NCBI GenBank assembly: GCA_027068975.1 | Contig: JALXFN010000002.1 | Location: forward strand, 1 to 33,710 | DNA from: Campylobacteraceae bacterium | GTDB taxonomy: Bacteria > Campylobacterota > Campylobacteria > Campylobacterales > Sulfurovaceae | DNA length: 33,710 bases | Direction of reading: 5' to 3' | Shown: positions 1 to 33,710 of the stretch, in pieces | Layout: each line of letters starts with the position of its first letter | Numbering within the stretch: position 1 is the first letter of the stretch | Notes under the pieces: model-generated | The model's database searches: none | What the model saw: only the letters and a program-made list of their open reading frames with translations | Told to the model about the DNA's origin: nothing | Position numbers and translations under genes: made by a program

Positions 1-457
1 TCTCTGTATAACACTCTGCAAGGTTACCAGCACAAACTGTAATTGATTTGTAGTCACCATGAGATGGATTTTTTGCTTGTGCAACATCACCTTGTGCAAC
101 ACGTGTTGGAAGACCAGTAGATGGACCACCTCTCATAACATTGACAACAACCAATGGTACTTCAGCCATCTGTGCAAGTCCTAAGTTCTCTGCCTTAAGT
201 GAGATACCAGGTCCTGAAGTTGCAGTTAGAGTTCTAACCCCCGCCATTCCTGCACCAATTGCAGCTGCTACACCTGCAATCTCATCTTCCATCTGAATCG
301 CTGCTCCACCAACTTTTGGTAGAAGGTCTGAAATTTCATGCATTACTTCACTTGAAGGAGTAATTGGATACCCTCCAAAGAAACGACATCCTGCATCTAC
401 GGCAGCTATAGCTGCTAGTTCATTTCCACTTGAAATAATCTCTCTTGTTGCTGACAT
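1..457 (-). CDS. oorA: 2-oxoglutarate:ferredoxin oxidoreductase, alpha subunit (partial)
   Basis: The N-terminal 152 or so codons are present and the rest lies beyond the window edge. The translation begins MSATREIISSGNELAAIAA and contains GGYPITPSSEVMHEIS and MRGGPSTGLPTRVAQGD, the pyrimidine-domain signature of the alpha subunit of 2-oxoacid:ferredoxin oxidoreductases. The ATG overlaps the oorD stop (TAATG), so the two are translationally coupled. The enzyme interconverts 2-oxoglutarate and succinyl-CoA plus CO2 with ferredoxin. In autotrophic Campylobacterota it runs in the carboxylating direction of the reductive TCA cycle. The 2-oxoglutarate specificity rests on the adjacent oorD and the nearby sucCD; pyruvate or other 2-oxoacid enzymes share this fold. 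Confidence 0.9.
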   Translation of the reverse strand, partial: MSATREIISSGNELAAIAAVDAGCRFFGGYPITPSSEVMHEISDLLPKVGGAAIQMEDEIAGVAAAIGAGMAGVRTLTATSGPGISLKAENLGLAQMAEVPLVVVNVMRGGPSTGLPTRVAQGDVAQAKNPSHGDYKSITVCAGNLAECYTE

Positions 458-789
458 TAGTTAGCCTCCTTATAATCTTCAGGTAATCTATACCCATTGT
501 TTACAATTGCCTCTTGTCTAGCTTTTGAGCTATCGGTCAATTTAGCAAATTTAAACTCTTTTTTCTCTGCTACATAAATAGCAAAGTCTGGACATGTAAG
601 TTCACACTCATTACATCCTATACATGAATCAGGAGCGATTACACTAATCATTGCACCTAAAGTTGAGGTTGGTTCTTGTTGCATTGAGAGTACACCAGCA
701 GGACATGCATCAACACAAATATCACAAGCTTTACATCTTGCTGTATTGACCCATACTGGAGTATTCTCTGGAGCTGTCATTGCTGCCAT
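457..789 (-). CDS. oorD: 2-oxoglutarate:ferredoxin oxidoreductase, delta (ferredoxin-like) subunit
   Basis: This is a 110-residue protein with two [4Fe-4S] motifs, CKACDICVDACP and CIGCNECELTCP, each Cx2Cx2Cx3C followed by proline, as in the small electron-transfer subunit of OorDABC. An upstream in-frame ATG at 837 would add 16 residues, but the ATG at 789 has a good ribosome-binding site (AAAGGGGAAACC) and gives the usual N-terminus MAAMTAPENTPVWVNTARC. Its stop overlaps the oorA start by one base. In Campylobacter jejuni this gene directly follows sucD; here the nearest sucD is about 20 kb away, with a B12 cluster between. It should carry electrons between ferredoxin and the catalytic subunits. 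Confidence 0.92.
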   Translation of the reverse strand: MAAMTAPENTPVWVNTARCKACDICVDACPAGVLSMQQEPTSTLGAMISVIAPDSCIGCNECELTCPDFAIYVAEKKEFKFAKLTDSSKARQEAIVNNGYRLPEDYKEAN

Positions 790-989
790 GGTTTCCCCTT
801 TAATCTTTAAAATTTTAAGTGAGATATTTTCTATCACTGCAAGTAGAATATCTTAGTTTTTGTAATGTGTTTATAAATAACTCACTATTATTACACGAAT
901 AAGATTTTATGTTACCAATGGAAGCAAGAACTTCTTATCATACTTTTTGATTAAAATAAGCTATGATTTTTTATTAAGTTGAAATGAAC

Positions 990-995
990 TATAAT
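990..995 (+). promoter_or_regulatory. candidate -10 box for the small membrane protein gene
   Basis: A TATAAT hexamer lies 27 bases before the start codon at 1022, in an AT-rich stretch with no clear -35. A strong -10 with a weak -35 is usual for Campylobacterota housekeeping promoters. An AAAAAGGGAAATT ribosome-binding site follows. Confidence 0.4.
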
Positions 996-1021
996 AGAAA
1001 TTATATTTAAAAAGGGAAATT

Positions 1022-1249
1022 ATGCAGAAATTTTTTAGAGAACTTTATGGTACAGGCATCATCTTCTTTTACTATATAAAATGGTTTGTATTTATAGGCT
1101 TACCTATTTTATACTATGGACTAGATTATAATCATAACACTGTTATGGATGTTCTATGGGTCTACTGTTTTGTGTTAATTTCTAAAGATTTTATTGTAAG
1201 AGTCATTTTTAAAGAGAAGTATTGTGATATTGAAGTGAAGAAGAGGTAG
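1022..1249 (+). CDS. small membrane protein of unknown function
   Basis: A 75-residue protein not recognised as any named family. It has two hydrophobic stretches, about residues 12-33 (GIIFFYYIKWFVFIGLPILY) and 42-58 (MDVLWVYCFVLISKDFI), then a charged tail ending EVKKR, suggesting two membrane passes. A good ribosome-binding site (AAAAAGGGAAATT) and a TATAAT box precede it, which argues that it is real. It stands 57 bases upstream of cbiP on the same strand and could be co-transcribed with it, though cbiP has its own candidate promoter. Nothing visible ties it to cobalamin. Confidence 0.6.
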   Translation: MQKFFRELYGTGIIFFYYIKWFVFIGLPILYYGLDYNHNTVMDVLWVYCFVLISKDFIVRVIFKEKYCDIEVKKR

Positions 1250-1251
1250 GG

Positions 1252-1279
1252 TTGAATTTCTATTTATTTTCGATAAAAT
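1252..1279 (+). promoter_or_regulatory. candidate sigma70-type promoter for cbiP-cbiB
   Basis: TTGAAT (1252-1257) and TAAAAT (1274-1279) are separated by 16 bases and lie 28 bases before the TTG start of cbiP. Spacing and match are reasonable, but the region is AT-rich and chance occurrence is possible. Confidence 0.35.
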
Positions 1280-1306
1280 AGCACAAAAATTACGCTAAGG
1301 CACTAC

Positions 1307-2644
1307 TTGAAAAACATCTCCATCTTCGGAACCAGTAGCGATGCAGGTAAATCTACCATTACTTTTGTGATAGCTAAAATCATACAAGAGTTGGGTTATT
1401 CGGTAACTCCCTTTAAAGCACAAAATGTTTCTAACAACGCCATGGTAGCCAATGATGGTAGCGAAATAGCCGTAGCACAACACTTTCAAGCAGGAGCAAT
1501 AGGTGTTCCAACCTCCTATCATATTAACCCTATTTTACTAAAATCAGGAAGAAAGAGTTCTGCTTCACTTATTGTCAATGGAAAAGTAGTGGAAGATAAG
1601 GATGTTCGAGAGTACTATCGTGACTTAGATACACTAAAACCTGCTGTAAAAGATGCGTTTGAATATCTTGACAAGCGTTACGACTGTGTGGTGGCTGAAG
1701 GGGCAGGTAGTCCTGTGGAGCTGAACCTTATGAGTAAAGACCTCTCCAATATCTATATAGCTACTGAGTTTGACACGAAGATTATTTTGGTTGCTGACAT
1801 CGAAAAAGGTGGGGTTTTTGCGTCCATTTGGGGTGTTTACAATCTACTTCCAAAACAGCTAAGAGAGAATGTCATTGGGGTGATTGTCAACAAATTTAGA
1901 GGAGACTTAACACTTTTTGATGAGGGGATTCGTATTATAGAAGAGGAGTTTAACATTCCTGTTTTAGGTGTGCTTCCTTACATTCCTTTTAACTTGGGCT
2001 TTGAAGATTCTCAAAGCCTTATGAACTACCAGCAAATTAGCAAATCCTCTGCCAAACGCATAGGGGTTATCGCCTATCCGACCATGAGTAACTATAACGA
2101 TTTTGAACCCCTTATTGCTGATGAAAACGTTCGCTTAGAGTTTATTCGTAGCAATGTCGAGCTAGAGAATTTTGAGCAGATAATCTTGCCTGGCTCTAAA
2201 CTGGTTCTAAACGATTTACAGTGGCTTAAAGATGTAGGACTTTTTGAGAAGCTTCAAAAAACAAAAATAGATATTTTTGGCATCTGTGGAGGGTATGAGA
2301 TGATGTTTAAAAGGCTTATTGATGCTGACAACATAGAATCAACAGAAACTTCCATGGAGGGCTTAGGCTTTATAGACGATGATATAATTTTTCAAAAAGA
2401 GAAGGTAGTCAAAAGAGAGACCTACAGCATCTTTGGCAAAGAGGTCAAAGGCTTTGAGATTCATCACGGTGTGAGTAAAAAGTACCCATTATCTTATGAA
2501 AAAGGGAATATAAAAGGTACATTTGTTCATGCACTCTTTGACGATGAGCAGTTTGAACGTTACAAAAAAGAGACCATTGAAAACTTTGTAAAGAGTATGA
2601 AAGAACGACTAGACGTAGAGAGGATAATCAAAAGTGTATCTTGA
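1307..2644 (+). CDS. cbiP: cobyric acid synthase (CbiP/CobQ)
   Basis: Catalyses the glutamine- and ATP-dependent amidation of adenosylcobyrinic acid a,c-diamide at positions b, d, e and g, giving adenosylcobyric acid. The 445-residue sequence has an N-terminal dethiobiotin-synthetase-like domain with the loop GTSSDAGKST (residues 8-17). The C-terminal class I amidotransferase domain has the nucleophile Cys327 in FGICGGYEMM and a histidine near 408 in GTFVHALF. The start is TTG; no ATG fits because the ATP loop begins at residue 8. It overlaps cbiB by 11 bases, implying coupled translation. It is somewhat short for the family (often near 490) but keeps both domains. It lies apart from, and opposite to, the main cbi operon. 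Confidence 0.95.
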   Translation: MKNISIFGTSSDAGKSTITFVIAKIIQELGYSVTPFKAQNVSNNAMVANDGSEIAVAQHFQAGAIGVPTSYHINPILLKSGRKSSASLIVNGKVVEDKDVREYYRDLDTLKPAVKDAFEYLDKRYDCVVAEGAGSPVELNLMSKDLSNIYIATEFDTKIILVADIEKGGVFASIWGVYNLLPKQLRENVIGVIVNKFRGDLTLFDEGIRIIEEEFNIPVLGVLPYIPFNLGFEDSQSLMNYQQISKSSAKRIGVIAYPTMSNYNDFEPLIADENVRLEFIRSNVELENFEQIILPGSKLVLNDLQWLKDVGLFEKLQKTKIDIFGICGGYEMMFKRLIDADNIESTETSMEGLGFIDDDIIFQKEKVVKRETYSIFGKEVKGFEIHHGVSKKYPLSYEKGNIKGTFVHALFDDEQFERYKKETIENFVKSMKERLDVERIIKSVS

Positions 2645-3518
2645 AGTAGGGCTAATTGCCTATGTAATTGACCGAGTTTTTGGTGAGTTCCCCATGAAGC
2701 ACCCTGTGGTTTTTATGGGAGAGTACATCAAATGGTTTGAAGCAAAATTTTATAAAGATGAGGTGCTTCGTGGAGCTTTTTTAACCATTACACTTATGCT
2801 CATAACCTTTGGCGTAATCCACTCTATAGCACTCTATATTGGCTACATGCCCAATATTTATATACAAACGCTACTCTTCGCTATCGTTGCTTCAACGACA
2901 ATCTCGGCTAAGATGCTTTATGAATCGGTCAAAGATATTATAGAGAACCCTGAAAATATTAGATACTTAGTCAGCAGAGACACCAAAGAGTTAAGCCCAT
3001 CAGACATTAACAAAGCCTCCATAGAGACTTATGGTGAGAACCTTAGCGACGGGGTGATAGCACCTCTTTTTTACCTGATGATTTTTGGTTTAGAGGGGGC
3101 ATTTCTCTATAAAGCCATCAATACCTTAGACTCCATGGTAGGCTATCGAAATGAACGTTATGAGAAGTTTGGAAAGTTTTCAGCCATTTTAGACGATGTG
3201 GTAAACTACATCCCCTCACGCATTACAGCACTTTTGATTGCTCTGCTTTTTTGGGATAAAAATGCTCTTCTAAAGTTTTATAATTTTGGAAAAGAACACG
3301 ACAGCCCCAACGCAGGTCACCCCATCTCTGCTATGGCTCTGTGCATTGGTGTTAAGCTAGGTGGTGACACCTCTTACTTTGGGAAAATAAAAAAGAAAGC
3401 CCACTTTGGAGAGGGTAGGGCAACAATAACAACAGAGGACATTTTAAACGCCCTCTCTTTTCAGTGGCGATTGGATGGGTTGGTGGTTGTGCTAAGTCTA
3501 TTTTTTATTATAAAATAG
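2634..3518 (+). CDS. cbiB: adenosylcobinamide-phosphate synthase (CbiB)
   Basis: An integral membrane protein that attaches (R)-1-amino-2-propanol phosphate, or a related amino alcohol, to adenosylcobyric acid. The 294-residue translation has the family N-terminus with DRVFGEFPMKHPVVFMGEYI, the central NLSDGVIAPLFYLMIFGLEG segment, DSMVGYRNERY, and DSPNAGHPISAMA near residue 225, plus several hydrophobic helices. The start codon is GTG inside the end of cbiP. Its 3' end overlaps that of the convergent RND transporter gene by 21 bases. Functionally it joins the products of CbiP and the CobD-type decarboxylase at 19893. Confidence 0.94.
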   Translation: MYLEVGLIAYVIDRVFGEFPMKHPVVFMGEYIKWFEAKFYKDEVLRGAFLTITLMLITFGVIHSIALYIGYMPNIYIQTLLFAIVASTTISAKMLYESVKDIIENPENIRYLVSRDTKELSPSDINKASIETYGENLSDGVIAPLFYLMIFGLEGAFLYKAINTLDSMVGYRNERYEKFGKFSAILDDVVNYIPSRITALLIALLFWDKNALLKFYNFGKEHDSPNAGHPISAMALCIGVKLGGDTSYFGKIKKKAHFGEGRATITTEDILNALSFQWRLDGLVVVLSLFFIIK

Positions 3519-5753
3519 ACTCAACAAAGCAGGTAACAACACCAAATCAAGCAACAACGCAATATTCAAAGCCACAACCGTCACAATAGCAAAGTTAACA
3601 TTGGGTACAAAACTACTCACTCCAAACAGAGAAAAAGTAAAGCTCAAAATTAGAGTAGTAAGTATCATCGCATTACCACTGTGGCTAATAACATAGTCGA
3701 TGCTCTCTTCAAAGCTCATGGTTTTAATGGCTTGAAAATATTTAGAAAAGAAGTGAATGGTGTCATCTACAGCAATTCCTAAAATGACTGAGGCAGAAAT
3801 GGCAACCCCAATGTCTACACTTCGTCCTAAATAACCCATGACTCCACCTACAAGTAAGATAGGAGCAATATTTGGTAAGATAAATATCCATAGCATCTTT
3901 ATGTTTTTGAAAATAAAGAACATGGCAAGAACCACAAGCAATAAAGTAGCAGAGATGGAGAGTAAAAGAGTCTCCATGACACTACTTTGCATATAGGCAA
4001 AGATAGAGGTTTGTCCTTGTACTGTAGCCAAATAGTCTGTGTTTTGTTTCCACCACTTTTCAATCCAATCAATCATCTCCAAATCTTTAGAGGTGTCTTG
4101 AATGTTGCTATTGATGCTCATTCGTAAGTAACGCTCTTGTGTGTCTATTTTGTCGTTAAGCTCCATACCTTGAGGTAAGCTCATGGAGTAGAGTAGAAGG
4201 TATTGGGCTACTGCATTTTTGTTACTTGGTAGAGGTGTTGTTGCATTGGTATCTAAAACTTTATGCATTCGCTCTACAATGTCTTTAAGTGAAGTGGCAA
4301 ATGTAATATTTGGGTATCTCTCTAACAATGCCTTTTCAAACACGACAATTTTGTTGAGAAATGCAGGAGACTTTGCTCCCTCTTTAACCTTAGAGTCTAA
4401 AATAATCTCATATATCATCGAGCCTGAGAGCTTCTCTTCTATAAACTCACTTCCACTACGTACGGTGGTACTTTTGTCAAAGTATTTAATGCTGTTACTG
4501 TCTACTTTTAGGCTTGTTAGTCCATAGCCAATCACAAGCATGATAAATGCAAAGCCCATAACTATTTGTTTGTCATGCCGTACTATAAATGCTCCATACC
4601 CCTTACTATTGATGAGGTTTAAAAACTTAATAGGTTTTATTTTGTACTCATCATTAAGTAGTAGAAGTATGGCAGGAACAAGAGAGATGCTTAGTAAAAA
4701 AGCGATTAAAGCTCCAGCTGTAATGGCAATTCCTAAAGTAGCAATAGGTTCAATGGCACTAATGCTTAACGTGGCAAAACCAATTGCCGTAGTTATGGAG
4801 GTCATAGCAATGGGCATAAAGTTATTTTTTAGTGCTAAGTAAACAGCTTCTTTGTTTGTTATCTCTTTAGTTCTGTAGTAGACCCATGCTAAAAAGAGGT
4901 GCATGGAGTCGGCTATGGCAATGGCTGCTATAAAAGAGGGGATGTTTACCGTAAAGTTGTTGAGCTTATGCCCTAAAAGCATCTGCATACTTAGTACCAA
5001 CAAAAAGGTAAAGACAATCACCACCGAGGGAACAGCTACCCCAATAGGGTCTCTAAAGAGTACAAAGAGTAGCACAATGACTATAACAACAGCAAGAGGT
5101 ATAAGCACCAAAGCATCATGTACAGCAACATTAACCAGTGATGCAGTAACAGCAGAGAGTCCAGAGATGTAAAAAGTATAGCCTGTTTTAGCCTCATACT
5201 CATCGCGTATCTGCTCTAACTCTTTCATAACATAGAGGTTAACCTCTTCATCAGCACCAACAGAAGAAGAAAGTTTAACTGCTATCATCGTGGCAGTCGC
5301 ATCATCGTTAATAAGCTGATGAAGTATGAGCTTGTCATGGGTAGCAATCTGTTTTTTAGCAGCTAGATCCTCTTTGGTATCGTAGATGAAATCTTCGACC
5401 ATCACATCGTCATCTTCACTGCGTATATATGGGTAGTTGGTAAGAGAGTTTACTTTTTGTACACCGTCAAGCATCTTGAATTTTTGGGTTAACTCTAAAA
5501 TGGTATTGATTGGCTTCTCTCGAAAAATCCCCTCTTTGTCTTCAAACGCGACAATAAAGGTGTCATCTCCACTAAAAGTAGCACGAAACTTGTCGTAATC
5601 TTTCATGATTTTACTAGAGGGGTCAAACCATATACGGTAGCTCCCCTCAAAGGCTAAATCTTTTAACGATATTGACAGCAGTGCAACCAAAATGGTTATG
5701 AGTGCCATCAATTTTATTTTGTGTTGGTCTAAAAATTCAAGATAGGCTCTCAT
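3498..5753 (-). CDS. RND/MMPL-superfamily transporter
   Basis: A 751-residue inner-membrane protein with the duplicated layout of the RND/MMPL (Patched-like) exporters. An N-terminal helix at about 12-30 is followed by a large periplasmic loop, a block of helices at about 215-370 with the motif IAIADSMHLFLAW, a second helix at about 400, a second loop, and a C-terminal helix block carrying GIAVDDTIHFFSKY (Asp663-Asp664). The paired acidic residues fit a proton relay. The upstream gene encodes a LolA-like periplasmic protein, and such pairs are common for exporters of lipids or hydrophobic molecules. The substrate is not evident. GGAAG four bases before the ATG supports the start. The divergent TetR gene and the palindromes upstream suggest ligand-induced expression. 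Confidence 0.9.
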   Translation of the reverse strand: MRAYLEFLDQHKIKLMALITILVALLSISLKDLAFEGSYRIWFDPSSKIMKDYDKFRATFSGDDTFIVAFEDKEGIFREKPINTILELTQKFKMLDGVQKVNSLTNYPYIRSEDDDVMVEDFIYDTKEDLAAKKQIATHDKLILHQLINDDATATMIAVKLSSSVGADEEVNLYVMKELEQIRDEYEAKTGYTFYISGLSAVTASLVNVAVHDALVLIPLAVVIVIVLLFVLFRDPIGVAVPSVVIVFTFLLVLSMQMLLGHKLNNFTVNIPSFIAAIAIADSMHLFLAWVYYRTKEITNKEAVYLALKNNFMPIAMTSITTAIGFATLSISAIEPIATLGIAITAGALIAFLLSISLVPAILLLLNDEYKIKPIKFLNLINSKGYGAFIVRHDKQIVMGFAFIMLVIGYGLTSLKVDSNSIKYFDKSTTVRSGSEFIEEKLSGSMIYEIILDSKVKEGAKSPAFLNKIVVFEKALLERYPNITFATSLKDIVERMHKVLDTNATTPLPSNKNAVAQYLLLYSMSLPQGMELNDKIDTQERYLRMSINSNIQDTSKDLEMIDWIEKWWKQNTDYLATVQGQTSIFAYMQSSVMETLLLSISATLLLVVLAMFFIFKNIKMLWIFILPNIAPILLVGGVMGYLGRSVDIGVAISASVILGIAVDDTIHFFSKYFQAIKTMSFEESIDYVISHSGNAMILTTLILSFTFSLFGVSSFVPNVNFAIVTVVALNIALLLDLVLLPALLSLFYNKK

Positions 5754-5769
5754 GCTACTTCCTACTCAA

Positions 5770-6516
5770 CTATTTTAATGCACGTTTAGAGAGTTGCGAA
5801 GAGCTAATGTTTGCATTAATCGCATCTTCATCCCAAGCCAAAGAGGAGCTCTTTTTGTTTTGTACGTTTTCTATGACTATTTTCACTACACGTTGAACCC
5901 CATCTATGACTTTGTACTCTGTGAAGTTTATCTTTTTTAAAAGTCTGTTCTGTTTGTCATAGTACTCACCGTACTTTGCTAAGAAAGTTGCTTTTTCTAT
6001 CCAAATGACCTGTTTAGAGTAGCCACTGTTTGCGTCTATTGGGGTTCGTGTTATCTTGTAATAATTCACAGCATCTTTAGTTACTTCTTCAGCTTCTCCT
6101 TCATAGCTGTAGTTTTTGTAGTTTTGAGAAGAGATGTCCTCATAAGAAAACTCACTCGCCATAAACGAACCAGATTTATTGCGTGAACTAATTCTTTTGA
6201 TACGTTTAAGCGATGGCAGATAGAGCCACTGTTTGTCATCTCCACCGATTACCTCGTAACTTAAAAGTTTGGTGTCTTTTAGGTCATCTGGGTATAGGAA
6301 GTTTAGAAGTGACTTGTCCCCATCTTCATCCTCTATCTTTTTTATCTCTAGTTTTCGTATGTTTTCAACACCTTCTGCATTTTTCAAAATCATGGTAGTT
6401 TTAGAGAGTGAGCTTTTATACCCACTTATCATATCATACGATTTTTTAGCGACCTCTTCAGAACTCATGGCAAAGAGAGAGGCTGTTAGTGTTGTTAATA
6501 GTAGTAGTTTTTTCAT
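5770..6516 (-). CDS. LolA-like outer-membrane lipoprotein-sorting protein
   Basis: A 248-residue secreted protein with a signal peptide (MKKLLLLTTLTASLFAMS). The body resembles the LolA-like outer membrane lipoprotein-sorting family found next to MMPL exporters, with SYEVIGGDDKQWLYLPSLKRIKRI, SFMASEFSYEDI and YYKITRTP segments typical of that beta-rich fold. It probably carries a hydrophobic cargo across the periplasm for the transporter encoded 16 bases downstream. It is the first gene of the pair, and its upstream region holds two near-identical palindromes, so control by the divergent TetR is likely. The family is assigned from sequence memory; the cargo is unknown. Confidence 0.8.
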   Translation of the reverse strand: MKKLLLLTTLTASLFAMSSEEVAKKSYDMISGYKSSLSKTTMILKNAEGVENIRKLEIKKIEDEDGDKSLLNFLYPDDLKDTKLLSYEVIGGDDKQWLYLPSLKRIKRISSRNKSGSFMASEFSYEDISSQNYKNYSYEGEAEEVTKDAVNYYKITRTPIDANSGYSKQVIWIEKATFLAKYGEYYDKQNRLLKKINFTEYKVIDGVQRVVKIVIENVQNKKSSSLAWDEDAINANISSSQLSKRALK

Positions 6517-6538
6517 TTTTTATCCTTTATTATTTTGT

Positions 6539-6557
6539 ATGTAAACAATGTTAACAT
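6539..6557. promoter_or_regulatory. candidate TetR operator, site 1
   Basis: ATGTAAACAATGTTAACAT is an imperfect 19-bp palindrome with ATGT/ACAT ends. It matches site 2 at 17 of 19 positions. It lies just upstream of the LolA-like gene in the divergent intergenic region. Confidence 0.6.
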
Positions 6558-6569
6558 AAGGGAGCTTAA

Positions 6570-6588
6570 ATGTAATCAATGTTTACAT
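6570..6588. promoter_or_regulatory. candidate TetR operator, site 2
   Basis: ATGTAATCAATGTTTACAT has ATGTAA and TTACAT half-sites separated by 7 bases. Its centre is 31 bp from that of site 1, about three helical turns, so two dimers would sit on the same DNA face. It ends 12 bases before the TATAAT box of the tetR gene, where binding could repress both directions. Confidence 0.6.
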
Positions 6589-6600
6589 TTTATTTTTTGA

Positions 6601-6606
6601 TATAAT
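6601..6606 (+). promoter_or_regulatory. -10 box of the tetR gene, suggesting a leaderless mRNA
   Basis: A perfect TATAAT ends only six bases before the ATG at 6613. Transcription would normally start around the ATG itself. There is no Shine-Dalgarno-like sequence between the box and the start codon. Confidence 0.45.
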
Positions 6607-6612
6607 ATTCTC

Positions 6613-7272
6613 ATGAAAAAAAATGACTACCACCACGGCAACCTCAAAGAGGAATTTTTAAAAATAGCATTTGAGTTTATACATAAAGAAGATGTAGATA
6701 AACTGACCCTTAAAGTACTTTCTGATGCGACAGGAACATCGCGTTCTGCTATCTATAGGCACTTTAGCTCTAAAGATGCTTTAATGGAAGAGATAATACG
6801 CCAAGGCTTTGAAGAGTTCGACAGAGTGACTTCGCCTATGTTACGAGACCAAAAGACCCCTTTAGTTGATAGATTCTATAACACCTCTAAAGTTTATATA
6901 GAGTGGGCAAAAGAGAATCCGAACCTCTACAGGCTTCTTTTTGGGCGTAAATATGCTTATATTCGTGAAGAGATACTAAGTATTAAAGAGGAGACTTGTG
7001 ATGCTTTTGGTGCGTTAAAATGTACTGTAGAAGAGGGGCAAGAGAAAGGGATTTTAAAAAAAGATGATAGTCTAAAACAGAGTGTTATTATTTGGGCTTC
7101 ACTTCATGGCTTGGCTTCTCTTATTATAGATGGCTTTATGGATGTGGCAGAGCTAAGTGATGAACTGGTTGATGATATGTTTCAAAGTTTATTAGCAGGG
7201 TGCATAAGTAATAAGGTGAAGATAATCTCTACCATTCCATTTGTTAAGGGGTTGTTGGAGCCAAAGGGTTAA
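6613..7272 (+). CDS. TetR/AcrR-family transcriptional regulator
   Basis: A 219-residue one-component repressor. The N-terminus YHHGNLKEEFLKIAFEFI is the usual first helix of TetR proteins, followed by the helix-turn-helix in VLSDATGTSRSAIYRHFSSKD (about residues 36-57). The C-terminal ligand domain includes YIEWAKENPNLYRLLFGRK, seen in the TetR_C WHG-type group. It is divergent from the LolA-like/RND pair and most likely controls it and itself through the 19-bp palindromes at 6539-6588. No ribosome-binding site is visible and the -10 box abuts the start, so the message may be leaderless. The last 29 bases overlap the 3' end of cbiA on the other strand. Confidence 0.88.
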   Translation: MKKNDYHHGNLKEEFLKIAFEFIHKEDVDKLTLKVLSDATGTSRSAIYRHFSSKDALMEEIIRQGFEEFDRVTSPMLRDQKTPLVDRFYNTSKVYIEWAKENPNLYRLLFGRKYAYIREEILSIKEETCDAFGALKCTVEEGQEKGILKKDDSLKQSVIIWASLHGLASLIIDGFMDVAELSDELVDDMFQSLLAGCISNKVKIISTIPFVKGLLEPKG

Positions 7273-8515
7273 GGCTACCCCTAAACATCCCATGCAAATA
7301 CGTCCCAAAAACCTCACCTTTAGCCCATGAACCAACAACTCCTTTACCCTTAGGCATTTTAGAAAGCACATCAAACCCCTTTGCTAAACTCTGCTCTGTT
7401 GGCTTGGTGTAGTGAAAGGCATGACCTTTAACCCCTTGTTCGTTGTAGTAGTAGCCCAAACGGTTAAAGCGTTTGTCAAGGGTAAACTCTATATCTAAAA
7501 TAGCACTCATCTTTTTTTCATCAACACTATTAGAGAGGTACAAAAGCCCTGCACACTCTGCATAGATGGCTTTTGTTTTGGCGTGTTCGATGAGTGAGTT
7601 TTTGAAGTTCTCAGAGTTTTTATGTCGCTCATAAGCCTCTTCTGTCTCTACGTAACCTCCACAGAGGTAGACCATGTCGCAGTTGCTAGGTATGACCTCA
7701 TCTTTGGTGGAGTCTACGATGACCACTTCAGCATAAAGTTTTTTTAAAAAGTTTAGATTGTCGTGGTAGAGAAAAGAGAAGTTTTCGTCGTTGACTATGG
7801 CTAGTTTTTGCTCTCTTTTTTTTATGGGTGGGAATGGGTAGGGTGATTGTGTGTTATTTTGACGGTGCGATGGCAATCGCACCCTACGGAGCTTTTCTAG
7901 GTCTATGTGTTCTAGTACCTCTTTGCTTATCTGCTCTATTTTAGACAAATCTTTAAGGTCTAAGCCCAAATGGGTGTCGCTTAGGGCAGGGAGTTTTTTT
8001 TGAATCCACCCTAAAACTTCTATGTTTTTATGGTCAGCCTCTATCTGATTTTTTATAAGTGCGTAGTGCATTTTAGAGGAGAGATTGTTGATGACCACAG
8101 CTTTTATGGTATTGTCAGCCTTATACTCCAATAAGCCTTTAAGCACAGCCGAAATAGTAATGTAACTTCCACCCCCATCAAGCACTAAAATAGTAGGAAC
8201 ATTTAGAAGTTTACTTACAGAGTAGGCAGAGCAACCCTTATTGTCTCCATCGTAAAAGCCCATTACCCCTTCTAAAATGGCTACCTCTTTGTCAGCATAG
8301 TTAGCATATAGCCACTCTACTTGCTCCTTGCTCATAATAAAACTGTCCAAGTTTACTGAATCTGTCCCACATACCTGTTTATGAAACTGTGGGTCAATAA
8401 AATCTGGACCTATTTTAAAGGGACGTACCGACTCTCTAAAGTGCCATAAAAGAGCTGTTGTTAGTATGGTCTTACCTTGATTTGAAGCTGTGGCTGAGAT
8501 GCAGAGGTTTAGCAT
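7244..8515 (-). CDS. cbiA: cobyrinic acid a,c-diamide synthase (CbiA)
   Basis: Amidates the a and c side chains of (hydrogeno)cobyrinic acid using glutamine and ATP. The 423-residue protein has the N-terminal ATP domain (SATASNQGKT at about 7-16, KIGPDFIDPQFH, LEGVMGFYDG) and a C-terminal amidotransferase domain with the cysteine in IYAECAGLLYL and the histidine in GTYLHGMF. The linker between the domains contains an unusual stretch, RRVRLPSHRQNNTQSPYPFP, encoded by a palindromic repeat at 7838-7887 that keeps the frame open. It is the last gene of the minus-strand cbi operon and starts directly after the cbiH stop codon (TAAATG). Confidence 0.94.
   Translation of the reverse strand: MLNLCISATASNQGKTILTTALLWHFRESVRPFKIGPDFIDPQFHKQVCGTDSVNLDSFIMSKEQVEWLYANYADKEVAILEGVMGFYDGDNKGCSAYSVSKLLNVPTILVLDGGGSYITISAVLKGLLEYKADNTIKAVVINNLSSKMHYALIKNQIEADHKNIEVLGWIQKKLPALSDTHLGLDLKDLSKIEQISKEVLEHIDLEKLRRVRLPSHRQNNTQSPYPFPPIKKREQKLAIVNDENFSFLYHDNLNFLKKLYAEVVIVDSTKDEVIPSNCDMVYLCGGYVETEEAYERHKNSENFKNSLIEHAKTKAIYAECAGLLYLSNSVDEKKMSAILDIEFTLDKRFNRLGYYYNEQGVKGHAFHYTKPTEQSLAKGFDVLSKMPKGKGVVGSWAKGEVFGTYLHGMFRGSLNPLAPTTP
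7838..7887. repeat. palindromic MITE-like element inside cbiA
   Basis: The ends GTAGGGTG (7838-7845) and CACCCTAC (7880-7887) are perfect inverted repeats; read inward from both ends, they extend as GTAGGGTG(CG)ATTG with a two-base gap. Inside lies a second perfect hairpin, GGTGCGAT-GGCA-ATCGCACC (7864-7883). The element is G+C-richer than the gene around it and encodes an Arg/Pro/Ser/Gln-rich linker in the CbiA frame. The layout resembles dispersed intergenic palindromic repeats that have inserted in frame, as known for the Rickettsia palindromic elements. No second copy was found in this window. Confidence 0.65.
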
Positions 8516-9298
8516 TTACGCTTTGAGTTCCCCACTCATCTCATACTTATTCAAATACCCACGTGGTGTAAGCACCTGACCATTGCTAGTATGCCGTGTT
8601 TGAGAGTTCCCCACAATAATAAGCGTAGACATCGTCACTTCAGGGTGTTCTATATCTTGTGCTATCAAATCAGTCGTAGTAGTCACCGTTATCTTCTCTT
8701 TGTCACGCCCCACATGAGAAGCGATAATAGCAATACGCTCTTCGCCCTCACTCAATGCCTTTAAAAAGTTTTGATACGGCAAAATCCGTTTTTTAGACTT
8801 AGGGTTATAAATCCCCAAAATCATATCTGCATCAAAACAGTTACGTACACGTTTATCTATGATATTTATATCTGTCAATTTATCAGAGAGTGAAATAACA
8901 GCAAAATCTTGGCTAATAGGAGCACCAATACGTGAAGCTGTCGCTAAAAATGAGGTCACACCTGCCACAGAAATCACCTCTATCTCGTCCCACAACTGTT
9001 GTTCGTCCATTAGCTCTGTTACAAGCGTTGCCATACCAAAGACATTGACATCTCCGTTTGAGATAATGCAGGTCGTCTTTCCATCTTTAGCGTAGTTAAT
9101 CGCCTCTTGACATCGTGCTATCTCTTTGGTCATGCCCGACATAAAGACAGGCTTATCACCAATAAGTTCTTTTAGCTCTTTGACGTAGTTACGGTAACCC
9201 ACCACTGCTTCACACTCCTCTAGGGCTTGAAGTGCCTCGGTTGTCATGTATTGTGTGCCACCTGCACCACTGCTTAGTATGTATAGTTTTTTTGCCAT
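8516..9298 (-). CDS. cbiH: cobalt-precorrin-3B / cobalt-factor III C17-methyltransferase (CbiH/CobJ)
   Basis: SAM-dependent methylation at C17 with ring contraction, converting cobalt-factor III to cobalt-precorrin-4 in the anaerobic route. The 260-residue sequence is a tetrapyrrole methylase: LYILSSGAGGTQYMTTEALQ at the N-terminus, CIISNGDVNVFGMATLV as the second motif, ISVAGVTSFLATASRIGAP as the third, and AIIASHVGRDKEKITVTTT near residues 190-208. It is the single-domain form, without the C-terminal Fe-S extension of Bacillus megaterium CbiH60, so any ring reduction needs a separate donor. The start overlaps the cbiG stop (TAATG). Confidence 0.92.
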   Translation of the reverse strand: MAKKLYILSSGAGGTQYMTTEALQALEECEAVVGYRNYVKELKELIGDKPVFMSGMTKEIARCQEAINYAKDGKTTCIISNGDVNVFGMATLVTELMDEQQLWDEIEVISVAGVTSFLATASRIGAPISQDFAVISLSDKLTDINIIDKRVRNCFDADMILGIYNPKSKKRILPYQNFLKALSEGEERIAIIASHVGRDKEKITVTTTTDLIAQDIEHPEVTMSTLIIVGNSQTRHTSNGQVLTPRGYLNKYEMSGELKA

Positions 9299-10311
9299 TA
9301 TATTGCTCCTGCTACGGTTACTGATTTAAAATAGACCTCTTTGTTAAAAAGAAGCTCTTTATAGGTTGAAGTCAAAATTGCACTTGGCTCAGCTACCCCT
9401 TTAAGCCCAAAGAACTTGGTAGAGGCAGAGTCTGAAAAGCTATTTTCGAGTGCGTTTATAGCATCTTTTTCATAAAACTCTATGTCAAAGTGGTACTTTT
9501 TTGCAAACTCCAACAAGCCCACTTCATCTGCTTTCGCCTCAAAAGAGCCAATGTTTCCAATCTCCTCCATGCTAAGTTTGTGCGTCTCTAAAAATTGTTT
9601 TACTGCCTCTTCTATCTCACTTAGAGGGGTGTCACGGTTACAGCCAATGCCTAAGTAGACTTTAGGGCGAAAGGTTAAGCACTGAGATGTGATGTTAGGG
9701 TCGATGACCACCGTGTCCAAATCTAAGTTCTCAAACCCCACAAGGCTAAGGTTCTCTTTGTTGGGAATGCTCTCAAAAACATTCTCGTAGGTTGCCACTT
9801 TCAGAGGCTGTTTGTTGAGCAGTCGGTTAGAGACTTTGGCTAAGGCTTTTAGGTTCTCTATCTTCCAATCATTCTTCTTTGCCAACATCTCAAACGCCAA
9901 TGTTTTGGTTTGGTCGGTTGCTGTTGAGATGAAGTTAAGACAGTTAGGAAGTCGCTCTGCTAAGGTGTCTGCTAACTCATTTGCTCCTCCTAAATGCCCA
10001 CTAAGCAGAGGCACCACTTTGTCAAGTGCAAGGTTAATGACCAATACAGCTGGGTCGGTCGATTTGTCCTCTAAAAGTGGGGCGATTTTACGTACCACTG
10101 CACCCATGGCTAAGATAGCAATGATGGCATCGTACTCTTTCCATGCAGGAACTAAAATGTCATCTAGCTTTTTGTAGGTGTGCAGTTTCTCTAGGGTGTG
10201 CGTAAGCTCTGCTTTTCCATAGACATCGACCTCATGTTCACTTAGATGAGGTACAAGCCTACAGGCTGAGTTTAGACTGGGTTGGTTAATGGTAACAACG
10301 GCTATTTTCAT
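9298..10311 (-). CDS. cbiG: cobalt-precorrin-5A hydrolase (CbiG)
   Basis: Opens the delta-lactone of cobalt-precorrin-5A and releases acetaldehyde, a step specific to the oxygen-independent pathway. The 337-residue protein has the CbiG N-terminal part (AIIAILAMGAVVRKIAPLLE, then VVPLLSGHLGGANELADTLA) and the C-terminal domain beginning near residue 218 (VYLGIGCNRDTPLSEIEEAV, later GSFEAKADEVGLLEFAKKY). The middle region is present, so this is the full-length rather than the split form. It lies three bases after bluB and is coupled to cbiH by a one-base overlap. With CbiK and CbiD it marks the cobalt-early route. Confidence 0.93.
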   Translation of the reverse strand: MKIAVVTINQPSLNSACRLVPHLSEHEVDVYGKAELTHTLEKLHTYKKLDDILVPAWKEYDAIIAILAMGAVVRKIAPLLEDKSTDPAVLVINLALDKVVPLLSGHLGGANELADTLAERLPNCLNFISTATDQTKTLAFEMLAKKNDWKIENLKALAKVSNRLLNKQPLKVATYENVFESIPNKENLSLVGFENLDLDTVVIDPNITSQCLTFRPKVYLGIGCNRDTPLSEIEEAVKQFLETHKLSMEEIGNIGSFEAKADEVGLLEFAKKYHFDIEFYEKDAINALENSFSDSASTKFFGLKGVAEPSAILTSTYKELLFNKEVYFKSVTVAGAI

Positions 10312-10314
10312 GTT

Positions 10315-10947
10315 TTAATCCTTTATCCAAGAGACAATCTCTTGGTACTTCTTTTGCTCTTCCCACTTTAGGGTTTTTAGTTCTGGCTCTTGTGGAAACG
10401 CTTTGACGTAACCCACACAGAGGTAGCCCACAAGTTTGTATTCTTTTGAGACCCCTAAGGTTTTACGTACCTTTTTAGGCTTTAAAATGCTCACCCACCC
10501 CATGCCAATGTTGAGGCTTCGTGCCATAAGCCACATATTTTGAATGGCACAAACCACAGAGTACTCACCCATCTTCTTTTGAGAGGTCTGTCCTAAAATG
10601 GCTCCCTTTGGCTTTTGGTAAAACATGGCAATGTTAACAGGAGCTTCTTTAATGCCTTCAAGTTTTAGAGTCTCATAGATGGGTCGCTCTTTAAAGCTGG
10701 AGGTACTTTTATCATACTCCTCTTTATAGTTATCATAAATTTGCTCTTTTATGCTCTTTTTTTCAATAATTACAAATTTCCAAGGCTGAGAGTAGCCCAC
10801 CGATGGAGCATGAAGACCTGCTTCAATGATTTGTTTTAGTAGTTCCTCTTCAATGGGTTCAGAAGAGAAGTTGTTTCCACGAATATCACGCCGTGAGGCA
10901 ATAATATGAGCAATAGTTGTAGAGGCATCTTTATCTATCTTTTGCAT
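10315..10947 (-). CDS. bluB: 5,6-dimethylbenzimidazole synthase (BluB)
   Basis: A flavin-destructase of the nitroreductase fold that breaks reduced FMN with O2 to make 5,6-dimethylbenzimidazole, the lower ligand of vitamin B12. The 210 residues include SRRDIRGNNF (about 18-27, whose Asp probably matches the conserved BluB aspartate), AGLHAPSVGYSQPWKFVII (43-61), MGEYSVVCAIQNMWLMARSL and IGMGWVSILKPKKVR (147-161), which separate BluB from ordinary nitroreductases. A GTG one codon upstream (10950) is an alternative start, but AAAGAG is better spaced for the ATG at 10947. The gene overlaps the end of cbiF, supporting co-expression with the anaerobic cbi genes. Confidence 0.88.
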   Translation of the reverse strand: MQKIDKDASTTIAHIIASRRDIRGNNFSSEPIEEELLKQIIEAGLHAPSVGYSQPWKFVIIEKKSIKEQIYDNYKEEYDKSTSSFKERPIYETLKLEGIKEAPVNIAMFYQKPKGAILGQTSQKKMGEYSVVCAIQNMWLMARSLNIGMGWVSILKPKKVRKTLGVSKEYKLVGYLCVGYVKAFPQEPELKTLKWEEQKKYQEIVSWIKD

Positions 10948-11674
10948 CACACTCTTTAACCAAAGGCTTTACATAGAGGTGAGACTCTACGGTCTCTTTT
11001 TGGTGTAGAAAATCTCCAAGTAGTATAAGAGCCACCCCTCTAATGTGACCCACTTGCTCTTCAATGTCAGCTATCGTCCCCTTATAAATCGCCTCATCTT
11101 CCCAAGTGGCTTTCTCTACCACCCAACAAGGAGTATCAGGGTTGTATCCCATCTCTAAAGCTTTCTTTTTAAGCTTTTTGAGCAACAAAATAGAGAGGTA
11201 AAAGACCAAAGAGGAGTTCTTACAAGCCAAAATGTTCTCCAAACTCTCAGGGTTAGGAGTCTTCCCCTCAACACGGGTAATAATAAGCGTCTGTGACACC
11301 CCTGGAATGGTATATTCAATCCCCAAAGAGGCACTAGCCCCAAAACTAGCCGTAATCCCTGGAATGACTGTGTAGTCTATTCCTTTTTCATTTAAAAAGC
11401 TTATTTGCTTGGCAATAGTAGAGTAGATAGAGGGGTCACCTGTATGCACTCGTGCAACAATTTTGTCTTTATTCTCTTCTAAAAATGCAAAAATTTCAGG
11501 GTATTTCATCCCTTGTGAATCGACAATGAGAGCATCATCTCTACACCATGAAAGAACCTCTCTAGGCACTAACGAACCTGTGTAGAGAACGGCATCTGCT
11601 TTTTGTAAAATCTTTTGAGCTTTTATGGTTACTAAGTCAGGGTCACCTGAACCTGCTCCTATGAAGTGTATCAT
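10931..11674 (-). CDS. cbiF: cobalt-precorrin-4 C11-methyltransferase (CbiF/CobM)
   Basis: SAM-dependent C11 methylation of cobalt-precorrin-4. The 247 residues show the CobM/CbiF pattern: MIHFIGAGSGDPDLVTIKAQ, VLYTGSLVPREVL (the YTGSLV motif is diagnostic), ARVHTGDPSIYSTIAKQI, VIPGITASFGASASLGIEYT and LILLGDFLHQ. The ribosome-binding site is AAGGAAACCAAACA before the ATG. It is the first cbi gene after the toxin-antitoxin pair, and 58 bases separate it from the toxin stop, the largest gap in the operon after the porin-cbiM and cbiET-antitoxin junctions. Its expression could therefore depend on the toxin-antitoxin promoter or on readthrough. Confidence 0.94.
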   Translation of the reverse strand: MIHFIGAGSGDPDLVTIKAQKILQKADAVLYTGSLVPREVLSWCRDDALIVDSQGMKYPEIFAFLEENKDKIVARVHTGDPSIYSTIAKQISFLNEKGIDYTVIPGITASFGASASLGIEYTIPGVSQTLIITRVEGKTPNPESLENILACKNSSLVFYLSILLLKKLKKKALEMGYNPDTPCWVVEKATWEDEAIYKGTIADIEEQVGHIRGVALILLGDFLHQKETVESHLYVKPLVKECDAKDR

Positions 11675-11732
11675 TGTTTGGTTTCCTTTTTTTTAATAAG
11701 CTAGTGAAAAAAGATAGCCTATCAAGTCTTAA

Positions 11733-12164
11733 TTATTGAATCTTTTCTAAAAACTCTACACTTGTCATCAATGTTATTTTTTCAGAAACAAATCTCTTAT
11801 CGTTCGATAAAATTAAATCACAAGAGACTTTTTGCGCCATAATGTACTGAATAGTATCTTCTAAATCTGTAAAGTTTGTATGGTTTTTCATAAAGTGACA
11901 ACTCTCTTCTATCTCTTTGTTTCCAAATTCGATAACATCACAAAGCTCATTCACATCAAGTATAGAGTCCAACGCATCCATTTTTCCTTTTTTTGAAAGT
12001 ACATAATACAACGTTGTAATAATGTCACATGAGGTAAAAACATCTACATCTTTTTGTTGAAGCAGTATAGAAATGGCTTGGGAACTCTCTACATGAAAAG
12101 GTCTCTTGTCATCGTACATATCTAAAATAATATTGGCATCTAAAAAAACTTTTTTATAATTCAC
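11733..12164 (-). CDS. PIN-domain toxin (VapC-like ribonuclease)
   Basis: A PIN-domain protein of 143 residues from the GTG at 12164. This start gives the usual VapC beginning MNYKKVFLDANIILDMYDD, has AAGGCG upstream, and overlaps the antitoxin by 11 bases; a longer reading frame to 12194 only adds a non-conserved leader. Acidic residues expected of the Mg2+ site are visible in FLDANIILD, in NFTDLEDTIQYIMA and in LILSNDKRF. VapC-type toxins cleave specific RNAs, often initiator tRNA or the rRNA sarcin-ricin loop; the target here cannot be read from sequence. The pair stands between cbiET and cbiF inside the cobalamin operon. Confidence 0.82.
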   Translation of the reverse strand: MNYKKVFLDANIILDMYDDKRPFHVESSQAISILLQQKDVDVFTSCDIITTLYYVLSKKGKMDALDSILDVNELCDVIEFGNKEIEESCHFMKNHTNFTDLEDTIQYIMAQKVSCDLILSNDKRFVSEKITLMTSVEFLEKIQ

Positions 12165-12393
12165 GATTCGCCTTAATGGATTGAATAGACTCATCTGTAA
12201 AGAGACCTGAGGCTGAACCTTTTAGACGATTGAATGCTTTTAGACGTTTTTTGACCTTTATCTGTTTGTATCGCTCTTCAATCATCTCTTGAACAAGTGA
12301 AGTCATTGATTTCTTTGCATCTTTGGCTATCTCTTCAAGGTAAGTAGCAATCTGTTGGTCAAATACAAAGTTTTTTCTTACAGTAGCTTCCAT
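12154..12393 (-). CDS. ribbon-helix-helix-type antitoxin partner
   Basis: A 79-residue protein directly upstream of, and overlapping, the PIN toxin gene. Residues 5-45 (RKNFVFDQQIATYLEEIAKD, then KKSMTSLVQEMIEER) fit a beta strand plus two helices of the ribbon-helix-helix DNA-binding fold, and the basic/acidic tail (KVKKRLKAFNRL, FTDESIQSIKANREL) would wrap the toxin. AAAAGGAGAACTC is a strong ribosome-binding site. Two ATACATAA direct repeats in the 51-base upstream gap may be its operator. The family assignment is by pattern only. Confidence 0.72.
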   Translation of the reverse strand: MEATVRKNFVFDQQIATYLEEIAKDAKKSMTSLVQEMIEERYKQIKVKKRLKAFNRLKGSASGLFTDESIQSIKANREL

Positions 12394-12405
12394 GAGTTCT
12401 CCTTT

Positions 12406-12427
12406 TTATGTATTTTTTATTATGTAT
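12406..12427. promoter_or_regulatory. direct repeat upstream of the antitoxin, possible operator
   Basis: TTATGTAT occurs at 12406-12413 and again at 12420-12427 with a 14-base period, in the short gap between cbiET and the antitoxin. On the coding strand this reads ATACATAATAAAAAATACATAA just before the AAGGAG ribosome-binding site. Autoregulation by the RHH antitoxin is the obvious guess. Confidence 0.35.
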
Positions 12428-12444
12428 CTATTTTAACCTGTTTT

Positions 12445-13620
12445 TTAATCTGTGTCAAACTCTTTTTTAACCTTTATCTGAAACAACTGCCTCTCAGGCT
12501 CTATCAAATCAAGCTTCCCTTTATAAGTAGTAAGCGACAAAGAGATAACCTTATACTCTATTTTAGCGTCATTTAACACCGTTATCATCTGCGTTAGGTT
12601 TTTAAGAGTAATAGCATTTATAAGCATCACCCCACCATCACTTAACCTCTCATACAAGTAGGAGAGTCGTGCTATAACTTTTGCTCCACCACCTCCAACA
12701 AAGATTCTATCAGGCTCTGCTTTAACCGACTCAAAAAGTGTTTCAGCATCTCCCTCATAAAGCTCTGTATCACAGACATGATGAGTTGTGAGATTCTTTT
12801 TTATAAACTCATTACGTTGCTCTTGTTTCTCAAAAAGTACAGTTTTTACACGGTATCGTTTGTAGGCTTCTATGGCACAACTTCCACTTCCTGCACCTAC
12901 ATCCCAAAGTGTCATATTGGGTTCAAGGTCTAGGTTTTGTAGGCTTAGGTGGCGTTTGTACTGTTTGGTTATCATGCCTCTTTCGGTCTCAAACTCACTG
13001 TCTAAACTCATGACTGATTTAGGGGTAAAACAACGCTTGATGAGCAGAACAAAAGGGAAAGTTTGATTAAAAGCTTTAGTAGAGAAATCAAAAAGGTTGA
13101 CTTGTTCTATCACTTCATCTTCATAGCCCAGTTTGTAGCCGATGGTTACCTCTATATCTTTTGGGTCAAGGTAGCGTGTTGCTTCTTTTAGTCGCTCAAT
13201 GGTAAACATATCGCACAGCACAAAGGTGTAAGTGTTGTTTAAAAAGTTTCTTAGGTCAATGCGTTTTCGTCCATGCAAAGAGATGGTATCGACCTCTGTT
13301 TCGCTTATCATGAGTTTTTCAAGTAGATAGGTTTTCGATGAGGTGTTGTTGATGATTTTGACGCTGCCTTTAGGAAGCTTTTTAGCAATCAAAACTCCTG
13401 CACTGTAAAAAAGAGGTGAGCCTGTTACTACATACAAAATCTCTTCTTTGTTGTAGTTCTCTAAGATGTACTCTTTTGCCTCTTTAAAGCCAAGTTTTAA
13501 GATGTTTTCGCCATGCTCTAAGAAGTTTTTATCGCAGATTATTTTGTCAAAATCCTCTCTTGAAATGGTCAGATTATCAAAGTTATAATCTCCCATTCCG
13601 TTACCTGTTATGGTTAGCAT
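12445..13620 (-). CDS. cbiET: fused cobalt-precorrin-7 C5-methyltransferase / cobalt-precorrin-6B C15-methyltransferase, decarboxylating (CbiET)
   Basis: A 391-residue fusion of two enzymes. Residues 1 to about 195 are the CbiE tetrapyrrole methylase (MLTITGNGMGDYNFDNLTIS, YVVTGSPLFYSAGVLIAKKL, LHGRKRIDLRNFL). Residues from about 205 are CbiT, with the class I SAM-binding motif LWDVGAGSGSCAIEAYKR (238-255) and RIFVGGGGAKVIARLSYL. Together they methylate C5 and C15 and decarboxylate the C12 acetate. The fusion corresponds to CobL of aerobic organisms but is common in anaerobic clusters too. It starts immediately after the stop of the 91-residue ORF. Downstream comes the toxin-antitoxin pair rather than the next cbi gene. 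Confidence 0.94.
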   Translation of the reverse strand: MLTITGNGMGDYNFDNLTISREDFDKIICDKNFLEHGENILKLGFKEAKEYILENYNKEEILYVVTGSPLFYSAGVLIAKKLPKGSVKIINNTSSKTYLLEKLMISETEVDTISLHGRKRIDLRNFLNNTYTFVLCDMFTIERLKEATRYLDPKDIEVTIGYKLGYEDEVIEQVNLFDFSTKAFNQTFPFVLLIKRCFTPKSVMSLDSEFETERGMITKQYKRHLSLQNLDLEPNMTLWDVGAGSGSCAIEAYKRYRVKTVLFEKQEQRNEFIKKNLTTHHVCDTELYEGDAETLFESVKAEPDRIFVGGGGAKVIARLSYLYERLSDGGVMLINAITLKNLTQMITVLNDAKIEYKVISLSLTTYKGKLDLIEPERQLFQIKVKKEFDTD

Positions 13621-13896
13621 CTAGTTGTAGTCCTTAACGTATTGGTCAAGTTTTTTGACACGCTCTATGGCATCGTCTATCTCTTTAAACTCTATCTTTA
13701 TGCCGTAGTCGTCACAATGTTCGTCCCACACTTTAGCACTAAGCCCCATAAAGTTAGCAAGGTACATCTGTAAACATGAACTATAGGCTGAGGGGAGTTC
13801 TTTACGCTCAAAATACTCTATGATTTTTAAAACATCCTCTTTTACTGTAGGTAGTATATTTTTTTCAAACTCTTCTATTTTACTTTCATCATTCAT
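13621..13896 (-). CDS. small acidic protein of unknown function in the cbi operon
   Basis: A 91-residue protein, not recognised. It is acidic and predicted mostly helical (SKIEEFEKNILPTVKEDVLK, then LPSAYSSCLQMYLANFMGLS), with three cysteines or cysteine-like positions that do not form a metal motif (SSCLQ, DEHCDDYG). There is no signal peptide or membrane segment. It is tightly packed: the stop abuts the cbiET start, and nine bases separate it from cbiD upstream, so it is translated with the pathway. It is far too short to be the missing CbiJ reductase. A partner or chaperone of a neighbouring enzyme is possible but unsupported. Confidence 0.7.
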   Translation of the reverse strand: MNDESKIEEFEKNILPTVKEDVLKIIEYFERKELPSAYSSCLQMYLANFMGLSAKVWDEHCDDYGIKIEFKEIDDAIERVKKLDQYVKDYN

Positions 13897-13905
13897 TTTT
13901 GTCTC

Positions 13906-14883
13906 CTATCTTAATATTATGGTTTTAGTCTCAATAGTTGAAAACCAAGAGCTTAACTGCTCATCAGTTTTTTGTGAAATCATACTATAAAATGCTTCTA
14001 GTTTCTCCATAGTTTCAAGCTGAGAGGTCAGACCTTTAACCGTTTTGGTTGAATCAATGTCCACTTCGGCTTGAAGCTCCTTAAAAATCTGCATTTTTAG
14101 TTGCTCAAAATCAATAGAGCCAAAACGATTATGCGTGTTTCTACACCCTTGCATGACCTTCGTCGCCTTTCCTATACCACAGATAAATATGGCAGAGTCA
14201 ATCTCTAAATCTTTAACAATCTCTAAAGCATCATAGACAAAATTTCCTATCTCCACTATCTGTATCTCATCATAATACTCTTTGGCATAGGCAAATGAGC
14301 TATTTCCAAGGGTTAAAACTACTTCCTTATATCCATTTGCCTTTGCAACGCCCAGTTCGGTGCGTATGGAGTCCATGTAGGCATCACTAGAGATGGGTTT
14401 GACATAGCCTGTTGTTCCTAAAATGGAGATACCACCCAAAACACCTACTTTTGCATTGGCTGTCTGTTTGGCTATCTCTTCGCCATTGGTTACTGAAATG
14501 GTACAAAATGTTTGTTCGGTGTTACCGAACCTACGGTGTATCTGTTCCATGGCTTTTAATGGGGTAGGGTTAATGGCAGGAAAGCCTTTTGGGGGTTTTA
14601 GCCCCTCTTTGGTCACCACTCCAACACCAACCCCTGCATAGAGTTCTAAAGAGCCGATAATATAAGGCTTATGAGTAATCTTATTTAACTCTAAATCTTC
14701 CAATTTATCTGAAATAGTCACCACAATCTCACACCCTTTCGTAACATCTAAATCATCATTATCCATCTTATAAGTAATAGATTTAGTAAGCATCTTAGTT
14801 GCCATAAACCCTTGCAGAGCTGACCTAAAAGCAAAAGAGGCGTGGTAGCCTGTGGTGTAGCCTTTTCGTAGCTTTTTGCTCAT
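13906..14883 (-). CDS. cbiD: cobalt-precorrin-5B C1-methyltransferase (CbiD)
   Basis: Methylates C1 of cobalt-precorrin-5B and is restricted to the oxygen-independent pathway. The 325-residue translation starts SKKLRKGYTTGYHASFAFRS, the CbiD signature region, and continues with GVGVVTKEGLKPPKGFPAINPTP, LGGISILGTTGYVKPISSDAY (about 150-170) and FICGIGKATKVMQGCRNTHN. The typical CbiD sequence has RTGYTTGTCA at the start; here it reads KGYTTGYHAS. Length is normal for the family. It lies 21 bases downstream of the [2Fe-2S] protein gene in the same operon. Confidence 0.94.
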   Translation of the reverse strand: MSKKLRKGYTTGYHASFAFRSALQGFMATKMLTKSITYKMDNDDLDVTKGCEIVVTISDKLEDLELNKITHKPYIIGSLELYAGVGVGVVTKEGLKPPKGFPAINPTPLKAMEQIHRRFGNTEQTFCTISVTNGEEIAKQTANAKVGVLGGISILGTTGYVKPISSDAYMDSIRTELGVAKANGYKEVVLTLGNSSFAYAKEYYDEIQIVEIGNFVYDALEIVKDLEIDSAIFICGIGKATKVMQGCRNTHNRFGSIDFEQLKMQIFKELQAEVDIDSTKTVKGLTSQLETMEKLEAFYSMISQKTDEQLSSWFSTIETKTIILR

Positions 14884-14904
14884 ATAGTTTTACTTATATA
14901 CTTT

Positions 14905-15414
14905 TTAATTATAAATTTTCATGGGAATAAAATGCTTACGGTCCAACTCATCTAAAAGTACCTTGTCACTAGAGAGTAGCATAAAAATCTCTCGCCACTT
15001 CTCCTCTGTAAAGTTGTGAGTATAGCGTAACCAAATGGCATTGTTTTTCATGTTCCCATTAGCTTGTGTGTTTTCAGTCACTTGACAAACCTGTCGAAAT
15101 CGACACGCCCCATAACACCCCGTTCGTGATATTTTAATGCGATTCTCACCCTTGTTCAGCCCCATATCTTTTAAAATCTCACGAAGCTCTGAAGCCTTAT
15201 CGGTCTTTCCTGCTTTTCCACATCGTTCATCGTCACAAAGAAGCAGAAGCGTCTTATAGTGCATAATAGGACGCTGTGCATCATAATCTTTAGGTTTACA
15301 AGTATATCCCTCGACCACCTCTGAACCCATCTCATTTAGGCGAATTTCTCCCTCTTTGACAGGGTTTGCTCCATAGGTAGAGGAGGCGTGTGAATTTGTT
15401 AGGGTGCTAGGCAT
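14905..15414 (-). CDS. thioredoxin-fold [2Fe-2S] ferredoxin-like protein in the cbi operon
   Basis: A 169-residue soluble protein. Four cysteines are placed as in thioredoxin-like [2Fe-2S] ferredoxins: Cys60 and Cys65 in LLLLCDDERCGKAG, then Cys100 and Cys104 in GCYGACRFRQVCQV, with a helix between (TDKASELREILKDMGL). The first 45 or so residues are a less ordered extension. It overlaps the preceding 73-residue ORF by 8 bases and is followed by cbiD, so it is part of the cobalamin operon. Proteins of this kind carry low-potential electrons. A role in one of the corrin-ring reductions, for which no dedicated reductase is seen in the window, is inference. Confidence 0.75.
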   Translation of the reverse strand: MPSTLTNSHASSTYGANPVKEGEIRLNEMGSEVVEGYTCKPKDYDAQRPIMHYKTLLLLCDDERCGKAGKTDKASELREILKDMGLNKGENRIKISRTGCYGACRFRQVCQVTENTQANGNMKNNAIWLRYTHNFTEEKWREIFMLLSSDKVLLDELDRKHFIPMKIYN

Positions 15415-15628
15415 GAGCGACTCTTTCTATAAGTTTTAGGTTTTCAATCTTCCCATGATAAGGAATAACAGGCAGTTGTCTCTCTTCATCCTCTACAAGG
15501 TAGCGAATATCCATTGTTTTGTCGCTCCGAATATGTTTCACAGAGAGAATTTGAACTCTTTGACCTTGGTAGATGGCAAGGTCTTCTTTTTTGATTTTGT
15601 TTGTTTCGTCTTCGTAGTAGGCACACAT
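15407..15628 (-). CDS. small conserved-looking protein of unknown function in the cbi operon
   Basis: A 73-residue protein not recognised. The sequence alternates polar and hydrophobic residues (LAIYQGQRVQILSVKHIRSD, MDIRYLVEDEERQLPVIPYH), suggesting a small beta barrel rather than a helical protein; the IYQGQRVQIL stretch is reminiscent of SH3-like folds. There is no signal peptide and only one cysteine. It starts nine bases after cbiC and overlaps the [2Fe-2S] protein gene by eight bases, so the two are probably translationally coupled and may act together. Confidence 0.65.
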   Translation of the reverse strand: MCAYYEDETNKIKKEDLAIYQGQRVQILSVKHIRSDKTMDIRYLVEDEERQLPVIPYHGKIENLKLIERVAHA

Positions 15629-15637
15629 TTTTACTCC

Positions 15638-16348
15638 TTATTTTCCATTATACTTTTCCGTTCCATCATAATCCTTAATCAATTTATAAGTAGCATGAAG
15701 CGTAGCCACCGTCATGGTTGAGCTTCCAAATCGCCCCTCCATCAAGACAGCAGGAATATCATAATAATCACAAAAGCGTTTCCCATAATCTTTGGACTCC
15801 ACCACATTTACAAAGCCAACAGGAAAGAGGATAAAGGCTACATTTTTAAGGTCTACACCCTCGTCAAGTAGCGTATTTATCGCAGCATAAATGAAAGTAG
15901 GAGCATTTCCACAAGCTAAAATCATTGGCTCATTTTTGTGCTTTTTTATCGCCTCTACTACTGCTCCATAGCTTCTTGTAGTTTTGTTCTTTTCGGCGTA
16001 CTCATAGGTGAAAGGCTCGTTGATGTAGCAGACTACCTCATTGCCGTAAGTGTCAAGATAGAACTGACTTAGTCCTACTTTTATCATATTGACATCTACG
16101 ATGATTTTTGCTTTTTTTTGTAGTAACTCTTGCATTCTAGGAATGGCATCTTTGGTAAAATGTATGTTCTCTAAGACTTGCTCAAAACAGGTTGAGGTGT
16201 GGATAAGACGGCTGATTACCTCTATCTCATTGTGGTCAAACTCTTTAGCTTTTGGGTAGTTTTTTAGCTCCTCGGCTATCATCTCAAAAGAGCGTACTGA
16301 AATATCTGCACCAATATTTATGGGGGGTTGTTCTTGTATAAATGGCAT
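15638..16348 (-). CDS. cbiC: cobalt-precorrin-8 methylmutase (CbiC)
   Basis: Moves the methyl group from C11 to C12 of cobalt-precorrin-8 to give cobyrinic acid. The 236 residues carry the catalytic histidine in SRLIHTSTCFEQ (His50), then KAKIIVDVNMIKVGLSQ, LACGNAPTFIYAAINTLLDE and FPVGFVNVVESKDYGKRFCD, where the family usually has PVGFVGAAESKE. The C-terminus from about residue 198 (YYDIPAVLMEGRFGSSTMTV) has an extra stretch replacing the usual GRKGGS segment with EGRFGSS. It sits between cbiL and the small ORF pair. Confidence 0.92.
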   Translation of the reverse strand: MPFIQEQPPINIGADISVRSFEMIAEELKNYPKAKEFDHNEIEVISRLIHTSTCFEQVLENIHFTKDAIPRMQELLQKKAKIIVDVNMIKVGLSQFYLDTYGNEVVCYINEPFTYEYAEKNKTTRSYGAVVEAIKKHKNEPMILACGNAPTFIYAAINTLLDEGVDLKNVAFILFPVGFVNVVESKDYGKRFCDYYDIPAVLMEGRFGSSTMTVATLHATYKLIKDYDGTEKYNGK

Positions 16349-16356
16349 TTTTTCTC

Positions 16357-17025
16357 CTATTTAAAAAAATCTATAAAAAGGGTCATGTATTTGTCTACTT
16401 TGCTCTTTTTGTATGAGGTGATGTTCTCGCCTTGGTAGTTCATATTCTCAAAGGTGTATATCTCTCCACGCTCTACAATGTTTTTGGTATCTAGCCCTAT
16501 TTTAGGACGCATATATACCGTGGTGGTGGGTACTTCTTTGTCGAGTAGTGGGATTATCTCAAATCTGCTATCACCTACACAAAGAGGCTTTTTTACCTTG
16601 GCAGAGGCTTGTGAAAAAGAGGTGACACCTGCTATTACTTCGGTGTTGCAGTAGAGTTTTGGTCGTTGTACTTTTATGATGTCTAGCAGATAGTAGACAG
16701 TACTGTAAACAGCAGAGTCACCAAGGGTTACAAAGCTCAAAGAGTCATGGGTTTTAAAGCCATCATAAAGCACATCGACCTGATACTGCCAATCCTCTTT
16801 TTTAAAGTGCATTGGGGTGTAGACAGGGATAAGGGGCTTAGTAAAATTATGCTCTAGCATTAAAGCTTTTACTATTTTATGAGTTAACGATTTCTTAAAA
16901 CTCTGGTCAGCACTCTTGGTTGGGATACATATAGCATCAGATGCTTGTAATGCTTTAAGAGCTTTAACCGTAATGAGGTCTATGTCGCCAGGTCCAAGGG
17001 AGACCATGTATAGTTTTTTATCCAA
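16357..17025 (-). CDS. cbiL: cobalt-factor II / precorrin-2 C20-methyltransferase (CbiL)
   Basis: SAM-dependent C20 methylation of cobalt-factor II, giving cobalt-factor III. The 222-residue tetrapyrrole methylase shows KLYMVSLGPGDIDLITVKAL, a CIPTKS segment, HDSLSFVTLGDSAVYSTVYY and VIAGVTSFSQASAKVKKPLC; the GDSAVYST motif is typical for CbiL/CobI. It overlaps the end of cbiK by eight bases. Its reach to the C-terminal YMRPKI and KSKVDKYMTLF segments indicates a complete protein. Confidence 0.93.
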   Translation of the reverse strand: MDKKLYMVSLGPGDIDLITVKALKALQASDAICIPTKSADQSFKKSLTHKIVKALMLEHNFTKPLIPVYTPMHFKKEDWQYQVDVLYDGFKTHDSLSFVTLGDSAVYSTVYYLLDIIKVQRPKLYCNTEVIAGVTSFSQASAKVKKPLCVGDSRFEIIPLLDKEVPTTTVYMRPKIGLDTKNIVERGEIYTFENMNYQGENITSYKKSKVDKYMTLFIDFFK

Positions 17026-17833
17026 GTTTGGTTATCTCTTCTTTTATATTTTGGAAAATAACAGCTCGTATATCCTCTAGCTCTATGAGGTTAAACCGTT
17101 TAGATTGTGTAACCGAACCCACAACACGAGACTCAAAATGTTCACCTAGCTCTTCACTTATCTCTACCATATCTTTAAAGTAGTGGTTTCCACTCACTAA
17201 GAGCATAGGAACTACCTGAACATGGGTTACACCATCCTCTTTCATCTGCTCTATAAGTCGCTCTTTCATCGCATAGTAAGGAAACGCACCCTCTAAAGAA
17301 CAGGTGTAGTTCTTTTTACTAATGGCTTTTAAAAATGCATCGGTATAGCCGACCGAAGAGAGTCCTGCTAAGTCTAAAATAGGCACACCATGAATCACAT
17401 AGAGGTTTGCCCACTTCTCTTCCTCTATGCGACTGTTTAAAGATTTGAGCATAAGTGAGGTCTCTTTGGTTTTGTTAACAATCGCTTTGGTAGAGCGAAT
17501 ATTGGCATAAGAGAAGGAGTTAAACCCCTCAACCGTTCGCCCCAAAAGCTCATGCTCATCGGTTGGGAATAGGTTGATAGAGGCCACGACAATGTTTCTG
17601 TAACCTAGCATATCTACATCAGCTAATACCTGTGCTAAGTTTTTGTACTCCATGCCTCGTTTGTGTAAATCTTTGAGTACCATTCGAGAAGAGAATGATA
17701 AGAAAACATCAACTCCCTCAAACTTCTCTTCAACCTCTTTTTTAAGGTTGAGGTACATCTGTTGCTCTATTACCGAGCCAAAACAAGCCAAGATAATGGC
17801 TTTGTCTCTACTGTAGTGTCTGTAGCGTTTCAT
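17018..17833 (-). CDS. cbiK: sirohydrochlorin cobaltochelatase (CbiK type)
   Basis: Inserts Co2+ into sirohydrochlorin at the start of the oxygen-independent branch. The 271-residue protein resembles the two-domain class II chelatase CbiK rather than the small CbiX. His148 (LYVIHGVP), Glu181 (SLEGAFPYYAM) and His217 (LVSGNHYFKDMV) are spaced like the metal and proton-transfer residues of Salmonella CbiK. Other family segments are KAIILACFGSVIEQQ, AFTSR-like SFSSRMVLKDLHKRG and NLFPTDEHELL. No signal peptide is present, so it should be cytoplasmic, unlike some Desulfovibrio forms. It follows the cbiM-like gene by one base. Confidence 0.91.
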   Translation of the reverse strand: MKRYRHYSRDKAIILACFGSVIEQQMYLNLKKEVEEKFEGVDVFLSFSSRMVLKDLHKRGMEYKNLAQVLADVDMLGYRNIVVASINLFPTDEHELLGRTVEGFNSFSYANIRSTKAIVNKTKETSLMLKSLNSRIEEEKWANLYVIHGVPILDLAGLSSVGYTDAFLKAISKKNYTCSLEGAFPYYAMKERLIEQMKEDGVTHVQVVPMLLVSGNHYFKDMVEISEELGEHFESRVVGSVTQSKRFNLIELEDIRAVIFQNIKEEITKLG

Positions 17834-17834
17834 C

Positions 17835-18518
17835 TTATGCCTGACAGTTGGTTAGACGCTTGTTGAACATGATGTTGCAACTGTCACTTTTATACCACGC
17901 TTTAACAGCCGATAAAATAGCTAAGTCAATAAGAGGTTCAAGAAGAACTACCAACATATACGCTCCACCAAAACTTACTACATTTTGAATGTTCTCTGCT
18001 GTAAACCCTTGACCATAAAATGCCCAAAAGGCAACCCAACTCACAATTGCACCTTCCCAAACAAGAGACATCTTAAGCATCTGTGTATAGCTAATATCTT
18101 TGTAAGCTGTACCTTGTGGAACAATCTTTTTAGTTGCCATATTAAGGATAATCATACTTGCCAAAAGTGTTGTCACATTGATACCATATTGAGGTAAATC
18201 AAACTGTGCTACCGTAACCCCTTGAAGCAGAAGCCCAAGTGCCAAACCAAACATAGCAGGAGCTACACCAAAAATCATAAGTAGTGTTGTTCCTAAAATA
18301 AGGTGAACTTCACTCACACCAATAGGATAGTGAGGGAAAACCTCAAAAAAGGTAAAGACCAAACCAATAGCTACAATGGTTCTAAGCAGTAGTGACAAAG
18401 CACCACTCTCTTTGATATGCTCCCAAGCCAACTTAGCTCCCATACCTACAACAGCTACGCCTGTAGCATAACTCAATAACATTTTACTTCCAACAACTAC
18501 ACCTGCTTCTATGTGCAT
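17835..18518 (-). CDS. cbiM: CbiM/NikM-like metal uptake membrane protein
   Basis: A 227-residue integral membrane protein of the CbiM family, the substrate-binding component of cobalt and nickel ECF-type transporters. The N-terminus MHIEAG keeps the Met-His pair that coordinates the metal in CbiM and NikM. Also seen are VFPHYPIGVSEVHLILGTTL (about 61-80), GVAPAMFGLALGLLLQGV and GINVTTLLASMI, with about six hydrophobic helices. The energising partners CbiN, CbiQ and CbiO are not in this window, so it either uses distant ones or works alone. Its place directly before cbiK argues for cobalt. Spacing to the porin gene is 36 bases. Confidence 0.85.
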   Translation of the reverse strand: MHIEAGVVVGSKMLLSYATGVAVVGMGAKLAWEHIKESGALSLLLRTIVAIGLVFTFFEVFPHYPIGVSEVHLILGTTLLMIFGVAPAMFGLALGLLLQGVTVAQFDLPQYGINVTTLLASMIILNMATKKIVPQGTAYKDISYTQMLKMSLVWEGAIVSWVAFWAFYGQGFTAENIQNVVSFGGAYMLVVLLEPLIDLAILSAVKAWYKSDSCNIMFNKRLTNCQA

Positions 18519-18554
18519 TTTAATTCCTTTTTGATTAATTTTTTTGTTTAAATT

Positions 18555-19604
18555 TTAAAAACTCTGATTGATAAAAAATCGAGTTAACCTTCCGTCATGA
18601 TACATCTGTGAATGTATCAGTTGGGCACTTAATTTGTCGTTAAATTCATAAGCGACAATATAATCAGTTTCATCTTCAATTTCACTAAAATCGACATGAG
18701 TCAACGCTAATTTTAATTTGTCTATATTGTATTCAGCTCCCATTAAAATAGCCTCGTTGTCCAAAGTTTCATGAACGGTATGGTCTTCACTAGAGGTAAA
18801 AAATGGACCCCCACCAAAACCATTGCTCACGACACCATTGACGCTATTGTAGGCTGTATGGAGTGAAAGTTGGTTAAAATTAACCACAGCATCAAATCCA
18901 TAGATATCATTTCCATCGCCTTGATTACTGTATTGTCCTGCTAGAGAGAAATCATCACTCTCATAACTTGCTTCAAGGTAGTTCCAGTTATTTTCGTCAA
19001 CTTTATAGTTCCATGCTTGTAGCGTGGTGTTTTTAATTCCTTCGTAGCTAAGACCTGCCATCAATACAAAATCACCTGAGTTTTGCATCTTTTGAAAATG
19101 CTCAGGTCTAGGGGTGTCTACTCCTGCCCATTTATCAAAAGCACCTAAGACAACAGTCGTATCAGCCAAAGAGCTGTTTTGCAATGAGTAACCCTCTACG
19201 GTATTTGGAACCATACCTACATCGTCACTATTGACAAAGGGACTCTCAAAGAGTTGCCGACCCATTTTGATGTGTGTATCTGCAACGTTCAGTTCTAAGT
19301 TGGCTTCACCTACAATGGCGTAGCTGTCATTACTAGAGCTTAAGAACATCGCTTCGTTGTCTTTGCCCAAAATAGCATTGGTCGTAAAAAAACTTGCATT
19401 GGCACGTATGCCGTAAAGCTCTTTGGTATGAAGAGAAGCTCTTCCTCCTAAAGCAACTGTACTGCTCTTTTTATCTTCTAAATCTTTTAAGCTAACTGCA
19501 CCAAAGCGTAGCTCTCCATCTGTCTCTATGTTTTCAAAAGGTTTAAACCCTTCAGCACTCACCAACGATGAGACCAAAGCCATAACCCATAGACTTTTTT
19601 TCAT
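18555..19604 (-). CDS. OprD-like outer-membrane porin
   Basis: A 349-residue beta-barrel protein with a signal peptide (MKKSLWVMALVSSLVSAEG) and a C-terminal phenylalanine (TRFFINQSF), the usual signal for barrel assembly. Segments such as ADTHIKMGRQLFESPFVNSD followed by VPNTVEGYSLQN resemble the OprD-family porins widespread in Campylobacterota. There is no TonB box or plug domain. It is the first large gene of the minus-strand cobalamin operon, just ahead of the cbiM-like transporter, so it may admit cobalt, nickel or small corrin precursors; that is inference from position. AAAAAGGAATTTT is the ribosome-binding site. Confidence 0.82.
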   Translation of the reverse strand: MKKSLWVMALVSSLVSAEGFKPFENIETDGELRFGAVSLKDLEDKKSSTVALGGRASLHTKELYGIRANASFFTTNAILGKDNEAMFLSSSNDSYAIVGEANLELNVADTHIKMGRQLFESPFVNSDDVGMVPNTVEGYSLQNSSLADTTVVLGAFDKWAGVDTPRPEHFQKMQNSGDFVLMAGLSYEGIKNTTLQAWNYKVDENNWNYLEASYESDDFSLAGQYSNQGDGNDIYGFDAVVNFNQLSLHTAYNSVNGVVSNGFGGGPFFTSSEDHTVHETLDNEAILMGAEYNIDKLKLALTHVDFSEIEDETDYIVAYEFNDKLSAQLIHSQMYHDGRLTRFFINQSF

Positions 19605-19630
19605 AAAATTCCTTTTTGTTTCTTGATTCT

Positions 19631-19798
19631 TTAAAAAAGGAGCAGTCTTGGGGGAGAGGTTTTGTACTCTTGGTACTCAAAGGCCTTTTTATGGTACTGA
19701 TAGTTCGCATCAATCCAGCAGAGTTTATGTATGGTTGAGTACATAGCAATAGTGGCGAGTGAGAAGTACTGTCTTGAGTGACCTTTTAAGTGTTTCAT
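19631..19798 (-). CDS. candidate small ORF upstream of the porin
   Basis: A 55-residue open frame, starting MKHLKGHSRQYFSLATIAMY and ending SPPRLLLF, that fills most of the gap upstream of the porin gene. Its composition looks protein-like (five histidines, eight tyrosines, one Cys-Trp pair). It has no Shine-Dalgarno sequence, and TAAAAT on the same strand ends seven bases before the ATG, so a leaderless message would be required. It matches nothing I recognise. It may be a leader peptide, a small metal-binding protein, a decayed gene or chance. Confidence 0.3.
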   Translation of the reverse strand: MKHLKGHSRQYFSLATIAMYSTIHKLCWIDANYQYHKKAFEYQEYKTSPPRLLLF

Positions 19799-19802
19799 GC
19801 TG

Positions 19803-19858
19803 GGATTTTATCCAAGTTTTTATTAAAATTTGTTACTTAAATTATATATTGATAAAAT
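19803..19858. promoter_or_regulatory. divergent promoter region of the cbi operon and cobD
   Basis: GGATTTTATCC (19803-19813) is a short palindrome that reads TAAAAT on the minus strand, a -10 candidate for the porin-cbi operon. TAAAAT at 19853-19858 on the plus strand is 34 bases before the cobD start. The region between is very AT-rich. No conserved B12-box could be found on either strand. Confidence 0.35.
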
Positions 19859-19892
19859 ACTATACGAAGTTTAATATTAGGATAAATAGAAT

Positions 19893-20891
19893 ATGCAAAA
19901 ACATGGAGGAAATGTAAAAGCCTTTTCCCAAGAAATAGGCTGTGACATTAGTGAAGTGATAGACCTCTCTTCTAATATTAATTTTGTGAAACCCAACATA
20001 GATGTAGATTTTAATACTTTAGATATATCTGCCTATCCTAACTACGATGAGCTTCAAGAGCTTATATCCAAACTCTATAAGGTAGAAAGTTCTGAAATAG
20101 AGCTTTTTAATGGAGCGACTACGGCTATTTACTCTCTTTTTAGGGAACTGGGTCTAAAACATTGTACGCTTTATGCACCACTCTATGGAGAGTATAAAAA
20201 CTCTGCAAAGCTACATGGGTATGAGATTGAGTTAATTAATAGACTAGATAACATAGAAAAAGAGGTGAGGGCAGGGTCGTTGGTGGTATTTGTAAACCCT
20301 TCGACTCCTGATGGAAAGTTTTACGAGCTAGAAAAACTTATGAAAAAGTGGATGGTGAAGGGGTGTACTATTTTGATAGATGAATCTTTTTTAGATTTTA
20401 CGTCTTATGCTTCAGCGACAAAGTACCTAAAAGAGTATGATAAGCTCTACATATTGAAATCCATGACAAAGTTTTATAGTTCAGCTGGTATTCGTGTGGG
20501 GGCTCTTTTGTCGGCACGGAAAAATATAGAAGCGTTACAGAGTAGGGAGCCTCTTTGGAAGATTTCAGAGTTTGACAGTCATTACTTGCAGTCTGCGTTG
20601 AGGGATGAGGAGTTTCCTTTAACGTCACGAAAGATAAATGATGAGTATAGAGAGCTATTGCTAAGCATATTAAAAAACTCTGCATATGTCGATGAAGTCT
20701 ACCCATCTTGTACCAATTTTGTGTTGGTGAAGTTGAAAAACATAGATGCTAAGGCTTTTCAAGAGCTACTGAACCCTTATAAGATTATGGTACGTAATTG
20801 TGCTAATTTTGATTTTTTAGATGATGGTTTTGTTCGGATTGCTGTGAAAGATAAGGGGTTTTTGAGAGTTTTGGAGGGGGCTTTGAGTTAA
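19893..20891 (+). CDS. cobD: L-threonine-O-3-phosphate decarboxylase-type aminotransferase (CobD/CobC)
   Basis: A PLP enzyme of the histidinol-phosphate aminotransferase fold, expected to make (R)-1-amino-2-propanol phosphate for CbiB. The 332-residue protein begins MQKHGGNVKAFSQEIGCDIS, and HGGN followed by DLSSNINF is the hallmark that separates CobD/CobC from HisC. Other motifs are FNGATTAIYSLF, VFVNPSTPDGKFY, ILIDESFLDFT (the PLP aspartate region) and the Schiff-base lysine in ILKSMTKFYSSAGIRVGALL. It is divergent from the main cbi operon. cobD here follows Salmonella usage. L-serine rather than threonine phosphate may be the substrate in some organisms. Confidence 0.9.
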   Translation: MQKHGGNVKAFSQEIGCDISEVIDLSSNINFVKPNIDVDFNTLDISAYPNYDELQELISKLYKVESSEIELFNGATTAIYSLFRELGLKHCTLYAPLYGEYKNSAKLHGYEIELINRLDNIEKEVRAGSLVVFVNPSTPDGKFYELEKLMKKWMVKGCTILIDESFLDFTSYASATKYLKEYDKLYILKSMTKFYSSAGIRVGALLSARKNIEALQSREPLWKISEFDSHYLQSALRDEEFPLTSRKINDEYRELLLSILKNSAYVDEVYPSCTNFVLVKLKNIDAKAFQELLNPYKIMVRNCANFDFLDDGFVRIAVKDKGFLRVLEGALS

Positions 20892-20902
20892 ATATTTGTA
20901 GG

Positions 20903-20917
20903 TTCGATTTTATCGAA
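20903..20917. repeat. short palindrome TTCGAT-TTT-ATCGAA
   Basis: A perfect 6-bp inverted repeat with a 3-base centre, just after the cobD stop codon. Together with the two hairpins at 20931-20953 and 20970-20991 it forms a string of three palindromes between the convergent cobD and sucD genes. Confidence 0.5.
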
Positions 20918-20930
20918 TAAAAAATAGTGC

Positions 20931-20953
20931 TGACAAGGAAAGAATCCTTGTCA
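20931..20953 (-). terminator. hairpin between convergent cobD and sucD
   Basis: TGACAAGGA and TCCTTGTCA are perfect 9-bp arms with a 5-base loop. Read on the minus strand, a run of six T follows five bases later, which fits an intrinsic terminator for sucCD; it may also stop cobD transcripts. Confidence 0.6.
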
Positions 20954-20969
20954 CACCTAAGAGTAAGAA

Positions 20970-20991
20970 AAAGTTCTTAACCAAGAACTTT
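20970..20991 (-). terminator. hairpin overlapping the sucD stop codon
   Basis: AAAGTTCTT and AAGAACTTT are 9-bp arms with a 4-base loop. On the minus strand the loop GGTT includes the end of the last sense codon and the stem begins within the final sucD codons; TTCTT follows. It is a second, weaker terminator-like structure. Confidence 0.45.
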
Positions 20992-21846
20992 CTTAACTGC
21001 TTTACCAATTTCAGCAGGAGAGACAACTACTTCAACACCAGCAGCTGAAAGTGCGTCCATTTTCTCTTTTGCAGTTCCAGCTGAACCAGAGATAATAGCA
21101 CCTGCGTGACCCATTCTTTTACCTGGAGGTGCAGATTGACCAGCTATAAATGCTACAACTGGCTTGGTTACATTCTCTTTAATGAACTTCGCAGCTTGAA
21201 TCTCAAGATCTCCACCGATTTCACCAATCATAACGATTGCTTCAGTCTCAGGATCATCTTGGAACATCTGAAGAAGTTGCTTGTAGCTAAGACCAATAAT
21301 TGGGTCTCCACCAATACCAACCGCTGTTGTAATTCCGTAACCTTCATTAACAACTTGATTTGCACCCTCATAAGTAAGTGTACCAGACTTAGAGATAAGC
21401 CCAACATTTCCTTTTTTGAAGATAGCTCCTGGCATAATACCTATCTTACACTCATCAGCAGTAATAATTCCTGGACAGTTTGGTCCAATGGTCATCATAC
21501 CATTTTTAGTAGCACACGCTTTAGCAGCTTGCATATCTTTTACTGGAGCACCCTCTGTAATAATTACAGCAAGTTCAATTCCAGCAGCTGCTGCTTCCAT
21601 TACAGCATCACCAACAAATGCAGGTGGAACAAAAACCATAGAAACAGTAGCACCAGTTGCAGCAACTGCCTCTTTAACGGTGTTAAATACAGGTTTACCT
21701 AAGTGTGTTTGACCACCTTTACCTGGAGTTACACCACCAACAATATCTGTTCCATACGCCATACACTGCTCAGCATGGAAAGTACCCTCACCACCTGTAA
21801 AACCTTGAACGATTACTTTTGTATCTTTATTTACTAAAATACTCAT
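20977..21846 (-). CDS. sucD: succinate-CoA ligase, alpha subunit
   Basis: The alpha subunit of ADP-forming succinyl-CoA synthetase, which carries the phosphohistidine. The 289-residue protein has the CoA-binding Rossmann start ([20 protein letters not shown]), [38 protein letters not shown]-like loops, [12 protein letters not shown] and the active-site histidine in [18 protein letters not shown]. Its start overlaps the sucC stop (TAATG). In an organism with OorDABC it supplies succinyl-CoA for reductive 2-oxoglutarate synthesis, or works in the oxidative direction. In Campylobacter the next gene is oorD; here the B12 block intervenes. Confidence 0.97.
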
Positions 21847-23021
21847 TATTTCTCTCCTTTTGCTGCTGCTACTGCTTTTGCTGCACCATCACCAAGGTCA
21901 GTTGCTGCAATAACATTGTCAATATTTGCATTTTTAAGAATCTCTGCTGCCTCTGGTGCATTGGTTCCATCGAGTCTTACAACTACTGGTACATTTACAT
22001 CTACCATCTTAGTAGCCTCTAAAATACCATTTGCAATTCTGTCACATCGTACAATTCCACCAAAGATGTTTACAAAAATAGCTTTGACATTTGGATTTTT
22101 AAGAATAATCTCAAACCCTTTTGCAACTGTTTCAGCATTTGCTGTACCACCAACATCAAGGAAGTTTGCAGGTGTTCCACCCATGTAGTTAATAGTGTCC
22201 ATTGTACCCATCGCAAGACCAGCACCATTTACCATACAACCAATCTCTCCATCAAGAGCAATGTAAGAAAGACCATACTGAGAAGCTTCTCTTTCATCTG
22301 GGTCTTCCTCTGAAATATCTCTCATGTCTTCAATATCAGGGTGACGTCCTAGAGCAGAGTCATCAAAGCCCATTTTTCCATCAAGTGCTAGGAAATCTCC
22401 AGAACCTGTTTTGATAAGTGGGTTAATCTCTATCATCTCTGCATCTTTATCCATATAGAGAGTGTAGAGCTTTTTAGCAAAATCAATCATCTTTTTTTGT
22501 TCAGCTTTATCAGTGATACCTAAACCAAAAACAAGCTCTCTACCATGGTATCCTTGGAAACCAAATGCAGGGTCAACAGCCACTTTAATGATTTTTTCAG
22601 GTGTCTTTTCAGCAACAGTTTCAATGTCCATCCCACCCTCAGTTGAAGCCATAATAATTGGCATCTCAGCAGCTCTATCAAGTACAACAGAGAGGTAAAG
22701 CTCATCAACAATATCAGCTCCCTCTTCAATGTAAACTTTTTGAACCAATTTCCCCTCTGGTCCTGTTTGGTGGGTAACTAAAGTCATTCCCAAAATTTCA
22801 GTGGCAAGTTCTCTTACCTCATCCATAGACTTAGCAAGCTTAACACCACCACCAAGTCCTCTACCACCTGCGTGGATTTGAGCTTTTACAACCCAAATGT
22901 TTCCACCAAGCTCAGCAGCATTTGCTACGGCTTGGTCAGGTGTGTTTGCTATGATACCTCTAGGTGTTGGTACACCATATTTAGCGAAAATCTGCTTCGC
23001 CTGATATTCATGAATATTCAA
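21846..23021 (-). CDS. sucC: succinate-CoA ligase, beta subunit
   Basis: The ATP-grasp subunit of succinyl-CoA synthetase, 391 residues. Visible are the N-terminal [20 protein letters not shown], the nucleotide-binding [20 protein letters not shown] (about 44-63), [21 protein letters not shown], and the C-terminal [20 protein letters not shown]. The start codon is TTG, fixed by the conserved N-terminus and by AAGGAG six bases upstream. A TATAAT box at 23053-23058 on the same strand gives a short leader. Only about 25 bases of leader are expected before the start codon. Confidence 0.97.
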
Positions 23022-23052
23022 TGTGGACTCCTTGTTTTTTAAAGTTGAAATT

Positions 23053-23058
23053 ATTATA
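23053..23058 (-). promoter_or_regulatory. -10 box of the sucCD operon
   Basis: TATAAT on the minus strand, 31 bases upstream of the TTG start of sucC and followed by AAGGAG near the start codon. No good -35 is visible. Confidence 0.5.
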
Positions 23059-23487
23059 CGATTATGGAGAATAATCTTAATTTAATAGCAATATAATTAG
23101 GAGTGATTTTGTATGATTGTTAATAATCTACACATTTTACATATTTAAAGCGATTTTAATTTGTTGTGATAACTTTTTTAAATGGGAAGAAAAGTAACAT
23201 ACTATTTTCTATTTGAAGAAAAATAGAAAATAGTAAATTTATAGATTATGTAGCATCTTTGTATATTAAGAATTTTAATAAACTTTTATCACAGAGATAT
23301 TGACGATACCTAGTGATGGTTCTTTATTAAAAAATAGTTTTTTATAGATTGTTAATAGAAGTTTTTTCATCTGTGTATATTCTCCATATTTATATTTTAT
23401 TTTATATTATAATATTAACTAATTTTTTTTATAATGTCAATATTTTCATATAAATTTAAATAAAACATTTATAATAAGTAGAAAATT
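23059..23487. other. AT-rich intergenic region with one long hairpin
   Basis: Between sucC and the thioredoxin-like lipoprotein gene is about 430 bases of very AT-rich DNA. It contains a perfect 15-bp inverted repeat (23200-23235) and a 31-codon open frame on the minus strand at 23275-23370 (MKKLLLTIYKKLFFNKEPSL...), preceded by GGAGA at a long spacing. I see no recognisable gene, tRNA or repeat array. Confidence 0.5.
23200..23235. terminator. perfect 15-bp inverted repeat, possible terminator
   Basis: TACTATTTTCTATTT and its exact complement flank the 6-base loop GAAGAA. The stem is long but A/T-rich and lacks a following T run outside the stem, so it could be a terminator for the lipoprotein gene upstream on the minus strand, a sucC leader structure, or the end pair of a small repeat. 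Confidence 0.4.
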
Positions 23488-24123
23488 TTATTGTAAACTC
23501 TGTATACTCTCTTTTAACTCTTCATAACTGACTCCACCATCTGAAAAAGTATATTCAGTAGAACCATTTTTTACAAGAAGAATATAAGGTAATATCCCTG
23601 TCCAACCATAGGTTTCACTTAAAAATCTAAGAAGCTCTTTTGCATCATCCCCTTCTATAACAGGATAGTTTATATTTCGTTGACTTAAAAAATTAGATGT
23701 AGCAGATGGTGACATTCTTTCTTGTGCTTGAATAGCAACAACTTCGACATTGTTTGAAAAATCTCTTTTAATGCGATTAATAATAGGAGACTCTTTCTTA
23801 CAGTATTCACAATCTTTTCCCATAATTTCAAAAATTATTATTTTCCCTGCGTATTGAGGAAAAATAAAGCCGATATTTCCATTATCTGTGATAGTGATAC
23901 TTTTACCTTGTATGGTTGGTAGTTGATAAGTTGTACCATTTTCAGAGTAAGTAGGTTCTTCCGTTTCTATAGTAGAAGGTCTAGAGGAATCGATAGTTGG
24001 GGGATGTAAAGTGTTGATTGATTGACTATTGGGTAAAGAATTTACATGCTTAGGTTGCTTTTGTCCACAAGCAGTATAGAGTAATATATGTGTTAGTAAT
24101 ATGGAAGGAAGGAGTAGTTTCAT
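23488..24123 (-). CDS. thioredoxin-like lipoprotein (TlpA/ResA type)
   Basis: A 211-residue envelope protein. The signal peptide ends in a lipobox (LLYTACGQK), so the mature protein is probably a lipoprotein anchored in a membrane. A Ser/Thr/Pro-rich linker (about residues 24-65) leads to a thioredoxin domain with the redox pair CEYC in IMGKDCEYCKKESPIINRI (about 127-145) and the cis-proline region near TGILPYILLVKNG. ResA/TlpA proteins reduce apo-cytochromes or other envelope thiols. It appears monocistronic, flanked by AT-rich DNA. The redox partner is not evident. Confidence 0.82.
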   Translation of the reverse strand: MKLLLPSILLTHILLYTACGQKQPKHVNSLPNSQSINTLHPPTIDSSRPSTIETEEPTYSENGTTYQLPTIQGKSITITDNGNIGFIFPQYAGKIIIFEIMGKDCEYCKKESPIINRIKRDFSNNVEVVAIQAQERMSPSATSNFLSQRNINYPVIEGDDAKELLRFLSETYGWTGILPYILLVKNGSTEYTFSDGGVSYEELKESIQSLQ

Positions 24124-24309
24124 TATTTATAACCTTTAAAAATTTGGTTTATTTTAGCAGGATTTTCTAAACCAATAATAAAAATTATATTCTTAATAAT
24201 AGTATTAAGGAGAATTAGAGATTATAGTATGAAATGAGTAATTTTTTTTTAATTTAATAAATTTTAAAGTTTTTATAGTAAAAAAATAGTAACTATATTT
24301 TAACTAAGG

Positions 24310-24315
24310 TATAAT
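24310..24315 (+). promoter_or_regulatory. -10 box of the DAHP synthase gene
   Basis: TATAAT lies 29 bases before the ATG, with a run of A and T tracts upstream, as is usual in Campylobacterota, and CGAAGGATAAAGT as ribosome-binding site. Confidence 0.5.
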
Positions 24316-24343
24316 TTCAGAATTTATTTTCGAAGGATAAAGT

Positions 24344-25687
24344 ATGAACTGGACACCAAGCTCGTGGAGAGATTTTCCTATTAAACAACAACCAAGCTAT
24401 GAAGACCAAGAAGCATTAAAGCGTGTTGAGGCTGAGCTTGGTTCCTATCCACCACTTATTTTTGCTGGTGAGGCAAGAACCCTAAAGGCGAAATTAGCAA
24501 AAGTTGGTCGTGGTGAGGCATTTTTACTTCAAGGTGGAGACTGTGCTGAAAGTTTTGCAGACTTTAACACTCCAAATATTAAAAACTTTTTTAAACTCAT
24601 GTTACAGATGAACATGGTGATGATGTATGCTACAGGTAAACCAGTAGTAAAAGTAGGGCGAATAGCAGGACAATTTGCAAAGCCAAGAAGCTCTGACTTT
24701 GAAGAGATAGATGGAGTTAAATTACCCTCATATCGTGGTGATATTATTAATGGTATAGAGTTTACCAAAGAGGCAAGAGTTCCTAACCCTCATAATATGA
24801 TACGTGCCTATAACCAAGCTGCTGCTACACAAAATCTTTTAAGAGCATTTTCAAGAGGTGGTTTCGCAGATTTAAATAAGGTTCACCAATGGAACCTAGA
24901 GTTTATTAAAGACCATGCCTTAGGTCAAAAATATACAGAGTTGAGTAAAAAGATAGACCGTTCAGTAAAATTTATGGAGGCTTGTGGACTCTCAAGTGAC
25001 CAAGTACCTCAGCTACACCAAACAACCATGTTTACCTCTCATGAGGCACTTCTTTTAAATTATGAAGAGGCGTTAACAAGAAAAGATACAGAAGAGGACA
25101 ACAAGTTTTATGACTGTTCTGCACATATGTTATGGATAGGTGATAGAACCAGAGGTTTAACTGAAGCACATATTGAGTATTTTAGAGGTATTGCTAACCC
25201 TATTGGTTGCAAAGTTGGACCAACCATGGGTGAAGATGAGCTTATAGAGCTTATTGATGCGTTAAATCCAGAAAATGAAGAGGGTAGATTAAACTTAATC
25301 GTTCGTATGGGGGCTGGTAAAATAGAAGAGTACTTCCCAAAACTTCTTAAGCGTGTACGTGATGAAGGTAAACATGTCGTTTGGTCATGTGACCCAATGC
25401 ATGGAAATGTAGAGAAGAGTTCAACGGGTTATAAAACCAGAGATTTTGCAAATATTTTGTCAGAAGTAGAGCAGTTCTTTGCTATTCATAAACGTTTAGG
25501 AACCGTAGCTGGAGGTATTCACTTAGAGATGACAGGAAACGATGTAACAGAGTGTACAGGTTCAGAGTCTTGTGCCATTACAGCTGAAGATTTAGCAAGT
25601 CGTTACCATACCCAATGTGACCCAAGACTAAATGCAAACCAAGCTTTAGAACTTGCATTTATGATTGGAAATATGATTAAAGATTAA
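24344..25687 (+). CDS. class II 3-deoxy-7-phosphoheptulonate synthase (DAHP synthase)
   Basis: Condenses phosphoenolpyruvate and erythrose 4-phosphate in the first step of the shikimate pathway. The 447-residue protein is of the plant/Mycobacterium/Helicobacter class II type: [19 protein letters not shown] at the N-terminus, [15 protein letters not shown] (about 64-78, the metal cysteine), [56 protein letters not shown] and the C-terminal [20 protein letters not shown]. Complete at normal length. It is monocistronic, with a strong -10 box and ribosome-binding site. Feedback control cannot be judged from the sequence. Confidence 0.96.
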
Positions 25688-25694
25688 TTTAACA

Positions 25695-25715
25695 GGAGAA
25701 GATTCAATCTTCTCC
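25695..25715. terminator. bidirectional hairpin between DAHP synthase and the ABC ATPase gene
   Basis: GGAGAAGAT and ATCTTCTCC are perfect 9-bp arms (10 if the centre is tight) around TCA. The right arm encodes the last residues of the convergent ABC ATPase (ending NGED) and the loop is its stop codon. Neither side has a strong T run. Confidence 0.5.
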
Positions 25716-26348
25716 ATTAAGCTCCAAAAACCTACTCCCAATCTCTCTAGCCTCCTCCTCATTATGCGTCACATAAACCAAAGTAAACCCAAGCTTCTCT
25801 TGCAATCTTATTATCTCTTTACGTAAAACAGCATTGCGTTTACTGTCTAAACTAGATAGAGGCTCGTCCATCAGAACTATTTTAGGCTCTGTGGCTAATG
25901 CTCTTGCCAAGGCTACACGTTGGGCTTCTCCTCCTGAGAGGGTGTCGATGTTACGCAACTCATACCCCTCTAGTCCGACAAGTTTGAGCATGGTTTGGCT
26001 TATCTCTTTTTGTTTTGTTTTACTTGCACCATTGATACGATGGGCGTAGCTGATGTTCTCTGCTACATTCATGTGTGACCAGAGGGCAAGGTCTTGAAAC
26101 ACCATACTGATATTGCGTTGGTGTGGGGCAAGGAGAATATTTTTATCTTTCGTGGCAAGTTTTCCATCTATATGTATCTCTCCCAAATTTGGCACACTAA
26201 GCCCTGCTATGAGTCTAAGTAGGGTGGTTTTCCCTCGTCCTGACTCTGCTTGTATCACTAGCCTCTCTTTGGCTCTAATGTGCAAGGAAAACTCTTTAAA
26301 AATCGTTTTGTTGTTCTGTATTAGCGTAAGCGATTGGATGGTAATCAT
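25704..26348 (-). CDS. ABC transporter ATPase (Fe3+/2-aminoethylphosphonate-type)
   Basis: The 214-residue ATPase of a binding-protein-dependent importer. Walker A is QAESGRGKTTLL, the signature is LSGGEAQRVALARALA, Walker B is IVLMDEPLSSLD and the switch histidine is in LVYVTHNEEEA. It lacks the C-terminal regulatory domain of FbpC/PotA-type ATPases. An open frame continues upstream to 26420, but the ATG at 26348 has AAAGGA in front and overlaps the permease stop by four bases (ATGA), so it is the real start. The substrate is set by the binding protein two genes upstream and is uncertain. Confidence 0.9.
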   Translation of the reverse strand: MITIQSLTLIQNNKTIFKEFSLHIRAKERLVIQAESGRGKTTLLRLIAGLSVPNLGEIHIDGKLATKDKNILLAPHQRNISMVFQDLALWSHMNVAENISYAHRINGASKTKQKEISQTMLKLVGLEGYELRNIDTLSGGEAQRVALARALATEPKIVLMDEPLSSLDSKRNAVLRKEIIRLQEKLGFTLVYVTHNEEEAREIGSRFLELNGED

Positions 26349-27886
26349 TGGGCGTTCCTTTTGTGGAGGGCTAAGAGTAGTATCAGTGGTACGATGACCA
26401 ATAAAACAGCCAGTAGGCAAAGCGAAGCGATGGTTGCCTCTTTTCCATTTGCCATTTGGGTTAAGATGGAGCTAGAGAGGGTAGAGAGTCCAGCAGGAGC
26501 AACCAACATGGTAATGGTACTCTCACGAAGCGTAAAAATAAACCCCACAACCCAAGCCACCATAAACGATTTTTTAAGCAGTGGTAGGAGAATGGTGCTG
26601 ATTATTTGACTCCATGATGCCCCAGAAAGTTCTGCTACCTCTATGAGGCTATGAGGTATTTTAGAGATGCCATGCTCTATGATTTTGGTACTTAAAAAGA
26701 GGTACTTCACAAGATAGCCCATGAGTATAATCGCAGGGGTGGCATAGATAAAATTGGTTACAGGGGTGTTCCAAAATTGGATTAATCCTATACCCAAAAC
26801 AACGGATGAAAGCACAAAGAAAAAGAGAAGCATAGCGTTTAGAAAAGGGGCAAGTCTGCTTGTTCTGTAGTAGAGTATGTAGGCAGAGAAAAATCCAAAA
26901 ATGACCAAGAGCGTTGCACCCATTGAGGCGTAGAGGGCAGTTCTAAAGAGCATAGGTAAAGAGCTACTAAGCGTTTCCATAAACGCCTGAAGAGTACTCT
27001 TTTGTAAAATACCCCACAGAGGCAGTAGCGTTACTAAAAAGACAAAAGGGATAAGCAGAGCCAATGCAAGGTAAGGTTTTTTAATCTCTATAGCTAAAAT
27101 AGGATGACTGCTCATTTTTATGCTCTTACTAAAAGGCATCCAACGGTATTGGGCGATGAGGATAAAGAGGACAATTACAATAAGAGGCATGGTGTAGATG
27201 GTCGCCGTATTAAAATCATAAAAGGCAGAAAACTGAATAAAACTCTGTGAGGGAAAGATGTCGTAACGTAAAAAAGTAGCCACCGAGGACTCCCCCAAAC
27301 TCAAAATAAACACCAAGACAAAAGAGAGTTCCATCGCAGGGTAAAGTAGTGGTAGGGTAATGTGTCTTAGCACCTTTTTCCATGACGAAGAGAGCAGAGC
27401 TACCTCTTCTAGCTCTACAGAGATGTGCTGTAAAAAGAGAAAGGTCAAAAGCATAGGAATAGGCAGATAGATAGTAAAAAGCACCCATGCCGTCCCTGCA
27501 AAACCAAAATAGAGAGAGGTTAAATACTCACTGCTTTGAAACAATAGAGCAAGACCATACGCCAAGATGTAGGGAGGAACAAGCAGAGGAGTGAGCAGAA
27601 GCATAAACCAAAAGTATCTGCCGTAGAGAGTGGTTTTAGCTAAAAGAGTGCCTAAAGCAGTTCCCACAACCGTAGCCAAAAACGCCACAAACCCTGCAAG
27701 GCTCACGCTATGGTAAAAACTACGCCATAGGGTTTGGTTTGTAAAAAGTTGTCGGTAGCCATCAAGAGAGAAAGCCCCCTCAGGCATAAAGGTCGAACCC
27801 ACCATAGAGAGTATGGGAAGCAGACCAATAAGGGTAAGAAAAAAGATAATAATGAGTGAGACAAACGCTCTACTCATAGCTCTCAA
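26345..27886 (-). CDS. ABC transporter permease, fused two-domain (FbpB/ThiP-like)
   Basis: A 513-residue inner-membrane permease with two BPD_transp_1 domains in one chain and about 12 helices. The EAA-type cytoplasmic loops are visible as ELEEVALLSSSWKKVLRHITLPLL in the first half and SLIEVAELSGASWSQIISTILLPLL in the second. Such fused permeases serve Fe3+, thiamine or phosphonate-type importers. It overlaps the solute-binding protein gene by 17 bases and the ATPase gene by four, so the three are one transcription unit. Confidence 0.91.
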   Translation of the reverse strand: MRAMSRAFVSLIIIFFLTLIGLLPILSMVGSTFMPEGAFSLDGYRQLFTNQTLWRSFYHSVSLAGFVAFLATVVGTALGTLLAKTTLYGRYFWFMLLLTPLLVPPYILAYGLALLFQSSEYLTSLYFGFAGTAWVLFTIYLPIPMLLTFLFLQHISVELEEVALLSSSWKKVLRHITLPLLYPAMELSFVLVFILSLGESSVATFLRYDIFPSQSFIQFSAFYDFNTATIYTMPLIVIVLFILIAQYRWMPFSKSIKMSSHPILAIEIKKPYLALALLIPFVFLVTLLPLWGILQKSTLQAFMETLSSSLPMLFRTALYASMGATLLVIFGFFSAYILYYRTSRLAPFLNAMLLFFFVLSSVVLGIGLIQFWNTPVTNFIYATPAIILMGYLVKYLFLSTKIIEHGISKIPHSLIEVAELSGASWSQIISTILLPLLKKSFMVAWVVGFIFTLRESTITMLVAPAGLSTLSSSILTQMANGKEATIASLCLLAVLLVIVPLILLLALHKRNAQ

Positions 27887-28877
27887 TCCAACGTTTTAGG
27901 TAGGGTTGAATCTCTAGCATCTTCTCTGCCACTTTTTCAAAATTGACAGGCATTACTTTTATTTCGTTAAGAGGTTTTAGAGCCTTTGGAGCTGTAACCC
28001 CCTCATGCAGAGGAATTTGAGCACAGTCAGCCTTTGCGAGTTTGGCTTCGCTCTCTTTGCTTAAGAGGTAGTCGATGAGTTGTTTTCCTTTTTGTGGATG
28101 AGGTGCATGGTTTAAAAGCATCACAGCATTTGGCACAACAAATGCACCAACATCATTTGCTCCTTGGTCAGGGTAGATGAAGGTGATTTTTTTACCCTCA
28201 TTTTGTCTGCTAACAGCATCGTCACTGTCTACAAGAGAAAAGGCATAACGCTTAGAGGCTACAAAGTCGGCACTCTCGCCATTGCTTGTAGATATGGCTG
28301 TTTTATTGGCTTTGAGCTTAGTTAAAAAGGCTTTGGTCTTCTTCTCTCCCCAAAGGGTAAAAAGAGCCGACAGATGTGCCGTGGTTGTTCCAAAAAGTGG
28401 ATTGGCAATGACCCCTTTGGCTTTAAACTGAGGGTTTGCATAGTCCAAAATGGAGCTTGGCTTAGAGCTTAACCCCTCTTGTGCCACTATTAGCCGTACT
28501 CTAGCCGAAAAGCCTGTCCAGTAGAACTCTTTTTGAATAAACTGTTTAGGAATGCCTTTAGCATTTGGGCTTTGGTAAGAAGCCAAAATACCTTTTTGAC
28601 GCAACACCTCTGCACGAATGGGTTCATTTGCCCAGTAGACATCAGCTTGGGGGTTGTTTTTTTCTGCAATGAGTCGGTTCATCACCCCTGTGCTTTTGGA
28701 CTCTTCGGTGTCATAGATGGCATTGACTTTGATGCCTGTCTCTTTTTCAAAATCTTTTAGCAGAGGCTCTGAAAAGACTTGGTCTTCCGAGACATAGATG
28801 GTGACGCTGTCGTTAGATGTTTTCTCTTGACACCCCACAAAAAGAAGAGGGGCAAGAAGTAGAAGTAGGTAACGCAT
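27870..28877 (-). CDS. ABC transporter solute-binding lipoprotein (Fe3+-type fold, substrate uncertain)
   Basis: A 335-residue binding protein with a lipoprotein signal (LLLLLAPLLFVGCQEKTS). The mature start VTIYVSEDQVFSEPLLKDFE, then GIKVNAIYDTEESKSTGVMN and PQADVYWANEPIRAEVLRQ, places it among Fe3+/2-aminoethylphosphonate-type proteins. In FbpA the iron is held by an adjacent pair of tyrosines; the matching segment here reads YAFSLVDSDDAVSRQ, with acidic residues instead. Iron specificity is therefore doubtful and the ligand is open. The start overlaps the stop of the LamG-like gene (TAATG). Confidence 0.85.
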   Translation of the reverse strand: MRYLLLLLAPLLFVGCQEKTSNDSVTIYVSEDQVFSEPLLKDFEKETGIKVNAIYDTEESKSTGVMNRLIAEKNNPQADVYWANEPIRAEVLRQKGILASYQSPNAKGIPKQFIQKEFYWTGFSARVRLIVAQEGLSSKPSSILDYANPQFKAKGVIANPLFGTTTAHLSALFTLWGEKKTKAFLTKLKANKTAISTSNGESADFVASKRYAFSLVDSDDAVSRQNEGKKITFIYPDQGANDVGAFVVPNAVMLLNHAPHPQKGKQLIDYLLSKESEAKLAKADCAQIPLHEGVTAPKALKPLNEIKVMPVNFEKVAEKMLEIQPYLKRWIESYE

Positions 28878-29461
28878 TATCTACTCATTTCAATCTTAAG
28901 GTTATCAAACGAGGTTTGTGCGTCTGCTTTTGTCCAAACACCCACAGTACCTGCTTTTTTGAGTTTAGAATCTTTATGTTCGAGTTGGAGTTTACCATCA
29001 AGATAACCTTTGAAGCTGTCGCCTTTTTGCTCTATCTTCATCGTATGCCATCCAGAACTAAGTTTCACATCAGCAGAGGCGAGTTCACTTCGCATTCCAT
29101 CATGCACGATGTAAAATCTAAAGTTGTCTTCGAGTGGGTTAAAACGTGCAACATAGTAGTTGTCATTGTCTTGCACTCGCCACATAAGACCACCACCTTG
29201 GTCGATACGTCCCTTATTGGCTTTAAACTCTACGGTGATGTTTCCATCGGTAAAGTTGACATCTTTGTTGTAGCAGAGGTTAAAAGAGCCTGAACTTCTT
29301 TTGGTCATTGAAGCACGGTGTTCTTTCTCATCGCTTGTGATTTCCCATGTTCCAAAGCTCTCCCATTTGCTTAAGTCTGTTTTTTCAAAGTCATAGTTTA
29401 TGGTTTGGGCGAGTAGAGAACTACTTGCTAAGGCTGTAATGAGTATAAAGTTTTTGAGCAT
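28877..29461 (-). CDS. secreted LamG/DUF1080-like (concanavalin fold) protein
   Basis: A 194-residue protein with a signal peptide (MLKNFILITALASSSLLAQT). The body, INYDFEKTDLSKWESFGTWE, then NITVEFKANKGRIDQGGGLM, NDNYYVARFNPLEDNFRFYI and KIEQKGDSFKGYLDGKLQLE, follows the jelly-roll pattern of 3-keto-disaccharide hydrolase (DUF1080) and LamG-like domains. These often act as carbohydrate-binding or scaffold modules, and catalytic activity cannot be claimed. It is coupled by a one-base overlap to the ABC solute-binding protein gene, so it may help capture the transported compound. Confidence 0.72.
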   Translation of the reverse strand: MLKNFILITALASSSLLAQTINYDFEKTDLSKWESFGTWEITSDEKEHRASMTKRSSGSFNLCYNKDVNFTDGNITVEFKANKGRIDQGGGLMWRVQDNDNYYVARFNPLEDNFRFYIVHDGMRSELASADVKLSSGWHTMKIEQKGDSFKGYLDGKLQLEHKDSKLKKAGTVGVWTKADAQTSFDNLKIEMSR

Positions 29462-29491
29462 TGTTTTCCTTTTTTATTTTTTAAACTATTT

Positions 29492-29542
29492 GGAATCGGA
29501 GACTTTAGTCCCGAACAAGACGAGGCTAAAGCCATCGGTTCC
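29492..29542. repeat. imperfect palindromic intergenic repeat (REP/MITE-like)
   Basis: GGAATCGGAGACTTTAGTC (29492-29510) pairs with GGCTAAAGCCATCGGTTCC (29524-29542) at 14 of 19 positions, more with G-U pairs. The CTTTAG/CTAAAG core is exact. It is G+C-richer than its surroundings, and its end overlaps the first base of the phosphoesterase stop codon. It may act as a terminator or mRNA-stabilising hairpin between two gene pairs. Only one copy is seen in the window. Confidence 0.6.
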
Positions 29543-30393
29543 TAGTCTTCTATGGTATAAATAAGCTTTTCACTAACATCATTACCAGCTATCTCAATGT
29601 AACGCATAGGGTATTCATCTAAATCAAGTGGACGAATAAACCCTCTAGTGGTAATGGTCTTAACCTTGTTAATCATCTTAATGTTGTCAATGTGCTTATG
29701 CCCAGAGAGAGTCACTAAAAGGTTAGGGTACTCAAAGAGTGCTTTGAGGGTCTCTTCGCTGTTTCCTAGTACATACTTATGTATATCTTTTTTGTCGTCA
29801 CTGCACCAGTAGTTGGTGTAGGGGTGGTGGTTGAGTATAAGCGTTGGTTTACCAAGGTCAAGCATCTTTTTTGCAAAGGCTAGAGTCTCTTTGGTGTACG
29901 CTCCATTATTGGCGTGTTCAATACAGCTATCAAGCCCTAAAATAAGTGTGCCATTTTTCTCTACAGCCCAATCTTTACCTGAAACAGTTAGCTCTTTGTG
30001 GGACATAAAGAGTTTTTTAAATGTCTCTAAATCTATCTGCTTGTCATTAGCAGGGTTGGACTCTTTGTTTCCACGTACATGATAAGCAGGGCAGTGAAGT
30101 TTTTCTACTATCTCTTTGTAGACTAAGGCATCGCTGTCTGCTTTCATATTGTTGTTAAAGTTGTCTCCACCAAAAAGTACACAGTCAAGGTCTGGGTAGT
30201 TTTTATTGAGGTAGCGTACTGCCATTTTTAGGGCTTCTACACTTTCTGGATTACCTACATCCATGTGTGCATCGGTAATGTGTACGATTTTAAGTGAGTT
30301 TTGTTTTTTACTTTTTGTCTCATCTGCTACAAGAGGCATTGCTGCTAGTGCAACAGCACCTTTAAAAAAGTTTCTTCTTGAGTTGTTTGCCAT
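29542..30393 (-). CDS. Tat-exported calcineurin-like metallophosphoesterase
   Basis: A 283-residue protein with a twin-arginine signal (NNSRRNFFKGAVALAAMPLV), so it is exported folded to the periplasm. All the metallophosphoesterase metal-binding motifs are visible: VHITDAHMD (about 34-42), LFGGDNFNN, YHVRGNKESN, LILNHHPYTNY and LVTLSGHKHIDNIK. Such enzymes hydrolyse phosphomonoesters or phosphodiesters with a two-metal centre. The stop codon lies at the edge of a palindromic repeat. It is coupled by a one-base overlap to the DsrE-like gene and reads in the same direction as the ABC importer genes, which suggests, but does not show, a role in processing an imported phosphorylated compound. 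Confidence 0.88.
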   Translation of the reverse strand: MANNSRRNFFKGAVALAAMPLVADETKSKKQNSLKIVHITDAHMDVGNPESVEALKMAVRYLNKNYPDLDCVLFGGDNFNNNMKADSDALVYKEIVEKLHCPAYHVRGNKESNPANDKQIDLETFKKLFMSHKELTVSGKDWAVEKNGTLILGLDSCIEHANNGAYTKETLAFAKKMLDLGKPTLILNHHPYTNYWCSDDKKDIHKYVLGNSEETLKALFEYPNLLVTLSGHKHIDNIKMINKVKTITTRGFIRPLDLDEYPMRYIEIAGNDVSEKLIYTIED

Positions 30394-30860
30394 TATTTAT
30401 CTCCTACTGGTATATATGCATAGCCCTCATTTTGACGGTCAATGAGTCCTATGGTTGAATTTGGGATGATTTTAACGTATTTCACTATATCTTTGGCTTT
30501 AAGTCCATGTTTTGGCATACCTGCACCACACATTAGGAACTCTACATCGTAAGTATCTGACATGATTTTAATTCGTTTTTTTAAGTTGGCATAGTCTGCT
30601 AAGAGTGTTTTGTCTGTTTTGTACTCTGTCTTGCTGGGGTCAACGGTAAAATAACGGTATGCCCCACCATGAATGACCACGGTTACCTCTAGCTCTTTTA
30701 GTTTGCTCTCATAGTAGGCTTTGTTGGCTACGATGGCTTTGAGTATTTTGCGTTCAAAGGCTTTGATATTATCGGTAGTAAGGTCATAGACTACTTTGGC
30801 AGAACTCTCTGCGAATATGAGGGTAGAGAGGGTGATTAAAAGTAGGAGTATTTTTTTCAT
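30393..30860 (-). CDS. periplasmic DsrE-family protein
   Basis: A 155-residue protein with a cleavable signal (MKKILLLLITLSTLIFAESS). The mature part shows the DsrE/DsrF-like alpha/beta fold pattern: KVVYDLTTDNIKAFERKILK, then LEVTVVIHGGAYRYF, followed by DVEFLMCGAGMPKHGLKAKD with a single conserved-looking cysteine (in MCGAG) and KIIPNSTIGLIDRQNEGYAY. Cytoplasmic relatives carry sulfur on that cysteine; exported members of the family are common in sulfur-oxidising bacteria, but their role is not established. First gene of its transcription unit, with TATTAT 31 bases upstream. Confidence 0.8.
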   Translation of the reverse strand: MKKILLLLITLSTLIFAESSAKVVYDLTTDNIKAFERKILKAIVANKAYYESKLKELEVTVVIHGGAYRYFTVDPSKTEYKTDKTLLADYANLKKRIKIMSDTYDVEFLMCGAGMPKHGLKAKDIVKYVKIIPNSTIGLIDRQNEGYAYIPVGDK

Positions 30861-30890
30861 GTTGTGTCCTTTTGTTTGTAAAATTCCCCT

Positions 30891-30944
30891 ATAATAGCTA
30901 AGAAGTGTAATGTTTTTTCTTACTTATTTATAGTTGGTTATAAT
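30891..30944. promoter_or_regulatory. divergent promoters for the DsrE-like gene and the APC permease
   Basis: TATTAT on the minus strand (30891-30896) is 31 bases from the DsrE-like ATG. TATAAT on the plus strand (30939-30944) is 27 bases from the permease ATG. The two -10 boxes are about 43 bases apart, so the promoters overlap in their upstream regions. Confidence 0.45.
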
Positions 30945-30970
30945 TGCACATTAAAAAATATAGGATATTG

Positions 30971-32263
30971 ATGAAAAATAGAACGATTGGACTACTAGGA
31001 GCAATAGCCATTGGAATAGGTGGTATGGTAGGAGGAGGTATTTTTGCTGTACTGGGAGAGGCTGTCTCTTTAGCTCATGGAGCAACCTTCGTAGCCTTTT
31101 TTACAGCAGGATTGCTGGCTCTTTTGACCTCTTACTCCTATGCAAAGCTCTCTGTACACTATCAAAACCGTGGTGGGACAGTTGTTTTTGTAGATAACGC
31201 TTTTAAGAAAAATCTACTCTCAGGTAGTGTTAATTTGATGTTGTGGCTCAGTTATTTAGTCACTATCTCTCTTTATGCTACAGCGTTTGCTTCTTATGGA
31301 GGAACTTTTTTTAAAAATGGAACAACGTTTTATATAGAGCAGGGGCTTGTCTTTATAGCTATTTTTTTACCAACATTTATAAATTTGCTTAGTGCCTCTT
31401 TTGTAAGTAAATCTGAATCTATTATTGTCTTTATCAAGGTAACATTGCTTATTCTTATTATTGCTTCTGGAGCAATCTATATTGAACCTGAGCGTCTCTC
31501 TCCTACTCATTGGGAATCGCCTTTAGGCATTGTTACAGCAGGAATGATTATCTTTGTTGCTTATGAGGGGTTTGAGCTTATTGCGAATGCTTCAGAAGAT
31601 ATTAAAAATCCTACGGTAAATCTACCTCGTGCTTTTTATGGCTCTGTTATTTTAGTAATTCTACTATATGTTCTTATCTCTATTGTCACTGTGGGGGTGG
31701 TTCCTGAATCTCAACTTTTAGAAGCAAAAGATTACGCTTTAGCCATTGCTGCTAAACCTGCATTGGGTCAAGTTGGTTTTACTATTGTGGCTATTGCTGC
31801 ACTGCTTTCTACTTTTTCAGCGATTAATGCAACTATCTATGGAAATGCTCGTTTAGGATTTTTTCTTGCTAAGCAAGGAGAACTGCCTAAAATATTAAGC
31901 AAAGAGAAAAATGGAATCCCAAATATGGGGGTTTGGACTACCTCTATTTTGAGCTTCTTTTTAGCCATTAGTATTCCTCTAACAGAGATTGCCATTATTG
32001 CTAGTGCAGGTTTTTTACTTATTTTTGCTATTGTAAATATCTCAGCATTTAAGTTAGCCAAAGAGATAAACGCAAATAGGTTAATTCTTTTTTTCTCTAT
32101 TTTATGTTCTGTTTTAGCATTAATAACACTGCTATTTCATACCTATAGTAGCAATCCTAAAGCTGTGGTTGTTTTTATTGCATTTATCGTTTTTTCTCTC
32201 TCTTTTGAGTGGCTATATGGTAATTTGGTTCGAGGTCATTTCTTAAATAGGGAGTATCTATAA
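30971..32263 (+). CDS. APC-superfamily amino acid permease
   Basis: A 430-residue transporter with about 12 hydrophobic helices. The N-terminal helix 1 motif AIGIGGMVGGGIFAVLGEAV and the helix 2 FFTAGLLALLTSYSYAKLS are typical of amino-acid/polyamine antiporters, as are IFVAYEGFELIANASEDIKN (helix 6 region) and INATIYGNARLGFFLAKQGELP (helix 8 region). A TTG nine codons upstream keeps the frame open, but the ATG at 30971 has TAGGATATT and fits the usual N-terminus. The substrate is not clear. Its stop overlaps the mntP start (TAATG), so both are expressed together. Confidence 0.88.
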   Translation: MKNRTIGLLGAIAIGIGGMVGGGIFAVLGEAVSLAHGATFVAFFTAGLLALLTSYSYAKLSVHYQNRGGTVVFVDNAFKKNLLSGSVNLMLWLSYLVTISLYATAFASYGGTFFKNGTTFYIEQGLVFIAIFLPTFINLLSASFVSKSESIIVFIKVTLLILIIASGAIYIEPERLSPTHWESPLGIVTAGMIIFVAYEGFELIANASEDIKNPTVNLPRAFYGSVILVILLYVLISIVTVGVVPESQLLEAKDYALAIAAKPALGQVGFTIVAIAALLSTFSAINATIYGNARLGFFLAKQGELPKILSKEKNGIPNMGVWTTSILSFFLAISIPLTEIAIIASAGFLLIFAIVNISAFKLAKEINANRLILFFSILCSVLALITLLFHTYSSNPKAVVVFIAFIVFSLSFEWLYGNLVRGHFLNREYL

Positions 32264-32793
32264 TGTTTTCACTTTTTCTTATTGCCATAGCTTTAGCCAT
32301 GGACGCATTTGCTGTCTCTGTTATTAATGGAAGCCAATATAAAGAGATGAGTTTAGGAGTAGCTCTTAAAATAGCTCTCTTTTTTGGACTCTTTCAAGCT
32401 TTTATGCCTCTTATTGGCTATTTTGTAGGGGGGTATGTTAGCCAATATATTCAGACTTATGCTCCCTACATTACTTTTGCAATCTTGGTCTATTTGGGTA
32501 TAGATATGATTCGAGATGCCGAAAATGAAGATGGAAATGGACTAGATACAAAAACGCTTCTTCTCTTAGCAGTTGCTACAAGTATTGATGCTTTGGCTGT
32601 TGGTTTTGCATTCTCTTTACAAAAGGGTGTTGATATTTGGTTCTCTGTTTTAGTGATTGGGGTTGTTACATTTGTATTGTCTTTTTTGGGTATCTATTTA
32701 GGTCGTAAATTAGGTAGTTATCTGCAACGTCATGCTGAGTATTTGGGTGGGGGTATTCTTATTTTGTTGGGGATAGATGCTCTCTTTTCTTGA
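32263..32793 (+). CDS. mntP: manganese efflux pump MntP
   Basis: A 176-residue membrane protein with six hydrophobic helices in two repeats. The duplicated family motifs are AIALAMDAFAVSVINGSQ (residues 7-24) and VATSIDALAVGFAFSLQKG (about 106-124), whose aspartates are needed for manganese export in Escherichia coli MntP. The last helix ends HAEYLGGGILILLGIDALFS, as in the family. It is translationally coupled to the APC permease. No manganese riboswitch was seen in the short upstream sequence, which lies inside the permease gene. A strong hairpin follows. Confidence 0.92.
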   Translation: MFSLFLIAIALAMDAFAVSVINGSQYKEMSLGVALKIALFFGLFQAFMPLIGYFVGGYVSQYIQTYAPYITFAILVYLGIDMIRDAENEDGNGLDTKTLLLLAVATSIDALAVGFAFSLQKGVDIWFSVLVIGVVTFVLSFLGIYLGRKLGSYLQRHAEYLGGGILILLGIDALFS

Positions 32794-32806
32794 TTGTACT
32801 CTAGGT

Positions 32807-32831
32807 TTTTCCCATCATTTTGATGGGAAAA
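32807..32831. terminator. bidirectional terminator between mntP and the haem protein gene
   Basis: TTTTCCCATCA and TGATGGGAAAA are perfect 11-bp arms with a TTT loop. The A/T ends of the stem supply a U tract in both directions. It stands between two convergent genes. Confidence 0.8.
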
Positions 32832-32834
32832 TTA

Positions 32835-33416
32835 CTATTTTGACTCTTCTTTAATCTCAGCTACCATCGCTCCTCTTAGGTCCCCCTCTTTAAAACCTGT
32901 TGCTTTGTCATTTGGATAGTGTTCTTTAATTACCTTAGCAATTTTAGGGTCAATGTTTTGACCATGACACTTGGTACATACTTTCGATACTAAAAGTGGA
33001 ACATAAACTCTTTTTGTTCCATTAACATCTACAAGTTTTGGCTTTTTTTCAAAAGTTTTCTCTTCTAGCTCTTTTTGAAATTGCTCTAATACCTCTGTAT
33101 CAACGCTGTCTGGTTTGTTCGCTTCATTTCTGTATTTAGAGGCTACTCTTCTAACAGTTACCCCTTCTGGGAACTTTTTTGCAACATTGGCAGAAATTTC
33201 TGCAACATTAGTTGAACAAAAGTTCATGGCTTCTAAACCACTTTTATCTTCTTGGAGTTTTGCTTTTACATTCTTTTTTAACTCAGCTCCAAGCATCTTA
33301 ATGGCAGTTACACCTTTTAAAACGGTTGGAGAGAGTTGTGGCTTTGTGGTGTTGTTTTCAACATCATTTGCATAAATAGCACTTGCTATTAACATAGGAA
33401 TCATTATTTTTTTCAT
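32835..33416 (-). CDS. Tll0287-like (DUF3365) periplasmic c-type haem protein
   Basis: A 193-residue exported protein (signal MKKIMIPMLIASAIYAND) with one haem c motif, CTKCH, in VSKVCTKCHGQNIDPKIAKV. The surrounding sequence, AMNFCSTNVAEISANVAKKF, then VRRVASKYRNEANKPDSVDT and FKEGDLRGAMVAEIKE, fits the Tll0287-like/DUF3365 domain, a PAS-like sensor or electron-transfer fold with haem. Length is that of a free-standing domain. It faces mntP across a bidirectional terminator and appears monocistronic. The biological role of such proteins in Campylobacterota is not established. Confidence 0.85.
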   Translation of the reverse strand: MKKIMIPMLIASAIYANDVENNTTKPQLSPTVLKGVTAIKMLGAELKKNVKAKLQEDKSGLEAMNFCSTNVAEISANVAKKFPEGVTVRRVASKYRNEANKPDSVDTEVLEQFQKELEEKTFEKKPKLVDVNGTKRVYVPLLVSKVCTKCHGQNIDPKIAKVIKEHYPNDKATGFKEGDLRGAMVAEIKEESK

Positions 33417-33670
33417 TTTATAACCTTCTTTTTTTAATTTGGAATTATATTAAATATGGTTTGTTTTTAATTGAAAATAGAAATTTTGTTAACTAAATTT
33501 TCAAAAATCCCTTTTGTGCTAAAAGAAAATCCTTCCACTGCTAAACGCCTATTGACCCCTCTAATCCATTTATATATACTGAAATTATAAAAAGATAACC
33601 CAAACTGCTAGTTGAAAAGAGATAAAGGAAAAAAATAGTAGAGTTCCATAAAAGCTGTGAGAGGCAGATT

Positions 33671-33710
33671 ATGGAACAAAGAATGATAACAATATACTGC
33701 TTAATAGAAG
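33671..33710 (+). CDS. start of a probable transposase (partial)
   Basis: The last 40 bases open a reading frame MEQRMITIYCLIE after a good ribosome-binding site (GAGAGG, eight bases before the ATG). The MITIYCLIE beginning resembles the N-terminus of certain insertion-sequence transposases from my memory of the IS982-like type, but 13 residues are too few to be sure. If correct, an IS end should lie in the 60-100 bases before it. No terminal repeat can be confirmed because the other end is outside the window. Confidence 0.35.
   Translation, partial: MEQRMITIYCLIE

Follow-up and report, generated by a model that had tools for sequence, protein, structure and literature searches.

An in-frame GTAG REP in cbiA of Sulfurovum-like Campylobacterota and the repeated filling of one interdomain linker by unrelated palindromic repeats

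How does a palindromic repeat come to lie in the reading frame of a cobalamin gene, and what has become of repeat and protein since? The question is raised by the cbiA gene in a 33,710-nucleotide stretch of DNA (the window) from contig C2 of G000, a 2.78-Mb Sulfurovum-like Campylobacterota genome in 146 contigs, whose named relatives are Campylobacteraceae and Sulfurovum MAGs. An earlier note, written from the sequence alone, had described a 50-bp palindromic unit with inverted ends and an inner perfect hairpin in this gene, and had compared it to the selfish palindromic elements of Rickettsia. The features that enter the argument are the following.

7244..8515, minus strand: cbiA, cobyrinate a,c-diamide synthase, 423 aa (NCBIfam NF002204, 298 bits, cut-off 254), with profile matches to Pfam AAA_26 at residues 67-172 and GATase_3 at residues 238-413.
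7864..7887, minus strand: GTAG-tagged REP core GTAGGGTGCGATTGCCATCGCACC, here REP A, an exact genomic repeat common to 7 cbiA orthologues; its codons in cbiA are CGT AGG GTG CGA TTG CCA TCG CAC (RRVRLPSH).
7884..7887, minus strand: the GTAG tetranucleotide, read from the sequence 5' of the hairpin.
7864..7883, minus strand: hairpin of a perfect 8-bp stem with a loop of 4 nt (folding energy as DNA -9.0 kcal/mol, z -5.1).
7851..7863, minus strand: REP tail of 13 nt, GTCAAAATAACAC in the window and GTCAAAACCAAAC in orthologues and other genomic REPs.
7838..7845, plus strand: the outer GTAGGGTG arm of the earlier note, which differs in orthologues and consists mostly of the native Pro-Tyr codons CCC TAC.

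The REP follows the ATPase part of CbiA (Pfam match to about residue 173) and precedes the amidotransferase domain GATase_3 (from residue 238), which agrees with the placement in the interdomain linker given by the earlier note. Together with its 13-nt tail it encodes linker residues 210-221. According to structure prediction the linker is coil, with a pLDDT of 71-76 compared to >90 in the domains. The expected open frame was likewise recovered, as the REP-bearing cbiA is uninterrupted in seven related genomes, and the residues encoded by the REP were not found in other Campylobacterota or in more distant CbiA proteins. Neither of the outcomes named beforehand as contrary to a mobile origin, i.e. 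no other copy in the genome or the same residues in distant CbiA, was thus encountered.

The proposed genome search was productive. The form GTAGGGTGCGATN{2,8}ATCGCACC occurs in 21 exact copies in G000 as compared to 0 in the reversed control, and allowing up to 3 mismatches gave 42 copies, again against 0. Eight distinct head-to-head pairs of 73-110 bp are found among them, while the remainder are single or otherwise arranged. The combination of a GTAG 5' of a short hairpin (8-bp stem, 4-nt loop) with dispersal as singlets and inverted dimers is that of a GTAG REP. A chance hairpin or an assembly artefact might be considered in a draft genome of many contigs; both are ruled out by the empty reversed-pattern controls and by the recurrence of the insertion in seven genomes, each assembled separately. 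Several apparent REP-containing reading frames, either short or with an extended start (L003, L005, L006, L011, L013 and L278), look spurious or wrongly started and were not counted as intragenic copies. A further copy of the REP encodes the C-terminal end of a 372-aa protein of unknown family on contig C3 (L002, 1477-2595, minus strand); around residue 58 this protein also carries, in frame, a second and larger palindromic repeat.

The extent of the cbiA insert differs from the 50-bp unit originally described. The inner perfect hairpin is confirmed, and an 8-bp outer inverted pair does exist in the window, but the inverted ends are not a property of the element: a pattern search of G000 for the 50-bp form (7838-7887) gave no further copy, and the full outer-arm match is confined to this genome. 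The core and the following CAAAACCAAAC recur in six orthologues from other genomes, whereas the outer arm of these reads TCAACCTAC, TCACCTTAC, TCAACATAC or TCACAATAT. Within the core, these orthologues deviate by a single base in G007 and by a 3-nt duplication in G021. The outer CCC TAC codons belong to a conserved Pro-Tyr-Pro-Phe motif. Conversely, the tail GTCAAAACCAAAC is also found downstream of the REP at other G000 sites, for example on C107 (L017), so that the tail was probably inserted with the REP; in the window it has since become GTCAAAATAACAC. Judged by these alignments, the real insert would be the 24-nt REP plus tail, a single REP. The outer arm matches by chance or, at most, is what remains of a degraded second REP of a pair. 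The latter reading, in which the 50-bp element was a head-to-head pair with GTAGGGTG inverted ends whose second REP is mostly lost, draws on the eight pairs in the same genome and on the end CAATC-ACCCTAC, which resembles the REP arm CAATCGCACCCTAC minus two bases. We consider it improbable, as the TAC is the native Tyr codon of YPFP and is present in REP-less relatives too, and the orthologues lack the second arm. The two inverted REPs that make up a REPIN are therefore not present in cbiA.

A candidate for the mobilising enzyme is encoded in the same genome. The RAYT gene on contig C137 (NCBIfam NF047646, REP_Tyr_transpos, 154 bits, cut-off 80) has inverted copies of the same REP close by on both sides and itself holds a third, in-frame copy read as VGCDCYLT (L026, about 1624-1651). 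The RAYT of G033 likewise carries an in-frame REP (VGCDCYHT), the RAYTs of G004 and G025 are shorter by six residues at this position, and the in-frame REP is missing from the closest other RAYTs beyond G000 and G033. Among these nearest relatives the flanking REPs change in step with the transposase: GTAGGGTG... accompanies the closer RAYT and GTAGGGGG... the other relatives. Elsewhere in the genus, RAYTs are accompanied by different GTAG hairpins. The GTAG tetranucleotide is the RAYT recognition tag of GTAG REPs, a role known from other REPtrons (PMC8266576), and the pairing of transposase and repeat suggests that REP A was moved by this RAYT. TnpAREP enzymes cut at CT (PMC8266576); in the 154 REP copies compared, CT immediately 5' of the repeat is not enriched (0.32 vs 0.34 background), and position -1 is a pyrimidine in 84%. 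A second RAYT in G000 (L217, C6) is flanked by a different GTAG REP, GTAGGGTGTAGACCCCGTCTACACC.

The tag and the associated RAYT also settle the relation to Rickettsia palindromic elements (RPEs). The idea of a selfish palindromic repeat that creates a protein segment stands, with respect to both the many copies and the RPE-like behaviour of inserting a palindrome in frame into functional genes. Membership in the RPE family does not, and is ruled out: RPE-4 and RPE-6 carry a CGTC tag and have no associated transposase (PMC3733652).

The CbiA search across 60 genomes placed REP A in cbiA of seven of them, all of one genus, with REP and tail at the identical place in the seven orthologues. Measured from VLEHID to PFP plus one residue, the linker stretch is mostly 27-30 residues long in other Campylobacterota and 31-33 with REP A. 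The REP-less relatives are only 2-3 residues shorter, rather than the 17-22 residues predicted in the earlier note. In view of this small gain the linker was replaced, or trimmed afterwards, and not simply lengthened. A clean empty site was not found, because linkers have diverged in the lineages that lack REP A.

Two relatives have different repeats in the same linker. In G001, at 83% identity, it is a different GTAG hairpin repeat on the opposite strand, GTAGGGACAACCCCCTGTGGTTGTCC (REP B). The seven genomes first searched contained nothing of REP B beyond its own copy, and one more was found across the genus, in G031, with the same loop and following bases; REP B is thus known from two copies only. 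In G020, whose CbiA is that of Sulfurovum sp. UBA1140 (L055), the linker stretch measures 39 residues and contains an unrelated, larger palindromic repeat, GACTTTAGTC...GGCTAAAGCC (repeat C), present in 7 copies in G020 and 40 in G029. One linker has been filled by unrelated repeats at least three times. The order of events is less clear, as G001 and G020 branch within the REP A clade in the protein tree (97/93) but outside it, with weak support, in nucleotide trees. In light of this disagreement REP A may have been replaced in G001 and G020 rather than never having been present. The 35-residue stretch of a Helicobacteraceae MAG (L071; linker at G060:C19:27183-27209) contains a 9-bp perfect palindrome, TTGGCACAT...ATGTGCCAA, which was rejected as a repeat since it is a single copy in its genome.

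These observations are best explained by a RAYT-mobilised GTAG REP that entered a tolerant cbiA linker once, in an ancestor, and is now shared by at least seven species; we put the probability of this reading at roughly 85%. The lineage's single-strand RAYT transposase would have carried the REP into the linker codons in the ancestor of at least seven Sulfurovum-like species, and the frame would have stayed open because only one of the six frames of the REP contains a stop. The insert was presumably tolerated since the linker between ATPase and glutaminase, roughly 16-20 residues long (28 in G020), seems to accept nearly every sequence. Such inserts are probably close to neutral for CbiA. Neighbouring linker would have been lost or trimmed around the same time, leaving a net gain of only 2-3 residues; which of insertion and trimming came first can only be suggested. 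The same tolerance may have admitted the different GTAG hairpin repeat of G001 and the unrelated, larger palindromic repeat of G020.

The five full-length cbiA orthologues show zero variable columns in the 24-nt core, and with the exception of starts 627 and 628, which represent the core, every 24-nt window of cbiA varies (mean 6.9 variable columns). None of the 8 third positions of the core is variable as compared to a mean of 4.45. The REP A clade as a whole shows 1 change in the core where about 15 would be expected (Poisson P about 4e-6). The core is hence the most conserved stretch of cbiA, silent sites included, while the adjoining tail has dropped to 65-96% identity in most pairs. Candidate causes are exchange among the copies, a hairpin function, or strong selection acting on each codon. 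One possibility, compatible with the ancestral insertion and held by us at clearly less than even odds, is that the cbiA REP is actively kept as DNA or RNA, either because other copies convert or re-invade it or through a role of the hairpin in gene or mRNA. The invariant third positions next to a diverging tail speak for such maintenance. On the other side, orthologous intergenic REPs look conserved as well, albeit in a biased sample picked by exact match, and the whole family may share this property. Furthermore, the loop base varies freely between C and T among genomic copies yet is always C in cbiA, unlike what frequent conversion would give. More doubtful still is the combined proposal that unrelated palindromic repeats land in this linker time and again and, at the same time, that its REP is preserved as DNA or RNA down to the silent sites, through exchange with the other REPs of the genome or by hairpin function. 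If this were true, a protein segment would be held constant by a mobile repeat and not by selection on the protein.

With respect to known systems, the preferred reading of a RAYT-mobilised GTAG REP in a tolerant linker follows what Di Nocera, De Gregorio and Rocco described in 2013 for GTAG REPs together with the associated RAYTs, dimers and in-frame copies within genes (PMC3733652). Sulfurovum NBC37-1 is on their list of GTAG-repeat hosts, linkers or loops were proposed as tolerant sites for in-frame copies, and recB of two Xanthomonas species carries different REPs at about the same site (PMC3733652). REP A shares with these repeats the GTAG tag, the short stem-loop, the head-to-head dimers, the REP-flanked RAYT and the in-frame copies. 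It differs in the host gene, in a core conserved at silent sites and in a RAYT gene with its own in-frame REP, and the linker differs in having received three unrelated families, one of them without a GTAG tag. The earlier note knew of no described example in cobalamin enzymes of this group. Our literature search found no report of cbiA as host of an intragenic GTAG REP, but intragenic GTAG REPs as such are already known, and what is unusual here is the convergence of three families and the silent-site conservation. REP pairs and a RAYT flanked by its own REPs are likewise features of REPINs and RAYTs (Bertels and Rainey 2011, PMC3116915; PMC8266576); the cbiA copy, a single REP with tail, and the lack of enrichment of the CT context expected for TnpAREP set the present case apart. 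Enterobacterial RU elements in genes are also small mobile repeats that add coding sequence (Delihas 2007, PMC2759123). Unlike REP A, they are larger, MITE-like units of 103-168 bp in other bacteria (PMC2759123). Across several species the cbiA linker provides a natural series of linker replacement by mobile DNA: native sequence in some, and in others REP A, REP B or the unrelated larger repeat, always in frame. REP homogenisation within a genome may be measured here as well, since the codons of the host gene allow the copy to be aligned between species independent of the repeat.

Repeat C (about 92 bp) behaves more like an RPE than REP A does. An intergenic copy of the second, larger palindromic repeat, GGAGACTTTAGTCCCGAA.....CGAGGCTAAAGCCATCG, lies in the window at 29498-29537 on the plus strand; 8 copies with up to 3 mismatches are present in G000, and the full unit in relatives is approximately 92 bp long with outer arms TAGACATCTTGCAAAACT / AGTTTTGCAAGATGTCTA. 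Ten of the 30 listed copies (a few being the same copy fetched twice) are in frame in ORFs of at least 120 aa. Such copies lie between the hydrolase and methyltransferase domains of one protein (L306, G000:C14), between the FAD and C-terminal domains of a fumarate reductase/succinate dehydrogenase-like protein (L295, G020:C5), between GntR and aminotransferase domains (L166, G007:C91), within a CoaBC-like DFP domain (L165, G014:C357), between UPF0227 and HD domains (L296, G020:C20), and inside an intein-like region of DnaE (L300, G020:C78). This larger repeat looks like a Campylobacterota counterpart of the RPEs.
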